Source: Alphaproteobacteria bacterium
GTDB lineage: Bacteria > Pseudomonadota > Alphaproteobacteria > Sphingomonadales > Sphingomonadaceae
Direction of reading: 5' to 3'
Assembly (NCBI GenBank): GCA_030424845.1
Contig: JAUHWC010000001.1
Location: 186,001-250,000, forward strand
DNA length: 64,000 bases
Shown: positions 1-64,000 of the stretch, one piece after another
Layout: the number at the start of each line of letters is the position of its first letter
Numbering within the stretch: the stretch's first letter is position 1
Made by a program: the position numbers and the translations under genes
Notes under the pieces: model-generated
What the model saw: only the letters and a program-made list of their open reading frames with translations
Database searches by the model: none
Told to the model about the DNA's origin: nothing

Positions 1-9
1 AAATGACGT

Positions 10-498
10 TCAATTCAGTTCGTCGGGCGGAGCGATGGGGAATGGCAATGGCGCGACTTCGATGCCTTCTTCCAGCAGCTCTTCCGCTTCCTCGATGCTG
101 GTCTGGCCATGGATCGGCTCCACCTCCTTCTCGCCATAGTGCATGGCACGGGCATTCTCGGCGAACTTCTCGCCCACCCATTTGCTTTTCCTGAGCGCCC
201 TAGCCTGTGCTTCGGCCAGTTTCTCCAGCGCTTCCTGCACTTCGCGGGGCATCGGCGCGTTGGATACGGGCTGCACCTCGTTACCGCCATGCGGCGCAGT
301 GGATACGGTCGGCCTTTCTGCCTGCTGATTGCCCTTGCGCGGCACGCTGGGTGCCATTGGCGCCTTGTCTACCTGCGGCGACCCGCATTGCGGGCAGCAC
401 AGCAGTCCGCGTTCCTTCTGCGACGAGAAATCGCCTGACGAACCGAACCAGCCTTCGAAACGGTGGCCGTTGTCACAGGAAAGGTCGAAAACGATCAT
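10..498 (-). CDS. DUF1178 family protein
   Basis: A 162-residue cytoplasmic protein of the DUF1178 family, which is common in alphaproteobacteria and has no established function. The N-terminus carries a zinc-ribbon-like arrangement (Cys8, His12, Cys35, Cys38), followed by a low-complexity linker and a helical C-terminal half. The ATG overlaps the stop of the upstream nitrilase-family gene (ATGA), so the two are probably translated from one message. The glutaredoxin gene lies just upstream, giving a grxC-nit-DUF1178 order. Family assignment is by sequence character; metal binding is inferred from the Cys/His spacing. Confidence 0.85.
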   Translation of the reverse strand: MIVFDLSCDNGHRFEGWFGSSGDFSSQKERGLLCCPQCGSPQVDKAPMAPSVPRKGNQQAERPTVSTAPHGGNEVQPVSNAPMPREVQEALEKLAEAQARALRKSKWVGEKFAENARAMHYGEKEVEPIHGQTSIEEAEELLEEGIEVAPLPFPIAPPDELN

Positions 499-1322
499 GC
501 GCCGCCTGATTTAGGAATATCGCGCCGATTGGCAAGGCTGGGCAACTGGCGGCGCACTTCGGCAATCCGTGCCGGGTCGATGTCGGCAAAGCCGAGGCCT
601 GGCGCATCACCGCCCATGTCGAGCAGCACTTCGCCCCAAGGGTCGACCACAAGGGAATGACCGAAGGTCTGCCGACCGTCCTGGTGTTCCCCGACCTGGG
701 CGGCAGCGACCACATAGGCGCTGGCCTCTATCGCACGAGCCCGTTGCAGGACATGCCAATGATCACGCCCGGTCGGACGCGTAAAGGCAGCAGGTATTGC
801 AATCACGTCACAACAACGCCTGCCAAGCTCCTCAAAAAGAGCAGGAAAGCGCACGTCATAGCAAATCGTGAAGCCGAGCCGGCCGAGCGCGTCGATATCG
901 GCCGTGACAACCTTTTCGCCGGCCGTGTAGGCAGCGCTTTCCCGCCAGCTTTCGCCGGTGGAGAGTTCCACATCGAACATGTGAATCTTGTCGTAGCGGG
1001 CAAGGACCTGCCCGGTCGGATCCACCAGGAACGCACGATTGGCCCACTTCCCGTCCTCGCGGGCAATGGCCAGCGAACCCAGTGCGACATGCATGCCATT
1101 CTCGGCAGCTGCCTTGCGCACCGCCGCGAGCACAATGTCATCTTCTTCGCGTGCAATTTTCCCGCTCGCCCGCTTGCGGTCGCGATCCAGCATCCCGCAC
1201 ATCTCGGGCGTGAACAAGATTTGAGCCCCGCCAGCCTTCGCCTGCGCGATCGCGCGCGTGATCGCTTCGGCATTCGCCTGCGGGTCGATTCCGCTGCACA
1301 TCTGGAGGACGGCTATCCGCAT
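495..1322 (-). CDS. Carbon-nitrogen hydrolase (nitrilase superfamily, Nit-like amidase)
   Basis: A 275-residue member of the nitrilase/omega-amidase superfamily. The catalytic triad is visible: Glu40 in a TPEM context, Lys112 in YDKIHMFD and Cys154 in TICYDVRFP. The length and these motifs fit the Nit1/Nit2-like branch, which hydrolyses small amides such as deaminated glutathione or omega-amides. The exact substrate cannot be read from sequence. I chose the ATG at 1322 (MRIAVLQ), which has AAGG about eight bases upstream and starts at the usual first strand; a start at 1346 would add eight non-conserved residues and overlap grxC. Confidence 0.88.
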   Translation of the reverse strand: MRIAVLQMCSGIDPQANAEAITRAIAQAKAGGAQILFTPEMCGMLDRDRKRASGKIAREEDDIVLAAVRKAAAENGMHVALGSLAIAREDGKWANRAFLVDPTGQVLARYDKIHMFDVELSTGESWRESAAYTAGEKVVTADIDALGRLGFTICYDVRFPALFEELGRRCCDVIAIPAAFTRPTGRDHWHVLQRARAIEASAYVVAAAQVGEHQDGRQTFGHSLVVDPWGEVLLDMGGDAPGLGFADIDPARIAEVRRQLPSLANRRDIPKSGGA

Positions 1323-1342
1323 TTCGGCCCTTCCCGCCCCGG

Positions 1343-1600
1343 TCAAAGGCCGAGCAGCGCGTCCAGCTTGCCGTCACGCTCCAGTGCAGCCAGGTCATCC
1401 GAGCCGCCGATGGACTGATCATCGATGAAGACTTGCGGAACGGTCCGCGCATCGGGCTTGCGCTCCATCATTTCGCGCCGTTTTTCACCACCCATGGTGA
1501 TATCGTACTCGATGTAGTCCACGCCCTTGGAATCGAGCAGGCGCTTTGCCCGGTGGCAATAACCGCACAGCGCCTTGGTGTAGATCTCGACTTTCGCCAT
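1343..1600 (-). CDS. grxC: Glutaredoxin 3
   Basis: An 85-residue dithiol glutaredoxin that reduces disulfides and ribonucleotide reductase at the expense of glutathione in the cytoplasm. The active site is Cys12-Gly-Tyr-Cys15 after the first beta strand, followed by the TVPQVFI cis-proline loop and a GGSDDL glutathione-binding turn. The length is typical of bacterial GrxC. It is the first gene of a short minus-strand unit with the nitrilase-family gene and DUF1178, a common alphaproteobacterial arrangement. Confidence 0.95.
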   Translation of the reverse strand: MAKVEIYTKALCGYCHRAKRLLDSKGVDYIEYDITMGGEKRREMMERKPDARTVPQVFIDDQSIGGSDDLAALERDGKLDALLGL

Positions 1601-1638
1601 GATTGCTTTTTCTTCCTGTTTTCAGGCTGTTGAAGCCT

Positions 1639-1667
1639 CTTGAATTCGCTTCCTGGAAACCTATCTT
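1639..1667 (+). promoter_or_regulatory. Predicted RpoH (sigma-32) heat-shock promoter of hsp20
   Basis: CTTGAA at 1639-1644 and CCTATCTT at 1660-1667, separated by 15 bases, match the heat-shock sigma factor pattern (CTTGAA, 13-17 bases, CCCCATnT) with one clear mismatch in the -10 element. Transcription would start near 1675, giving an 85-90 base leader before the small heat-shock gene. Confidence 0.6.
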
Positions 1668-1675
1668 CTTCTCAT

Positions 1676-1753
1676 CCGCAAAGCGAGTTCTTGCGGAACT
1701 GCAGGGTGCCGGATGCGGGCCCTGCGAATGCCAAATTGCTCAATGGAGGATTT
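1676..1753 (+). promoter_or_regulatory. ROSE-type RNA thermometer in the hsp20 leader
   Basis: The leader folds into three consecutive hairpins. Hairpin I pairs CCGCAA (1676-1681) with TTGCGG (1691-1696). Hairpin II pairs GCAGGG (1701-1706) with CCCTGC (1720-1725). Hairpin III holds the Shine-Dalgarno sequence: bases 1733-1737 pair with 1749-1753 and 1739-1741 pair with 1746-1748, with G1738 bulged and an AAUG loop. The TTGCT motif facing GGAGGA with one bulged G is the signature of ROSE elements that repress alphaproteobacterial small heat-shock genes at low temperature. The fold was drawn by eye. Confidence 0.75.
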
Positions 1754-1761
1754 GTTTAGTT

Positions 1762-2232
1762 ATGAACCGTCTCGATTTCACCCCCTATCGTCGCTCCACC
1801 GTCGGCTTTGACCGCCTGTTCGACCTGCTCGAGAAGCAGGCCCGCAACAATGGTGGCGACAATTACCCGCCTTTCAACATCGAACGCCGTGGTGACGACG
1901 AATATCGCATCACCCTGGCTGTGGCCGGCTTTCGCGCCGAGGATATCGATATCACCGCCCAGCAGAACCTGCTGACGGTGCAGGGCCGCAAGCGCGATGA
2001 AGTGTCCGAAGGCGAAATGCTGCACGTCGGCATTGCCAATCGCGGATTCGAGCGCCGCTTCGAGCTGGCTGACTATGTCCGTGTGGACAATGCGGACATG
2101 GCCGATGGCCTGCTCATCATCGACCTGGTGCGCGAAGTTCCTGAAGCGATGAAGCCGAAGAAGATCGCCATCGGTGGCCAGAAGAAGCTTGAAGTCGTCA
2201 AGGATGACGACGCGCAATCCGACGCTGCCTGA
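1762..2232 (+). CDS. Small heat-shock protein, Hsp20/IbpA family
   Basis: A 156-residue small heat-shock chaperone with an alpha-crystallin domain at about residues 35-130. Visible hallmarks are a PPFNIE entry, the ITLAVAGF strand, ENLLTVQGRK-like region and the GIANRGFERRFEL segment typical of IbpA-class proteins. Such proteins hold unfolding clients in the cytoplasm for the DnaK/ClpB machines. The start is the ATG at 1762, eleven bases after GGAGGA (1745-1750); the open frame upstream is leader. Expression is predicted to be controlled by an RpoH promoter and by a ROSE thermometer occluding the ribosome binding site. Confidence 0.92.
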   Translation: MNRLDFTPYRRSTVGFDRLFDLLEKQARNNGGDNYPPFNIERRGDDEYRITLAVAGFRAEDIDITAQQNLLTVQGRKRDEVSEGEMLHVGIANRGFERRFELADYVRVDNADMADGLLIIDLVREVPEAMKPKKIAIGGQKKLEVVKDDDAQSDAA

Positions 2233-2275
2233 GCAACATCGGCCTGAACAGACATCCTGATATTTGAAAAGTTAT

Positions 2276-2303
2276 GGGGGCGGAACCGGCAGGATCCGCC
2301 CCC
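2276..2303 (+). terminator. Hairpin downstream of hsp20
   Basis: A perfect 9-bp stem, GGGGGCGGA (2276-2284) with TCCGCCCCC (2295-2303), around a 10-base loop, 43 bases after the hsp20 stop. No T-run follows, so it may be a weak terminator or a 3' stabilising stem. Confidence 0.6.
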
Positions 2304-2414
2304 TCGACGCGGCGCGCCGAATGTCGGAACGACAAACCCTCCGGGTCGCAGTAGAGAGTGTGCCACACCAACAATCACAGGCCGTGGCGGCACCACAAGG
2401 CGCAGCCTGACGGC

Positions 2415-2531
2415 AAATCTTTCGTATCCCCTGTGATGCCCCGCCCACCAGCAGCGACATCCCGAGCTGTCCTCGGCAATCCCTCGGAACAACCGTTACG
2501 CCCTGCTGCGGCCACTGCGCAAGGGATTTTT
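2415..2531 (+). ncRNA. Possible small structured RNA between hsp20 and pyrG
   Basis: Positions 2233-2564 contain no credible gene on either strand. The plus strand ends in a clear intrinsic terminator at 2501-2531, separate from the hsp20 hairpin. AAATC at 2415-2419 can pair with GATTT at 2525-2529, and an internal hairpin (CCGAG 2462-2466 with CTCGG 2472-2476) lies between. This could be a roughly 115-base RNA or simply the 3' end of a longer hsp20 transcript. The 3' part faintly resembles 6S RNA, but I cannot establish that. The 5' end is a guess. Confidence 0.25.
2501..2531 (+). terminator. Intrinsic terminator with T5 tract
   Basis: CCCT (2501-2504) and TGCG (2507-2510) pair with CGCA (2518-2521) and AGGG (2522-2525) around a 7-base loop, followed by ATTTTT. 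It reads on the plus strand only; the other strand has no T-run. Confidence 0.65.
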
Positions 2532-2564
2532 CCTACGATTGGTTGATGTGGAGTAAAGGGCCCG

Positions 2565-4259
<1,695 letters not shown>

Positions 4260-4323
4260 TCACGCTTTTCCCACTGCCATGTGCATTGCGCACGCGGCCG
4301 TGATCAAAATCCCATTGGAAAAC

Positions 4324-4707
4324 CTATTCGGCGACGCCGCCAAGCTCGTCCGCTTCGGCAGCAGCGCCCTCATCCGACGCCGTCCCGCCGGACGGCAGCA
4401 GACCGTTGTCGGCCGCGCCTGCGGGAGCGGAAGCGGAGCGATCGAGCGACTGGTCGATCTCGCGGCCCGAAGTTGCATCGATGGCAACCGCGGCAAGCGC
4501 GATGGAAAGCCCCACGAACAGCACGGCAAGCCACTTTGTCGTGCGGGTAAGGAAGTCCGCTGCGCCGCGGGCCGACATAACCCCGCCCGGGCTTCCGCCA
4601 CCGCCAATTCCCAGGCCGCCACCTTCGGAACGCTGCATCAGCACGACGCAGACAAGTGCGAAGGCAACGATGGCCTGCACCACGGTGAGGAAGAGAAAAA
4701 GGCTCAT
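4324..4707 (-). CDS. secG: Preprotein translocase subunit SecG
   Basis: A 127-residue SecG, the small integral membrane subunit that assists SecYEG. Two membrane segments are visible, about residues 3-22 and 53-73, joined by the conserved loop with MQRSEGGGLG and a glycine-rich stretch. The C-terminal tail after residue 80 is long, acidic and alanine-rich, as in many alphaproteobacterial SecG proteins. It sits between tpiA and pyrG on the same strand. Confidence 0.93.
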   Translation of the reverse strand: MSLFLFLTVVQAIVAFALVCVVLMQRSEGGGLGIGGGGSPGGVMSARGAADFLTRTTKWLAVLFVGLSIALAAVAIDATSGREIDQSLDRSASAPAGAADNGLLPSGGTASDEGAAAEADELGGVAE

Positions 4708-4770
4708 GCGATCAATCCAGCTGTAAAGTCAGGGCCGCTATCTAGGGATTGCGGCAAGGAACGGCAAGCG

Positions 4771-5532
4771 TCAGCCTTCCTGCGCCTCCGCTGCAGCCAC
4801 GATGATGCCGAGGAAGCTCTCGGCCGTGAGGCTGGCACCGCCAACAAGCGCGCCGCCCACTTCGTCTGCCGCGAGCAGTTCGGCCGCATTGTCCGGCTTT
4901 ACCGAACCGCCGTAGAGAATGCGGACCTTCGCGCCCTCCTCCTCGCCATAGATGCCTTGCAGCACCTTGCGGATCGAACGGTGCATCGCGCCGATATCCT
5001 CGACCGTGGGTGTACGCCCCGTGCCGATGGCCCAGACAGGTTCATAGGCGACGGTGACCTTGCCATCGACATCATCATCGACCGGAAGCGAGCCCTTGAG
5101 CTGCTCGGCGACGACGCTTTCGGCCTTGCCCGCATCACGCTGGGCCTCGGTTTCCCCGACGCACACGATCACGTTCATGCCCGCGGCAATTGCGGCATCG
5201 GCCTTGGCCCGGACATCCGCGTCCTTCTCGCCGTGATCGGCCCGTCGTTCGCTGTGGCCCACAATGGTGAAGCCCGCGCCGGCGTCCTTGAGCATGGCAG
5301 CAGAGATATCGCCGGTGTGCGCACCGCCATCGGCAGGGTGGCAATCCTGCGCCCCCACGCCGATCAGCGAGGCTTCCTTGCGCGTTGCGTGGATCAGGGT
5401 GAAAGGAGGAGCAAGGGCGACCTCCACTTTCATCAGCCGTTCGGCTGCCCGGTCAATCGCGCGCGCTTCAGCGAGCATTGCGCGTGTTCCGTGCATTTTC
5501 CAGTTACCGACGATGTAGGGGCGATCGGCCAT
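4771..5532 (-). CDS. tpiA: Triosephosphate isomerase
   Basis: A 253-residue TIM-barrel enzyme that interconverts dihydroxyacetone phosphate and glyceraldehyde 3-phosphate in glycolysis and gluconeogenesis. Signature segments are present in order: NWKMHG with the catalytic Lys, GHSERR with the catalytic His, [10 protein letters not shown] with the catalytic Glu and LYGGSV binding phosphate. The start is the ATG at 5532 (MADRPYIVG), with AAGG nearby; the longer open frame to 5610 adds a non-conserved extension. It is transcribed away from ppiD. Confidence 0.96.
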
Positions 5533-5703
5533 TTCATTACCTTGGGTATCAGCAGAAGAATCCACCTGCCAGCGGCAGGGAAAGTCCTTGCCCGCTAAAG
5601 TGCCGGACACGGCTTGTCAAAGCTGCATTTCCACAATGTCGGCAAAGCGCGTTGCCCTGTTGCGGGCTAGCCGCCGGGGATATAAAGCGCCTCGCATTCA
5701 CCG

Positions 5704-5740
5704 TAACGTCGACGGGGTGAAACACCCCGTCTGCACGTTA
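5704..5740. promoter_or_regulatory. Long interrupted palindrome in the tpiA-ppiD intergenic region
   Basis: GACGGGGTG (5711-5719), AAA, CACCCCGTC (5723-5731) form a perfect 9-bp inverted repeat, flanked by TAACGT (5704-5709) and ACGTTA (5735-5740), which extend the symmetry. It lies 37 bases before the ppiD start and could be an operator or a leader hairpin. The rest of the 244-base gap shows nothing else I can name. Confidence 0.5.
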
Positions 5741-5776
5741 TGGAAATGCTAACCAAGGATCGAGTGCGCACCCGTC

Positions 5777-7708
5777 ATGCTCCAGCTTTTCAGGAACTTC
5801 TTCAAGTCGAAGATCGGCATCGTCGTGACGCTGGCCTTTCTCGGTCTCATCGCGTTCGCCTTCGCCAGCTCGGATGTAGCCAATACCGGTACTTTCGGCG
5901 GAGTCGCGGGCGGTGATCGCGTCGCCGTGGTGGGCGACAGGCGAATCGATTCCAACGAATTGTCCGTCCGGGCAACCGATGCACTGAGCCGGGTGAGGCA
6001 GCAGGACCCGACGATGACGATGGAAGCCTTCATCGCCGATGGCGGCCTGCAGGCAACGCTGGAAAGCGCCATCAGCCGCGCGGCCGTGGCGGAACTCGGG
6101 CAGATGTTCGGTCTGCGCGCGGGGACGCGCCTGGTCGATTCCGAGATCGCTTCGGATCCGAACCTGCGCGGCCTTGACGGCCAGTTCAGCAGCGAGAACT
6201 TCCGCGCCTTCCTGCGCCAGCAGGGCATCAGCGAGAATCTTTACCGCAACGACCGGGCAATGGGCCTGTTTGCCCAGCAGATGATCACTCCCCTTCAGCT
6301 GTCGCCGCAGCTTCCCGGCAAGATCAGTCGTCGTTATGCTGCGATGCAGCTGGAAACCCGCAGCGGCAAGATCGCGGCGATGATGGCATCGGCCTATTTG
6401 CCGGAGGAAGACCCGACCGACGCACAGCTGCGGGCATTCTATGAAGAGAACAGCAACGATTACATCAGGCCGGAACGCCGTGTGATCCGGTATGCCATCT
6501 TCACTGAAGACGCCTTCGCGCGCGCCGCTGCGCCAACCGACGAACAGATTGCAGAGCGGTACGAGGCCGACGCAGCGCTTTACGCGGCAAGCGAGAACCG
6601 CACGCTCACCCAGTTGATCGCCACCACGCAGGCCGCAGCGCAGGCCATTGTCGATGAAGTCAATTCCGGCACCGGCCTTGAGGCATCGGCGCGCAACAAG
6701 GGTTTGAGCACCACGGCAATTCCCGCGGTCACCCGCGCGGAACTTGCGAATTCGACATCGGATGCCGTGGCCGCCGCTGCTTTCGCGACTGCAGAAGGTG
6801 CAATCTCCGCTCCGGCGCGAGGCGAGCTTGGATGGTATGTCATCCGCGTCGACGATGTGGAACGCATCGCTGCCCGCACGCTGGAGCAGGCGCGTGACGA
6901 GATCGCGGCAACACTGACTGCGGAACAGACACGCACCGCACTGAACGACGGAATCGTGCGCGTCGAGGATGATTTTGCGCGGGGCCGAAACCTGACAGAA
7001 GTGGCCGAGAACCTTGGTGTCGAGATTTTGTCGACCCGGCCCGTTACCGCCGCCGGCCAGGTTTACGGCACGCAGGAAGCCGCGCCGCAGGAACTGGCAC
7101 CCGTCCTCCCGGTGGCATTCGAGATGGAAGAGGGCAATCCCCAGTTGGCCGAGTTGGTCCCGGGCGAAAGCTTCATCATCTACGATGTGGCGGACATCAC
7201 CCGTTCCAATGTCGCTCCGCTGACCGAGGTCCGCGACGAGGTGACACAGGCCTGGCGCTTCGCCGAAGGCATGAAGTGCGCGGGTGAAGCGACCGCGCGG
7301 ATCATGGAGCGCGTGGAAGCGGGCAGCACGCTGGCAGAAGCCCTGCGCGCGGAGGAAACGTTCGTTCCTGCACCGGATGATATTCGCCTCAGCCGCGCAC
7401 AAGTGGAGGCGAGCGGCCGGGTCACCCGCCCCATCGCACTGTTCTTCACCATGGCGGCCGGGACTTCCAAGCCGTTGGAAGCAGAGGAGCTGGGTTCCTG
7501 GTTCATTCTGCAACTGGACGACATTTCCACGCCCGAGATCGAGGATGACAGCCAGGTTCTGGCCCAAACCAGGCAGCAGCTGCTTCAGTTCGTGCCCGAA
7601 GAAATTACCGAGCAATTCGTCAACGCCACGGAGGCCGAGGTCGAGATCGAGATCAACCAGGTCGCCGTGGATGCCGTCGCAGCATTGCTGACCGGACAAA
7701 CAAGCTAG
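5777..7708 (+). CDS. ppiD: Membrane-anchored peptidyl-prolyl isomerase / chaperone, PpiD-SurA type
   Basis: A 643-residue periplasmic folding factor held in the inner membrane by one N-terminal segment (about residues 12-31). A SurA-like N-terminal chaperone domain follows at about 35-200, then a parvulin-like rotamase region around 230-380 and a second helical/beta C-terminal region. The length fits PpiD. It opens the plus-strand run with trpE; the ppiD-trpE linkage is widespread in sphingomonads. The parvulin active-site residues look degenerate by eye, as they often do in PpiD, so activity may be mainly chaperone-like. Confidence 0.9.
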   Translation: MLQLFRNFFKSKIGIVVTLAFLGLIAFAFASSDVANTGTFGGVAGGDRVAVVGDRRIDSNELSVRATDALSRVRQQDPTMTMEAFIADGGLQATLESAISRAAVAELGQMFGLRAGTRLVDSEIASDPNLRGLDGQFSSENFRAFLRQQGISENLYRNDRAMGLFAQQMITPLQLSPQLPGKISRRYAAMQLETRSGKIAAMMASAYLPEEDPTDAQLRAFYEENSNDYIRPERRVIRYAIFTEDAFARAAAPTDEQIAERYEADAALYAASENRTLTQLIATTQAAAQAIVDEVNSGTGLEASARNKGLSTTAIPAVTRAELANSTSDAVAAAAFATAEGAISAPARGELGWYVIRVDDVERIAARTLEQARDEIAATLTAEQTRTALNDGIVRVEDDFARGRNLTEVAENLGVEILSTRPVTAAGQVYGTQEAAPQELAPVLPVAFEMEEGNPQLAELVPGESFIIYDVADITRSNVAPLTEVRDEVTQAWRFAEGMKCAGEATARIMERVEAGSTLAEALRAEETFVPAPDDIRLSRAQVEASGRVTRPIALFFTMAAGTSKPLEAEELGSWFILQLDDISTPEIEDDSQVLAQTRQQLLQFVPEEITEQFVNATEAEVEIEINQVAVDAVAALLTGQTS

Positions 7709-7709
7709 G

Positions 7710-9248
7710 GTGGCGGGTCTGACTGGTTTCGAGACATCCTTGGCCCTCCCGGAAAACGCAGGGGCGGCGCGCAGCGCCATGGCCGCAGGCAAGCCCTCGC
7801 TTGTCTGGCGCAAGCTGGTCGCCGACACGGAAACACCGGTCAGCGCGGCCCTCAAGCTGATCAGGCCCGGGCGTGGCGACTTCCTGCTGGAATCCGTCGA
7901 AGGTGGCGAGATACGCGGGCGCTATTCGCTTCTCGGGCTTGATCCGGACCTCATGTTCCGGGCCACGGGCGCATCGTGCGAGGTCAATCGCAACTGGCGC
8001 GACGACCAGGATGCATTTGAGCCACTCGCAGGCGACAGCCTGGCCGAGTTGCGGGCCTTGGCACAAAGCTGCCGCATCGACGTGCCGAAGGAACTACCGC
8101 CGGCCCTCGCCTGCCTCGTCGGCTATTTCGGCTATGAAACGATCGGCCTTGTCGAGAAACTGCCCCGTGCACCGCAGAGCGAGCTCGACCTGCCCGACAT
8201 GCTCTTCGGGCGCCCGACCCTCGTCCTGGTCTTCGACAACCTCAGCGATACGCTGTTCTGCATCGCGCTGCTGTGGGCAGACGGAAGCGATCCCGACCGG
8301 GCGATCGAGCAGGCTGGCGAGAGGATTGACGAGGCCTTGCGCAAGCTGGGCGAAGCCGTCCCTGCAAGCGAGCGGGCATCCGACCTGCCCGAGATGGAGC
8401 TCCATGCGGCGATGGATCCCAAGCTCTATGAGGAAATCGTCCTCAAGTCGAAGGACTACATAACGGCGGGCGATATCTTCCAGGTGGTGTTGGCGCAGCG
8501 CTTTACCTGCCCCTTCCCCTTGCCCCCCTTCGCGCTCTACCGCGCCTTGCGCCGGGTCAACCCCTCGCCCTTCCTGTATTTCCTCGACCTCCCCGGTTTC
8601 TGTGTTGTCGGCTCCAGCCCGGAAATCCTGGTCCGTGTTCGCAATGGCGAGGTAACGATCCGCCCGATTGCCGGAACCAGGCCGCGCGGCAAGACCGAGG
8701 AAGAGGATCGCGAGAATGAACGCAGCCTGCTGGCGGACCCCAAGGAATGCGCCGAACACCTGATGCTGCTCGACCTTGGCCGCAATGATGTTGGCCGTGT
8801 TGCGGCTGCAGACAGCGTCAAGGTGACAGACAGCTTCACCATCGAACGCTACAGCCACGTCATGCACATCGTCAGCAATGTCGTGGGCAGGCTGGCAGCC
8901 GATCATGACGCGATCGATGCGCTGTTCGCCGGTTTTCCAGCAGGCACGGTATCGGGTGCACCAAAGGTGCGCGCTTGCCAGATCATCGCGGAACTCGAAC
9001 CGGAAACGCGCGGTCCCTATGCCGGCGGTGTGGGCTACTTTGCGCCCGATGGGTCGGTCGACAGCTGCATCGTGCTGCGAACGGCCGTGGTGAAAGATGG
9101 TGTCATGCATGTGCAGGCAGGCGCAGGCATCGTGGCTGACAGCAATCCGGACTACGAAGCTGCCGAGTGTCGCCACAAGGCCGGCGCGCTTGTCGCCGCT
9201 GCGCGCGAGGCGGCGCGGATCGCGAGCGAACCGGGTTTCGGTCAGTAG
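7710..9248 (+). CDS. trpE: Anthranilate synthase component I
   Basis: A 512-residue TrpE that makes anthranilate from chorismate with ammonia supplied by TrpG. The LLES motif associated with tryptophan feedback binding is near residue 55, and the C-terminal chorismate-binding core carries PIAGTRPRG, DLGRNDVGRV and AGAGIVADSNP. The GTG at 7710 lies one base after the ppiD stop; an internal ATG at 7779 is an alternative that still keeps the conserved core. No leader peptide or attenuator is visible upstream, so control is probably by feedback. Confidence 0.95.
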   Translation: MAGLTGFETSLALPENAGAARSAMAAGKPSLVWRKLVADTETPVSAALKLIRPGRGDFLLESVEGGEIRGRYSLLGLDPDLMFRATGASCEVNRNWRDDQDAFEPLAGDSLAELRALAQSCRIDVPKELPPALACLVGYFGYETIGLVEKLPRAPQSELDLPDMLFGRPTLVLVFDNLSDTLFCIALLWADGSDPDRAIEQAGERIDEALRKLGEAVPASERASDLPEMELHAAMDPKLYEEIVLKSKDYITAGDIFQVVLAQRFTCPFPLPPFALYRALRRVNPSPFLYFLDLPGFCVVGSSPEILVRVRNGEVTIRPIAGTRPRGKTEEEDRENERSLLADPKECAEHLMLLDLGRNDVGRVAAADSVKVTDSFTIERYSHVMHIVSNVVGRLAADHDAIDALFAGFPAGTVSGAPKVRACQIIAELEPETRGPYAGGVGYFAPDGSVDSCIVLRTAVVKDGVMHVQAGAGIVADSNPDYEAAECRHKAGALVAAAREAARIASEPGFGQ

Positions 9249-10062
9249 GGGCAGGACAATAAGACGCGCCGCAATTGCCCTGCTCCTGTCCCTCGCCGCC
9301 TGTGAAGCGCGGGTCGAGGAAGATGCCGAGATTGCGCCGGCCCCGGGCCCCAGCGAAACGCCAGAGGTCACCAGCGCCTGTGTTCCGGTGATCTTCGAGG
9401 ATACAGCCTTCACGCATTGCACGGCCAATCCGGCCGAACACGCGATCCGCATGGTGGAAAGCACTGCCGATGGCGTGCCCTACCGCAATTTTGCTGCCTA
9501 TGCCGGATCGCGCGGAGCAAACGCACCCCCCGTGGCCTTTGCGATGAATGGCGGCATGTTCGGAGAAGACGGACACGCCATCGGTTATTACGTCGAGGAA
9601 GGCGCGCGCCTGAAGAGCCTCAACCGCTCCGATGGCCCGGGCAATTTCCACATGCTGCCCAACGGTGTTTTCTTCGGCGATGCTTCAGAAGGTTGGCGCG
9701 TGTGGGATACCGATCGCTTCTACGAAAATGTCACGAGCCGCCCGGATTTCGGCACGCAGTCCGGACCCATGCTGGTAATAGCGGGCGAACTGCATCCGGA
9801 CATCTCGCCGGAGGGAGATTCGCTTCGCATCCGCAACGGCGTTGGTATCGATCCGGCAGGCCGGGCACACTTCGTCATCAGTGACGAACCGGTCAGTTTC
9901 GGGCGGATTGCCCGCTATTACCGCGATGTGGTCGGCACGCCCAATGCGCTGTTTCTGGATGGTTCGGTCTCGCAATTATGGGACCCGGCAACCGGCCGCA
10001 TGGACTACCGAGCGGACATGGGACCAATGATCGTGGTGGAAATGCGCGAAAATGGCGAATAA
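9190..10062 (+). CDS. Lipoprotein with phosphodiester glycosidase (NAGPA/DUF2233) domain
   Basis: An exported protein between trpE and trpG. A hydrophobic segment ends in the lipobox LAAC, so it is probably a lipoprotein. The mature part has the NAGPA/DUF2233 features FAMNGGMF, a GxYxxxG-like turn, PNGVFF, QSGPMLV and the FLDGSVS strand. The family includes the mammalian uncovering enzyme and bacterial proteins of unclear role. The start is uncertain: no ATG or GTG lies near the signal peptide. TTG at 9190, inside trpE with AAGG about eight bases upstream, is my best choice. Its position in a biosynthetic operon is odd. Confidence 0.75.
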
Positions 10063-10072
10063 GGGACCAGCC

Positions 10073-10672
10073 ATGATCCTTGTTATCGACAATTACGACA
10101 GCTTCACCTTCAACCTGGTCCATTACGTGATGGAACTGGGTGCTGAAGTGGTGGTCAGGCGCAATGACGCGATCACCGTGGAAGAAGCACTGGCGATGGA
10201 GCCGCAGGGCATCCTTATCTCTCCTGGCCCCTGCACCCCCAACGAGGCGGGCATCAGCCTCGACCTGGTGGCAGCCTGTGCGGAAAAGGGGATACCCTTG
10301 CTCGGCGTTTGTCTTGGCCACCAGTCGATTGGCCAGCATTTCGGCGGCAAGGTGGTGCGCGGCGGCCTCATGCACGGCAAGACCAGCCCGCTGGTCCATG
10401 ATGGCACCGGCCTGTTCAAGGGCTTGCCCTCACCCTACACCGCCACCCGCTATCACTCGCTGATCGTGGAAGACATTCCCGATTGCCTTGTGGTCAACGC
10501 CACCAGCGAAACGCCGGGCATCGATGGTACGGCGGTGATGGGCTTCCGGCACAAGACATTGCCGATCCACGGCGTGCAGTTCCATCCGGAAAGCATCGCA
10601 ACGGAACACGGCCACGCCCTGCTCGCCAACTTCCTGGAAATCTGCGGGATAAAGGCAAAGGAAGTCGCGTGA
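10073..10672 (+). CDS. trpG: Anthranilate synthase component II (glutamine amidotransferase)
   Basis: A 199-residue class I glutamine amidotransferase that feeds ammonia to TrpE, and possibly also to PabB. Signature segments are [10 protein letters not shown] at the start, ISPGPCTP, the GVCLGHQS nucleophile elbow with Cys, and HGVQFHPES with the His-Glu pair. The ATG at 10073 is ten bases after the preceding lipoprotein stop. The stop overlaps the GTG of trpD, indicating translational coupling. Confidence 0.95.
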
Positions 10673-11640
10673 GCACTTCCCTCAGCCTGTCCGAAAGCGA
10701 AGCCCTGTTCGCCCGCATGCTCGACGGCGAGATGGAAGCAGGCGAGATTCGCGAGGTTCTGGTGGAACTCGCCGACCGCGGTGAGACAGCCCAGGAAATC
10801 GCCGGCGCGGCAAAGGCCATGCGCGACAGGATGGTGCGGGTTTCCGGCCCGGCCAATGCCATCGACGTGTGCGGCACGGGCGGCGACGGGCAGCATTCGC
10901 TGAATATCTCGACTGCCACATCCATCGTGGTGGCCGCTTGCGATGTCCCCGTTGCCAAGCACGGCAACAGGGCCGCCAGTTCCAAGGCAGGTGCCGCCGA
11001 TACGCTGGAAGCGCTGGGCCTTGACCTTGCCCGGGCTGGTGAAGTGTCGGAAGACACGCTGAATGATCTCGGCATCACCTTCCTGTTTGCCCAGGCGCAC
11101 CACCCCGCGATGAAATACGTGATGCCGATCCGCAAGGAGCTGGGACGCCGGACGATCTTCAACCTGCTCGGCCCGCTGGCCAATCCCGCCGGCATTACCC
11201 GCCAATTCGTCGGCATTGCCTCGCCCGACCTGGTTGAAACCTATCGTGACGCGATGAAGCTGTTGGGCATGAACCGCGCCATGATCGTTTCGGGAATGGA
11301 AGGGCTGGACGAAATTTCCATCGCCGGTCCCACCCGCATTGCAACCATCGGCATCGACGGTTTCGGAGACCAGCTTGTGCCGGAAGATGCCGGCCTCCCC
11401 CGACATCCGCTGGAAGCCATTCGTGGTGGTGATGCCGCATACAACGCCGCTGCCTTGAAGAGCCTGCTGGAAGGCGAGAGGTCCGCTTATCGCGATGCGG
11501 TGTTGCTGAACGCCGCCGGGGCGCTGATCGTCGCCGGCGAAGCGTCCGGTTGGGAAGAAGGCGCGGAGGAAGCTGCGGAAGCCATAGACAAGGGCTTGGC
11601 CAAGGGCCTGCTCGATTGCTGGATCGCCGCCACCCAATGA
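10669..11640 (+). CDS. trpD: Anthranilate phosphoribosyltransferase
   Basis: A 323-residue TrpD that joins anthranilate to PRPP in the second step of tryptophan synthesis. The glycine-rich CGTGGDG motif binding PRPP is near residue 69, followed by [19 protein letters not shown] and the [10 protein letters not shown] segment. It starts at GTG 10669, overlapping the trpG stop (GTGA). Its own stop overlaps trpC (ATGA), so trpG, trpD and trpC form one coupled unit. Confidence 0.96.
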
Positions 11641-12425
11641 CCAACAAGCTGATTGAGATCTGCGACACCAAGCGCCAGGAAGTCGCGGCCCGCAAGGCAA
11701 ATGCCACCGTGGCAGACCTTGATGCCCGCGCAAGCGAGCAGACGGCTCCGCGCGGATTTGAAGAGGCCCTGCGTGCAAAGTCCAAGGACGGATTTGCGCT
11801 GATTGCCGAGATAAAGAAGGCAAGCCCGTCCAAGGGCCTGATCCGCGCCGATTTCCGCCCGCACCGGCACGCGATGGAATATGAAGCGGGCGGCGCTGCC
11901 TGCCTGTCGGTCCTCACGGACGCACCCTATTTCCAGGGACACGAGGACTACCTGATCGAAGCGCGCGCAAGTTGCGCCCTGCCCGTGCTGCGCAAGGATT
12001 TCATGGTTGATCCTTGGCAGGTTGCCGAAGCGCGCTCCATCGGAGCCGATGCCATCCTGATCATCGTCGCCGCACTTGATGATGCCCAGATGCAGGAAAT
12101 CGAGGCGGCCGCCATCGAGCGCGGGATGGACGTGCTGGTGGAGGTGCATGACGAGCAGGAAATGGAGCGCGCATGTGCCCTGCGCTCCCGCCTGATCGGC
12201 GTGAACAACCGCGACCTGCGCACCTTCACGACCGACTTGGGCACGACCGAACGCCTGTCGACCCTTGCCCCCGAAGGCACGTTGCTGGTCGGGGAAAGCG
12301 GGATCAACTCCCATGCGGACTGCCAGCGCCTCGCGAAATCGGGCGTACGCACCTTTCTTGTCGGTGAGAGCCTGATGCGCGAGGAAGACGTCACGGCAGC
12401 GACCAGGGCACTGCTTGGATTGTAG
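11637..12425 (+). CDS. trpC: Indole-3-glycerol-phosphate synthase
   Basis: A 262-residue TIM-barrel enzyme closing the indole ring in tryptophan synthesis. Conserved segments are [12 protein letters not shown] with the catalytic Lys, [12 protein letters not shown] with a second catalytic Lys, [15 protein letters not shown] and VGESGI. The ATG at 11637 overlaps the trpD stop. It is a stand-alone TrpC, not fused to TrpF; trpF, trpA and trpB are not in this window. Confidence 0.96.
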
Positions 12426-12503
12426 TTCAGAGCAAATTTCCGCTTTACCTCCGTTACTTACGAGGCAATGATCGCTCTCGAGCTTCACCGACAGGAGGAT
12501 GGA

Positions 12504-12875
12504 ATGGGTATCTTCAGCTCTATCAAGGATGCGATTTTCGGTTCGGCAGACGCACAGGAGCCGGAAGCGCCCGCCGCTCCGGCTGCCAGCACGCCGTTCG
12601 GCAAGAGCAAGCCTGCCAAGCTCGACGAGGTGGATATCGAAGCAAGCCTGGATGCTCGCCCGCGGTCAGAAAATCTCAACTGGCGCACCTCCATCGTCGA
12701 CCTGATGAAGCTTGTCGGCCTCGAAGCCAGCTATGCCGAGCGCAAGGAACTGGCGATCGAACTGGGCCGCGAAGGCTACTCAGGCACGGCGGAAGACAAT
12801 ATCTGGCTGCATCGCCAGGTGATGAGGAAGCTTGCAGAGAACGGAGGCCGGGTCCCGCCCTCGCTGCGGGATTGA
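12504..12875 (+). CDS. DUF3597 domain-containing protein
   Basis: A 123-residue protein with a short N-terminal helix ([13 protein letters not shown]), a proline/alanine-rich linker, and the DUF3597 domain from about residue 45, containing the [12 protein letters not shown] and [15 protein letters not shown] segments. The domain is related in appearance to small peptidoglycan-associated or stress proteins, but its function is unknown. The start at 12504 follows an AGGAGG sequence. It stands between the trp and moa genes with its own 78-base upstream gap. Confidence 0.85.
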
Positions 12876-12912
12876 TTGGCAACACCACGTTACTTCTGGC
12901 ATGGGCTGCTGC

Positions 12913-13383
12913 ATGAGCAAGCTGACCCATCTCGATGAAAATGGTGCCGCCCGCATGGTTGATGTGGGGGGCAAACCCGAAACGGCTCGCAGCGCAACAG
13001 CCGCGGGCCTTATCCGCATGTCACCGGAAACGCTGGCCGCGGTGCGGGACGGTTCCGGCCCCAAGGGAGATGTGCTGTCCACTGCACGCATTGCAGGGAT
13101 CATGGCCGCCAAGAAGACCGGGGAGCTTATCCCGATGTGCCATCCACTCGCGCTGGACAGCGTGAAAGTGGATTTCACCTTCAGCGATCAGGGAGTCGAG
13201 GTTTTTGCCACTGCCTCGCTCACCGGCAAAACCGGGGTCGAAATGGAGGCGCTGACTGCTGCATCCGTTGCCCTCCTTACCGTCTATGACATGGCAAAGG
13301 CCCTCGAAAAGGGCATGGTGATCGAACATGTCCGCCTGATCGAGAAAACCGGCGGCAAGAGCGGCACCTGGCGCGCGGAATGA
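12913..13383 (+). CDS. moaC: Cyclic pyranopterin monophosphate synthase
   Basis: A 156-residue MoaC that, after MoaA, converts the GTP-derived intermediate into cyclic pyranopterin monophosphate for molybdenum cofactor synthesis. Signature parts are the MVDVGGKP start, MCHPLALD and [23 protein letters not shown] helix with the catalytic Lys region. I chose the ATG at 12913 (MSKLTHLDE); an ATG at 12901 would add four residues. The stop overlaps the moeA start (ATGA). moaA is not in this window. Confidence 0.95.
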
Positions 13384-14585
13384 GTCCACCGAAACCGATT
13401 CCGCTGGCAGAGGCCCAGTCACGCCTGCTGCAGAGCCTGCCGAGAAGCGGCATGGAAGTGATCGACCTTGCCGCCGCGAATGGCCGCTATCTGGCCGAGA
13501 GCCTCTATGCGCGGCGGACACAGCCTGCGGCTGATCTCTCCGCCATGGATGGCTATGTGGTGCGGGCGGACGATGTAGCCGGGCCGTGGCAAGTCGTGGG
13601 GGAGAGCGCGGCAGGCCACCCGTTTGAAGGGCGGCTCGAACCTGGGCAGGCAATCCGCATATCGACCGGCGCGCTGATGCCCGACGATGGCGGCCTTGTC
13701 TTGTTGCAGGAGAATGCCGATCGCGATGGCGACAGGCTTGCCCTCAATGGCGAAGGCGATCCGACACAGCGCCACATCCGGCGCGAGGGCTTCGATTTTC
13801 GAGAGGGTGACGAGCTGCTTGCTGCTGGCAAGCAGATGAACGCCGCAAGTATCGCCCTGGGCATCTCGGCAGGAAACACCCAGTGTACCTGCTTCGAACA
13901 ACCGAGGATTGCCATCATCGACAGCGGTGATGAGCTCGCGCAGGATCCCGAGAATATCGCGCGCCACCAGATCCCTGCCAGCAATGGCGACATGCTCGCG
14001 GCAATGGTGGCTCCCTACGCCGCAGCAGTGGTGAGGCTAGGCCCCGTCAAGGATCGGCTGGAAGACCTCGTCGCAGCGCTTGAAGGGGCCGAAGGCTGCT
14101 CCATGATCGTTACCAGCGGCGGGGCATCGGTCGGAGATCACGATCTTGTCCGCCCGGCGCTCGAACAATGGGGAGCAACGATCGATTTCTGGCGCATTGC
14201 CATGAAACCGGGAAAGCCGCTGATGGTCGCCCGCAAGGATGACCGCATGATCCTCGGCCTGCCGGGCAACCCTGTATCTTCCTTCGTCACGGCGTTCTTG
14301 TTCCTGTTGCCTGCCTTGCGACGCATGTGCGGCGGCACCAGCGCAATACCCAAAGTCATCACCCTGCCGCTTGACGGCGAACTGCCCGCCATCGGCAAAC
14401 GCACGGAATTCGTGCGGGCGCGGCTGGTGGATGGCAAGGCCGCTCCCTTGGGTGAACAGGATTCCAGCGCACTCGTTGCCTTGTCGCGCGCTGACCTGCT
14501 GATCCGCCGCGAGATCGGCTCCCCCGCGGCAAGCAGCGGCGATCCGGTGGATTGTTATCTGCTCCAGCACGGCGGTATCGCTTGA
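13380..14585 (+). CDS. moeA: Molybdopterin molybdenumtransferase
   Basis: A 401-residue MoeA that inserts molybdenum into adenylylated molybdopterin. Visible hallmarks are SAMDGYV, GDELAQ, the [10 protein letters not shown] signature, and the KPGKPL and GLPGNPVS segments of the MoCF-binding domain; a beta-barrel C-terminal domain follows. The length is normal. It is translationally coupled to moaC by ATGA. The lexA promoter begins over its last codon. Confidence 0.95.
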
Positions 14586-14624
14586 CGTAGACGATTCTGT
14601 TTTCTAATTGTTCCTTGTTCGTTC
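14582..14624 (+). promoter_or_regulatory. lexA promoter with overlapping SOS box
   Basis: TTGACG (14582-14587) and TAATTG (14605-14610) with 17-base spacing form a good sigma-70 promoter. The alphaproteobacterial LexA operator GTTC-N7-GTTC lies at 14610-14624, across the end of the -10 element and the expected transcription start, so LexA should block its own transcription. The -35 element overlaps the moeA stop codon. Confidence 0.85.
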
Positions 14625-14657
14625 CCGTATTGGAACGGAAATAAGGGGAACATACCC

Positions 14658-15353
14658 ATGCTGACTGCCAAGCAGCGCGAACTGCTGATCTTCATCCAGC
14701 GCAAGCTGGAGGACACCGGCATCTCGCCCTCTTTCGAAGAAATGAAGGACGCACTTGATCTCAAGAGCAAGTCCGGTGTCCATCGCCTGATCTCCGCCCT
14801 GGAAGAGCGGGGCTTCATCCGTCGCCTGCCCAATCGCGCCCGCGCGCTCGAAGTTCTCAAGCAGCCTGATGACGTGTCCGCAACACGCAATCTTGCCGCG
14901 AATGCAGCATCGAACGATGCCGTTGGCGGCGTGATCGGCTCCGGCAGCACGGTTCCGCAGGCGGCCAACGACGTGATCGAGGTTCCGCTTCACGGACGCA
15001 TCGCAGCCGGTGTCCCGATTGAAGCGCTTGAGGACAACCAGTCCCTTCCCGTCCCCGCGGCCCTGCTTGGCAGCGGTGAGCACTACGCGCTTGAGGTTTC
15101 CGGCGATTCCATGATCGAGGCGGGTATCCTCGATGGCGACTTCGCCCTCGTGAAGAAGGCAGACAGCGCGCGCGATGGCGAGATCGTGGTCGCGCTGGTG
15201 CGTAACGAGGAGGCGACCCTCAAGTACCTGCGGCATGAAAACGGCAAGGTCGTGCTGGATCCCGCCAATGGTGCCTATGATCCGCAGGTTTATGACGAGC
15301 ACGAAGTGCAGGTCCAGGGCAAGCTGGCCGGCCTGCTGCGCCGCTACCACTAA
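14658..15353 (+). CDS. lexA: LexA repressor
   Basis: A 231-residue SOS repressor. The N-terminal winged helix (residues 1-65) starts with [10 protein letters not shown] and has the SPSFEEM and SKSGVHRLI recognition segments. The C-terminal S24 self-cleavage domain shows the Ala117-Gly118 cleavage site, catalytic Ser151 in SGDSM and Lys189 in ATLKYL. The linker, about residues 70-105, is longer than in E. coli, as usual in sphingomonads. It is autoregulated through the SOS box 34 bases upstream. No other SOS-type box was noticed in the window. Confidence 0.97.
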
Positions 15354-15365
15354 GGCAATCGGTTT

Positions 15366-15399
15366 GCGCGGGCGGAGTCAGTCGCCACGCCGCCCGCGC
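15366..15399. terminator. Hairpin between convergent lexA and comEC
   Basis: GCGCGGGCGG (15366-15375) pairs perfectly with CCGCCCGCGC (15390-15399), a 10-bp G+C-rich stem over the 3' end of comEC. Neither side has a T-run, so it may be a weak bidirectional terminator. Confidence 0.5.
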
Positions 15400-17558
15400 C
15401 ACCATCCGTGATCGCCCTGCATCTGGGCCACACTGGTAACTTCCGGGCCATCCAGAACTATCGCCAGGCCGCCGGTTTCCTCCAGCATTCGCCTGTCCGC
15501 TTTCAGCCAGCGCGGTTGGCAACTTCCCGGCAACCAGCGATCCGCAATCACGATATCAGCGCGTTCGCACGCGGCAGCCAGCGCACGCTCGGTGACGAAT
15601 TCGTCGCTTCGGCTCATGAGGATATGCCAGTCACGGCCGCCACGTTGTAGGGTGACGACACAGAAGTCTGCCGAGCAATCGGCTCCTCGCCAGTCTTCCA
15701 GGCCAACCGGTTCCGCCGTAACCCCGGCCAGTTCCATCAGGTTCTCTCGCGTATAGTCACTGCGGCTCTGCCGCAGGACCAGCAGTTCCTCGCTCTCACC
15801 GGTGATGCCGACATGCCTTCCATCGCCGGAAACCAGCAGGTCAGGCACTGGCGTTTGCAGGAGCATGACGGTGCCAAGCAAGTCTGGCCCGAAACCCCAA
15901 AGCCTTGCCCTTCCCTTCCACAATGCCAGCCACATGCCTCCGGCAAGGAACAGGCTGAAAGTCAGTCCGTCCATCTGCGGCATCAGTTTCACTGCACCCG
16001 GCTGGTTGGCCGTGAAGTGAGCGATCCCTAGCAGAAGCCCTAGCGATTTCTCGACCAGCCACCACGCGGGTGAGCCCAGGCCCACCACATCCAGCACCAG
16101 CGCCAGCGCGATTAGCGGCATGGAAACGAAGGTGACAAGCGGGATGGCGAAAACATTGGCAAGCGCGCCATAAACGCCTGCCCGATGGAAGTGGAACAGG
16201 ACGATCGGCATCAAGGCAATCTCGATCACAAGGCCTGTCACCAGCAACATCAAAACCCGCCGCCCGGTATGGGTGAACCAGCTTTCCTCGCGGGGCCAGA
16301 GAAACTCGCGGACCGGCGCGCTGCCGTGCAAGGCGACAATCGCGATGACGGCAGCAAAGCTCATCTGGAAACTCGGCCCCAACAGCGATTCAGGCCACAG
16401 CAGCAACACAACCACCGCCGCAACGGCCACCATCCGCAAGGACAGCGCCTCGCGTCCCAAGGCAAGTGCTCCAAGGACCAGCAGGGCAGCCAGGCAACTG
16501 CGTACTGTGGGAACCTGTGCGCCAGTAAGCAGGGTATAGCCGATCCCCGCCAGGGCGGCGATCGCTGCCGCCAAGATCGGCAACCGCACCCGCAAGGTGA
16601 GCCAGGGCCACAAGGCGAGCAGCGTGATGGCGAGGAAATAGGTACCCGCAATCACGGCACTCACGTGCAAGCCGCTGATGGACAGCAGGTGGGTCAACCC
16701 GGCATCGCGCATCGCCACTTCATCCGCCTCGCCGATTGCGCCACGGTCCCCGCTGGCAAAGGCCGCCGCAATCGTGCCCGGGCCACCATCAACGCGTCCG
16801 CGAACGTGGGCGGCCAAGCTGCGCTGGATCTCTGCAAGAAGGCTGCCTCTCTCGGCTGCCTCGAGCAATTGCGGTTCACCTTGCACCGTGCCCGTTGCCA
16901 CCAACCCGTCGAACCAGGCTGTTCGCGCAAAATTGTATCCGCCGGGCAGCATTGGCGGCGCCGGCGGCATAAGCCGTGCCTGAACGCGAACGACACTGCC
17001 TTCACTGAAAGCTTCCTGATCTGCATCCAGGGGTACGTTCACGCGGATCTTGATCGCCTCTCCGGTTTCCGGATGGCGCGTCGCCATGACAAGCCGGGTG
17101 CGATCCTGAGCCGGTTGTTCGATGCGATCCAGCACCCGCCCGTCAAAAACCCCCGAAATCGGCCGTTCGAGCGCGGCCTGACCGACCATTTCCGATCGCG
17201 CCCAGATCAATCCAACGCCGAAAGCAAACAGCAGGCAGACCGAAACGATAGCCGTGAGGACCCGATTGCGTTCTTCCCGACCGCGCCATGCGGCAATCGC
17301 GCCCAATGCCAGAAGCAACGCCAGGCCCATCGCGAGGACCCACTGGAAGCTGTCTTTCAGGACGAACCAGGCCCCAATTCCCGACGCCATCGCAACAGCA
17401 AGCCAAGGTCCGTGATCAAAACCCGCAGTCTCAAGAAATGCCTCAACTGCGTTGCCCACGCTGGACAAAGACGCGCGCTTTCGCCAAGGCGTATGCCGCA
17501 ACGCAGCATCGCCGGATTCCTCCCCCATCGGGACCAGTAGATTCTGGCCTGTTGCCAT
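15378..17558 (-). CDS. comEC: ComEC/Rec2 family DNA-uptake channel protein
   Basis: A 726-residue polytopic inner-membrane protein. After an N-terminal pair of membrane segments and a DUF4131-like extracytoplasmic domain (about residues 100-240), the Competence domain follows with SISGLHVSAV and many membrane segments up to about 530. The C-terminal 200 residues are soluble but lack the HxHxDH motif of the metallo-beta-lactamase domain found in Bacillus ComEC, so a nuclease role is doubtful. ComEC moves single-stranded DNA across the inner membrane. It faces lexA and diverges from gltX, with only 28 bases between the two starts. Confidence 0.9.
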   Translation of the reverse strand: MATGQNLLVPMGEESGDAALRHTPWRKRASLSSVGNAVEAFLETAGFDHGPWLAVAMASGIGAWFVLKDSFQWVLAMGLALLLALGAIAAWRGREERNRVLTAIVSVCLLFAFGVGLIWARSEMVGQAALERPISGVFDGRVLDRIEQPAQDRTRLVMATRHPETGEAIKIRVNVPLDADQEAFSEGSVVRVQARLMPPAPPMLPGGYNFARTAWFDGLVATGTVQGEPQLLEAAERGSLLAEIQRSLAAHVRGRVDGGPGTIAAAFASGDRGAIGEADEVAMRDAGLTHLLSISGLHVSAVIAGTYFLAITLLALWPWLTLRVRLPILAAAIAALAGIGYTLLTGAQVPTVRSCLAALLVLGALALGREALSLRMVAVAAVVVLLLWPESLLGPSFQMSFAAVIAIVALHGSAPVREFLWPREESWFTHTGRRVLMLLVTGLVIEIALMPIVLFHFHRAGVYGALANVFAIPLVTFVSMPLIALALVLDVVGLGSPAWWLVEKSLGLLLGIAHFTANQPGAVKLMPQMDGLTFSLFLAGGMWLALWKGRARLWGFGPDLLGTVMLLQTPVPDLLVSGDGRHVGITGESEELLVLRQSRSDYTRENLMELAGVTAEPVGLEDWRGADCSADFCVVTLQRGGRDWHILMSRSDEFVTERALAAACERADIVIADRWLPGSCQPRWLKADRRMLEETGGLAIVLDGPEVTSVAQMQGDHGWWRGRRGD

Positions 17559-17586
17559 GATTGAATAGGACAGGAATCAAAGCCTT

Positions 17587-19023
17587 ATGGCAAGCAGTAC
17601 CGGAAATGGCACTGGCGCGGATCGCCTGGTTGTTACGCGCTTTGCCCCGTCACCCACCGGTTTTCTCCATATCGGCAATGCCCGCACCGGGCTGTTTTCC
17701 TGGCTTTATGCCCGTCATCATGGCGGCAAGGCGCTGTTGCGTATCGAAGACACGGACAAGCAGCGCAGCACCCAGGAAGCGATCGACGTGATCCTGGACG
17801 GGCTTGCCTGGCTAGGGCTCGATTTCGACGGCGAAACCGTGTTCCAGTCGCAGCGGGCAGATCGCCATGCGGAAGTGGCCTACAAACTGCTCGAGGCAGG
17901 CCGCGCCTACAAGTGCTTCGCCACTCCTGAAGAACTGGCCCAGATGCGCGAGGAACAGCGCGCAGCCAAAAAGCCCATGCGTTACGATGGACGCTGGCGC
18001 GATCGCGATCCTTCCGATGCACCCGAGGGAGCCCCCTTTACCGTTCGCATCAAGTCGGAAACGACTGGCGAGACCGTGATCGATGATGCCGTTCAAGGTA
18101 CGGTGAAGGTCCGGAACGAGGAAATCGACGATTTCATCCTGCTGCGCGCCGATGGCACCCCCACCTACATGCTGGCCGTGGTGGTTGATGACATGGACAT
18201 GGGCTGCACACACATCATCCGCGGCGATGACCACCTGAACAATGCGTTCCGGCAGTTGCAGGTGATCAAGGCGATGCAGGGCCTGGAGGAAGGCTGGGAA
18301 GAGCCGACCTATGCCCACGTGCCGCTGATCCACGGGAATGACGGCGCCAAACTTTCCAAGCGTCACGGCGCGCTGGGTGTCGATGCCTATCGCGACGAGT
18401 TGGGCATCCTGCCTGAAACGCTGTTCAACTACCTGCTTCGCCTTGGCTGGGGCCACGGCGACCAGGAAGAGTTCACGCGCGAGGAAGCGATCGAGTTTTT
18501 CGACCTTTCCGGTGTCAACAAGGGCCCGAGCCGCTTCGACATGAAGAAGCTGCTCAGCATGAACGGCAACTATATCCGCAAGGCCGACGACCGGAGGCTC
18601 GCAGAGATCGCAGCTGCCCGGATCGGCCCGAGTGCGGATGTCGATTTGCTAACCCAAGCCATGCCGGTCCTCAAGACCCGCGCGCGAGACATGAACGAAT
18701 TGGCCGACGGCGCCGCCTTCCTGTTCAAGAAACGCCCGCTGGAAATGGAAGAGAAGGCTGCCTCGCTGCTGGACGATGACGCGCGCACGCTTTTGTCGCA
18801 GATTTCCATCCGTCTAGGCAGTGAAACAGACTGGACAATCGAGGCTTTGGAAGCCAATCTGAAAGCCTATGCAGAGGAGCTGGACCTCGGTCTCGGCAAA
18901 CTCGCGCAGCCGCTTCGCGCGGCACTCACGGGGCAAACCACCTCGCCGGGTATTTTCGACGTTTTGGTACTCCTGGGCCGGGAAGAAAGCCTTGCGCGAA
19001 TTGACGCGCAGGCCAACGGCTGA
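17587..19023 (+). CDS. gltX: Glutamate--tRNA ligase
   Basis: A 478-residue class I glutamyl-tRNA synthetase. The Rossmann core begins [16 protein letters not shown] (HIGH motif) and carries DTDKQRS; the KMSKS loop is KLSKRHG; an anticodon-binding helical domain follows. Alphaproteobacteria often carry two gltX copies, so this could be either the canonical enzyme or the second copy acting on tRNA-Gln. It is followed 32 bases later by gltA on the same strand, a conserved neighbourhood in this group. Confidence 0.95.
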
Positions 19024-19055
19024 CGGGACAACAACTGATCGCAAGGAGACAGCAT

Positions 19056-20342
19056 TTGTCGGACAAGAAGGCGCAACTCACAATCGGTAGCGACAGCTAT
19101 GAATTCCCGGTCATGCAGGGGAGTACCGGCCCGGATGTGATCGATATCCGGAAGCTTTACGGCCAGACCGGCGCGTTCACCTTCGACCCCGGCTACAAGT
19201 CCACGGCATCCTGCGAAAGCTCGCTGACTTATATCGACGGTGACGAAGGCGTGCTGCTGCATCGCGGTTATCCGATCGGCCAGCTGGCGGAACATTCCAG
19301 CTTCATGGAAGTGTCCTACCTGCTTCTGAACGGCGAGCTGCCGTCCAAGGACGAGCTAGACACCTTCGAAGACACCATCACGCGCCACACCATGCTGCAC
19401 GAACAGCTGTCGCAGTTCTACCGCGGTTTCCGGCGTGACGCGCACCCGATGGCGGTGATGTGCGGCGTGGTCGGCGCGCTGTCTGCCTTCTACCATGACA
19501 GCACCGACATCTCCGATCCGATGCAGCGGCGCATTGCCAGCCACCGCCTGATCGCCAAGATGCCGACAATCGCCGCGATGGCCTACAAGTATTCCATCGG
19601 CCAGCCCTTCGTCTATCCGGACAACTCGCTGAGCTATACCGGCAACTTCCTGAAGATGACCTTCAGCGTCCCGGCGGAACCTTACGAAGTGCTGCCCGCC
19701 GTCGAAAAGGCGATGGACCGCATCTTCATCCTGCATGCGGACCACGAGCAGAATGCTTCGACTTCGACCGTTCGCCTTGCCGGCTCTTCGGGTGCCAACC
19801 CGTTTGCCTGTATCGCTGCGGGCATCGCCTGCCTGTGGGGCCCGGCGCATGGCGGCGCGAACGAGGCGTGCCTCAACATGCTGCGCGAGATCGGCACTCC
19901 GGAACGCATCCCGCACTACATCGAGCGCGCGAAGGACAAGAACGATCCGTTCCGCCTGATGGGCTTCGGCCATCGGGTCTACAAGAATTATGACCCGCGC
20001 GCGACGGTGATGCAGAAGACCGTGCGTGAGGTTTTCGAAGCGCTCAACGTCAACGATCCGATCTTCGAGGTCGCCCTGCGGCTCGAGGAGCTTGCGCTGG
20101 AAGACGATTACTTCAAGGAAAAGAAGCTGTTCCCCAACGTGGACTTCTATTCCGGTGCAATACTCTCCGCGATCGGTTTCCCGACCACGATGTTCACCGC
20201 CCTCTTCGCCCTTGCCCGCACCGTGGGCTGGGTTGCCCAGTGGAACGAGATGATCTCCGATCCCGGCCAGGTCATCGGTCGCCCGCGCCAGCTCTACACG
20301 GGCCCGACCCAGCGCGATTACGTACCGATCGACCAGCGCTGA
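19056..20342 (+). CDS. gltA: Citrate synthase
   Basis: A 428-residue type II citrate synthase that condenses acetyl-CoA and oxaloacetate to start the TCA cycle. Catalytic regions are visible: GPAHGGANE with one His, [14 protein letters not shown] with the second His, and PNVDFYSG with Asp. The start is a TTG at 19056, supported by AAGGAG at 19043-19048 seven bases upstream; the next in-frame ATG lies within conserved sequence. The gene ends at a strong intrinsic terminator. Confidence 0.96.
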
Positions 20343-20367
20343 CGGACCGGGAATCCCCGAAGTCAGG

Positions 20368-20397
20368 AAAGGCCCTGCCCGTGTGGCGGGGCCTTTT
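20368..20397 (+). terminator. Intrinsic terminator of gltA
   Basis: AAAGGCCCTGCC (20368-20379) pairs with GGCGGGGCCTTT (20385-20396), a 12-bp stem with one G-T pair and a 5-base loop, ending in TTTT. It also faces the stop of the convergent kinase-like gene. Confidence 0.9.
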
Positions 20398-20401
20398 CGT
20401 T

Positions 20402-21784
20402 TCAGCCGTTCGGATCCGCGGGCAGATGCAGCGTGAAGCGGGCACCCTGCCCCTTGGCGCTCTCGACAGTCAGGCTACCGTTCATGGCTTCGGCAAGCCT
20501 GCGCGAAATGTACAAGCCGAGGCCGGATCCCCCGTCTCCGCTGCGACCGAGGCACTCGAATTTCGAGAACACGCGCGCCTGCTCTTCTTCCGAGAGACCC
20601 TCACCCTGATCAGCAACCGTGACCCTGGCCCTGCCATCAGCGCTTTCGACCCTCAACCAGACTTGCGAGCCTTCGGGAGCATATCGGATGGCATTTCCGA
20701 GGAGGTTTAGCAGCACCTGGAGGACACGGCGAAACTCGCCAATCGCGGGCGCACTTTCATCCGGCTTGGGCGCGTCGATACCAATGCCCCGTTCCTGGGC
20801 GCGGACGCCCAGGATGCCCGCGGCCCTGCGTGTCACATCGGCAAGGTCAATCTGGTCAGGCGCGGGATTGAAATCCTCATCCTCGACCATCTCGAGCGTT
20901 GTCAGGTCATCGATCAAGGCCAGCAGGTGCTCGCCAGCTGAAGCAATATCCGCGGCGTAGTTGGAATATTCCTCGGCAAGCGGGCCAGCCAGCTGAGTGC
21001 GGATCGTTTCTGCATTGGCAATGATGCGCGATACCGGCTGGCGCAGCACAGGGGCGATTTCGAGCCCGATCCCGGGCAGCTTGCGCTCTGCATTCGACCG
21101 GGCCGGCCTTGCCGGCTTTCTCTCGGGCTCCGCTTGCTGTTCGGCGCTCAGGAAAAGCTCATAACCATCGCTACCCGCAATCGGCTTGCCCAATGGCACG
21201 ATCAAGGCGCGCCAATCGCGATCCGATCCGGAAACCTTCATCCGGGCACCGTCAAGCAATCGCCAGTGCACCGGCTGGTGATGCGCGTTGCCTTCCAGTT
21301 CGACATAATCGGTCCAAGGCTTGCCAATCCCGCCCCGCATACGCGTGACCAGGTCCTGCAATTCCGGGCAATCACTCTCAACAGTCAGGATGTCCTGCTG
21401 CGGACCAAGTCGCGCAAACAGCTCCGCAAACTGGCGTGCCATCGCCTCCTGGCGCTTGCGCTCATCGCCAACGGAAGGCTCTTTCAAGGGAGCGCTTTGC
21501 CAGTTCGAAACGGTGATCAGGCAACCGCCATCCTCGCCTTGAGGCTGGACTTCGACCCAGGCCGAAATGCTTTCACCATCGTCGCGTGCCTGGATCGCCT
21601 GGGCAACCTTGAAACCGTAGAGTCGCGCCTTGCGGACCAGTTGCAGCAAGGCGGGCGCAACGATCAGGCCCGGCAACTCCCCGCCGTTGCGCAACTGCAA
21701 GCCAGCGAGCGGTTCATCCGCTTCCACCAGCCAGTCGCTCTCGTTTGTGCGAGCACGGGCAGTAAGGCTTGGGGCCCGGGTCAT
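20402..21784 (-). CDS. Histidine-kinase-like ATPase lacking the phosphoacceptor histidine
   Basis: A 460-residue protein with no obvious membrane segment. Residues 20-215 look like one or two PAS-type sensory modules. Residues 237-305 align with a DHp (HisKA) helix pair, but where kinases have H-E-x-R-T-P this protein reads Pro245-Val-Leu-Arg-Gln-Pro, so the phosphorylated His is replaced by Pro. The ATP-binding domain is complete: N-box with Asn360/Asn364, DQGEG G1 box at 392-396, F-box near 406 and GGSGLGL at 418-424. It starts three bases after the upstream gene and ends four bases after the gltA terminator. Autophosphorylation at the usual site is not possible. Confidence 0.85.
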   Translation of the reverse strand: MTRAPSLTARARTNESDWLVEADEPLAGLQLRNGGELPGLIVAPALLQLVRKARLYGFKVAQAIQARDDGESISAWVEVQPQGEDGGCLITVSNWQSAPLKEPSVGDERKRQEAMARQFAELFARLGPQQDILTVESDCPELQDLVTRMRGGIGKPWTDYVELEGNAHHQPVHWRLLDGARMKVSGSDRDWRALIVPLGKPIAGSDGYELFLSAEQQAEPERKPARPARSNAERKLPGIGLEIAPVLRQPVSRIIANAETIRTQLAGPLAEEYSNYAADIASAGEHLLALIDDLTTLEMVEDEDFNPAPDQIDLADVTRRAAGILGVRAQERGIGIDAPKPDESAPAIGEFRRVLQVLLNLLGNAIRYAPEGSQVWLRVESADGRARVTVADQGEGLSEEEQARVFSKFECLGRSGDGGSGLGLYISRRLAEAMNGSLTVESAKGQGARFTLHLPADPNG

Positions 21785-21787
21785 GGA

Positions 21788-22744
21788 TCAGCCCCGGCGG
21801 CCGTCACCCATGTCACCCAGCAGCGCGGCGGCACTGGCGGATGAAAGCCTGTCGATGCCGGCAGGCATGTCCCTGTCCGGATGGATATAGAGGAACTGTT
21901 CCTCGACCACGTCCTTGCGCAAGCCCGCAACCCGCAGCGAAACGGCAAGGCGCGCGAGCTGGTTGTCTCCCAGCGAGAGAATGGTGAGGTTGCGGTCCTG
22001 GCCGGCTGCCATCGCAAGCCCGGTTGCGAATACGGCAAGACCGGCATGATCCACAGCCAAGGCACGGGTGGCGTTGCGTCCCAGCGACATCACCAGCCTG
22101 GTCAACTGGCCAAGCCTGCTTTCCGCCTCGTCATAGCCGGCACGCAGGCCCGCTTCGGCCCTGGATGCCGCTTCGTCCTCACCGGCATGGCCGCGCATGC
22201 ACAACAAGGCCTTGCGGAACAGGTCTCCCGGCAATTCGGCCAGTGGCATTTCCATCCGGCGCATCTGCTGGATGAAACGCGCCTGTGCAGAGATCGCGCG
22301 AATGGCAGCCCCGGCCGTCTTCTCGTCCTGGGATGCAGCCAATTCCTGGAGCAGCGGAGACAACACATGATCGATACCGCTGCGTTGGCGAAGCTGTTCA
22401 GCCATCTTTGCTTCCAGCGTCTTCGCGTGAACATGAGCAAGGAATGCCGCATCTTCGAACAGCAGGCGGGCCAGATCCTGGCGATGAAGGTCTGCGAAGT
22501 CTCCCGGTTCGATGGCCCCGTCTGCGGCAGCGCGCGCAAGCAGAAATTGCTGCGCCACATGCGCGGTCATCCCGCGCACCCTGGCAATCACCTCATCACT
22601 GAACAGCGCTTCATCGCGATTGGCCAGCAAGTGACGCAGGATCGGACGTGTTGCCGAAAGGACTGCGTCTTCACTGGCAAGCCGCTGACGCAGAGCAGAA
22701 TCATCCGGTACGCTCGCAGCGCTGTCTTGAATGTTGGTGTTCAT
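21788..22744 (-). CDS. Uncharacterised helical protein
   Basis: A soluble, mostly helical 318-residue protein that I do not recognise. It has no signal peptide, membrane segment or Cys/His cluster. Alternating charged and leucine/alanine positions suggest helical repeats, loosely reminiscent of alphaproteobacterial DUF2336 proteins, but I cannot assign it. The ATG at 22744 has AGGG eight bases upstream; a GTG at 22750 is possible. The ribosome binding site lies in a small hairpin (22753-22768). It is the third gene of the unit that ends with the kinase-like gene. Confidence 0.75.
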   Translation of the reverse strand: MNTNIQDSAASVPDDSALRQRLASEDAVLSATRPILRHLLANRDEALFSDEVIARVRGMTAHVAQQFLLARAAADGAIEPGDFADLHRQDLARLLFEDAAFLAHVHAKTLEAKMAEQLRQRSGIDHVLSPLLQELAASQDEKTAGAAIRAISAQARFIQQMRRMEMPLAELPGDLFRKALLCMRGHAGEDEAASRAEAGLRAGYDEAESRLGQLTRLVMSLGRNATRALAVDHAGLAVFATGLAMAAGQDRNLTILSLGDNQLARLAVSLRVAGLRKDVVEEQFLYIHPDRDMPAGIDRLSSASAAALLGDMGDGRRG

Positions 22745-22752
22745 GGTCACTG

Positions 22753-22783
22753 CCCTATCCGAATAGGGTTAAATCACGGTTAG
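22753..22783 (-). promoter_or_regulatory. Hairpin and CtrA-like half-perfect box before the helical-protein gene
   Basis: CCCTAT (22753-22758) and ATAGGG (22763-22768) form a 6-bp palindrome over the ribosome binding site. Next to it, TTAA-N7-TTAG at 22769-22783 differs by one base from the CtrA consensus TTAA-N7-TTAA and overlaps the upstream stop codon. It could give a secondary internal promoter. Confidence 0.35.
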
Positions 22784-23985
22784 CTGCGCGGTCTTGCCGC
22801 AGGGAGAAGGCCCACTGCCGCAACCAGCAACGTGCCCAGCATGATCGCCGCCTCGACATTGGCGAGATACCCGAAGAATCCGATCAGCACGGCAAGCAAG
22901 GCACGATCGCGCAGCCTTGCCAGCCACGTCAGCTGCTTGCCTCGCGTCAGGTGCAGGGCTGCCAGGAGCATCAACGGCGGGAACAGGCGCTGGTACCAAT
23001 GCCCGTCGATCGCGAGAATTCCGGCACCCAGCATGGCAATATCCACCAGCCAGGGCAGTTTGTGCCAATATCCGGCAGGCTCGATCGGAGCGCTTGCGAG
23101 CCGCTTGGCACCGAAGCTGGCTTCCAGCGCAAACACCGCCAGGACGAGCGAAAGGAACGCAGCCGCACCATAGCCAACTCCCGCCAGCCCGACGGCACCG
23201 GTGGCGATGGCACAACCCGCCAGCAAGGAGCCCGTCACCAGCCTGGATCTGCCAGCGAGGCGCGAACCGAATTTCTGCAGCAGCTTGCCGACAATCTGTC
23301 GCGAAAGCGGCGCATCAGCGGGCGGCAGGACAATGCGGGACAGCCAGCGCTCCTCCAACAGGGCGAGGTTGGCACCATCATGCATGAGCGTCCAACTGCC
23401 ATCAGCGAGCGCTTCCTGCGATAGCGCGGTTTCCGGCAGCCTGCCCTGCAAGGCTATGCGCAGCAGGGCCGGTGCCGCCTCGCTGTCTTCCGGCAGCTGC
23501 AATAATGCCGAAAGGTGGCGCCCCCCGATCACCAAGGCTCCAGACCAGGCGCGGGTCAAATCTATCCGCTCGAAACCTGCCTCCACCACGGCACCGGCAG
23601 GTAGCGTCAGCACACCGCCCCGACGCAATTCATCAATCGGAAAAGCCGCGCGCGTCGGAAGCAGGTTATCCTGCAGGACCAGAAGGTTGTCATCATCGCC
23701 GACAACCGCCGGAAGCGCATGTGGTCCGGATATCTCCCTGAGCTTCAAGCCCAGCTCCTCCGCCCTGTGGCGGGTAGCGGTGGCCTCCTGCGTCCCACCA
23801 CCGAGCAACAACAACTCGCGGCAGCCGACAGCGGCGGCAAACTCGGCCTGGCGTTCACCAAGATAGCGACCCAGCACACGCCGGGAAGGCAAATTGCCCG
23901 CTGCCACCTGGACAAGGGCATGGGATATGGAAGCGCCGATGGTGTTCACATGAGCAAAACTAGGGTCAGCGATGCAGCCTGCCAA
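22780..23985 (-). CDS. Membrane protein with a nucleotidyltransferase-like N-terminus
   Basis: A 401-residue protein with two parts. Residues 1-220 form a soluble alpha/beta domain whose start resembles sugar- or inositol-phosphate nucleotidyltransferases, though the usual catalytic Asp-rich motif is not clear. Residues 255-400 hold about five or six membrane segments. The architecture recalls bifunctional nucleotidyltransferase/CDP-alcohol phosphotransferase proteins, but the DGxxAR signature is absent, so I do not assign that function. The start is uncertain: TTG at 23985, or GTG at 23949, which overlaps the stop of an 18-codon open frame. It follows the Hpt-like gene by 17 bases. Confidence 0.7.
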   Translation of the reverse strand: MAGCIADPSFAHVNTIGASISHALVQVAAGNLPSRRVLGRYLGERQAEFAAAVGCRELLLLGGGTQEATATRHRAEELGLKLREISGPHALPAVVGDDDNLLVLQDNLLPTRAAFPIDELRRGGVLTLPAGAVVEAGFERIDLTRAWSGALVIGGRHLSALLQLPEDSEAAPALLRIALQGRLPETALSQEALADGSWTLMHDGANLALLEERWLSRIVLPPADAPLSRQIVGKLLQKFGSRLAGRSRLVTGSLLAGCAIATGAVGLAGVGYGAAAFLSLVLAVFALEASFGAKRLASAPIEPAGYWHKLPWLVDIAMLGAGILAIDGHWYQRLFPPLMLLAALHLTRGKQLTWLARLRDRALLAVLIGFFGYLANVEAAIMLGTLLVAAVGLLPAARPRS

Positions 23986-24002
23986 GCGCTCAGGAAGGAC
24001 AT

Positions 24003-24311
24003 TCAGACCTTATCAGCAAGACTTTCCGAATAATGCGATAGCTGGCGCAGGATGACCGGATCCCCCGGTGCCGAACTTTGCGCCACCTTGGCAAGGCGCA
24101 CGAGCTCCGGAGCGTGGAAGCTGCTTCCCAGTCCGATCAGGCGCATGGCCGCCACTTCCCAGTTGCCATCGCAGCGAGCCCTGCGCAGCAAATCCACATT
24201 CTGCGCAACGCTTTGGCGGAAACTGGCGATCAACTCCGCACGCAGTTGTGCATCATCGCCCGCCGCAGCGGCCAGATTAGCATCGAAGTCACTGTTTTCC
24301 ATCGCGATCAT
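24003..24311 (-). CDS. Hpt-domain-like protein lacking the phosphoacceptor histidine
   Basis: A 102-residue all-helical protein matching the histidine phosphotransfer fold: an acidic entry helix, an ELIASFRQS helix, then AAMRLIG followed by LGSSFHAPEL. In true Hpt domains that position reads AHxLKG; here Met56 replaces His and Ile59 replaces Lys. It therefore cannot carry a phosphoryl group at the usual site and is more likely a docking or inhibitory partner. It is the first gene of a four-gene unit that also encodes a His-less kinase. Starts at 24311 or 24302 (MENSDF) both fit. Confidence 0.75.
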   Translation of the reverse strand: MIAMENSDFDANLAAAAGDDAQLRAELIASFRQSVAQNVDLLRRARCDGNWEVAAMRLIGLGSSFHAPELVRLAKVAQSSAPGDPVILRQLSHYSESLADKV

Positions 24312-24335
24312 GCATGCTCTCTACCATATCCGCAG

Positions 24336-24350
24336 TTAAGGCGGCTTTAA
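24336..24350. promoter_or_regulatory. Perfect CtrA-type binding site
   Basis: TTAA (24336-24339), seven bases, TTAA (24347-24350); on the minus strand it reads TTAA-N7-TTAAC, the full consensus for the cell-cycle regulator CtrA. It lies in the 69-base gap between the divergent Hpt-like operon and the coiled-coil gene, at a distance from both starts where a CtrA site overlapping the -35 regions would give very short leaders. Confidence 0.7.
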
Positions 24351-24380
24351 ACTGGCGCGAGCGGCTGATATCATCCCAAA

Positions 24381-26966
24381 ATGAGCAGACGGAAAAACCT
24401 GATCGCCCTTGAGAACGGTAGCGATGCCGGCGAGCCGACGGCTGAAGAACCGATGGCGGAAGACATGACGGCCGGACAGTCGCAGGACGACGTTTTCGAA
24501 CCGGCCGAAGATGAATTCGAAGGCTGGGAGGAAGACGCGCCCGAGCCGCGCAGGAACATCCTCCTGCCGACCTTGGCCATACTCGCGATCGCGAGCTGGA
24601 CTGCGTTTTTCGGATGGGTGCACCATCAGGAGATGCTTGCCGGCACAACGCCGGGTGCATGGGCTGAATGGATTATCGACTGGTCAGTACCGGTGCTGCT
24701 CGTGGTGGCGCTTTGGCTGCTGGCAATGCGCAACAGCGTGCGCGAGGCACGGCGCTTTGGCGAAACCGCGCAATTGCTCTCAGCCGAATCCGCAGCGCTT
24801 GAAGCGCGGCTCACGACGGTCAATCGCGAGCTGAGCCTTGCGCGGGATTTCATTGCCTCGCAATCGCGCGACCTGGAGTCTCTCGGTCGTGTCGCCACGG
24901 AGCGGCTTTCCACACATGCTGATCGCTTGCAGGCACTGATCCGCGACAATGGCGAGCAGGTAAACGCAATCGGGTCTGTCAGCGACACCGCCGTCAGCAA
25001 CATGGACAAGCTGCGCGACCAGTTGCCGGTCGTCTCGAATGCGGCGCGCGACGTGGCCAACCAGATCGGCAATGCGGGCAACACCGCGCAGGGACAACTC
25101 GAAGAGCTTGTCGCCGGCTTCGAGCGGCTGAACGAGTTCGGCGAGGCGAGCACACGCCAGGTGGACAGCCTTGGCGCCAAGGTCAGCGAAATGCTGGCCG
25201 GTTTTGCGGCGCGGCTCGAGGAACTGGAGCGCCAGTCAGGAGAACGGTTTGCCACCCTGCGCGAAAAGGACGAGGAGTTCCGGCTGGAACTGGAAGCGCG
25301 CGAAACCGACACCTTGGCCGCGATCCGTCGCCGCGCCGAGGACCTGCAACGCGAGTTGGCAGAACTTTCCGCCCAGGCCAGCCAGCAGGAAGAACTCGCG
25401 GCGAGCGAGATCCAGTCCCGCCTTGCCACCCTGCGCGATGAGGGGACGCGCCTTTCCCAGGACCTGCGCGATAGCCAGGGCGAAACGGAAGAGCTCTGGA
25501 AAGCCTCGATCGAAGCGCTGCGCGAACGCATGACGCAGGCGATTACCGACATCAGCAAGATCGATGAGGCGGCAATGGACAATGCCCGTCGGCGCATGGA
25601 AGCCTTGCAGCAAGCCGGTGAACGCGTGAACGAGACGATGAAGCGCAGCACGCAGGCCTTTGACGAGGAGTTTGCGCGACGTCGCGAGGAAGCAGAAGCT
25701 GCAGAGGAGCAGGCCCTTGCGGCGCTGGAGGAACGCATATCGCAGTTTGCCTCTCGCAATTCCGAGGCCCAGGAACAGCACCTGGCGCACATGGCGGCAC
25801 TGGCCGAACGCGGTGATGCATTGGGCCAGAGACTTGCCGAATTCGACCGCGAGCTCTACCGCCTTGCCGAAAAGGGCGGCGAGCAAAGCGACAAGCTGGC
25901 CCAGTCCAGCGAATTGCTGGCAGAACGCCTGTCGCAAAGCCGCGCCATACTCGAAGAGAATGGCACCTTCGTCGCACGCCTCACTGACGATTGCGTACGC
26001 TTGCTGGAGTTCATCCGCTCGAGCACGGATTACTCCGAAGGCGCACTATCCAGCGCCATCGGGAATGCGGAGTCCCGCCTCGCCCAATTCGAGGTCAAGG
26101 CCGCTGCAGTCGCCGAACTGGTCAGCAGCGCCGAAGGCAAAGGCCGCCTGCTGGAACAGCACGTTGCATCAACGGGAGAGCAGTCCGCTGCGCAGATCCG
26201 CGTGATCGAGGGGCTTCAGGAAGGGTTGGCAGCGATTGCCAGCCAGACCACCCAGCTGACCGAGCAGGCCCGTGAGGAGCTGCAACAGGCCATCGAGAGT
26301 CTTCAGGAGGCATCAACCAGCACGCTGGCCGAGATGCGCTCAGGCCAGGCCGAGGCCGTTCGTGCGATTGCGGAAAAGGTCGGCTCGGAAGGAGCGGAAG
26401 CGATCGAGGAGGCAATTCGAAAGGCAGCCAGCGAGACCATTGCCGAACTGGAAAGCGCATCCGCCAAGGCAAGCGAACGTGGCCGCGAGACCGCAAGCGC
26501 CTTGCGCGACCAGCTGGTGCGCGTCAACGAACTGGCAAGCAACCTCGAACAACGTGTTGCCCAGGCCCGCGCCCGTGCGGAAGAACAGGTGGACAACGAC
26601 TTCACCCGCCGCATGGCGCTGATCACCGACAGCCTGAATTCCTGTTCGATCGATATCGCGAAGGCTTTCGATGCCGAGGTGAGCGACCTTTCATGGGCAA
26701 GCTACCTGCGCGGTGATCGCGGCATTTTCACGCGGCGTGCCGTGCGACTGCTCGATAATTCGCAATCCCGCTCCATAAGCGAGGCCTATGAGGCTGATCC
26801 GGAGCTGCGCGAGGCGATCAACCGCTACATCCATGACTTTGAAGCCATGTTGCGCGGCGTGCTGTCCACCCGCGATGGCAATGCCATTGCCGTTACGCTG
26901 CTGTCATCGGACATCGGCAAGTTGTACGTCGCCCTCGCCCAGGCGATCGAACGGTTGCGGGATTAG
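24381..26966 (+). CDS. Large membrane-anchored coiled-coil protein
   Basis: An 861-residue protein. An acidic N-terminal tail (1-55) is followed by two membrane segments (about 60-80 and 98-116), so both ends are predicted cytoplasmic. A very long coiled-coil region (about 120-760), rich in Glu, Arg, Ala and Leu, leads to a compact C-terminal domain (about 765-861) with FTRRAVRLLD, YIHDFEAMLR and LLSSDIGKLYVALAQ segments. I recall similar C-termini in other alphaproteobacterial coiled-coil proteins of unknown role. It diverges from the Hpt-like operon across a CtrA box, suggesting a cell-cycle, polarity or envelope scaffold. The 3' end overlaps the convergent DUF1467 gene by four bases. Confidence 0.85.
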   Translation: MSRRKNLIALENGSDAGEPTAEEPMAEDMTAGQSQDDVFEPAEDEFEGWEEDAPEPRRNILLPTLAILAIASWTAFFGWVHHQEMLAGTTPGAWAEWIIDWSVPVLLVVALWLLAMRNSVREARRFGETAQLLSAESAALEARLTTVNRELSLARDFIASQSRDLESLGRVATERLSTHADRLQALIRDNGEQVNAIGSVSDTAVSNMDKLRDQLPVVSNAARDVANQIGNAGNTAQGQLEELVAGFERLNEFGEASTRQVDSLGAKVSEMLAGFAARLEELERQSGERFATLREKDEEFRLELEARETDTLAAIRRRAEDLQRELAELSAQASQQEELAASEIQSRLATLRDEGTRLSQDLRDSQGETEELWKASIEALRERMTQAITDISKIDEAAMDNARRRMEALQQAGERVNETMKRSTQAFDEEFARRREEAEAAEEQALAALEERISQFASRNSEAQEQHLAHMAALAERGDALGQRLAEFDRELYRLAEKGGEQSDKLAQSSELLAERLSQSRAILEENGTFVARLTDDCVRLLEFIRSSTDYSEGALSSAIGNAESRLAQFEVKAAAVAELVSSAEGKGRLLEQHVASTGEQSAAQIRVIEGLQEGLAAIASQTTQLTEQAREELQQAIESLQEASTSTLAEMRSGQAEAVRAIAEKVGSEGAEAIEEAIRKAASETIAELESASAKASERGRETASALRDQLVRVNELASNLEQRVAQARARAEEQVDNDFTRRMALITDSLNSCSIDIAKAFDAEVSDLSWASYLRGDRGIFTRRAVRLLDNSQSRSISEAYEADPELREAINRYIHDFEAMLRGVLSTRDGNAIAVTLLSSDIGKLYVALAQAIERLRD

Positions 26967-27256
26967 CTCTCGCCCGCAGTTTCGGCCCCCGGCGGTGACC
27001 CGAAGAGGTTCAGGTCATCAACGGTGATCCATCCGTTGATGTAATTTGCAACATACAGTGCCGTGAACACGGCGGCGAGCAGCGTGGCACGCAAGGCGAG
27101 CCTTCCCGGCCGGAAATCGGCTGGAGCGCTGTCTGCCTGACCGGGCACTTTTTCCAACCCCGCCTCTTCATGGGTCCGCACACCGAAAGGGAGCATCAGG
27201 AATGCCGTCATCACCCAGAACAGGGCATAGATGGCGAGGATTGAAGTCAACTGCAT
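26963..27256 (-). CDS. DUF1467 family membrane protein
   Basis: A 97-residue inner-membrane protein with two membrane segments (about residues 5-24 and 57-75) around a soluble loop, and the MLPFGVRTHEE motif typical of DUF1467. Function is unknown; the family is usual in alphaproteobacteria and often lies near rnj and the nuo genes. It is the last gene of the long nuo transcription unit, ten bases after rnj, and overlaps the end of the convergent coiled-coil gene. Confidence 0.88.
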   Translation of the reverse strand: MQLTSILAIYALFWVMTAFLMLPFGVRTHEEAGLEKVPGQADSAPADFRPGRLALRATLLAAVFTALYVANYINGWITVDDLNLFGSPPGAETAGES

Positions 27257-27266
27257 GGGCTGGGCT

Positions 27267-28916
27267 CTACTCTTCCGGCAGGATCACGCGGGTCTGTGGG
27301 CGCTTGCCGGACCAGCGCTGTGCAGCACGCCGAGCGGCAAGGCGGGCGGCTTCATGGATACTCTCGCGATCCCGCGCCGCTGCTCCGCGCAGTTTAGACA
27401 AGGATCGCTTCACATCCTCGATCGCTTCGTCGATGAAAGCGTCGTAATCCTCGTCCAGCGGCAATCCGATCCCTTCGATCTGGATCGATCCGCCCTTGCC
27501 AAGGACCACCACCAAGTATCCGTCGCGAGACAGGCGGCGGCGCATCGTGATCGCCTCGCCGTCAGCCGGCACGATGATGTCGCCATCAAGGACAAGTCGG
27601 CCGGTTTCCACCTCGGCAATCTTGCCCGGCGTACCGGGTGCCAGGCGCACGATATCGCCGTTCTTCTGGAAAATATTGCGGGCAATGCCGTTGGCCTGCC
27701 CCAACCGTGCCTGTTCCATCATGTGGCGGATCTCGCCATGAACCGGCACCAGGATTTCCGGGCGAATCCAGCTGTAGAGAGCCTCCAGCTCCGGCCTGCC
27801 TGGGTGCCCCGACACGTGGATATGGCTCTGCCTGTCAGTCACCATTACCACGCCGCGCTGCGCCAGTTCGTTCTGGATACGCCCGATGGCAAGCTCGTTG
27901 CCGGGAATGACGCGACTCGAAAACAGCACCACATCTCCTTCGTCCAGGGAAATGGGGTGGTTGTCTTCCGCTATGCGCGCCAGGGCCGCCCGCGGCTCGC
28001 CCTGCCCGCCCGTGGCAATGAACATGACCTCACCACGGCGCATGCCCATCGCCGTGTCGAAATCGACGACGCGCGGAAAGTTCTGGAGGTACCCGTTCGC
28101 CCGCGCGACATCGATGATCCGGTCCAAAGAGCGACCGGCAACGCACAACGCCCGACCGGTTTCCTCCCCGATCTCGCCAAGGGTCTGCAGGCGCGCGACA
28201 TTCGAGGCAAAAGTAGTGATCAACACACGTTTGCCGGAGTGCTTGCGCACCTCTTCCAGCAGCCCGCGATACACAGCACCTTCGGAGCCCGAGGCGTTGG
28301 GATTGAACACATTGGTGGAGTCACAAACCAGCGCCAGCACGCCCTCGTCACCGATCGCGGTGAGCTCCTCTTCCGTAGTCGGCTCGCCGATGATCGGTTC
28401 CTCATCCAGTTTCCAGTCGCCCGTGTGGAAGACCCGGCCGTAAGGCGTATCGATCAGCAGCGCGTTGCCCTCCGCAATCGAGTGGGCAAGCGGGATATAG
28501 GTAACCTCGAATGGTCCGATGTCGAAACTGCCATGATCATCATCGATCACGATCAGTTCGACACTGTCGGCAATCCCCGCCTCATCCAGCTTGCGCAGGA
28601 TAAGGTCGGCGGTGAACGGCGTGGCATAGAGCGGCACGCCGAGGTCAGCCGCGAAATAGGGGATCGCACCGATGTGGTCTTCATGCGCGTGGGTAAGCAC
28701 GATGGCCAGGAGGTCTTCCGCCCGTTCCTCGATGAAGGCGGGGTCAGCGAACATCAGTTCGGTTCCGGGATATTCGGCCTGGCCAAAGCTCATGCCCAGG
28801 TCGACCATCAGCCACTTGCCCTGGCATCCGTACAGGTTGACGTTCATGCCGATCTCGCCGGACCCGCCGAGCGCAAGGAACAGCAATTCGTCTTCCGGTG
28901 TGTAGTCTTTCTTCAT
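27267..28916 (-). CDS. rnj: Ribonuclease J
   Basis: A 549-residue metallo-beta-lactamase/beta-CASP ribonuclease with 5'-to-3' exonuclease and endonuclease activity in RNA decay and maturation. The zinc site HAHEDH lies near residue 77, the beta-CASP region spans about 200-370, and the [11 protein letters not shown] and PVHGE segments close the active site. The length matches alphaproteobacterial RNase J. The start overlaps the coaX stop (ATGA). RNase E is also encoded in this window, so the organism has both degradation systems. Confidence 0.95.
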
Positions 28917-29692
28917 GCGGCTCCCGCGCGTTCGGCAATCATTGCCAGGCCCTGCAGCGTCAGGTTGCCATCGACGGCATCGAATATCCCGGTATGTTCA
29001 TCGAAGAGGACAGCCAGGCCGCCGGTGGCGATAACCTTGGTCGGCCGGCCGATCTCTGCCTTCATGCGGGCAATCAACCCTTCCATCATCGCGACATAGC
29101 CCCAGAAAACACCGATCAGCATCTGGTCTTCCGTATTGCGGCCGATCACGCTGTCGCCGCGCGGTTCGTCAATGGCTATGCGCGGCAGCTTGGCGGTATT
29201 GTTGACCAGGGCATCCAGCGACAGGTTGATGCCGGGACAGATGATGCCACCCTTGTAGGCCCCGTTGAAATCGACCACGTCGAAGGTTGTCGCGGTACCG
29301 AAATCGAGCACGATCAGGTCTCCCGAATACTTCGCATGGGCTGCGATCGCGTTGACTGCCCTGTCCGCGCCAAGCGAGCGCGGCTCGTCCACGTCGATCT
29401 CGATCTGGTATGCCGCCTTGCCTTCGCCAGCGAACAACGGCTCCACGCGAAAATACTTCTGCGAAAGCACGGTCAGGTTGTGCCGGGTGCGGGGCACAAC
29501 GCTGGAGATCACCATGCCCGTCACCGCTTCACGCGATACACCTTCGATCTGCATAAGCTGCATCAGCCAGACAGCATATTCATCGCCCGTACGCCGCGGA
29601 TCGGTGGCGATCCGCCAACGCGCGCGCATTGCGTCACCATCGAACAGTGCAAAGACGACATTGGTATTGCCCACATCCACCGCGAGAAGCAT
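28913..29692 (-). CDS. coaX: Type III pantothenate kinase
   Basis: A 259-residue ASKHA-fold kinase catalysing the first step of coenzyme A synthesis, not inhibited by CoA in this family. The N-terminal phosphate motif [14 protein letters not shown], the GADRAVNA segment with catalytic Asp and [12 protein letters not shown] are visible. It is tightly packed, with its ATG overlapping the birA stop (TGATG) and its stop overlapping rnj. The nuoN-birA-coaX-rnj order is conserved in alphaproteobacteria. Confidence 0.95.
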
Positions 29693-30417
29693 CAGTCACC
29701 CTCCAGCATCACATCGCCAGCCTGAATGACATGCTGCGTGCCATCGTCCAAGCGCAAGCGCAAACCGCCGTCCGGCTCAAGCCCGTCAAAAGTCCCGGTG
29801 ATCCTTTCTCCAAGGCCGTCATGAACCGTCAATCGCGTGCCGGGAGGATGGGCTAGCGCCTGCCAACGCGCGAAGAGGTGGCCGGTGCCACCATCCCGCC
29901 ACGCCGCAAGCTCCCGCTCGAAACAGGCAGCGAGCTGGTGCGCGAAGGTATCCCGGTCCGGTGCAGCACCGATGGAGGAAAGGGCCTTGGTCTTGCGATC
30001 ATCCAGCTTCGGCGCTCCGGCAAGGTTCACGCCGATGCCGACCACCGCGAAGCGGCCATCACGCTCCAGTAGCAGCCCGCAGAACTTGGAACCTGACAAC
30101 ATGACGTCATTGGGCCATTTCAACTGCAGTGCATCCGGGCGAGCGATCGAAGCGGACGTGGCAGCGTAGACTGCAAGAGATGCGACAAAGGACAGCGTTT
30201 GCGCCGGCGGATCTCCTCCGCCCAATTCAACGACCGTGGAACCCATGAAATTTCCGGGCGCATCGATCCAGCTGCGTCCCTGCCTCCCGCGACCGGCGCT
30301 TTGTCGGTCAGCGATCAGCCAATACCCTTCGCGCAGGTGCTCGCCATTGCGGATACGCGCAAGCAAGTCAGCATTGGTCGATCCGGTCTCGGCAACAATT
30401 TCCAACCGGATCGCCAA
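29692..30417 (-). CDS. birA: Biotin--[acetyl-CoA-carboxylase] ligase
   Basis: A 241-residue monofunctional biotin protein ligase that biotinylates acetyl-CoA carboxylase. Motifs are GSTNADL, the GRGRQGRSW biotinyl-AMP loop, [17 protein letters not shown] and GIGVNL, followed by a short C-terminal beta barrel. It has no N-terminal helix-turn-helix, so it is not a repressor like E. coli BirA. It starts one base after the nuoN stop. Confidence 0.95.
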
Positions 30418-30418
30418 A

Positions 30419-31882
30419 TCAACCTGCGATGGCGAGCGCGGCAGCGGCCATTTCCGTGAGGTTGCCCAGCCACTCCGTACCCAGGAAAGCGACGGGTGAG
30501 ATAACCACGGTGCTGATCAGCAGCAGTGCCCAGTGCGCCCAATCGGATGTGCCTTTCACCCGGTCCACCGGCTCGTCAAAGAACATCACCTTGATGAACT
30601 TGAGGTAGTAGAAGGCGCCGATCACGCTTGCCGCGATGCCGATAACCGCAAGTGCCAGAAGATCTGCTTCGACGGCTGCCTGGAACACGACCAGCTTGCC
30701 GTAGAAGCCCATGAGCGGCGGAATACCTGCAAGGCTGAACATGATCAGCAACAGGCACCATGCAAGAGCCGGACGCGTGGTGGACAGGCCCTTGATATCG
30801 CCGAAGGTTTCCAGCGGATTGCCTTCTGCGTCCTTCAGCATGAGCACGGCAACGAAGCTGCCAACGGTCATGGCGACATAGAAGACAAGATAGATCAGCA
30901 TCGCGCTGGCACCTGCCAATGTGGCAGTGGCCAGACCGATCAGGATGAAACCGACGTTGTTGATCGAGGAGAATGCAAGCAGGCGCTTGATATTGTCCTG
31001 CCCGATGGCGCCAAGTGCACCCACCACGATGGACGCGATGGCAGCGAATGTGACAACCTGCTGCCACGCTTCGGCCTGGGAGCCGAAAGCCTCGAGCGAC
31101 AGGCGCGCCAGCAGCGCGATCGCGGCGACCTTTGGCGCACTGGCGAAGAAGGCCGTAACAGGCGTGGGCGCGCCTTCATAGACATCCGGCGTCCACATGT
31201 GGAACGGCACGGCGCTGATCTTGAAAGCCATGCCGGCCAGCACGAAGATAAGACCGAACAGTTGACCGCCCGACAACCCGCCGGAAATGGCCGCGTTGAT
31301 ACCGGTGAAGCTGGTGGTTCCGGTGAAGCCGTAGGTCAGGCTCATGCCGAACAGCAGGATGCCCGAAGCCAATGCGCCCAGCACGAAGTACTTGAGGCCA
31401 GCTTCGGCCGACTTGTCGTCATCGCGCAGGTATGCCGCGAGCACATAGGCAGCCAGCGAGTTCAGTTCGAGGCCGATGTACAGAGCAAGCAGATCTGCAG
31501 CCGAGACCATGATGCTCATGCCGAGTGCGGCAAACAGCACCAGCACGGCGAATTCCGGACGCATCGCCTTGAGCCTGTCGAAATAAGCCGGAGCCACGAC
31601 AAGCGCAGCGCCTGCCGCGGCAGAGATCATCAGCTTCGCGATACCGGCAAAGGCATCGATGCGCATCTGGCCGAAAAAGGCCAGCGTATCCGGTCCCGAA
31701 ACACCGGCACAGACGCCGGGTGCGACAAGGAAGAAGGCACCGCCCAAGGCAATGCAGGCTGCAATCGAAACGGGCTTGGAAGCCTGGTTGCCGCCCCATG
31801 CGGAAACCAGCAGCAGGATCAGCCCGGAGATCGCAAGGATCAGTTCGGGAATAATCAGGCCGAGGGAAGAAAGGATGTCCAT
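30419..31882 (-). CDS. nuoN: NADH-quinone oxidoreductase subunit N
   Basis: A 487-residue antiporter-like membrane subunit of complex I with about 14 membrane helices. The conserved Lys-bearing segments of the Proton_antipo_M fold are present, including FHMWTPDVYEGAPTPVTAFF and KRLLAFSSINN. It forms part of the proton-pumping arm. Its ATG overlaps the nuoM stop. It is the last of the 14 nuo genes, and birA follows directly. Confidence 0.96.
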   Translation of the reverse strand: MDILSSLGLIIPELILAISGLILLLVSAWGGNQASKPVSIAACIALGGAFFLVAPGVCAGVSGPDTLAFFGQMRIDAFAGIAKLMISAAAGAALVVAPAYFDRLKAMRPEFAVLVLFAALGMSIMVSAADLLALYIGLELNSLAAYVLAAYLRDDDKSAEAGLKYFVLGALASGILLFGMSLTYGFTGTTSFTGINAAISGGLSGGQLFGLIFVLAGMAFKISAVPFHMWTPDVYEGAPTPVTAFFASAPKVAAIALLARLSLEAFGSQAEAWQQVVTFAAIASIVVGALGAIGQDNIKRLLAFSSINNVGFILIGLATATLAGASAMLIYLVFYVAMTVGSFVAVLMLKDAEGNPLETFGDIKGLSTTRPALAWCLLLIMFSLAGIPPLMGFYGKLVVFQAAVEADLLALAVIGIAASVIGAFYYLKFIKVMFFDEPVDRVKGTSDWAHWALLLISTVVISPVAFLGTEWLGNLTEMAAAALAIAG

Positions 31883-33414
31883 CAGTGCGCTCCCCCATGA
31901 TCTGCTTCTTCCTCGACTGGCAGGGGCTCACCGATTTCGAGATTGGCATCGCCTGCGGGTGCAACGCCTGCAAGGCGTGCATCAAGGGCTGCGATATCGT
32001 TGCGCATTGGTGCAAGGAAACTTTCCGGATAGACACCCATCCACAGCACGGCGGCGGCAAGCGGGCCGAGCATCAGCCATTCGCGCATGTCGAGATCGGG
32101 CATGGCAGCGGCATCGGCATTCTTCTGCTCCCCAAACGCCACGCGCCGATAGAGGTAGAGCATGTATGCCGCGCCCAGGATGATGCCGGTCGTGCAAACG
32201 AAAGCCACCGTACTCGACACCTTGTAGATCCCGGCAAGGCTGAGGAATTCACCAATGAAGTTGCTGGTGCCGGGCAAGCCGATGCTGGCCATCGTGAACA
32301 GCAGGAAGAAGGTGGCATAACGCGGCATGTTGATGGACAGGCCGCCATAACGGTCGATCTCGCGCGTATGGAGACGATCGTAGATCACGCCGACGCACAG
32401 GAACAAGGCACCGGAAACGAGGCCGTGGCCAAGCATCACCATCATCGCGCCTTCCAGGCCCTGCACGTTGAAGGAGAACAGGCCAGCCGTCACGATCGCC
32501 ATATGGGCAACCGAGGAATAGGCGATCAGCTTCTTCATGTCGTGCTGCACAAGAGCGATCAGGCTGGTCACGACCACAGCCACCATGCTGAGCACGAAGA
32601 CAAGCCACATGAAGTCCACAGATGCCGCGGGGAACATGGGGAGGCTGAAGCGGATGAAACCATAGCCACCCAGCTTCAGCAGCACGCCTGCCAGGATCAC
32701 GGAACCCGCGGTTGGTGCCTGCACGTGAGCCGCCGGAAGCCAGGTGTGGACCGGCCACATCGGCATCTTCACGGCGAAGCTGGCGAAGAAGGCCAGCCAC
32801 AGCCAGGTTTGCGCTCCACCGGGGAAATCATACTGCATCAGGGTGGGAATGTCGGTCGTCCCGGCCTCATTCGCCATCCACAGCATGGCAATCAACATCA
32901 CCACGGAGCCAAGCAGAGTATAGAGGAAGAACTTGTAGCTGGCGTAGATACGGTCATCCCCGCCCCAGATGCCGATGATCAGGTACATCGGGATCAGGCC
33001 TGCTTCAAAGAAGATGTAGAACAGGAACAGGTCCTGAGCGGCGAAGGTGCCGATCATGAGCACTTCCATGAACAGGAAGGCAGCCATGTATTCGCCCACG
33101 CGCTTGGTAATCGAAGTCCAGCTGGCACCAATGCAGATCGGCATCAGGAAGACCGAGAGCATGATCAGCATCAGCGCGATGCCATCGATACCCAGCGCCC
33201 ACTGGAAACCGGCAAACAGGTCTGCCCGCTCGGTAAACTGCCACTGCGCGCCACCAACATCGAAATTGGCCCACAGCACCACACCCAGTGCAAGGTTGAT
33301 CAGCGTTGCCAGAAGCGCGACCAAGCGCGCCAGCTTCGCCTCGACGAAGAAACAGGCGATGGCTGCCACGAAGGGCACGAGCAGCATCAACGAGAGGATC
33401 GGGAGGCCGGTCAT
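31882..33414 (-). CDS. nuoM: NADH-quinone oxidoreductase subunit M
   Basis: A 510-residue antiporter-like membrane subunit of complex I, homologous to ND4. Visible segments include the [18 protein letters not shown] helix with its conserved Glu, [15 protein letters not shown] and [12 protein letters not shown]. The length is typical. It overlaps nuoL by ATGA and nuoN by TGATG, consistent with coupled translation. Confidence 0.96.
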
Positions 33415-35408
33415 GAGAAGATCACCCAGCTAATCGCTGCGACAAGTCCAAGCAGCATGATCAGCGCATAGGAATAGAGGTATCCGGACTGGACCTTCTT
33501 GGCGAGGCCAGCACCCTTTTCGACAACCCAGGCAGCACCATCGGGGCCAAAGCGGTCAACCACACCGATATCGCCGCGCTGCCAGAATACCCTGCCAAGC
33601 CAGAAGGACGGCTTGACGAAGACAATGTCGTAAAGCTCGTCGAACATCCATTTGCGATAGACGAAGCGGTAGATCGGACCGAGTTGCTCGGCCACCATTC
33701 CCGGGAACCGGGTATTCTTGATGTAGCCGTACCAAGCAAACACGAAGCCGGTGACCATCACGAAGAAGGCCGCATATTTCACCAGCCACGGAACATTGTG
33801 CATCGCGTGCATCAACTGCTCGTTATAGGCGATGGAGCCGGCCCAGAAATCGGCACTATCCAGGAAACTGCCGGCAAACAGCTGACCAGCCAGCACAGCA
33901 CCGACAGACAGCACCGCCAGCGGCACGAGCATGACCCAAGGGCTCTCGTGCGGATGATAGCCACCCGTCTTGTCTTCACCCGCCTGTTCCGGCGTCTTGT
34001 GAACGCTGTGCTGGATATGCTCGCTCTCGATCCAGCGCGGCTTGCCCCAGAAAGTGAGGAACATCAGGCGCCAGCTGTAGAAGCTGGTCAACAGCGCAGC
34101 GAACACACCCATCCAGAAGGCGAACAGGCCTACTTCACTGCCCTTGGCAAAGGCCACTTCGATGATCGCATCCTTGGACCAGAAGCCGGCGAAACCGACA
34201 TGCAGGTCGTAAATGCCGACCCCGGTGATCGCCAGTGTGCCGGCCATCATCGCCCAGAAGGTGAAGGGGATCTCCTTACGCAGGCCGCCGTAATAGCGCA
34301 TGTCCTGCTCGTGATGCATCGCGTGGATCACGCTGCCCGCACCAAGGAACAGCAGCGCCTTGAAGAAGGCGTGCGTGAACAGGTGGAACATCGCCGGGCC
34401 ATAGGCACCAACGCCCGCAGCGAAGAACATGTAGCCCAGCTGCGAGCAGGTCGAATAAGCGATCACGCGCTTGATGTCCCACTGCGTTGTGCCCACGGTG
34501 GCGGCAAAGATGCAGGTAGCCGCACCGATGAAGGTGACCACGCCCAGGGCAACGGGGGCCGCTTCGAACATGGGAGAAAGGCGGCAGACCATGAACACGC
34601 CGGCGGTGACCATGGTGGCCGCGTGGATCAGCGCGGAGACCGGCGTCGGGCCTTCCATGGCGTCCGGTAGCCAGGTGTGCAGTCCCAGCTGGGCGGACTT
34701 GCCCATCGCGCCAATGAACAGCAGCAGGCACAGGACCGTCATCGTGTCGAGACGCATGCCCATGAAGGTGATGTGCGACACGCCCTGCATGGCAGGCGCA
34801 GCTTCGAGAATTGCCGGAATGCTCGTCGTCTGGAACACAAGGAAGGTGCCGAAAATGCCGAGCATGAAGCCAAGGTCGCCTACGCGGTTGACCACAAAGG
34901 CCTTGATCGCGGCGGCACCGGCACTCGGCTTCTTGAACCAGAAACCGATCAGCAGATAGGATGCCAGGCCCACGCCTTCCCACCCGAAGAACATCTGCAC
35001 CAGGTTATCCGCCGTCACCAGCATCAGCATGGCGAAGGTGAACAACGAGAGATAGGCGAAGAACCGCGGCTGGTCCGGGTCTTCCTCCATATAGCCCCAG
35101 CTGTAGAGGTGCACGAGCGCGGACACGCTGGTGATCACCACCAGCATGATGGCCGTCAACGTGTCGACACGCAGCGCCCAGTCAAAGGTCAGCCTGCCTG
35201 ACTCAACCCACTTCAGAACCGGCACGACAGACGCGGTCTCGGAACCGGTCAGGAAGCCGATGAAGATCGGCCAGCTCAGCGCGCAGGACAGGAACAGCGC
35301 ACCAGTCGTAACGACCTTCGCCGGAACATTGCCGATGGCGCGATTGCCCAGCCCCGCGATGATCGCGGCCAGCAACGGCGCGAATACGATTACCGTGATG
35401 AAGTCCAC
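33411..35408 (-). CDS. nuoL: NADH-quinone oxidoreductase subunit L
   Basis: A 665-residue distal antiporter-like subunit of complex I, homologous to ND5. It has the [14 protein letters not shown] region, [37 protein letters not shown] and the [15 protein letters not shown] segment. The C-terminal extension holds the long lateral helix that braces the membrane arm. It starts seven bases after the nuoK stop. Confidence 0.96.
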
Positions 35409-35414
35409 CGGTCC

Positions 35415-35720
35415 TTACCCCTTCATCCGGTTGATATCGTCCACCGCGATGGTGCCGCGGCGGCGGAAGTAGATGACCAGGATCGCGAGGCCGATTGCAG
35501 CTTCCGCGGCTGCCACGGTCAACACGAACATGGCAAAGACCTGGCCCGTCAGATCGCCGAGGAAGGCGCTGAAGGCAACGAGGTTGATGTTCACCGACAG
35601 CAGGATCAGTTCGATCGCCATCAGGATCACGATCACGTTCTTGCGGTTGAGGAAGATCCCCAGAACGCCCAGCACGAACAGGATCGAACTGACGACGAGG
35701 TAATGTTCGATGCCAATCAC
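35415..35720 (-). CDS. nuoK: NADH-quinone oxidoreductase subunit K
   Basis: A 101-residue, three-helix membrane subunit of complex I (ND4L). It starts [12 protein letters not shown] and carries the two conserved intramembrane Glu residues, one in the [14 protein letters not shown] helix and one in [12 protein letters not shown]. Its start overlaps the nuoJ stop (ATGA). Confidence 0.96.
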
Positions 35721-36337
35721 AGCTCGACCCCCTTACCCACTTCGGGCTGCTTCATTTCGGTAGCGTCCTCAGGACGGCGCGAGACCTGCTTGCCGATATC
35801 CTGGTGGCCGCGGGACGCGCGGCTTTCACGGTGCGTCAGCACGATGGCGCCGATCATGGCGACGAGCAGGATAATGCCGGCCATTTCGAACAGGAACAGA
35901 TAGCGGCTGTAGAGAAGTGCGCCGATGTTCTCGGTGTTGCCCTCGCCCAGCAGCGGCGCCGCGCTGCCATCGGGCGAGCCAAGGTCAATTGCGCCGACGC
36001 GGTAAGCACCGATGCCCAGCACCAGCTCGGCCAGCAGGATCAGCGCGACGACAGCGCCAAGCGGCGCGTTCTTCACGAAGCCCGCGCGCAATTCGGCGAA
36101 ATCGATGTTGAGCATCATCACGACGAAGAGGAACAGCACCGCGACCGCACCGACATAGACGATGACGAGCAGCATGGCGATGAACTCGGCCCCCACGAGG
36201 ACCATCAGGCCCGCCGCGTTGAAGAAGGCGAGGATCAGCCAGAGGACGGAATGTACCGGGTTGCGTGCCATCACGACCATCGCTCCGGAAGCGATGACCA
36301 GCACGGCAAACAGGTAAAAGGCGAGAGTATGAATCAT
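35717..36337 (-). CDS. nuoJ: NADH-quinone oxidoreductase subunit J
   Basis: A 206-residue five-helix membrane subunit of complex I (ND6). The conserved [13 protein letters not shown] entry and the [17 protein letters not shown] pi-bulge helix are present. The C-terminal 40 residues are hydrophilic. A 26-base gap separates it from nuoI upstream. Confidence 0.95.
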
Positions 36338-36363
36338 GATGCCCCGTTCAGATGCCCGCGCGC

Positions 36364-36849
36364 TTAACGATACGGCGCATCGGCTTCAAGGTTCGCGGCG
36401 ATTGCCCGCTCCCACTTGTCCCCGTTCGCCAGCAGTTTTGCCTTGTCATAGAGCAGTTCCTCGCGCGTTTCGGTCGCATATTCGAAGTTCGGCCCCTCGA
36501 CGATCGCATCCACCGGGCACGCCTCCTGGCAGAAGCCGCAATAGATGCACTTGGTCATGTCGATGTCGTAACGCGTGGTGCGGCGGCTGCCGTCATCGCG
36601 CGGTTCGCTCTCGATGGTGATCGCCTGCGCCGGGCAAACAGCCTCGCACAGCTTGCAGGCGATGCAGCGTTCCTCGCCATTGGGATAACGGCGCAGAGCG
36701 TGCTCGCCGCGAAAACGCGGGGAAAGCGGGTTCTTCTCGAAGGGATAGTTGATCGTCACCTTCGGCTTGAACAGATATTTCAGCGTCAGCCAGTGGGCCT
36801 TCAGGAATTCCCACAGGGTAAACGATTTGATGAGCTGTGCGGCGGTCAT
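36364..36849 (-). CDS. nuoI: NADH-quinone oxidoreductase subunit I
   Basis: A 161-residue 2x[4Fe-4S] ferredoxin-like subunit carrying clusters N6a and N6b in the peripheral arm. Two CxxCxxCxxxCP motifs are visible: [12 protein letters not shown] and [12 protein letters not shown]. An N-terminal amphipathic helix links it to the membrane arm. Its start overlaps the stop of an unrelated exported-protein gene (ATGA) rather than nuoH, which is unusual. Confidence 0.97.
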
Positions 36850-37331
36850 GGTGTAACCATTTCCTTTAAGCGTTCGAAGTCTCGAGCTGTGTCATCCGTT
36901 CGCAGCGGAATACATCCACCACCAAAAAGAGCGATGCCGTCGTTCGTCCGAAGCTGAAGACGAGAATTCTGGTTGTCGGGCAGATCGAAGCCTGTCTGCA
37001 GAAGCATGTCAAAGTTGTCGAGATCTCCTGCCCATATTGCCATTCTTTGACCGTCGCTTTCGGGAACGTATTCAAATCTCGTAAAGCCAGCCTCTGGCAA
37101 TGCAGCCCGAGGGTCATACGTTTCAAGAATTCGCGATGCCCCCTGCTCGATGCTGTCGTCGATCAAAACAGCAAGGTAAATCGGACTGTCCACCCCATCC
37201 GCGCCTTCAACGAGAACAAGTGCGCATCCAAAAGCTAGCGGCTGTTCCTCTGATCCTTGCTGGGCGGCCACATGAAGTGGCACCGACACCAAAAAGCACG
37301 GCAACAATGATCGAGTTAACGTTCGAAACAT
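36846..37331 (-). CDS. Uncharacterised exported protein inserted between nuoH and nuoI
   Basis: A 161-residue protein with an N-terminal signal peptide ([18 protein letters not shown], cleavage after AAQ or nearby) and a mature beta-rich domain with two cysteines (around residues 36 and 140) that could form a disulfide. I do not recognise the family. The start at 37331 overlaps the nuoH stop (TGATG), and the stop overlaps nuoI (ATGA). Its base composition is near half G+C by eye, clearly below the flanking nuo genes, and it uses A/T-ending codons more often. This suggests acquisition by transfer into the operon without breaking translation. Confidence 0.75.
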
Positions 37332-38383
37332 CACCCCCACCCCCGATCAATCATCAGGAAGCCGCTGATCACCACGACAAAGAACAGGCTGAGCGGCAGG
37401 AAAACCTTCCAGCCCAGGCGCATCAGCTGGTCGTAGCGATAGCGCGGTACGGTCGCCATCACCCAGCTGAAGCAGAAGAAGAAGAACAGGATCTTCAGCA
37501 GCAGCCAGACGATGCCGGGAATATCGAACCACGGGATCAGGTCGATATTGAGCGGCGGCAGCCAGCCACCGAAGAACAGGATGCTGGTGAGCGCGCACAT
37601 CAGCAGGATGTTGGCATATTCGCCCAGCCAGAAGAGCGCGAAGCTCATCGAGGAATATTCGGTCTGGTAGCCGGCGACGAGTTCGGATTCCGCTTCGGTA
37701 AGGTCGAAGGGCACGCGCTGCGTTTCAGCAAGGGCCGAGATGAAGAACATCACCATAATCGGGAACAGCAGCGGGTTGAACCAGTAGCCGTTGACGATGC
37801 CGAAACCGTGGCCTTCCTGCGCCAGGACGATCTCCTTCAGGTTGAACGTGCCTGCCCACAGCACCACGCAAACAATGATGAAGCCGATGGAAACCTCGTA
37901 GGAGATCATCTGCGCGGATGCACGCATGGCTGAGAAGAACGGATATTTGGAGTTCGACGCCCAGCCCGAGATCACCACGCCGTATACGCCCAGCGAGCTG
38001 ACAGCGAAGATGTAGAGCAGGCCGACATTGATGTCCGCCAGCACCGCTTCCGGGCCGAACGGGATCACCGCCCAGCTGAGCAGCGCCACCGTGAAGGTGA
38101 GGATCGGGGCAATGATGAACAGCCCCTTGTTGGCAGCCGAAGGAATGATGGTTTCCTGCAGGAACACCTTCAGACCGTCCGCAAAACTTTGCAGCAAGCC
38201 GAAGGGGCCGACCACATTGGGGCCGCGACGCAGGTTGATCGCTGCCCAGACCTTGCGGTCCATGTAGATGATCATGGCGACGCCCAGCATCAGCGGCAGC
38301 GCGATCAGCAGGATGCCGCAAATGGTAGCGACGAACCACGCCCATTCGTAGCTCATGCCAAGCGAGATGAAGAATTCGGTCAT
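37331..38383 (-). CDS. nuoH: NADH-quinone oxidoreductase subunit H
   Basis: A 350-residue eight-helix membrane subunit of complex I (ND1), forming most of the quinone-binding chamber with NuoB and NuoD. Conserved segments are the [21 protein letters not shown] stretch (read here in two parts, DRKVWAAI and RRGPNVVGP), the [17 protein letters not shown] loop and [15 protein letters not shown]. The start overlaps the nuoG stop (ATGA). Confidence 0.97.
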
Positions 38384-40392
38384 TCCGCAGCCTCCGCCAG
38401 CGTTTCACCCAGCAGCAGTTCGTTCGAACACTGCTGCATCGTCGCACTGGCGCGCGCGATCGGGTTGGTGAGGTAGAAATCCTTGATCGGCGAAGGGATC
38501 GCGCCAGACGGGCTGTCATTGCCCTTCACGCTCGATGCCATGGCACCGTAGTCAGCGACCTCGCCTTCATTGGCGAGCGCCGGAACATCGGCATGCATCG
38601 CGGCGCGCAGTTCGTGGAAGCTGTCAAAGCCGACAGTCACGCCCAGCGCATCGGCAAGCGCGCGCAGGATCGTCCAGTCTTCGCGCGCATCACCCGGAGC
38701 GAACACGGCCTTGTCACCGCGCTGTACGCGGCCTTCGGTGTTCACATAAGTGCCCGGCTTTTCGGTGTAGGCGCTGGCGGGCAGGATGATGTCCGCCGCA
38801 TGCGCGCCCTTGTCACCGTGATGGCCGATATAGACCTTCAGGCTGTCCGCGAACTGGGTGAAATCCACCTCATCCGCGGCCAGTGCCAACAGCACCTTGG
38901 GCTTGGCCTTGGCGATGGAGGCAATCCCGCCATCTTGCGCATAGCCGAGCATCAGCGAGCCCATGCGTGCGGCCGAGATGTGCAGCGCGTTGAAGCCGTT
39001 CCAGCCATCACGCACCATGTTGAAATCATTGGCGATCTTGACGCAGGCCGCATGAACACCGGCAGCGAAACCGCCCGCACCGATGATCACGGCGGGCTTT
39101 TGAGCGCCCTTCAACGCATCAGCTACTTCGGCAGGCAGGTTGGACAGCACCGAAGCGTCTTCACCCAGGAAGGTCGCTTTGTAGGTCGGGTCCCATTCGG
39201 GGCCAACGATAAAGACCTTGGCACCCTTGGTTGCAGCCTTGCGCAGGCGAACATTCACCAGCGGCGCTTCCCAGCGGACATTGCTGCCAACGATCAGGAT
39301 TGCGTCTGCTTCCTCGATGCCGGAGAAGCCGGAATTGAAATTCACCGCAGCGAGGTTGGAAGTGTCATAATCCATACCTGTCTGGCGGCTCTCGATCAGG
39401 TCGGAACCCGAAGCCTTGAGCAGCGCCTTGGCGGCAAACATCGTCTCGCAATCGAGCATGTCACCGGCCACTGCCGCGATGGACTTGCCGGGCTTTGCCG
39501 CAGCGATTTTCTTGAACGCCTCGTCCCACGTCGCTTCGGCAAGCTTGCCGCGCTTGCGGATCCACACCTTGTCGAGGCGGCGGCGCGTCAGGCCATCGAC
39601 CTGATAGCGCGCCTTGTCCGAAATCCACTCCTCGTTCACATCGTCGTTGATGCGCGGGAGGACGCGGAGCACTTCCCTTCCCCGGCTGTCGATCCGGATG
39701 TTGGAGCCGACCGCGTCAGACACGTCGATGCCGAGCGTCTTCTTCAGTTCCCACGGGCGGGCTTCGTAAGCGTAAGGCGCGCTGGTGAGAGCGCCGACCG
39801 GGCACAGGTCGATAACATTGGCAGACAGCTCATGCTTGGCGGCCTGCTCGAGGTAAGTGCTGATCTGCATGTCCTCGCCGCGATAGAGCGCGCCGATCTC
39901 GTCCACACCGGCGATTTCTTCAGAGAAACGCACGCAGCGGGTGCAATGGATGCAACGGGTCATGATCGTCTTGATCAGCGGCCCCATGTTCTTCGACGTT
40001 ACCGCACGCTTGTTCTCGTGATAGCGCGATCCGCCGCGGCCATAGGCAACGGACTGGTCCTGCAAGTCACACTCGCCGCCCTGGTCACAGATGGGGCAAT
40101 CGAGCGGGTGGTTGATGAGCAGGAACTCCATCACGCCTTCGCGCGCGGTCTTCACCATCTCGCTGTCGGTGCGGATTTCCTGGCCTTCGGTGGCTGGCAG
40201 CGCGCAGCTTGCCTGCGGCTTGGGCGGCCCCGGCTTCACTTCGACCAGGCACATGCGGCAATTGCCCGCAATGCTCAGGCGTTCGTGATAGCAGAAACGC
40301 GGGATTTCCTTGCCCGCAAGTTCACACGCCTGCAGCACGGTGGCGCCAGCGGGAACCTCGATTTCCTGTCCGTCTACTGTGACTTTGGGCAT
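38380..40392 (-). CDS. nuoG: NADH-quinone oxidoreductase subunit G
   Basis: A 670-residue subunit with an N-terminal [2Fe-2S] ferredoxin domain (N1b), two [4Fe-4S] clusters (N4, N5) within about residues 1-220 and a molybdopterin-oxidoreductase-like C-terminal domain without cofactor. Visible ligands are [29 protein letters not shown] and the HCTRCVRF segment. The length is shorter than in E. coli and typical for alphaproteobacteria. Its start overlaps the stop of the exported protein upstream. Confidence 0.96.
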
Positions 40393-41207
40393 TACTGCAC
40401 TTCCTGCGGGTTTTCGGCCGTTGCCGGAAAATTGTTGTTGGCGGCATGCCAGAGGCCTTCGCCGAGCCAGACACGCAATGTCTGCGGCGATATGTCGAGT
40501 TGCTGTCCTTGCGGCAGGCAGGCACCAAGCAGCGGTACCACTGCACTTATGGCATGGTCTTCAAGCTCCGAGCCGGGAGCAGTGCGATAGAAGAAGTCCG
40601 TCGCATTGGGAGATTGCGCGACAACACAATCGGCAAAATCCATTGCCGTGTGGACAGCCGGGTTGTTGGCAGACAGCGGATAGCCGCGGTCCGGGACCAC
40701 GTTTCCGGCGACAGCCCAGGTCGGACCATCCGGATAAGCGTCGAGATAGGCCGCCTGGATATACCACTGGCGCATCGCTGCAGGCGTGTACATCAGGCGC
40801 GCACCGGTGTTGTGGGAACGGGTGACGCGGCCAAGGCATGTCTGGATCGGATAGCGATCCATCACCTCACCACCATCAAGGCCGATCTGGTCAAACCGGT
40901 TAAAGCCAAAATCAGTCCGCTCGATCAGGTCGAAGGCCTTTTCATTGGAGCGTTCGAATATGCAGCGTGAGAACTGGTCTTCCATGCTGCGCCCACGGTC
41001 ACGCGTGGCGGCGCCGAGCTGTGCCGGATCGACGAAGTGCAGCGGCTCGGTGGGAAACTGGCGATCGCGGCGAATGCGCGAATTGAGCGGGGTATAGTCG
41101 TTGTCGTTGCCTTGTGCGAACACCGCCGACGGCATGGCAACGCCCGCGACCATCCCGGTCGAGGCGGCCAGCGTCAGGCAGGCAGCAAAGGCAATGAGGC
41201 GCTTCAC
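40392..41207 (-). CDS. Uncharacterised exported protein inserted between nuoF and nuoG
   Basis: A 271-residue protein with a signal peptide ending near AVFAQ (residue 32) and a soluble mature domain with paired cysteines (around residues 83, 124, 195 and 230). I do not recognise the domain. The start overlaps the nuoF stop (ATGA) and the stop overlaps nuoG, so it is made with complex I. Base composition resembles the neighbours, unlike the gene between nuoH and nuoI. A periplasmic protein has no known place in the peripheral arm, so a role in assembly or an unrelated function is possible. Confidence 0.8.
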
Positions 41208-42496
41208 TCGGCAGCCTCCCGGAGACCGCCACTACGCTCGGCAATGCGGCGCTCGATTTCGGGGCGGAAGTGCCGGAGAAGGCCCTGGATCGGCCATGCG
41301 GCCGCATCACCAAGCGCGCAGATGGTGTGACCTTCCACCTGCTTGGTGACGTTGTAGAGCATGTCTATCTCTTCAATGTCGGCATCGCCTGTTTCAAGCC
41401 GCGTCATCACGCGCCACATCCAGCCCGTGCCTTCGCGGCAAGGCGTGCACTGGCCGCAGCTCTCGTGCTTGTAGAAGTAGGACAGGCGGCTGATGGCGCG
41501 CACGATGTCGGTGGACTTGTCCATCACGATGACACCTGCAGTGCCGAGGCCGGAGCCCAGTTCCTTCAGCCCGTCGAAATCCATGCGTGCGTGACGGATC
41601 TGCTCTGCCGGAACCAGCGGAACCGATGAACCGCCGGGGATCACCGCCAGCAGGTTGTCCCAGCCACCGCGAATGCCGCCGCAATGCTTCTCTATCAGCT
41701 CCTCGAAGGTGATGCTCATCGCCTCTTCGACGACGCAGGGCCTTTCGACGTGACCGGAAATCTGGAACAGCTTGGTGCCCTTGTTGCCTTCGCGGCCAAA
41801 GCTGGCGAACCAACTGGCGCCGCGACGCAGGATGGTTGGCACCACGGCGATCGATTCCACGTTGTTCACCGTGGTCGGGCAGCCATAGAGGCCGGCACCG
41901 GCGGGGAACGGAGGCTTGAGGCGCGGCTGGCCCTTCTTGCCTTCGAGGCTTTCGATCATCGCGGTTTCTTCACCGCAGATGTAGGCACCCGCACCGCGAT
42001 GCATGAAAACGTCGAAATCGTAGCCCGTGCCGCTGGCATTCTTGCCGATCAGGCCGGCGTCATAGGCCTCGTCGATCGCGGCCTGCAGCGTTTCGGCTTC
42101 GCGGATGTATTCGCCGCGAATGTAGATGTAGGCAGCGCGCGCGCGCATGGCGTAACCGGCACACAGCGCACCTTCGATCAGCTTGTGCGGATCGTGGCGG
42201 ATGATCTCGCGGTCCTTGCACGAACCCGGCTCGGATTCGTCAGCGTTGATGACAAGGAAGGACGGGCGGCCATCCTTGCTTTCCTTCGGCATGAAGGACC
42301 ACTTCATGCCGGTGGGGAAGCCGGCACCACCGCGACCGCGAAGGCCGGATGCCTTGATCTCCTCGATGATGTCGTCCTGCGCCTTGGACAACAGTTCCTT
42401 GGTGTTGTCCCAGTCGCCGCGCTTGCGGGCAGCATCGAGGGCCCACGGCTGGAAACCGTAGACATTGGTGAAGATGCGATCCTTGTCAGCCAGCAT
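41204..42496 (-). CDS. nuoF: NADH-quinone oxidoreductase subunit F
   Basis: A 430-residue NADH-binding subunit carrying FMN and the [4Fe-4S] cluster N3. The glycine-rich NADH/FMN region reads [11 protein letters not shown], followed by [13 protein letters not shown], and the cluster ligands are [13 protein letters not shown] with a distal Cys in HTICALGD. The start overlaps the stop of the 50-residue membrane protein (TGATG). Confidence 0.97.
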
Positions 42497-42648
42497 CAGT
42501 CATTATCCTCGGCATTCGTGGAGAGCATGATGAAATAGAGCGCGAGAGCGATCCCCAGCGACACCAGCGCCGTGTACCAGTTCACCTGCCACAGCAGGTA
42601 GCCCGCGAAGAGCACGAACACGGCAATGGCGATACGATAGAGAAGCAA
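42496..42648 (-). CDS. Small two-helix membrane protein between nuoE and nuoF
   Basis: A 50-residue open frame read directly from the sequence. It starts at a TTG immediately after the nuoE stop (TGATTG), with GGGGAG about eight bases upstream, and ends in a TGA that overlaps the nuoF ATG. The product has two hydrophobic segments (about residues 2-19 and 25-42), a short loop with WQVNW, and an acidic C-terminus (NAEDND). Exact fit between two nuo genes, a good ribosome binding site and coding-like hydrophobic pattern support a real gene. Function is unknown; a supernumerary complex I or assembly protein is a guess. Confidence 0.7.
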
Positions 42649-43317
42649 TCACCATTCTCCCCTGTAATCGTGGTTCTCGGAGACCATTTCCTTGAGCGAA
42701 GAGAGCGCATTGGCAGGCTCGGACGTGTGCCGACCCGGCTCCTGCGTGCCCGTCTTCGGCTGTTCACCGGCGGCCAGTGCATCAAGCACCTTGTCGAGCC
42801 GTTCAGCAGTCAGGTCTTCGTAATTGTCGTCATTGATCTGCACCATCGGCGCAGTGGCGCAATTGCCCATGCATTCCACCTCGGTGAAGGACCAAAGGCC
42901 GTCGTCCGAGATGTGGCCGGGCTTCATGCCGCGGGCCTTGCAGGCAGCGATGATACCGTCAGACCCACGCAGCATGCAGGGCGTGGTGCCGCATACCTGC
43001 ACGTGGAATTTCCCGACCGGTTCAAGGTTGTACATCGTGTAGAAGGTCGCCACCTCGAGCACGCGGATCACCGGCATGTCCAGATAGTCGGCCACATATT
43101 CGATTACCGGCAGTGGCAGCCAACCCTGCGTATCGGTTTCCGCCCCCACCTGGCGCTGAGCGAGGTCGAGCAGCGGCATGACCGCACTCTTTTGGCGGCC
43201 TTCGGGATACTTCTTTATGTGCCAGTCGGCCTTTGCACGGTTATCATCCGTGAAAGTCCAGCCGCCCCAACGCTCGCGCAGTTCGGGCGTATCGGCAGCG
43301 ATCTTACGAGCGGCCAT
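42649..43317 (-). CDS. nuoE: NADH-quinone oxidoreductase subunit E
   Basis: A 222-residue thioredoxin-fold subunit with the [2Fe-2S] cluster N1a. Ligands are visible in CGTTPCMLRG and ECMGNCATAP. The N-terminal helical part contains YPEGRQKSAVMPLL and EVATFYTMYN. I chose the ATG at 43317 (MAARKIA); a start at 43350 adds 11 residues inside the preceding gene. It overlaps the 62-residue membrane protein gene by 14 bases. Confidence 0.96.
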   Translation of the reverse strand: MAARKIAADTPELRERWGGWTFTDDNRAKADWHIKKYPEGRQKSAVMPLLDLAQRQVGAETDTQGWLPLPVIEYVADYLDMPVIRVLEVATFYTMYNLEPVGKFHVQVCGTTPCMLRGSDGIIAACKARGMKPGHISDDGLWSFTEVECMGNCATAPMVQINDDNYEDLTAERLDKVLDALAAGEQPKTGTQEPGRHTSEPANALSSLKEMVSENHDYRGEW

Positions 43318-43492
43318 TAGCCAGCCTCCGTTCCAGATAGCGACCTGCATAGAGGCCGATCACCGCCGCGAAGGCGGTTGAGAGAATGTCCTTCAGCGGC
43401 GCTTCACCGTGAAATGCGGCAAGGTAAGCCGCGACGGCGGAAGCAAAGGCCGCAAAGGCTGCGAAAAGAATGAAGAGCTCGCGCGCGATCAC
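43304..43492 (-). CDS. Small two-helix membrane protein upstream of nuoE
   Basis: A 62-residue protein starting at GTG 43492, which overlaps the stop of the NTF2-like gene (GTGA). It has two membrane segments (about residues 5-27 and 39-56), a short polar loop and a basic C-terminus (GRYLERRLANGRS). It ends inside the first codons of nuoE. I do not recognise the family. With the 50-residue protein it forms a pair of tiny hydrophobic proteins flanking nuoE in the complex I operon. Confidence 0.7.
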   Translation of the reverse strand: MIARELFILFAAFAAFASAVAAYLAAFHGEAPLKDILSTAFAAVIGLYAGRYLERRLANGRS

Positions 43493-43839
43493 CGGATGAA
43501 CTCCACACGGGCACACTTGTCACCTTCGAATGAATAGATGGCAATCACGTCGAACGGTTCGACCAGTTCAGACCCGTCGCTGGCAGGGCCACGCGTCACA
43601 TGCTCGCGGAAGAGCACGTAATTGCCGATAGCCTGCTTCTCGGTGATCTCGGCACGGTTGTGCGGCCACTTGGCGAAAGCGGCAGCAAGGCCCGAACGCG
43701 TGCCTTCCTTGCCTTCACGCACCACATCACCGCGATAATTCGCCTCGCACGCAGAGTCAGTCATGTAGGACACGTAGGTGTCCACATCCTGTGCGTTGTA
43801 GGCAGCGATCATCGCTTCTGCTGTGGCGAGGTTGCTCAC
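43489..43839 (-). CDS. SnoaL/NTF2-like family protein
   Basis: A 116-residue cone-shaped NTF2-like fold, inferred from the [22 protein letters not shown] helix start (only its outline is used here) and the later strands ending [13 protein letters not shown]. These proteins may be isomerases, hydrolases or ligand binders; no catalytic residue can be assigned. It lies between nuoD and the 62-residue membrane gene with four-base overlaps on both sides, so it is translated with complex I. Confidence 0.8.
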
Positions 43840-45050
43840 CGGTCACACTCCCCGAACACCACGTCGATCGCACCGAGGATGGCGGTGGCGTCCGGCAGCA
43901 TGTGGCCCTTGGACATGAAGTCCATCGCCTGCAGGTGGCTGAAGGCGGTCGGGCGGATCTTGCAGCGATACGGCTTGTTGGAGCCATCCGATACCAGATA
44001 AACGCCGAATTCGCCCTTGGGGCTTTCCGTTGCCGCGTAAACTTCACCGGCGGGCACGTGGAAGCCTTCGGTGTAGAGCTTGAAGTGGTGGATCAGCGCT
44101 TCCATCGACTGCTTCATTTCACCACGCTTGGGCGGGGAAACCTTGCGGTCGAGGCTGGCAATCGGGCCTTCGGGGATTTCCGCGAGGCACTGCTTGATGA
44201 TCTTCGCGCTCTCGTAGACTTCCTTCACACGGACCATGAAGCGGTCATAGCAGTCCGAATTGGTGCCGACGGGAATGTCGAACTCCATCCGGTCATAGAC
44301 TTCATAGGGCTGGCTCTTGCGGATATCCCACGGGATGCCGGCCGCACGGATCATCGGGCCGGAGAATCCCCAGCGCACTGCGTCTTCCTTGCTGACAACG
44401 GCGATATCGACGTTGCGCTGCTTGAAGATGCGGTTGTCCATGACTAGGCTCATCGCATCGCCAAACAGTTCCGGCAGGCGGCCATCGACCCAGTCACCGA
44501 TGTCGGTGAGAAGCTTGAGCGGCACGTCCTGGTGGACGCCACCCGGACGCAGGTATGCGTGGTGCATGCGCGCGCCGGACATGCGCTCGAAGAAGTTCAT
44601 GCAGTCTTCGCGCAGCTCGAACACCCAGAGGTTGGGAGTCATCGCGCCCACGTCCATCACATGCGCACCGATGTTGAGCATGTGGTTGCAGATGCGGGTC
44701 AGTTCGGCGAACAGCACCCGCAGGTACTGGGCGCGGATCGGAACCTCGACATTCAGCAGCTTTTCGATGGCAAGCACATAGGAATGCTCCATCGCCAGCG
44801 GCGAGCAGTAGTCGAGCCGGTCGAAATAGGGCAGCGCCTGCAGGTAGGTCTTGTGTTCGATCAGCTTTTCGGTGCCGCGGTGCAGCAGGCCGACATGCGG
44901 ATCGATCCGTTCGATGATCTCGCCGTCGAGCTCCATCACCATGCGCAGCACGCCGTGCGCCGCAGGGTGCTGCGGGCCGAAGTTGATGGTATAGTTGGTG
45001 ATCTCTTCGCCAGTGGTGGTCGGCGAGCTATCGAGCTGCATCTCGCTCAT
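43836..45050 (-). CDS. nuoD: NADH-quinone oxidoreductase subunit D
   Basis: A 404-residue 49-kDa subunit that forms the quinone site with NuoB. It begins with an [15 protein letters not shown] signature containing the conserved His residues, followed by [14 protein letters not shown], the [11 protein letters not shown] segment with the conserved Tyr, and the C-terminal DVVFGECDR. It is a separate NuoD, not fused to NuoC. Its start overlaps nuoC by four bases. Confidence 0.97.
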
Positions 45051-45802
45051 TCGCCTTCCTCCTTCTTGTCATCCATCTTGGGCGGATCGGCATCGGTTCC
45101 CTTGGCTGCCTTGTCGTCAGCCTTCTCGCCAGCACCGGTCTGCTTCGCGCTCTCGGTGGCCTTCGGCATCTCGACCGGCGGCGCATCCGCCTTCTCGTCA
45201 CCGGGAAGAATGTATTCGGCACCTTCCCACGGGCTCATGAAGTCGAAACTGCGGAAATCCTGTGCCAGATTCACCGGCTCATACACCACGCGCTTCTCTT
45301 CCTCGGAATAGCGCAGTTCCTGGTAACCGGTGAGCGGGAAGTCCTTGCGGAAGGGATGCCCTTCAAAACCGTAGTCCGTCAGGATCCGGCGCAGGTCCGT
45401 GTTGCCGGCGAAAAGCACGCCATACATGTCGAACACCTCGCGCTCGAGCCAACCGGCGTTGGGCCACAAGGTGGTAACGGTGGGCACGGGCGTCGCTTCA
45501 TCCGTCGACACCTTCACCATAATGCGGTGGTTCTTGGTGAGCGAGAGCAGCATGTAGACAACTTCGAAACGCTCTGCACGCTGCGGATAGTCGACACCGG
45601 CCATTTCCATCAGCTGCTGGTAGGCCTGCTCGTCACGCAGCAAGCGCAGCGCATCCTCGATGCTCTCCCGTTTAACGGTGAGCACAATTTCGCCATGCTC
45701 CTCCTTGGCGGAAACCAGCATGTCGCCGAGCGCGGCAGACAGCGCATCTTTCACACCGTCATTGGAGGCGAAGCGCGGAGCGGAGTGCAGAACTGCAGCC
45801 AT
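45047..45802 (-). CDS. nuoC: NADH-quinone oxidoreductase subunit C
   Basis: A 251-residue 30-kDa subunit of the peripheral arm. The family signature [22 protein letters not shown] lies near residue 135 (key residues Glu, Asp-Met-Tyr and Leu-Arg-Arg), followed by [12 protein letters not shown]. The last 60 residues are a low-complexity Lys/Asp/Ala-rich tail not needed for the core fold, seen in many sphingomonads. It overlaps nuoB by one base and nuoD by four. Confidence 0.96.
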
Positions 45803-46371
45803 CAGCGTTCAATCGTCCCTTCGCGGCGGATCTTCCGCTGCAGCTGCATGACGCCGTAAAGCAGAGCCTCAGCTGTCGGGGGGCAACCCGGGATGTAGAT
45901 ATCGACCGGCACGATGCGGTCACAGCCGCGCACGACCGAGTAGGAGTAGTGATAATAGCCGCCGCCATTGGCGCAGCTGCCCATGCTGATCACATACTTG
46001 GGATCGGACATCTGGTCATAGACCTTGCGCAGCGCCGGGGCCATCTTGTTGCACAGCGTGCCGGCGACGATCATCACGTCCGACTGGCGCGGGGACGCGC
46101 GCGGCGCAACGCCGAAACGCTCCATGTCATAACGCGGCATGTTCACGTGGATCATTTCCACCGCGCAGCAGGCAAGGCCGAAGGTCATCCACCACAGCGA
46201 GCCGGTGCGCGCCCATTGGAACAGTTCTTCGGTGGAGGTGACGAGGAAACCCTTGTCGTTCACTTCCGACTGCAGGGCATTGAAATAGTCCTGGTCAGGT
46301 TGGCGGATTTCGCCTCCCTGGGCTGCGGGCTGGTTGAGCGGAGAGATTGCGTTCTGTGCCATCTGGTTCAT
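45802..46371 (-). CDS. nuoB: NADH-quinone oxidoreductase subunit B
   Basis: A 189-residue subunit carrying cluster N2, the last iron-sulfur cluster before quinone. Ligands are the vicinal cysteines in GLACCAVEM, then GSCANGGG and [12 protein letters not shown] chose the ATG at 46371, whose A overlaps the nuoA stop (TGATG); an open frame to 46401 would add ten residues inside nuoA. Confidence 0.96.
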
Positions 46372-46745
46372 CAATCCCAATCCAGGGCCCCCTTCTTCCA
46401 TTCATAGGCAAGGCCGATCGCCAGGATCGCAAGGAAGATCACCATGCCGATCCAGCCCTGCCAGCCCGTCTGGTCCAGGCTCACCGCCCAAGGGAAAAGG
46501 AAGGAGGCTTCGAGGTCGAACAGGATGAAGCTGATCGCCACGAGGTAGAAGCGAACATCGAACCTGTCGCGCGCATCCTCGAAGGCAGGAAAGCCGCACT
46601 CGTACTCGCTCAATTTCTCCGCATCGGGATTGTGCGAGCCGGTGAGGCGCGACACGCCCATCGGCAGGAACACGAACAGGGCGGAAAGGCCCAATGCAAT
46701 TCCAAGGAAAAGCAGGATCGGCAGATATTGTGTCAGGTCGACCAA
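46371..46745 (-). CDS. nuoA: NADH-quinone oxidoreductase subunit A
   Basis: A 124-residue three-helix membrane subunit of complex I (ND3). The [24 protein letters not shown] loop carries the conserved Cys (only key residues EYECGF and RFDVRFYL are cited), and the second helix has [13 protein letters not shown] with its conserved Asp and Glu. It is the first gene of the nuo operon; the promoter should lie in the 397-base gap upstream. Confidence 0.96.
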
Positions 46746-47054
46746 GACAGACTCGATTTGCTGTGGGTTTCGAGGGGGCCTCTAGGCAATGCTACCCGAT
46801 CCTGCAAGGCCGACGGGGCCGGAAATCAGGGCATTCTCGGCTTTGCACGGGAAACAAGCGGCAAACTACGTATCATGGTCGGTATCAATTGCGCCCCTCG
46901 GGCCGGATTCCCGCCGTCGCGGAGCCTGCTCCAAGTGGCAGTGCGACAGGCCCCAATCGCAAGCGAAGGGCATCTGCGCGGAGCAATTATCACCGGCACC
47001 CCCAGCCCGCATCCAATCAGCGGGAGAAGCCAGTTCCGCCGCCGCGATGCTGCA

Positions 47055-47070
47055 TTGCACAATCTTGCAA
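47055..47070. promoter_or_regulatory. Possible operator before the thiolase gene
   Basis: TTGCA (47055-47059), six bases, TGCAA (47066-47070) is a perfect inverted repeat 72 bases before the thiolase start. The spacing suits a dimeric regulator of TetR, GntR or PhaR type. The rest of the 397-base gap between nuoA and the thiolase (46746-47142) shows no gene or terminator; it must hold the divergent nuo and thiolase promoters, which I cannot place with confidence. Confidence 0.3.
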
Positions 47071-47142
47071 ATGCTGGTCTTGCACTCTAGAGACAGACCC
47101 GAATTCCCCGTCTCTCCCTCACAGCCAGAAGGCAAACATTCC

Positions 47143-48339
47143 ATGGCCATCTTCAACGAATCCGATCCCGTCGTCATCCTGTCCTATGCGCGCACCCCGA
47201 TGGGGGCGATGCAGGGCGCACTGTCCGATGTTGCAGCTACGGACCTTGGCGCAACTGCGGTGAAGGGTGCTGTCGAACGTGCCGGCACTGCCGGAGAGGA
47301 TATCGATCGCGTCTACATGGGTTGCGTGCTTCCCGCCGGGCTTGGCCAGGCCCCTGCCCGCCAGGCCGCCCTGAAGGCCGGCCTGCCGAAGAGTGCTCAG
47401 GCGACCACCGTCAACAAGGTCTGCGGCAGCGGCATGCAAACCGTGATCATGGGCGCAGAAGCCCTCGCCTCTGGCGGCGCGGACATCATCGTTGCCGGCG
47501 GCATGGAGAGCATGACCAACGCCCCGTACCTGCTCAAGAAGCACCGCGGCGGTGCCCGCCTTGGCCATGACACGGCATATGACCACATGTTCCTTGACGG
47601 GCTGGAAGATGCCTACAAGGCCGGCACAGCCATGGGTTCCTATGCCCAGGAGATGGCCGACAAGTACGAACTGACCCGCGAGCAGATGGACGAGTATTCG
47701 ATCGCCTCGCTTGCCCGCGCCAATGAAGCGGTGGCCAGCGGCGCCTTTGCTGACGAGATCGTTCCGGTCACCATCTCCACCCGCAAGGGCGAGGTTACGG
47801 TGGATACCGACGAATCCCCGTCCAAGGGCCGTCCTGACAAGATCCCCCAGTTACGCCCGGCGTTTGCCAAGGATGGCACCATCACTGCAGCGACATCCTC
47901 TTCCATTTCCGACGGGGCGGCCGCACTCGTCCTTACCCGCGCCAGCGTGGCGGCCGCCAAGGGACTTTCCCCGGTAGCAACGCTGGTGGGCATGACCGCG
48001 CACGCGCATGAGCCGGAAGCCTTCACCACCGCCCCGGTGGGCGCGATCCAGAAGCTGCTCAAAAAGACCGGCTGGAGCGTCGACGATGTGGACCTGTGGG
48101 AGGTGAACGAAGCCTTTGCCTGTGTCACCATGTTCGCCATGCAGGACATCGGCATCCCGCATGACAAGATCAACGTGAACGGCGGGGGCACGGCATTGGG
48201 CCATCCCATCGGTGCCAGCGGCACGCGCATCATCGTCACGCTGATCGCTGCCCTGAAGGCGCGCGGCCTCAAGCGCGGGATCGCCAGCCTGTGCATCGGC
48301 GGCGGCGAAGCAACAGCCGTCGCAGTCGAACTCGCCTGA
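47143..48339 (+). CDS. Acetyl-CoA C-acyltransferase (thiolase)
   Basis: A 398-residue thiolase. The nucleophilic Cys lies in the VNKVCGSGMQT motif near residue 92, GGMESM follows, and the C-terminus has NVNGGGTALGHPIGASGTRI with the catalytic His (cited in part: GGTALGHPIG) and CIGGGEA with the second Cys. It fits the biosynthetic acetoacetyl-CoA thiolase (PhaA/AtoB) type better than the long-chain degradative type, but substrate range is uncertain. The ATG at 47143 follows AGAAGG; the open frame extends far upstream without conservation. Confidence 0.92.
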   Translation: MAIFNESDPVVILSYARTPMGAMQGALSDVAATDLGATAVKGAVERAGTAGEDIDRVYMGCVLPAGLGQAPARQAALKAGLPKSAQATTVNKVCGSGMQTVIMGAEALASGGADIIVAGGMESMTNAPYLLKKHRGGARLGHDTAYDHMFLDGLEDAYKAGTAMGSYAQEMADKYELTREQMDEYSIASLARANEAVASGAFADEIVPVTISTRKGEVTVDTDESPSKGRPDKIPQLRPAFAKDGTITAATSSSISDGAAALVLTRASVAAAKGLSPVATLVGMTAHAHEPEAFTTAPVGAIQKLLKKTGWSVDDVDLWEVNEAFACVTMFAMQDIGIPHDKINVNGGGTALGHPIGASGTRIIVTLIAALKARGLKRGIASLCIGGGEATAVAVELA

Positions 48340-48370
48340 CAGGGCATGGCCACATTGCGGTTTATCTGAC

Positions 48371-48396
48371 ACAAGGCTCCGGAAACGGAGTTTTGT
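48371..48396 (+). terminator. Hairpin with GAAA tetraloop after the thiolase gene
   Basis: An 11-bp stem including two G-T pairs, with core CTCCG (48377-48381), a GAAA tetraloop and CGGAG (48386-48390), the 3' arm ending TTTTGT. It ends directly before a GGAGGAGG ribosome binding site, so it could be the thiolase terminator or a leader element of the lipoprotein gene. Confidence 0.55.
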
Positions 48397-48409
48397 GGAG
48401 GAGGAACCG

Positions 48410-48886
48410 ATGAAGAAGATCATTGCAGTTGCAGCATTGCTGTCGCTCGCCGCATGCGCGCAGGAAGAAGCCGCTGATGCTGGTGACGAGCCTGCGTCCA
48501 GCGAGGAAATCGTTCTCGATGGTCAGTAGCCCGGCTTCGAAGCCGTGGCACCCGGCACTTATGAAGTCGAACATGCCAATGGTGACATAGACAATATCAC
48601 CATCCACCCGGGCATGACCTTTTCGCGTATCGCTGCCGATGGCACGGCTACCGGTGGAACGATCTTCATGCAGGGCGGCAAGACCTGTTTCGTGGTCGAA
48701 GGCGTGGAAGGTCATGACTGCTTCCTCGACGGCCCGGTGCAGGAAGACGGCAGCATGCAGACCACTTCGGACAATGGCGACGTATCCACGGTGCGGCCGA
48801 TCGAAGGCGACCTGGCTTCGCCTGGCGGAGCGTTAAACAACAACTTTCGCAGGGTTATAATTGCCACACTAACAATGAAGTCCTGA
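48410..48886 (+). pseudogene. Small lipoprotein gene interrupted by an in-frame TAG
   Basis: The frame opens with a strong ribosome binding site and a lipoprotein signal peptide (lipobox LAAC, Cys16), continues through an acidic linker, and meets TAG at codon 40 (48527-48529). The same frame then continues to 48886 with a beta-rich domain (PGTYEVEHANGD, FVVEGVEGHDCF). No frameshift is needed, so a single base change from a sense codon explains it. A GTG at 48545 could restart translation but would lack a signal peptide. The next gene is a related small lipoprotein, suggesting tandem paralogues. Confidence 0.7.
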
Positions 48887-49005
48887 TCCGCATTTGCGAT
48901 GCAACTGTTTGACTTTATTCATAACCATAATGGGTCGATTGGGTGCTTGCACATTTGTTTTCGCATGATACTGACTTCTTACCAATCACTTGGGGGACGC
49001 AAATC

Positions 49006-49410
49006 ATGAAGAAGATCGTAGCAGTTGCCGGTGCGCGGCTGCTGGCCGCCTGCGGCGATGCAGAAGCTGAAGTTGAACCGGTTGAAGAAGCCGCTGAGGC
49101 TGGAGAACAAGTTTCGATGGCGGAAAGCCCGCTGGTCGGCTCGTATGGCGGTACGACCGACGAGGGTGAGCCCTGGACTTCGACCATCAATGCCGACGGC
49201 AGCTATGAAGACACCGTCGGCGGCGAAGTGACCGAAACCGGCAGCTGGACGCATGAGAATGACGAAATCTGCTTCAACCCATCAGTGATGGATGGCGAGA
49301 CCGCAGAACAGACCTGCATGGCCTTGCTTGCCGTGAATGACGACGGCTCGCTGCAGCTGCGGACTCCTGATGGTGGAGAAATCATGGTGCCGAAACTCGC
49401 CGAGGAATAG
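49006..49410 (+). CDS. Small lipoprotein, paralogue of the interrupted upstream gene
   Basis: A 134-residue predicted lipoprotein with lipobox LAAC (Cys16), an acidic Glu/Ala linker and a small beta domain with two cysteines (around residues 89 and 105). The signal peptide start matches that of the preceding interrupted gene almost exactly (MKKIxAVA), though an Arg in its hydrophobic core is unusual and may weaken export. Function is unknown. A 119-base A+T-rich gap before it probably holds its own promoter. A strong terminator follows. Confidence 0.75.
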   Translation: MKKIVAVAGARLLAACGDAEAEVEPVEEAAEAGEQVSMAESPLVGSYGGTTDEGEPWTSTINADGSYEDTVGGEVTETGSWTHENDEICFNPSVMDGETAEQTCMALLAVNDDGSLQLRTPDGGEIMVPKLAEE

Positions 49411-49435
49411 GCGCGTTCTGCCGATTGCAAGAACG

Positions 49436-49459
49436 AAGGGCGGCCATCGAGCCGCCCTT
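49436..49459. terminator. Bidirectional intrinsic terminator
   Basis: AAGGGCGGC (49436-49444) pairs with GCCGCCCTT (49451-49459), a perfect 9-bp stem with a 6-base loop, flanked by CTTGTTT downstream. It separates the lipoprotein gene from the convergent SH3 gene. Confidence 0.75.
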
Positions 49460-49514
49460 CTTGTTTGTCCGAAGCAATTCTGTGAGGGTTGGCAGCAGGA
49501 TAGCGCCAGGGCTA

Positions 49515-49991
49515 TCAGGGTTCGCCGCTGCCCCAGAGACGGTCCTGCGCAACCCAGCCCGCCTTGCCCGCCACCTCGAACTGGCACCAACCCGCTTCGC
49601 AATCCCCCAACTTCCCGATCACGCCTGGTTCGGCATTCCACAAGATGCGCGATCCTGTTTCCGGCAGCTCGCGCATCGGGGCCAGCTCCTCGCCTGTTAC
49701 GATGGCATGCCGCTCGAGCGACAGCAGCTGGTTGAAGACCCACCCCTGTGTTCCGTCCGGCTCCTCGATCAGACGCCAGCCCTGTTGCAGTCGGATGACC
49801 TTCACCGGCAAGCCTTGCCTGCGATAGACCCAGTCTATCCGATAACGCTCGCTCGGCCCCACCCGCATGTAGACCTCGTCGGCAGAAAGGCTGGCCCAAT
49901 AGGGAACCTCCCTCTGCTGCGCCTGGGCTGCTGCCGTGGGGATGGTGACCAGGGCGAGAAATGCCACGATGAGTCTGGAAATCAGCTGCAT
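49515..49991 (-). CDS. Exported bacterial SH3 domain protein
   Basis: A 158-residue protein with a signal peptide (cleavage near AQAQ, residue 25) and two SH3-like modules: residues 35-95 (YMRVGPSERYRIDWVYRRQGLP as outline, TQGWVF) and 97-155 (CEAGWCQFEVAGKAGWV). Such domains bind peptidoglycan or peptides in the envelope. The family is common in alphaproteobacteria as an SH3/DUF1058 protein. It diverges from amt. Confidence 0.85.
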   Translation of the reverse strand: MQLISRLIVAFLALVTIPTAAAQAQQREVPYWASLSADEVYMRVGPSERYRIDWVYRRQGLPVKVIRLQQGWRLIEEPDGTQGWVFNQLLSLERHAIVTGEELAPMRELPETGSRILWNAEPGVIGKLGDCEAGWCQFEVAGKAGWVAQDRLWGSGEP

Positions 49992-50051
49992 GTTGTGGTC
50001 CTAGCGTCGGCTCCGGATTCGCTTCAAGCATCTACATTGTTCAAATCGCCG

Positions 50052-50096
50052 CTCTTGCCCCTTTGCAAGATAATGTCATAACGAGGGGTGCAAGAG
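50052..50096 (+). promoter_or_regulatory. Predicted amt promoter with GCAAGAG repeats
   Basis: TTGCCC (50055-50060) and CATAAC (50077-50082), 16 bases apart, form a plausible promoter. CTCTTGC (50052-50058) is inverted as GCAAGAG (50090-50096), and a third copy GCAAGA lies at 50065-50070 within the spacer. The arrangement suggests an operator over the promoter. No sigma-54 site or NtrC consensus was found. Confidence 0.4.
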
Positions 50097-50133
50097 TAAT
50101 TCCGTCGCGAGAGCGGGATAGTAGGGGGAAAAG

Positions 50134-51432
50134 ATGTTTCGCAAAATCGCAGCCTTTGCGGCGCTCGCCGCAATGCCCGCCGTTGTCCACGCCCAGGAAA
50201 CGGTAGAAGTCGTTGAAAATTCCGGCGACACCGCCTGGATCCTCGTGTCCGCGGCACTGGTACTCTTGATGACCCTGCCGGGTCTCGGCCTGTTCTATGG
50301 CGGCCTCGTTCGCGCCAAGAACTTCCTTTCGGTGTTCCTGCAAGTGGGCGCGATTGCGGCGGTCGCTTCGGTGCTGTGGATCGTGGTCGGCTACACGCTG
50401 GCTTTCGGTGACATTTCGATGGGCGGCTTCCTTGGCGGCGGCCAGCACTGGATGCTTTACGACCTTGATGCCGTGTTCGATGGCCTTGCCATTCCGGAAA
50501 GCACATTTGCCCTGTTCCAGATGACCTTCGCGGCGATCACGCCTGCGCTGATGGTGGGCGCATGGGTTGAACGCGCCCGCTTCTCGTGGGTGGTCCTGTT
50601 CTGCGCAATTTGGGGCCTGGTTGTCTATGCACCGGTGGCGCACTGGGTCTGGGGCGGCGGCTGGCTGTCCGGCATGGGCGCTCTGGATTTCGCCGGCGGC
50701 ATCGTGGTGCACACCACTGCCGGCGTCTCGGCATTGGTCATCGCGCTGCTGCTGGGCAAGCGCAAGGGTTTCCCCTCCAGCGCACTGCTGCCGCATGCAC
50801 CGGGCATCACCATGCTCGGCTCCGTGCTGCTGTGGGTCGGCTGGTTCGGGTTCAACGGCGGTTCCGCGCTCTCGGCCACGGCTGACGCATCCAATGCCAT
50901 TCTCAACACCCATGTCGCTGCATCGGTGGCCGCGCTGGTGTGGATCCTGATCGAGCGCGTCAGCTTCGGCAAGCCGACCACGGTGGGCTTCGCAACGGGT
51001 GCGATTGCCGGTCTTGCCACGATCACGCCTGCCGCCGGTTTCGTGTCTCCCGGAGCAGCCATCCTCATCGGCATCGCGGCGGCCGTGGTCTGCTATTACG
51101 GCATCCAGCTGGTCAAGATGAAGATGCACATCGACGACTCGCTTGACGTGTTTGCCGTTCACGGTGTTGGCGGCATGCTCGGTTCGATCCTGCTCGGCGT
51201 CTTCATGGCAGAAGGCATCGGCGGCGCCGGTTATGCCGAAGGCATGACCATGGGATCCATGGTTGGCGTGCAGGTGCTCGGCGTGGTGGCAGTGGCCATC
51301 TTCTCCGTCGTTGCGACAGCATTGATCGCCCTTGGCCTCAATCTCTTCGTTCCCATGCGCGCGAGCGAGGATGACGAAGTACAGGGCCTCGACATCTCCA
51401 GCCATGGCGAACGCGGCTGGGAATTCGACTGA
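50134..51432 (+). CDS. amt: Ammonium transporter
   Basis: A 432-residue Amt/MEP channel protein with a cleavable signal peptide (VVHAQ, about residue 22) and 11 membrane helices. Conserved features are FYGGLVRAKN, the twin pore histidines in VVHTTAG and AVHGVGG, and the GGWLSGMGALDFAGG ammonium recruitment region. It imports ammonium under nitrogen limitation. No glnK/glnB gene is next to it, unlike the usual glnK-amt pair. A 14-bp stem terminator follows. Confidence 0.95.
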   Translation: MFRKIAAFAALAAMPAVVHAQETVEVVENSGDTAWILVSAALVLLMTLPGLGLFYGGLVRAKNFLSVFLQVGAIAAVASVLWIVVGYTLAFGDISMGGFLGGGQHWMLYDLDAVFDGLAIPESTFALFQMTFAAITPALMVGAWVERARFSWVVLFCAIWGLVVYAPVAHWVWGGGWLSGMGALDFAGGIVVHTTAGVSALVIALLLGKRKGFPSSALLPHAPGITMLGSVLLWVGWFGFNGGSALSATADASNAILNTHVAASVAALVWILIERVSFGKPTTVGFATGAIAGLATITPAAGFVSPGAAILIGIAAAVVCYYGIQLVKMKMHIDDSLDVFAVHGVGGMLGSILLGVFMAEGIGGAGYAEGMTMGSMVGVQVLGVVAVAIFSVVATALIALGLNLFVPMRASEDDEVQGLDISSHGERGWEFD

Positions 51433-51451
51433 GCCCATCACGCGGTAACAA

Positions 51452-51489
51452 GGAAACGGGCGGCAGGGGCAACCTTGCCGCCCGTTTCC
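51452..51489 (+). terminator. Strong intrinsic terminator of amt
   Basis: A perfect 14-bp stem pairs 51452-51465 (GGAAACGGGCGGCA) with 51476-51489, with a 10-base loop, followed by GTTTG. It also sits at the end of the convergent hydrolase operon. Confidence 0.85.
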
Positions 51490-51508
51490 GTTTGTCTCTC
51501 AGATGGCT

Positions 51509-52192
51509 TCAGTCACCGCCCAGCAATTCGATAATGCGCCGGACCGTGGGCGCGCTGGTGGCCATCTCCATGTGGGTGGCGTCAACTTCCACCTGGCGAT
51601 CACTTTCGTGGGACTGGCCACGCGCGCTCTCTTCGGCGATCACGCCGTCATTGGCGGACCAGATGGCAATGGTCTCCGCCGGCGGTTTTGCGGCGATGTC
51701 TTCCGGGAACGGCGACTGTGTCACCGGATGACCGTTGAGCAACTCGTAGAGCCGCCAGGCATGGTTGGCGCGCGGATCGCCTGAAAAGGGGCTGCCAAGT
51801 GTCACCACCCGCCCGACGACATCGGGATGGCGATGACCGAGCAGCCTCGCGTAAAGGCCTCCAAGACTCCACCCGACGATGGCGACATCCTGCCCGGTCT
51901 CGTCCTTCGCTTGCTCCACGGCACGCGAGAGCATTTCCACCCTTCGGGGAGTAGCGCCGGTGTTGAAGATCAGGCCCGAGGGCCGCGCATCGAAGCCTGA
52001 TGCCGCAAGGGAGCGGCGCAGGAAGCTGGTGGCATTGTCACCGGACATCATGCCGGGAATGACGATGACAGGCTGCCCCTTGCCCGCACCCGCCACGCAA
52101 ATTGGCGGGCGGATCGCGCTGATCGCCAGCTTGGGCAGGGTAAAGCCTTCCAGAACCGCCTTGCCGAGCGGGGGAGGAGCAGCCCCGGCCAT
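51509..52192 (-). CDS. Alpha/beta hydrolase (esterase/lipase-like)
   Basis: A 227-residue cytoplasmic alpha/beta hydrolase. The triad is visible: Ser109 in GWSLGG, Asp182 in SANDGV and His207 in ATHMEM. The oxyanion region is PVIVIPGMM near residue 45. It resembles triacylglycerol-lipase-like and PGAP1-like esterases, with no secretion signal; the substrate is unknown. It follows the flavin oxidoreductase gene by 11 bases and closes a five-gene minus-strand unit. Confidence 0.85.
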   Translation of the reverse strand: MAGAAPPPLGKAVLEGFTLPKLAISAIRPPICVAGAGKGQPVIVIPGMMSGDNATSFLRRSLAASGFDARPSGLIFNTGATPRRVEMLSRAVEQAKDETGQDVAIVGWSLGGLYARLLGHRHPDVVGRVVTLGSPFSGDPRANHAWRLYELLNGHPVTQSPFPEDIAAKPPAETIAIWSANDGVIAEESARGQSHESDRQVEVDATHMEMATSAPTVRRIIELLGGD

Positions 52193-52203
52193 TGGCCTCG
52201 ATA

Positions 52204-53610
52204 TCAGTCGCCGGTCAGGATCCGGTCCACCAATTCCTTCACCGTGGGGGTGTAGTTGTTGGAATAGAACGGGTCCTGCTTGAAACGGTAGGCCGAATGG
52301 CCGGCAAAGGCGAGGTTCTTGTCCACGTCTCCACCATGCGCGATATCCTGCAAGGTCTTCTGGATACAGAAGCTGCGCGGATCAGCCAGGCGGCCAGTGG
52401 TAAAATCGTCGTGGTCCTTCCAGGAGGAGAACCCGCAATGCGACAGGCAGCCCATGCAATCCGTCTGGTCCTGGCGGATTTCCCCGCGCTCGTCCTTGGT
52501 CACGAAGACAACCGTGTCATCAGGCGTCTTGAGTGCCTCGGTAAACCCTTGGGCAACCCATGCCCTGGCCCGTTCCCGATCCTTGGGCGTGACCCAGAAA
52601 TTCTTGCCTTTCACACCCACATCCAGCTGCACCGTGTGCTCTCCAGCCTCGACGCGGCTGTATGGAATCTGGCGCTCGCTGCGTGCTTCCAGATTGCGCA
52701 GGAACGGGTTGCGGACGGCCGAGGAATAAAAGCCCGTGGGGCTGAAGCGGTGGAGCAGGACATCGCCCGGCTCCAGCGTGCGCAGCATCTCCTTCCATCC
52801 CTGCGGAATGGGGCTTTCATGCGTCAACAGCGGACGGGTGCCGAACTGGAAGGCAATCGCGCCCAGCTCCGGATTGTCGATCCAGTCATTCCATTCGCGC
52901 AGGCACCAGACACCGCCTGCCATGACGATGGGGACCTCATCCGGGATGCCCTCCTTGCGCATCACTTCTCGAAGCACAGCCACGCGCGGATAGGGATCTT
53001 CGGGAGAACGCGGATCTTCGGCATTGGAAAGGCCGTTGTGGCCGCCGGCCAACCACGGGTCCTCGTAAACCACGGCGCCCAGGAGATGCGGCACCTTGTG
53101 GTAGGCCCGCTTCCACAAGGCACGAAACGCGCGGCCCGAGCTGACGATCGGCAGGTAGAGCACATTGTGCCGTTCGGCGATTTCGGAGAGCTTGTAGGGC
53201 ATGCCGGCACCGCATGTGACACCCGTCACCATGCCCTTCGTGCGCGACAGCACGCCTTCGAGGATTTCCTGGGCACCGCCCATTTCCCAGAGCACGTTGA
53301 TGTTGATCGCGCCCTTGCCGCCGGCGATCTCATGGGCACGCGTGACTTGCGCCACTGCGCCATCGATACCGTACTGGATCAGCTCGCGATGGCGGTCCTT
53401 GCGCGTCTTGCCTTCATAGGTCTGCGGAATCACTTCGCCATCGGCATCGTAACTGTCGGCATTCACGGCGCTCACCGTGCCGATACCACCAGCCGCTGCC
53501 CATGCACCGGAGCTTCTGTGGTTGGTGGCGGAAACGCCCTTGCCACCCTCGATCAGGGGCCACACTTCGCGGCCGCCATAATTGATCGGTTTAAGTCCCT
53601 TGAATTCCAT
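52204..53610 (-). CDS. NAD(P)H-dependent flavin oxidoreductase (nitronate monooxygenase family)
   Basis: A 468-residue FMN TIM-barrel enzyme related to nitronate monooxygenase and FabK. Features are AAAGGIGTVSA near the start, INVLWEMGG, the TCGAGMP phosphate loop, PIVSSGRA and MAGGVWC. It is longer than typical nitronate monooxygenases; a C-terminal extension after about residue 350 contains a CMGCLSHCGF cluster (C-x2-C-x3-C) that could bind a metal. Electron acceptor and substrate are unknown. It follows the methyltransferase gene by 27 bases. Confidence 0.85.
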   Translation of the reverse strand: MEFKGLKPINYGGREVWPLIEGGKGVSATNHRSSGAWAAAGGIGTVSAVNADSYDADGEVIPQTYEGKTRKDRHRELIQYGIDGAVAQVTRAHEIAGGKGAININVLWEMGGAQEILEGVLSRTKGMVTGVTCGAGMPYKLSEIAERHNVLYLPIVSSGRAFRALWKRAYHKVPHLLGAVVYEDPWLAGGHNGLSNAEDPRSPEDPYPRVAVLREVMRKEGIPDEVPIVMAGGVWCLREWNDWIDNPELGAIAFQFGTRPLLTHESPIPQGWKEMLRTLEPGDVLLHRFSPTGFYSSAVRNPFLRNLEARSERQIPYSRVEAGEHTVQLDVGVKGKNFWVTPKDRERARAWVAQGFTEALKTPDDTVVFVTKDERGEIRQDQTDCMGCLSHCGFSSWKDHDDFTTGRLADPRSFCIQKTLQDIAHGGDVDKNLAFAGHSAYRFKQDPFYSNNYTPTVKELVDRILTGD

Positions 53611-53637
53611 TCACTACCCCAGCGGACCAATACTCTC

Positions 53638-54393
53638 TCAGGATGTCAGATCCGTTCCTTCATCGCCGGGCTGCACGCACGGCTCTATCTCATGTGGCTC
53701 CGGACGGTCGCCCACAGCCTCGAATTGCGCATAATATCCGGCAATCTCCGGCTTCAGGTCAAAGTCAACCAGGCGAAACCCGACGCGCTCGAATTCGCAG
53801 AACAAAAGCTGCGGGTCAATGCCGTGCTGGTCCGCCGGACGGTCTACATCCACCACGATCACCTGCCCGCCTTCACGCAAAGCCGGTCGCATCCGCCACA
53901 GAAACGCGTAAGGCTCTGTAATCTCGTGATACATGTGAACCATGAAGATGCGGTCGAAGCTGTTTGCAGGAAGCCGCGGGTCGTCAACCGCACCAGGCTT
54001 GATGGAAACATTTTCCAGCCCATCGCGCTCCACGCGGTTGCCGAGGCGACGCAGGGCGGCCTCGTCGATATCCTGCGCAAGGACGCGGCCGCTCTCTCCC
54101 ACGCGGGCGGCAAGACGCACCGTGTAATAGCCCTCGCCCGCGCCGATATCGGCCACCGTCATGCCGGCGCCGATATCGGCCTTGTCCATCACCGTTTGCG
54201 CCTCGCGCCGGTCATCGCGCTGCTGTTCCGTCGAAAAAGCGTTGCTGCCGGTTTCCGACACGGGGCGATAGGCCCGCGGAAAATCGCGCGAGGTTTCCGG
54301 CCTGTCGGTCTCCACTGGTTCGCAAGCCGTCAGGGCCAGCAGGACGGACGAGGCAACAAACGGGGCAAATCGGCTCATCATCGCAATTGTCAC
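53638..54393 (-). CDS. Class I SAM-dependent methyltransferase with lipoprotein signal peptide
   Basis: A 251-residue protein combining a lipoprotein-type signal (lipobox LTAC, Cys24 from the GTG start) with a Rossmann methyltransferase domain from about residue 62. Motif I VADIGAGEG is at 80-88, an acidic residue ends strand 2 (QDIDEAA), and motif IV appears near FMVHMYHEI. The catalytic fold looks intact, yet export would remove it from cytoplasmic S-adenosylmethionine. GTG 54393 overlaps the caspase stop (GTGA); ATGs at 54381 and 54378 keep the signal peptide. Similar exported methyltransferase-like proteins occur in alphaproteobacteria; their role is unclear. Confidence 0.82.
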   Translation of the reverse strand: MTIAMMSRFAPFVASSVLLALTACEPVETDRPETSRDFPRAYRPVSETGSNAFSTEQQRDDRREAQTVMDKADIGAGMTVADIGAGEGYYTVRLAARVGESGRVLAQDIDEAALRRLGNRVERDGLENVSIKPGAVDDPRLPANSFDRIFMVHMYHEITEPYAFLWRMRPALREGGQVIVVDVDRPADQHGIDPQLLFCEFERVGFRLVDFDLKPEIAGYYAQFEAVGDRPEPHEIEPCVQPGDEGTDLTS

Positions 54394-55223
54394 GGTATCG
54401 GCAAAGCCCGCATGCCTGCAACAAAGACATTGAACGGCAAGTCACCCTGCCGCCACGGCGATTGCCGGCCCTCGGTGATGGAATTCACCTCCACGGCCGT
54501 GCGGCGGAACGCCTCGTCCAGCGACTGGCGGCGGGCTATCTGCTGGGTAAAGACCTTGGCAAACGGGCTGCCAAGGCCAGGCGTATCACCGTCCTCGGCA
54601 ACATTACCCGGCTCGGTGGAGAAGAAAACCACCGCGGAAAGGCCGCGCAAGTTTCCCAGCTGGGCGAGCCCATCACCGGCGTTGGACAGGTCATCGACGG
54701 ACAGCGCAACCAACTGCCGCGTGCTGCCGGTAACCTCGACCATGCGTATCTCGCTTGCCTCGTCAGCATAGGAGTAGGGATTGTTGCGGCAGGCGTCGAC
54801 GACCACGATGGTGCCACGCGCACGCTGGGTGAGCGTCTGCAACAGCGGATCCAGCGAGATCAGCGATGCGCCGTCCGAGGTGAGGAAGTAGTTCACCCCG
54901 TCGACCTGGAAGCCGTGCCCCGCATAGTAGAACAAGGCTATGTCATCCTCTTCCAGCGATGCGGCAAAGGCATTGATGCCCGCTTCCCATTCCTCGACAC
55001 CGGGATCATTGAGGATCGTGACATGCTTCTCGGCAACCGAAGTGCGCCGCAACGCCGCCTGCATCAGCAGCGCATCTGCCGCTGGATTATCAAGCATGAG
55101 CTGTGCATTGCCCGACGCTTCATAGCTTGATGCCACGATCAGCACCTTGGTCGCAGCCTGCGCGGGATTTGCCGAGAAAAGGGCCAGCACGAATGCGGCC
55201 AGCAAGACACGCAGCGCAGTCAC
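54390..55223 (-). CDS. Exported caspase-family (C14) peptidase
   Basis: A 277-residue caspase-like (metacaspase/orthocaspase) protease with a signal peptide ending near AQAA (residue 24). The catalytic dyad is intact: His103 in YYAGHG and Cys145 in VVDACRNNP. The p20-like domain spans about 25-190, and a p10-like part with PFAKVFTQQI follows. Bacterial caspases are usually cytoplasmic or fused to sensors; here the product would act outside the inner membrane. It lies eight bases after the barrel gene and overlaps the methyltransferase gene. Confidence 0.88.
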   Translation of the reverse strand: MTALRVLLAAFVLALFSANPAQAATKVLIVASSYEASGNAQLMLDNPAADALLMQAALRRTSVAEKHVTILNDPGVEEWEAGINAFAASLEEDDIALFYYAGHGFQVDGVNYFLTSDGASLISLDPLLQTLTQRARGTIVVVDACRNNPYSYADEASEIRMVEVTGSTRQLVALSVDDLSNAGDGLAQLGNLRGLSAVVFFSTEPGNVAEDGDTPGLGSPFAKVFTQQIARRQSLDEAFRRTAVEVNSITEGRQSPWRQGDLPFNVFVAGMRALPIP

Positions 55224-55231
55224 AGGCGCAA

Positions 55232-56242
55232 TTACAGCCCCACGTTCACGCCATGGTTGACCCGCGCATCGGTGAAGTCGAATTCGCCCGTAACAGGGAA
55301 AAAGATGACCGCGCGATAGCGCATGTCGAGAGCGAGGTTGTCGAAGATAACCAGTTGCCCGCCCACTGCGATATCCGGCCCCACGCTCAGTTCGGAGGGG
55401 TTGCGTTTGTCGATATCGAAGAGCAGCGGAAGGTCGCGGGTTTCGAACACGGCTGAACCAAGCAAGCGCGACGATGGCTGGTAGCTGCCCTGCAACATGC
55501 CTGAAAGGAACACATTGAAATTGTTGTCGAGCGGCACGAAGGCGGTTCCGCCGGCGCGTATCGAGAACGTCTGGAGGGTCTGCTTGCCAGTGCTATCGCC
55601 GCGCAACCCGTCATCGAAGAGCAGGAACGGATCATCGAGGGCAAAGGAGATGATCTGGTTGGTGCTGTCGATCGTTTCGAGCCCGACCACCTTCACATCA
55701 AGCCGCTCGTAACGAATGCCCGCGTTCAACGCGAGGTTCTCGTTAAGCCGCCGCTGCCAGGTGCCCTCGACGTCGATCCGGTCGATTGTGTTCGACGCGA
55801 TGAAATTGCTGACTTCGAAATCAGTCAGGGTGGTCCCTCCAGCGCCAAACAGGCCGATCAGGCGGCGCTGGGTAACGGTACGTGCCTCCCCCTTGCCCCG
55901 GCCATACATGCCCGTCAGTGTCACCCGGTCACGGTCATCGCCGAAATTGATCATCGCGCCATACATCGGGAAGGCGATCTGGTCTGCCAACACTGACGAG
56001 GACGGTTCCTCCGCTATGATTGTCGGGGAGATGTCCTGCGTCTGCTCGAACAGATCCTCCAGTTGCGCTACTCGGTCAGGACCGACTTCGTCGAAACTGG
56101 TCTGGTTCGATGTGCGCAGGTTGGAATTGTCGAAATAATAGGAGAAGCGCGGGCCGACCACGATATCCGCCTTTGCAGGCTGCGCCGAGACCAGGAGCGC
56201 CAGGGCTGCCAGCGGCAGCATCTTGTTGAAATACCGTGTCAT
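55232..56242 (-). CDS. Predicted outer-membrane beta-barrel protein
   Basis: A 336-residue protein with a signal peptide (cleavage near AKADI, residue 26) and alternating hydrophobic beta strands through to the C-terminus, typical of an outer-membrane barrel. Candidate strands include PRFSYYFD, RVTLTGMYGRG, LALNAGIRYERLD, SIRAGGTAF, NVFLSGMLQGSY and ALDMRYRAVIFF. An acidic stretch at about 60-85 could be a plug or loop. No known family is recognised. It is the first gene of the unit with the caspase and methyltransferase, so all three are predicted envelope proteins. Confidence 0.75.
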   Translation of the reverse strand: MTRYFNKMLPLAALALLVSAQPAKADIVVGPRFSYYFDNSNLRTSNQTSFDEVGPDRVAQLEDLFEQTQDISPTIIAEEPSSSVLADQIAFPMYGAMINFGDDRDRVTLTGMYGRGKGEARTVTQRRLIGLFGAGGTTLTDFEVSNFIASNTIDRIDVEGTWQRRLNENLALNAGIRYERLDVKVVGLETIDSTNQIISFALDDPFLLFDDGLRGDSTGKQTLQTFSIRAGGTAFVPLDNNFNVFLSGMLQGSYQPSSRLLGSAVFETRDLPLLFDIDKRNPSELSVGPDIAVGGQLVIFDNLALDMRYRAVIFFPVTGEFDFTDARVNHGVNVGL

Positions 56243-56297
56243 GCGATCCTCTCCAGAAGCCTGCTTCTAGGCGGAGGCGACGCTCAAGGCAAAAGGC

Positions 56298-57425
56298 CTA
56301 TTCAACGTCTTCCACATCGACGGTCTCACCCGTCACCCGCTGCGCGAGGGCCGCGGCGATGTAATCATCGATCCCGCCATCGAGCACATCGTCCGGCGCG
56401 CTGGAGGTGACCCCGGTGCGCAGGTCCTTGACCATCTGGTAGGGCTGCAGGACGTAGGAACGGATCTGGTGGCCCCAGCCGATCTCGGTCTTTTCCTGGT
56501 ACTCGCCTGCTGCGGCCGCTTCGCGCTCCGCCATCTCCCGCTCGAACAGGCGGGCCTTCAGCATGTTCATGGCCGTGGCGCGGTTCTTGTGCTGCGAACG
56601 GTCGTTCTGGCTTGCCACCACGATCCCGGTGGGAAGGTGGGTGATGCGCACTGCCGAGTCCGTGGTGTTGACGTGCTGCCCGCCCGCGCCCGAAGCGCGA
56701 TAGGTATCGATGCGAAGATCGCCATCGTTGATCTCGATATCGATATCATCGTCGATCACCGGGTAGACCCAGACGGAACTGAAGCTGGTGTGGCGGCGGG
56801 CCGAGCTATCATAGGGGCTGATGCGAACGAGCCGGTGTACACCGCTTTCCGTCTTCGCATAGCCATATGCGTTCTCGCCCTTGATCAGCAGCGTGGCAGA
56901 CTTGATGCCAGCCTGCTCCCCGGCCTGGTATTCGACGGTCTCCACCTTGAAGCCACGCCGCTCGGCCCAGCGCGTGTACATGCGCAGCAGCATCTCTGCC
57001 CAATCCTGGCTTTCCGTGCCCCCTGCACCGGCATGGATTTCCAGGTAGGTGTCATTGCCATCGGCTTCGCCCGAAAGCAGGGCGGATACCTTGTCGGCAT
57101 CGGCGCGATCGGCCAGCGCCTTCAGTGAGGCCAGGCCTTCGGCGATGACACCATCGTCGCCTTCCATCTCGCCCAGCTCGACGAACTCGATCGCATCGGC
57201 CATTTCCCGCGAAATCTCGTTCACGGTACCGATAGCGTTTTCCAGCTGTTTCTGTTCGCGCGTGATGGCTTGCGCCTGCTTGGGATCATCCCACAGGCCG
57301 GGATCCTGGACGCGGGCGTCAAGTTCCTCGAGGCGGCGCTGAGCGCGCTCCCAGTCAAGCGATTTTCGCACCAGCGCCAATGCGGCTTCGATGCGGTCAA
57401 TATGGGCCTGCCCTTCGGCACGCAT
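56298..57425 (-). CDS. prfB: Peptide chain release factor 2
   Basis: A 375-residue RF2 that terminates translation at UGA and UAA. The GGQ loop is in GAGGQHVN, and the codon-recognition tripeptide reads SPY (in RISPYDS) instead of the SPF of E. coli, a variant I recall in other alphaproteobacteria. The frame is continuous from MRAEGQAH with no in-frame UGA near codon 26, so the programmed frameshift seen in E. coli is absent. It follows the penicillin-binding protein gene after a 106-base gap. Confidence 0.96.
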
Positions 57426-57531
57426 AGGTTTTCTCCAGAAATAGCAGGCGCGCCGACTAGCGCAGCCGTGCGGATTGGGAAAGGGAGTTGCAGCTAATTT
57501 CCGCCATCATGGGCAAGAAAGGGCGGACTCG

Positions 57532-60093
57532 CTAATACAGCCCGCCCTGCTCTTCCACGAAGTTTTCCGGACTGTTGGTGTTGACTGGAACAGCGTTGGC
57601 ACCCTCCCGCTGCCTTCGCAGCTGAGCAAGGATCATCTCGCGCATCTGGTCAATCTCGTCCTGGCGCTGGGTCCGACGTGGTTCGGTATCGGGCTTGAAG
57701 GCTTCCCAGATCACCGATGAAAGCGGATCATCCGTGGGCCAGGCATCGAAGACACGGCGCCCGGTACGCCGGTCGACCCGCACCATCCGCACACCTTCGG
57801 GAGCGAGGAAGGGCCGCCCGCTCCAGCGGTCCCGCGTGGCAACCACGAAGTCGCGCATGATCGGCACCGCGGTGTTCCCGCCCTGGATCCAGGCACCCAT
57901 GCTGCGCGGCGTATCGAAACCCACATAAAGTCCGACAACAACATCCGGGGTGCCGCCAACGAACCACGCATCATTGGGTCCTGATGACGTACCGGTCTTG
58001 CCGAACATGGGAATGTCGAGGTCCCTCAACCGGGTAGCGGTGCCTCGCTCCACGGTCCCGACAAGCATGTGGGTCACCTGGAAGGCCGTGCGCGGATCCA
58101 TGACCTGGCGGCCCAGCGGGCGCAGGCGCGGCATCGGCGAACCATCCCATTCTTCCATGTTGCAACCGAGGCACTCGCGCTCGTCCGATCGCCAGATCAC
58201 CTTGCCATCGCGATCCTGCACGTAATCGATGACGCTGGGTTCGTTCATGCGCCCGTGATTGACCAACGTGGAATAGGCATTGGCCATGCGCTGTACAGTG
58301 GTGGTGCCGGATCCCAGAGCGTTGGCGGGCAGAGGCGCATAGCGCTCGGCACTGATGCCGAGGCGGTGGATATCGTTGACGACATTCTCCATCCCGGCAT
58401 CCATCGCGATGTGGATCGTCATCAGGTTCTTGGACTGCTCCAGACCATAGCGCATGGGATATTCGCCACCGCCGCGGCTGCCGCCGAAATTGGTGAAGCA
58501 GTGCTCGCCAAGGTTGGAACCTTGATAATAGCAATACTGCGAATCCGGCACCATTGTCGCCGGGGTCATGCCGTGTTCCAGACCGGTTGCGTAGACGATC
58601 GGCTTGATGGTGGATCCCGATTGCCTTTCCGCCTGCGTAGCGCGGTTGAAATCGCTCAAACGGCTGTCGAAACCACCCTGCATGGCCAGCACCCGCCCGG
58701 TGTTGGGATCCATTGCCAGGAAGCCCCCTTCCAGCGCCGGAGGCGTGCGCACGCGCCAGCCATTGCCCGAGGGTGAAACCGCAATCACGTCTCCTGCCTT
58801 CAAGGCATCGGGCAGACCGCTGAGCGGCGCTTCATCGCCATTGGCGAAACCGATCGTCGCCGATGCCCCGCTGCGCTGCATGACCACGCCGATGCGCCAA
58901 TCCTGATAGCCGATCGAAATGTAAGAGCTGGCGAGTTGCCGCTTCATGTCGCCGTCACCGGGGTTGATCGTGGCGATAGGACCGGACCAACCCCGATTGC
59001 CCTGGTATCGCATCAGGCCCGCGCGCAGGGCATCGCGGGCGGCATCCTGCATCTCGACATCCAATGACGTGCGAACCCACAGCCCGCCGGCATAAACGGA
59101 GTTGCGGCCATCTTCGGCCTCCTCGCCGAAACGGTCGATCAGTTGCCGGCGAACCTCTTCGAGGAAATATCCCGCATCTGCCGACCGGCTCTGGCGCTGT
59201 CCGGTAACGATGCCTAGCGGCATGGCCTTGGCCGCATCCCGTTCCGCCTCGGTGATATGACCGTTGTCCTCCATCTGGTCGAGAACGATATTGCGGCGGA
59301 CGAGCGCTTCATCGAAATTGCGTTCGCGGCTGTAGGTTTCAGGCGCCTTGGGCAGGATGGCGAGATAGGCCATCTCGTGCAGGGCGAGGTCATCCACGTC
59401 CTTGTCGAAATAGGCGCGTGCCGCGGCCTGGACACCGAAACTGCGGCGCCCCAGCGAAATCTCGTTGAGGTAGAGCGTAATGATCTCCTCTTTCGACAAC
59501 GCACTTTCGATACGCGTCGCCAGGACCATCTCGCGCAGCTTGCGGGTGATCGAGTACTCGTCGTCCAACAGGATGTTCTTGGCCACCTGTTGCGTGATGG
59601 TTGAACCGCCGACAGCGCGCTCGTCGGAGCCGATCTTGCTGATGTAATCGATCACCGCGCCAATGAAGCCGCCGGCATCAATGCCGCCGTGCGTCCAGAA
59701 GGTCTTGTCCTCGGCGCTGGTGTAGGCGTTGAGCAGCTGCGGCGGCAGGTCCTTGAACTGCAATTCCACCCGGCGCTCGCGTTCGTAGCGGTGGACAATC
59801 TCGCCATCCACGCCGCGCACGACCGAAGGCAGGTTCGGCTCGTAGTCATGCAACATGTTCGCGTCGGGCAGGTTGCGCGCCACCATCACCCAAAGCGCAA
59901 TCAGCAGCACGGTTGCGCCAAGGGCCGCCCAACCAAGCCAGCGGAACCAGCGATGGCTGCGCCAATTGTGCAGGAACCAGCCGACTACCGGGGATTCGCG
60001 CCAAGTTTCGCTCGCCAAAGCGGCCACACCGCCCGCGCTGCGGGTGATGCGATAGCTGATCGGCTGCGCGCTGTTGTCGTCGCTCTCATTCAT
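57532..60093 (-). CDS. mrcA: Penicillin-binding protein 1A (bifunctional transglycosylase/transpeptidase)
   Basis: An 853-residue class A PBP that polymerises and crosslinks peptidoglycan. A cytoplasmic tail and one membrane segment (about residues 52-72) precede the GT51 domain, with EDKTFWTHGG carrying the catalytic Glu and the TITQQVAKN segment. An OB-like insert follows, then the transpeptidase domain with SGSTIKP (Ser nucleophile), SKN and KTGTSSG. The last 60 residues are a charged tail. It is downstream of the amidase gene on the same strand, a usual amiC-mrcA pairing in this group. Confidence 0.96.
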   Translation of the reverse strand: MNESDDNSAQPISYRITRSAGGVAALASETWRESPVVGWFLHNWRSHRWFRWLGWAALGATVLLIALWVMVARNLPDANMLHDYEPNLPSVVRGVDGEIVHRYERERRVELQFKDLPPQLLNAYTSAEDKTFWTHGGIDAGGFIGAVIDYISKIGSDERAVGGSTITQQVAKNILLDDEYSITRKLREMVLATRIESALSKEEIITLYLNEISLGRRSFGVQAAARAYFDKDVDDLALHEMAYLAILPKAPETYSRERNFDEALVRRNIVLDQMEDNGHITEAERDAAKAMPLGIVTGQRQSRSADAGYFLEEVRRQLIDRFGEEAEDGRNSVYAGGLWVRTSLDVEMQDAARDALRAGLMRYQGNRGWSGPIATINPGDGDMKRQLASSYISIGYQDWRIGVVMQRSGASATIGFANGDEAPLSGLPDALKAGDVIAVSPSGNGWRVRTPPALEGGFLAMDPNTGRVLAMQGGFDSRLSDFNRATQAERQSGSTIKPIVYATGLEHGMTPATMVPDSQYCYYQGSNLGEHCFTNFGGSRGGGEYPMRYGLEQSKNLMTIHIAMDAGMENVVNDIHRLGISAERYAPLPANALGSGTTTVQRMANAYSTLVNHGRMNEPSVIDYVQDRDGKVIWRSDERECLGCNMEEWDGSPMPRLRPLGRQVMDPRTAFQVTHMLVGTVERGTATRLRDLDIPMFGKTGTSSGPNDAWFVGGTPDVVVGLYVGFDTPRSMGAWIQGGNTAVPIMRDFVVATRDRWSGRPFLAPEGVRMVRVDRRTGRRVFDAWPTDDPLSSVIWEAFKPDTEPRRTQRQDEIDQMREMILAQLRRQREGANAVPVNTNSPENFVEEQGGLY

Positions 60094-60144
60094 CGTGGCC
60101 GCCCCTTAGCATGCCGAAAGAAGCTGGCGCCACAATGAATACGC

Positions 60145-61023
60145 TCAATCATCCTCGGACCGGCTGCGTGCGAAATAGACGCGGATTGCTCGAGCCATCG
60201 CCTCGGCAAAGGCACTCTGGCCCTCGGCAGAGGCAAGCCTGCGGGCCTCCGCCGGATTGCTGATGAAGCCGGATTCGAACAATACGGAAGGAACATCGGG
60301 CGCGCGCAGCACGCCGAGCGCCGCGGAACGGCGCGGTTGCGGATGGAACGGCAATACGCCCTGCCCTTCACGAATGATCAGGTCTGCAAATTGCGCCGAG
60401 GAATCAGAGGTGCGCCGCTGCGACAGCTCGACAAGAATGGCATTTACGCTTTCGGTTTCCGCCGAGAGCAGAGTGCCGTTGACCATGTCGGCGGAGTTCT
60501 CCCGCTGTGCAAAACGTGCTGCCGCTTCGGAATTGGCCTCTTCCGAGAGGATGTAGGTGCTCGCTCCGCGAACATTGTCCATGTCACCTGCGGAATCAGC
60601 GTGGATCGACAGGAACAGGTCCGCACCCAGCGCACGGGCAATCTGCACCCGCTCGGCCAATGCAAGGTATCGGTCATCATCGCGCGTCAGGGCCACCCTG
60701 ATGCCGCCTTCGGCAAGCAGTTGGTCCCGCAGGTTGCGCGCAAGCCCCAGAACGACAGTCTTTTCCCGCAAGCCGGCGCCGCTTGCCCCGGGATCGTGCC
60801 CCCCATGGCCGGCATCGATAACGACCAGCGGTCGTGACGGGTCAGCCGGCCCCTATATTTCGGGAAGCGGAACAGTGGTGCCCGGTTCCGGAAGTACTAT
60901 GCGGATCACGTAGTCGCGACCCAGGTGGGGAAGAGGAATCACCTTGCCGAAAGCCATCAGGCCGGCAACGAACAGCACCGGAGCGAGGAAAATCAGCGCA
61001 ATCTGGATGCGATACAATGGCAA
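60145..61023 (-). pseudogene. N-acetylmuramoyl-L-alanine amidase gene with an in-frame TAG
   Basis: The frame starts at TTG 61023 or 61017 with a membrane/signal segment (ALIFLAPVLFVAGLMAF), runs through GRDYVIRIVLPEPG, and meets TAG at codon 57 (60853-60855). It continues in the same frame with PLVVIDAGHGGHDPG, holding the first zinc ligand, then SIHADSA and VLFESGF, and ends normally at 60145. No ATG, GTG or TTG lies between the TAG and the first zinc-binding His, so reinitiation at TTG 60771 would give an inactive product. Either the gene is recently broken, the TAG is read through, or there is a sequence error. Length without the stop would be about 292 residues, normal for the family. 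Confidence 0.75.
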
Positions 61024-61493
61024 TTGCGCCCCCCGCCCCTATCTTGCCTTTATCCGAAACTTTACCATGTCATGCCAGTCCGTGTGCAGGATTTGCCCGA
61101 AATGGTGCAACAAGGTTGCCCAGCCTTTCCCCAAATGCTAGCCGTTTGAAGGTCTGAGGCAATTCCCGCCAGGACTTCCGGTCTGCCAATCTTAGCAGTT
61201 CCGGCAATGCTTACAGGTTGATGCCACAATGAGAAGCAAGAGCCAAAAGGTCAGCCAGCAGCCGCAAGGTTGCATTCTGGCGGCCAACGCTCTCGCGCAG
61301 ACAGAAACCCTGCGCCTTCCCTTTGTAGCAGTCACAATTCGCAGCACTCACAACCGCATCGGCGGCACGGGTGCTACATCAGATCTCCCGCAAGCGCCCG
61401 GCCAAGGCCCCGCGCCCAGGGGAACCCACACAGATCGGCATGCTCTGACTGCGCGACACGCGCCAAGAGGATCACATGCCCGGAGAATATTTA
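61024..61493 (+). other. Long rne leader region without a gene
   Basis: About 470 bases between the divergent amidase and rne genes hold no supported ORF. A short hairpin GCGCG-ACA-CGCGC (61451-61463) stands just before the rne start codons. A long structured leader is expected for rne, which is autoregulated through its 5' untranslated region in enterobacteria; whether this applies here is unknown. I cannot place a promoter with confidence. Confidence 0.4.
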
Positions 61494-64000
61494 ATGGCAA
61501 CGCGCATGCTTATCGATGCGCGCCACCCGGAAGAAACGCGGGTGGCGGTGCTCAAGGGAAACCGGATTGAGGAGTTCGATTTCGAATCTGCCGAACACAA
61601 GCAGATCAAGGGCAATATCTATCTCGCCAAGGTTACCCGAGTAGAACCTTCACTGCAGGCGGCATTCGTCGATTTTGGCGGCAACCGTCACGGCTTCCTC
61701 GCCTTCAGCGAAATCCATCCCGATTACTACCAGATCCCGGCAGAGGACCGCGCCGCGCTCCTTGCCGAGGAACAGGCTGCGGCTGAAGAAGAAGCAGCCC
61801 TGCGGGCGGAAGAAGACGAGGAGGAAATCCTCACCGATACCGAGGGCGAGGACGATCACGAGGAAGACGAAGCCGGGGTCGAGGAAATCGACACCTCCGA
61901 GAAGGACGATGTCTCCACGATCGAGGACGGCCAGCTTGAAAACGGCGATGACGAGGATTCTGCGGAAGAAGACGACGACGACGCAGCGGACGACGATGCC
62001 GACAGTGACGAGGAGGATTCCGAAGAATCCGAAAGTGAGGACGACGGAGAAGAATCCGACGACGCAAAGCCGCGCCGCGGCCGCCGTGGTCGTGGCCGCC
62101 GTCAGGGCCAGGGGCAGAACCGCCGCCGTGGCAGCCGGGCCAAGGAAATCGACGACATCCGCGCCAAGCGCCAGGCATTGCGCCGCCGCTACAAGATCCA
62201 GGACGTCATCCAGCGCCGCCAGGTCCTGCTCGTCCAGGTCGTGAAGGAAGAGCGCGGCAACAAGGGTGCTGCACTCACCACATATCTCTCGCTTGCCGGC
62301 CGCTATTGCGTCCTGATGCCCAACTCCAGCCATGGTGGAGGCATTTCCCGCAAAATTTCAAATGGTTCGGACCGCAAGCGACTGAAGCAGATCGTGAACG
62401 ACCTGAGCCTGCCGAAGAGCATGGGCCTGATCGTGCGCACGGCAGGGCTCCAGCGTACCAAGACCGAAATCAAGCGGGACTTCGATTATCTTGCCCGGTT
62501 GTGGGACGAGATCCGCGAGAAGACGCTCAGTTCCAGTGCCCCGGCGATGATCCATTCGGACAGTGACCTCATCAAGCGCGCGATCCGCGACATCTATAAT
62601 CGCGAGATCGAGGAAGTTGTTGTCGAAGGCGAGGACGGATACCGCTCCGCCAAGGACTTCATGAAACTGCTGATGCCCAGCCATGCACGCCGGGTGAAGG
62701 CCTATTCCGATCCGGTGCCGCTGTTCCAGCGCTATGGCGCCGAAGACCAGCTTTCCGCCATGTACGAGCCGGTGGTGCAGCTGAAGTCCGGCGGCTACCT
62801 GGTGATCAACCCCACCGAAGCACTTGTGTCTATCGACATCAACTCGGGCCGATCCACCAAGGAGCATGGCATCGAGCAGACCGCGCTGCACACCAACCTG
62901 GAAGCGGCGAAGGAAATCGCTCGACAACTCCGCCTGCGCGACATGGCAGGCCTGGTGGTCATCGACTTCATCGACATGGAGCACAACTCCAACATCCGCA
63001 AAGTCGAACGCGCGATGAAGGAATCGCTCCGGAACGACCGCGCACGCATCCAGGTGGGGCGCATTTCCAGCTTCGGACTGATGGAGATGAGCCGCCAGCG
63101 CCTGCGGACCGGCGTGCTCGAAGCGACGACCCGCTCATGCCCGCATTGCGACGGCACGGGCCTTGTTCGCACGGCATCGTCTGCCGGGCTCTCGGCACTG
63201 CGCCTGATCGAGGACGAAGCTGCAAAGGGCAAGGGCACACTCATCTCGCTCTATGCTTCCACCGAAGCCAGCGTCTACCTGCTCAATGCCAAGCGCGCTG
63301 ACCTGGCAGAAATCGAAAGCCGCTATAGTGTCACGGTGCAGGTCGTCCCGGAAGGCGAAGATGAAGGCGCGAAAATGCGCGTGACGTCTTCCGGTCCGCG
63401 TCCGGCTGAAGCCCCCAGGTTCGATCCCATCGTCGACGACGATGATGATGACGATGACGACATCGAGGAAACGAACGAGGATTACGGTGAAGACGATGAT
63501 GGCGCTCCCCGCAAGAAGCGCCGCCGCCGCCGCCGTGGAGGCCGCAATCGCAACCGCACTCGTGACAACGAAGAGAATGGCGAAGACAGCCAGGATCAGG
63601 ACGATGACGACGATGGCGACAGCTCCGAAGCTGCCGGAAAAGGCGATGGCGAAAGCGAGGCCGAAGGCGATGAGAAGCCCAAGCGTCGCCGTCGTCGTGG
63701 CGGGCGGGGCCGCGGTCGCAAGCGCACCGTCGAAGGCAAAAATGGTGAGAACGGCGAAGGCGAAGCAACCGATGAAGTTGCAGAGGACAGCCCTGCCGCA
63801 GCAGAGGTAACCGCCAGCGAAGACGAAGCAGAGGCTGAAGCGGCAGAGGAAAAGCCCAAGCGCCGCCCGCGCCGCAAGAAAGTCGATGCGGAGGCAGAGG
63901 CTGAAGCGGGTGAAGCTGACGCCGAAAGCGCTCCAAGCGAGGAAGCCGAGGAGAAGCCGAAGCGGCGCACCCGGCGCAAGAAGGCAGATGCCGAAGCTGG
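61494..64000 (+). CDS. rne: Ribonuclease E/G (partial, runs off the window)
   Basis: At least 835 residues are encoded, with no stop before the window ends. The S1 RNA-binding domain starts MATRMLIDARH and is split by a large acidic insert (about residues 90-190) plus an Arg-rich patch, as in alphaproteobacterial RNase E. Catalytic Asp residues are in SIDINSGR (about 447) and VIDFIDM (about 490), and the zinc-link is CPHCDGTG (about 548). The C-terminal part alternates acidic stretches with Arg/Lys-rich blocks (EEKPKRRPRRKK and EEKPKRRTRRKK), likely the degradosome scaffold. ATG 61494 has GGAG upstream; ATG 61476 with AGAGGA would add six residues. Confidence 0.93.
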   Translation, partial: MATRMLIDARHPEETRVAVLKGNRIEEFDFESAEHKQIKGNIYLAKVTRVEPSLQAAFVDFGGNRHGFLAFSEIHPDYYQIPAEDRAALLAEEQAAAEEEAALRAEEDEEEILTDTEGEDDHEEDEAGVEEIDTSEKDDVSTIEDGQLENGDDEDSAEEDDDDAADDDADSDEEDSEESESEDDGEESDDAKPRRGRRGRGRRQGQGQNRRRGSRAKEIDDIRAKRQALRRRYKIQDVIQRRQVLLVQVVKEERGNKGAALTTYLSLAGRYCVLMPNSSHGGGISRKISNGSDRKRLKQIVNDLSLPKSMGLIVRTAGLQRTKTEIKRDFDYLARLWDEIREKTLSSSAPAMIHSDSDLIKRAIRDIYNREIEEVVVEGEDGYRSAKDFMKLLMPSHARRVKAYSDPVPLFQRYGAEDQLSAMYEPVVQLKSGGYLVINPTEALVSIDINSGRSTKEHGIEQTALHTNLEAAKEIARQLRLRDMAGLVVIDFIDMEHNSNIRKVERAMKESLRNDRARIQVGRISSFGLMEMSRQRLRTGVLEATTRSCPHCDGTGLVRTASSAGLSALRLIEDEAAKGKGTLISLYASTEASVYLLNAKRADLAEIESRYSVTVQVVPEGEDEGAKMRVTSSGPRPAEAPRFDPIVDDDDDDDDDIEETNEDYGEDDDGAPRKKRRRRRRGGRNRNRTRDNEENGEDSQDQDDDDDGDSSEAAGKGDGESEAEGDEKPKRRRRRGGRGRGRKRTVEGKNGENGEGEATDEVAEDSPAAAEVTASEDEAEAEAAEEKPKRRPRRKKVDAEAEAEAGEADAESAPSEEAEEKPKRRTRRKKADAEA

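Follow-up and report, generated by a model that had tools for sequence, protein, structure and literature searches.

A conserved locus in Sphingomonadaceae with a candidate CtrA site and a putative polar-scaffold complex of apparently non-catalytic phosphorelay partners

What would a kinase-like protein and an Hpt-like protein, both without the phospho-His, be doing beside a membrane-anchored coiled-coil protein? The question is raised by five genes in a 64-kb stretch of Sphingomonadaceae DNA (the window; all positions refer to it). An earlier sequence-only reading had described four genes that diverge from a coiled-coil gene, and all five are present there: HK, X, NTM, and an Hpt-like gene on the minus strand and COIL on the plus strand. 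The four-gene run is as tightly packed as had been described, with gaps of 3, 35, and 17 bases, and 78 bases separate the Hpt-like gene from the divergent COIL. The conserved neighbors are gltA, encoding citrate synthase (19056..20342, plus strand), which we do not assign to the complex, and two minus-strand genes encoding a DUF1467-type small protein (26963-27256) and RNase J (27267-28916), both named from an annotated S. parapaucimobilis record.

COIL (24381-26966, plus strand) has 861 aa. It had been taken for a coil of unknown kind, but this is not so: its 193 C-terminal residues are 36% identical to those of S. meliloti RgsE (E=3e-22). This homology relates COIL to RgsE/GPR, the scaffold of polar growth, and probably to TipN as well. 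The conserved C-terminal domain spans approximately residues 740 to 861, and hydropathy predicts two N-terminal membrane helices (residues 59 to 80 and 93 to 111). COIL matches the apolipoprotein family PF01442 weakly (1.3e-6, 28.7 bits, below the cut-off of 90), and RgsE itself matches it at 7.6e-77. A Pfam search with the S. parapaucimobilis COIL returned no family at 0.1.

The linkage among these genes, on which the earlier proposal depended, is kept throughout the genus and across much of the family. The order gltX-gltA, HK-X-NTM-(Hpt), scaffold, RNase J is found in 20 of 20 same-genus loci, and the order from gltX to RNase J is largely retained in other genera of the family. The Hpt gene is missing from 9 of the 20 same-genus loci and is therefore dispensable in those. 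HK-X-NTM was not found beside the scaffold in 4 of 20 family loci (L101-L103 and L107). In other families of the order, the scaffold is flanked by a receiver/second-Hpt pair. This pair is not beside the scaffold in the window's family, from which the second Hpt is nearly absent; by comparison, HK, X, and NTM occupy its place. A reading of the locus as part of a gene transfer agent or a motility system was rejected, because the conserved block contains genes of neither kind.

The Hpt-like protein (24003-24302, minus strand; 99 aa) has Met53 at the phospho-His site and His63 at the position usually held by Gly. Its description as a His-less Hpt extends well beyond the window, for the phospho-His is absent from 24 of 25 family rows, the sole exception being L071. 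Outside the family, the phospho-His is kept in S. meliloti and in 56 of 56 linked-Hpt rows, which represent at most 55 distinct loci (L140 and L159 are one genome, counted twice). Because the profile for that search was built on canonical members, His-less Hpts outside the family could be under-sampled, although the profile does pick up His-less family members. The window protein has no significant Pfam match, and the Pfam Hpt model weakly matches 2 of 12 genus members (best, 0.0031). However, an order-level Hpt1 profile matches the family Hpts of S. parapaucimobilis (1.5e-10) and G061 (3.2e-11). The family Hpt also shares its position and an alignable motif with the canonical Hpt beside the scaffold. 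These similarities indicate that the ancestor of the Hpt-like gene was a canonical Hpt. Divergent Hpt genes also adjoin the scaffold in S. meliloti and in numerous other lineages; none was detected at 16 of 20 class-level loci or beside the scaffold at 11 Caulobacteraceae-type loci. On this distribution, the divergent Hpt is an old partner of the scaffold, though not a universal one.

HK (20402-21784, minus strand) is a histidine-kinase-like protein of 460 aa with HATPase_c (1.7e-28) and HisKA (8.8e-7) domains. Pro245 occupies the HisKA phospho-His position, and the claim that the kinase is His-less holds for the whole group, as the phospho-His is found in 0 of 42 HK homologues. The residue at this site is P, G, R, S, A, or E, with Pro in most. 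We found no membrane helix in HK. A plasmid search with HK gave no match at E 1e-60, a limit that would miss distant HKs.

X (21788-22744, minus strand) is a protein of 318 aa from ATG 22744, or of 320 aa from an upstream in-frame GTG. By position it is the homologue of DUF2336 proteins. Direct search did not place it in that family, since X has no Pfam match, DUF2336 included, and the link is seen only through deep family members. When PF10098 was compared with seven positional homologues of X, it matched L107, L108, and L099, one of them over the cut-off, and none of the other four. A profile of the deep family members (A11) matched the DUF2336 profile (A7) at E=3.8e-5, and the genus-only X profile (A2) had no significant match to A7. 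Most likely, X is a DUF2336 protein that has diverged. A single-sequence structure model is all helix, and X is probably all-helical according to this model, but the pLDDT of 45.7 was too low for a fold search to be feasible.

NTM (22780-23985, minus strand) combines an N-terminal nucleotidyltransferase-like domain with a C-terminal membrane domain. Its start codon is TTG 23985 or a GTG further downstream, for example at 23949; among the candidate starts listed above 23800, no ATG is in frame. NTM has no significant Pfam match. Its family profile matches PDB 4mnd at E=1.5e-4, and the genus profile does so at 0.0078. We searched 41 NTM sequences for what we take to be the CDP-alcohol and nucleotidyltransferase loop motifs and found each in 0 of 41; a loose DGxxAR occurs in 2 of 41. 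NTM has the appearance of a nucleotidyltransferase that is no longer catalytic, joined to a membrane domain.

The perfect TTAA-N7-TTAAC box that had been noted between the divergent genes is present and forms a full site of the CtrA type in their shared promoter region (24335-24350, minus strand; box TTAAGGCGGCTTTAA at 24336-24350). TTAA-N7-TTAA occurs once in the window, where 0.05 occurrences are expected, and 5 of 100 shuffles contain one. The whole genome has two TTAA-N7-TTAAC sites versus seven of the reversed control pattern. Therefore, the motif is rare but not over-represented genome-wide. The other genomic site (L002) lies between an uncharacterized gene and what is presumably a TonB/ExbB-type operon, and we know of no CtrA target in its surroundings. 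Among same-genus loci, 4 of 30 have the perfect box (L003-L032, own genome included), and its TTAA half-site, at -45 relative to the scaffold start codon, is shared by relatives more widely than the full box. We then counted TTAA-N7-TTAA in promoter windows, with AATT-N7-AATT as the control (in brackets). Scaffold promoters with the motif numbered 1/20 (0) in the same genus, 2/16 (0) in the family, 0/20 (0) in other families, 1/47 (1) in the named scan, and 1/12 (0) for the Caulobacteraceae type. For linked-Hpt promoters, the corresponding numbers were 1/11 (0), 2/11 (0), 1/10 (0), and, in the named scan, 3/42 (1). The strict form of the box was rejected as a conserved element, because it is found at few scaffold promoters. 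Clear enrichment was seen at the DUF2336 promoters of other families (10/13; control, 2). Judging by the motif at the promoter that the divergent genes share, CtrA probably links their expression to the cell cycle.

A polarity module with pseudo-phosphorelay components, as first proposed by the sequence-only reading, is the best-supported account of the locus. With moderate confidence, we suggest that the locus encodes a CtrA-linked polar scaffold complex whose phosphorelay partners have become non-catalytic adaptors. The apparent loss of the partners' catalytic residues suggests a pole-organizing complex that has ceased to depend on the transfer of phosphate. In this scenario, COIL would be anchored in the inner membrane by its two N-terminal helices, with a long helical body ending in the conserved domain; its homology to RgsE/GPR and its layout point to the pole as its location. 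Because the Hpt is canonical where found outside the family, the scaffold there probably brings a phosphorelay to the pole. The window's family differs: its Hpt has lost the phospho-His, and, by comparison, HK, X, and NTM stand in the partner places. Control is then probably allosteric. The pseudo-kinase dimer would pass on its nucleotide state through binding, by way of the pseudo-Hpt and X, and so govern assembly at the scaffold or the recruitment of clients to it; NTM would tether the set to the membrane.

Two other explanations concern these partners. The relay may still be active with a moved phospho-acceptor, either His63 of the Hpt or another residue, and with an HK that phosphorylates unusually. 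All 12 of the 12 genus members have His63, as do 20 of 23 family rows, and the HK ATP-site residues N360, N364, D392, G394, G396, G419, G421, and G423 are all kept in 41 of 41 sequences. However, none of the 42 HK rows has a His within six columns of the phospho-His site, where the residue itself varies. The Hpt Lys is also variable, and at +10 the S. parapaucimobilis Hpt has Asn and the G061 Hpt has Gly. We consider a moved acceptor quite improbable. It is also improbable that the neighbors are functionless, decaying remnants of an old phosphorelay and that the scaffold alone matters. Gene order is kept, and the HK, X, and NTM frames are open across the genus and family except in L105, where HK is split into two frames. 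The HK proteins of 19 genus members share 61 to 72% identity with that of the window, and the many invariant residues include the DHp helix. Decay would fit that split frame, the absence of the Hpt from same-genus loci, and the lower mean column identity of X (61%) and NTM (58%) than of HK (74%).

The locus might instead serve the placement of envelope or surface organelles (pili, flagellum, or exopolysaccharide) and not growth or division polarity, which we regard as unlikely. NTM resembles a bifunctional inositol-phosphate cytidylyltransferase/phosphotransferase, an enzyme of the lipid-head-group type, and ctrA loss has no negative growth effect in Sphingomonas melonis, according to PMC8116508. 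However, the nearest studied scaffold relatives, GPR and RgsE, act in polar growth, and the conserved block holds no organelle genes.

A stronger version of the polar scaffold complex is possible, and we put it forward tentatively. In this lineage, whose DivJ-PleC-DivK system is reported to have degenerated or disappeared, a whole phosphotransfer system may have been converted into a phosphate-free signaling complex on the scaffold. The Hpt, with its new conserved His, would be a binding adaptor, HK a pseudo-kinase that switches with ATP, and NTM a pseudo-enzyme that anchors the set in the membrane. By extension, if this is true, the canonical Hpt beside RgsE and other alphaproteobacterial scaffolds would be an unrecognized direct link between a phosphorelay and the growth-pole scaffold. 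More broadly, the locus sets an RgsE/GPR-type scaffold with a fixed partner set in a family whose usual polarity circuit is reported degraded. One lineage has dropped the phospho-His and kept the linkage, which is a natural experiment on binding versus phosphotransfer. We found no literature report of the Hpt-scaffold pairing among passages from mostly open-access papers, with text searches for Hpt in PMC7327166, PMC8262873, and PMC9022086.

Several known systems resemble parts of this locus. IPCT-DIPPS (PDB 4mnd) has a nucleotidyltransferase-like domain followed by a membrane domain, as does NTM, but NTM lacks both catalytic motifs. A DivL-type protein, called a pseudo-kinase in PMC8116508, works on the CtrA pathway from the pole. 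By description, it shares with HK the HisKA and HATPase domains without a phospho-His. HK differs in its lack of a detected membrane helix and in the Pro found at the site in most members.

Caulobacter crescentus TipN, given as 882 aa in PMC13170164, is close to COIL in size, and PMC8546619 describes a similarity between GPR and TipN. Scaffold relatives, most with open frames of 797 to 1040 aa, occur in 25 of 26 genomes whose family we infer to be Caulobacteraceae; a DivJ model matches 12 of the 26 at E<=1e-150, none over its cut-off. The window-order scaffold profile A6 matches several of these relatives (best, 7e-13). A search for Caulobacter with scaffold profile A9 across genome contigs returned Parvibaculum, Rhodobiaceae, and other alphaproteobacterial records, and a plasmid search with the Caulobacteraceae-type C terminus gave no match. 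Unlike at our locus, no Hpt was found beside the scaffold at the 11 Caulobacteraceae-type loci, a comparison made through these relatives and not TipN by name.

RgsE of S. meliloti (2,089 aa) and GPR of A. tumefaciens (2,115 aa) are much longer than COIL, and it is COIL that has Hpt and kinase partners without a phospho-His. However, the C-terminal domain of COIL is homologous to that of RgsE by sequence comparison. RgsE and GPR are both described with a two-helix N-terminal membrane anchor and a long helical body, and COIL is predicted to be alike. The Hpt gene that adjoins rgsE in S. meliloti is divergent, as at our locus, and is a candidate scaffold partner.

The five-gene cluster occupies positions 20402 to 26966 of the window, between gltX-gltA and a DUF1467-type gene with RNase J. 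Four genes run leftward, with intergenic gaps of 3, 35, and 17 bases. They encode a histidine-kinase-like protein (HK, 20402 to 21784), a probably helical protein (X, 21788 to 22744), a nucleotidyltransferase-like protein with a membrane domain (NTM, 22780 to 23985), and an Hpt-like protein (24003 to 24302). The 861-aa coiled-coil scaffold gene (COIL, 24381 to 26966) runs rightward after a divergent gap of 78 bases, so the packed, divergent layout described in the sequence-only reading is present. The citrate synthase gene (19056 to 20342) is a constant neighbor, kept in all 20 fetched same-genus loci. A genetic interaction of citA and tipN in G1-S control is described in Caulobacter (PMC7083601), and the adjacency seen here may be a coincidence.

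The proposed linkage of the five genes held within the genus. The order gltX, gltA, HK, X, NTM, (Hpt), COIL, DUF1467-type gene, RNase J was identical in 20 of 20 same-genus loci, although Hpt was present in 11 and not found in 9. In the sample of relatives, 58 of 61 genomes, the window's own included, had COIL. Of 118 genomes sampled from the order, 25 gave a match for NTM and 15 for X, all of them among the 35 genomes of the window's family and none among the 83 elsewhere. The 20 family loci from other genera are a selected set, because they were fetched from among NTM-positive loci; they contained HK in 20, X in 12 (genus profile), Hpt in 11, and COIL in 16. One HK (L105) was broken across two frames, and some of these loci lacked gltX, gltA, the DUF1467-type gene, or RNase J. 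With both scaffold profiles, COIL was not found nearby in four of them (L101 to L103 and L107). L238 and L239 had HK-X-NTM and no COIL within the fetched 19 kb, and family member G061 grouped Hpt, COIL, and RNase J without HK-X-NTM. The genes thus appear to fall into two stable groups, Hpt-COIL and HK-X-NTM. The full cluster, including an annotated Hpt-domain gene, is present in a named Sphingomonas parapaucimobilis record (NZ_CP155749.1). This 880-kb "plasmid" carries gltX, citrate synthase, the cluster, RNase J, and nuo genes, and may be chromosomal.

A profile built from the C-terminal 165 residues of COIL and related proteins gave matches in 92 of 240 genomes drawn from across the class. 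One named match, annotated "kinesin," was a 2,089-aa gene of Sinorhizobium meliloti, whose product aligned with the window COIL at 36% over 193 residues (E = 3e-22). RgsE, a homolog of the Agrobacterium growth pole ring protein GPR, has a published length of 2,089 aa (PMC7327166). COIL also has two predicted N-terminal membrane helices, like the two-helix anchoring described for RgsE and GPR (PMC7327166, PMC8262873). Distant RgsE homologs are reported in Emcibacterales and Rhodospirillales (PMC7327166), and GPR has been termed similar to TipN (PMC8546619). COIL relatives, with frames mostly of 797 to 1040 aa, occurred in 25 of 26 genomes of a family that we infer from DivJ-model matches to be Caulobacteraceae; the window-order profile detected several of them (best, 7e-13). 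The S. meliloti record (CP090106.1, 3.7 Mb) is labeled plasmid pSymB. The label looks wrong, because the record that has the 2,089-aa gene also carries housekeeping genes, folP and petA for example.

The gene directly adjoining S. meliloti rgsE is divergent, is annotated as having an Hpt domain (Pfam Hpt, 3.9e-9), and keeps a canonical site. A named-genome scan showed the same divergent arrangement in 42 of 47 loci, with Parvibaculum indicum and Tepidicaulis marinus among them; other families of the order had it in 10 of 20 loci, and the class-level set in 4 of 20. The pairing is not universal, because a scaffold-linked Hpt was undetected in the other 16 class-level loci and at 11 Caulobacteraceae-type loci. 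We found no report of it in the partly covered literature searched. Outside the window's family, the phospho-His and both Gly positions were present in 56 of 56 Hpt rows (one genome counted twice) and the Lys in 55. Of 23 rows from inside it, 22 had M, Q, E, L, W, or G at the site, and only L071 had H. With S. parapaucimobilis (L) and G061 (W) added, 24 of 25 family Hpts lacked the phospho-His, among them the window's own, which the sequence-only reading had called His-less; in 20 of the 23 rows a His lay ten residues downstream. The search outside the family relied on a profile made from canonical Hpts, yet this profile also matched His-less members of the family, so the contrast does not come from the search alone. 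Judged by sequence, the Hpt is an old scaffold partner gone silent in this family.

The HK matched HATPase_c (1.7e-28) and HisKA (8.8e-7). Its His site was P in 34 of 42 rows, G in 3, R in 2, and S, A, or E in one each, and no His lay within six columns in any row. The kinase is thus as His-less as had been claimed, and its residues mark it as a pseudo-kinase. Eight ATP-site residues were invariant (41/41), and ATP may drive a switch. Few parts of the protein are as well conserved as the helix surrounding the His site, which argues for a retained binding surface. The bifunctional enzyme 4mnd was a weak match to NTM (0.0078 using the genus profile and 1.5e-4 using a family profile). Two of ten scanned members weakly matched NTP_transf_3, under its cut-off, and neither of the usual catalytic motifs was found in 41 sequences.

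X had no DUF2336 match by direct search or with its genus profile, and Pfam DUF2336 matched nowhere in the window genome. Three of seven scanned X-position genes from the family did match (L108, 2.8e-9; L107, 2.9e-7; L099, 1.3e-6), only L108 above the curated cut-off; the other four did not. An X profile that included these three members matched DUF2336 with E = 3.8e-5 (probability 71). The S. parapaucimobilis X matched the deeper X profile (7.6e-21) and gave no match to Pfam DUF2336. In other families of the order, 13 of 20 loci had DUF2336 genes near the scaffold, at distances of up to about 9 kb and with some contigs short; a receiver protein was there in 15 of 20, and so was a second protein of the Hpt type. 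In L034 to L052, from these families, the receiver has an Arg-rich tail and forms a conserved pair with the second Hpt. Of the genomes from other families, 74 of 83 had this second Hpt, against 1 of 35 from the window's own family.

The TTAA-N7-TTAAC box reported in the divergent gap is there (24335 to 24350, minus strand), and its TTAA-N7-TTAA is the sole copy in the window (0.05 expected). The longer pattern occurs twice in the 2.83-Mb genome, versus 7 times for the reversed pattern. Counted from the scaffold ATG, TTAA lay at -47 to -44 in 13 of 21 same-genus sequences and at -52 to -50 in 6, and none had the control AATT at -47 to -44; 9 of 16 family loci had TTAA at -47 to -44, taking the first possible codon as the start. 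Because of their shared ancestry these genomes do not count as independent, and the counts are not probabilities. The window and few relatives have TTAA as the second half, where the others often have TTTA or TTTC; the perfect box was found at 1 of 20 fetched same-genus scaffold promoters and at 0 of 20 in other families. All eight copies of TTAACCAT in 283 kb from the 20 same-genus loci lay within 150 bp upstream of COIL, at 7 loci. In loci L091 and L095, TTATCCACA, which we take to be a DnaA-box-like sequence, lies close to the TTAA half-site upstream of COIL. In six of the nine Hpt-less same-genus loci (L056, L057, L058, L060, L062, and L066), GTGGGTTTTAACCATTT replaces a GTTAAG-type element upstream of COIL, as if a promoter change accompanied Hpt loss. 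In L034 to L052, 10 of 13 DUF2336 promoter windows had a perfect TTAA-N7-TTAA (control motif, 2 of 13), and DUF2336 may be a CtrA-linked family. Listed CtrA motifs are TTAA-N7-TTAA, TTAACCAT, and TTAA, with activating sites near -35 (PMC6180460). The cluster may be under CtrA control; against this stand the few perfect boxes at scaffold promoters, set beside the 10 of 13 at DUF2336 promoters of other families.

In Sphingomonadales, CckA-ChpT-CtrA is described as kept and DivJ-PleC-DivK as degenerate or lost (PMC2877005). The window is placed in this order by a remark in the sequence-only reading and by its synteny with Sphingomonas parapaucimobilis. Most simply, the ancestor would have had a polar scaffold with working Hpt, receiver, and DUF2336 partners, and the window's family would have kept the scaffold while its partners turned non-catalytic. 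The comparisons show the homologies, the linkage, and the lost residues, and the products may form a complex at the pole. The sequence-only reading had called the module one of unfamiliar kind. That does not hold for the scaffold, a relative of RgsE (E = 3e-22) and GPR and probably a polar scaffold, a kind already known; it does hold for the pseudo-enzyme partner set, which is a new variation on that kind.
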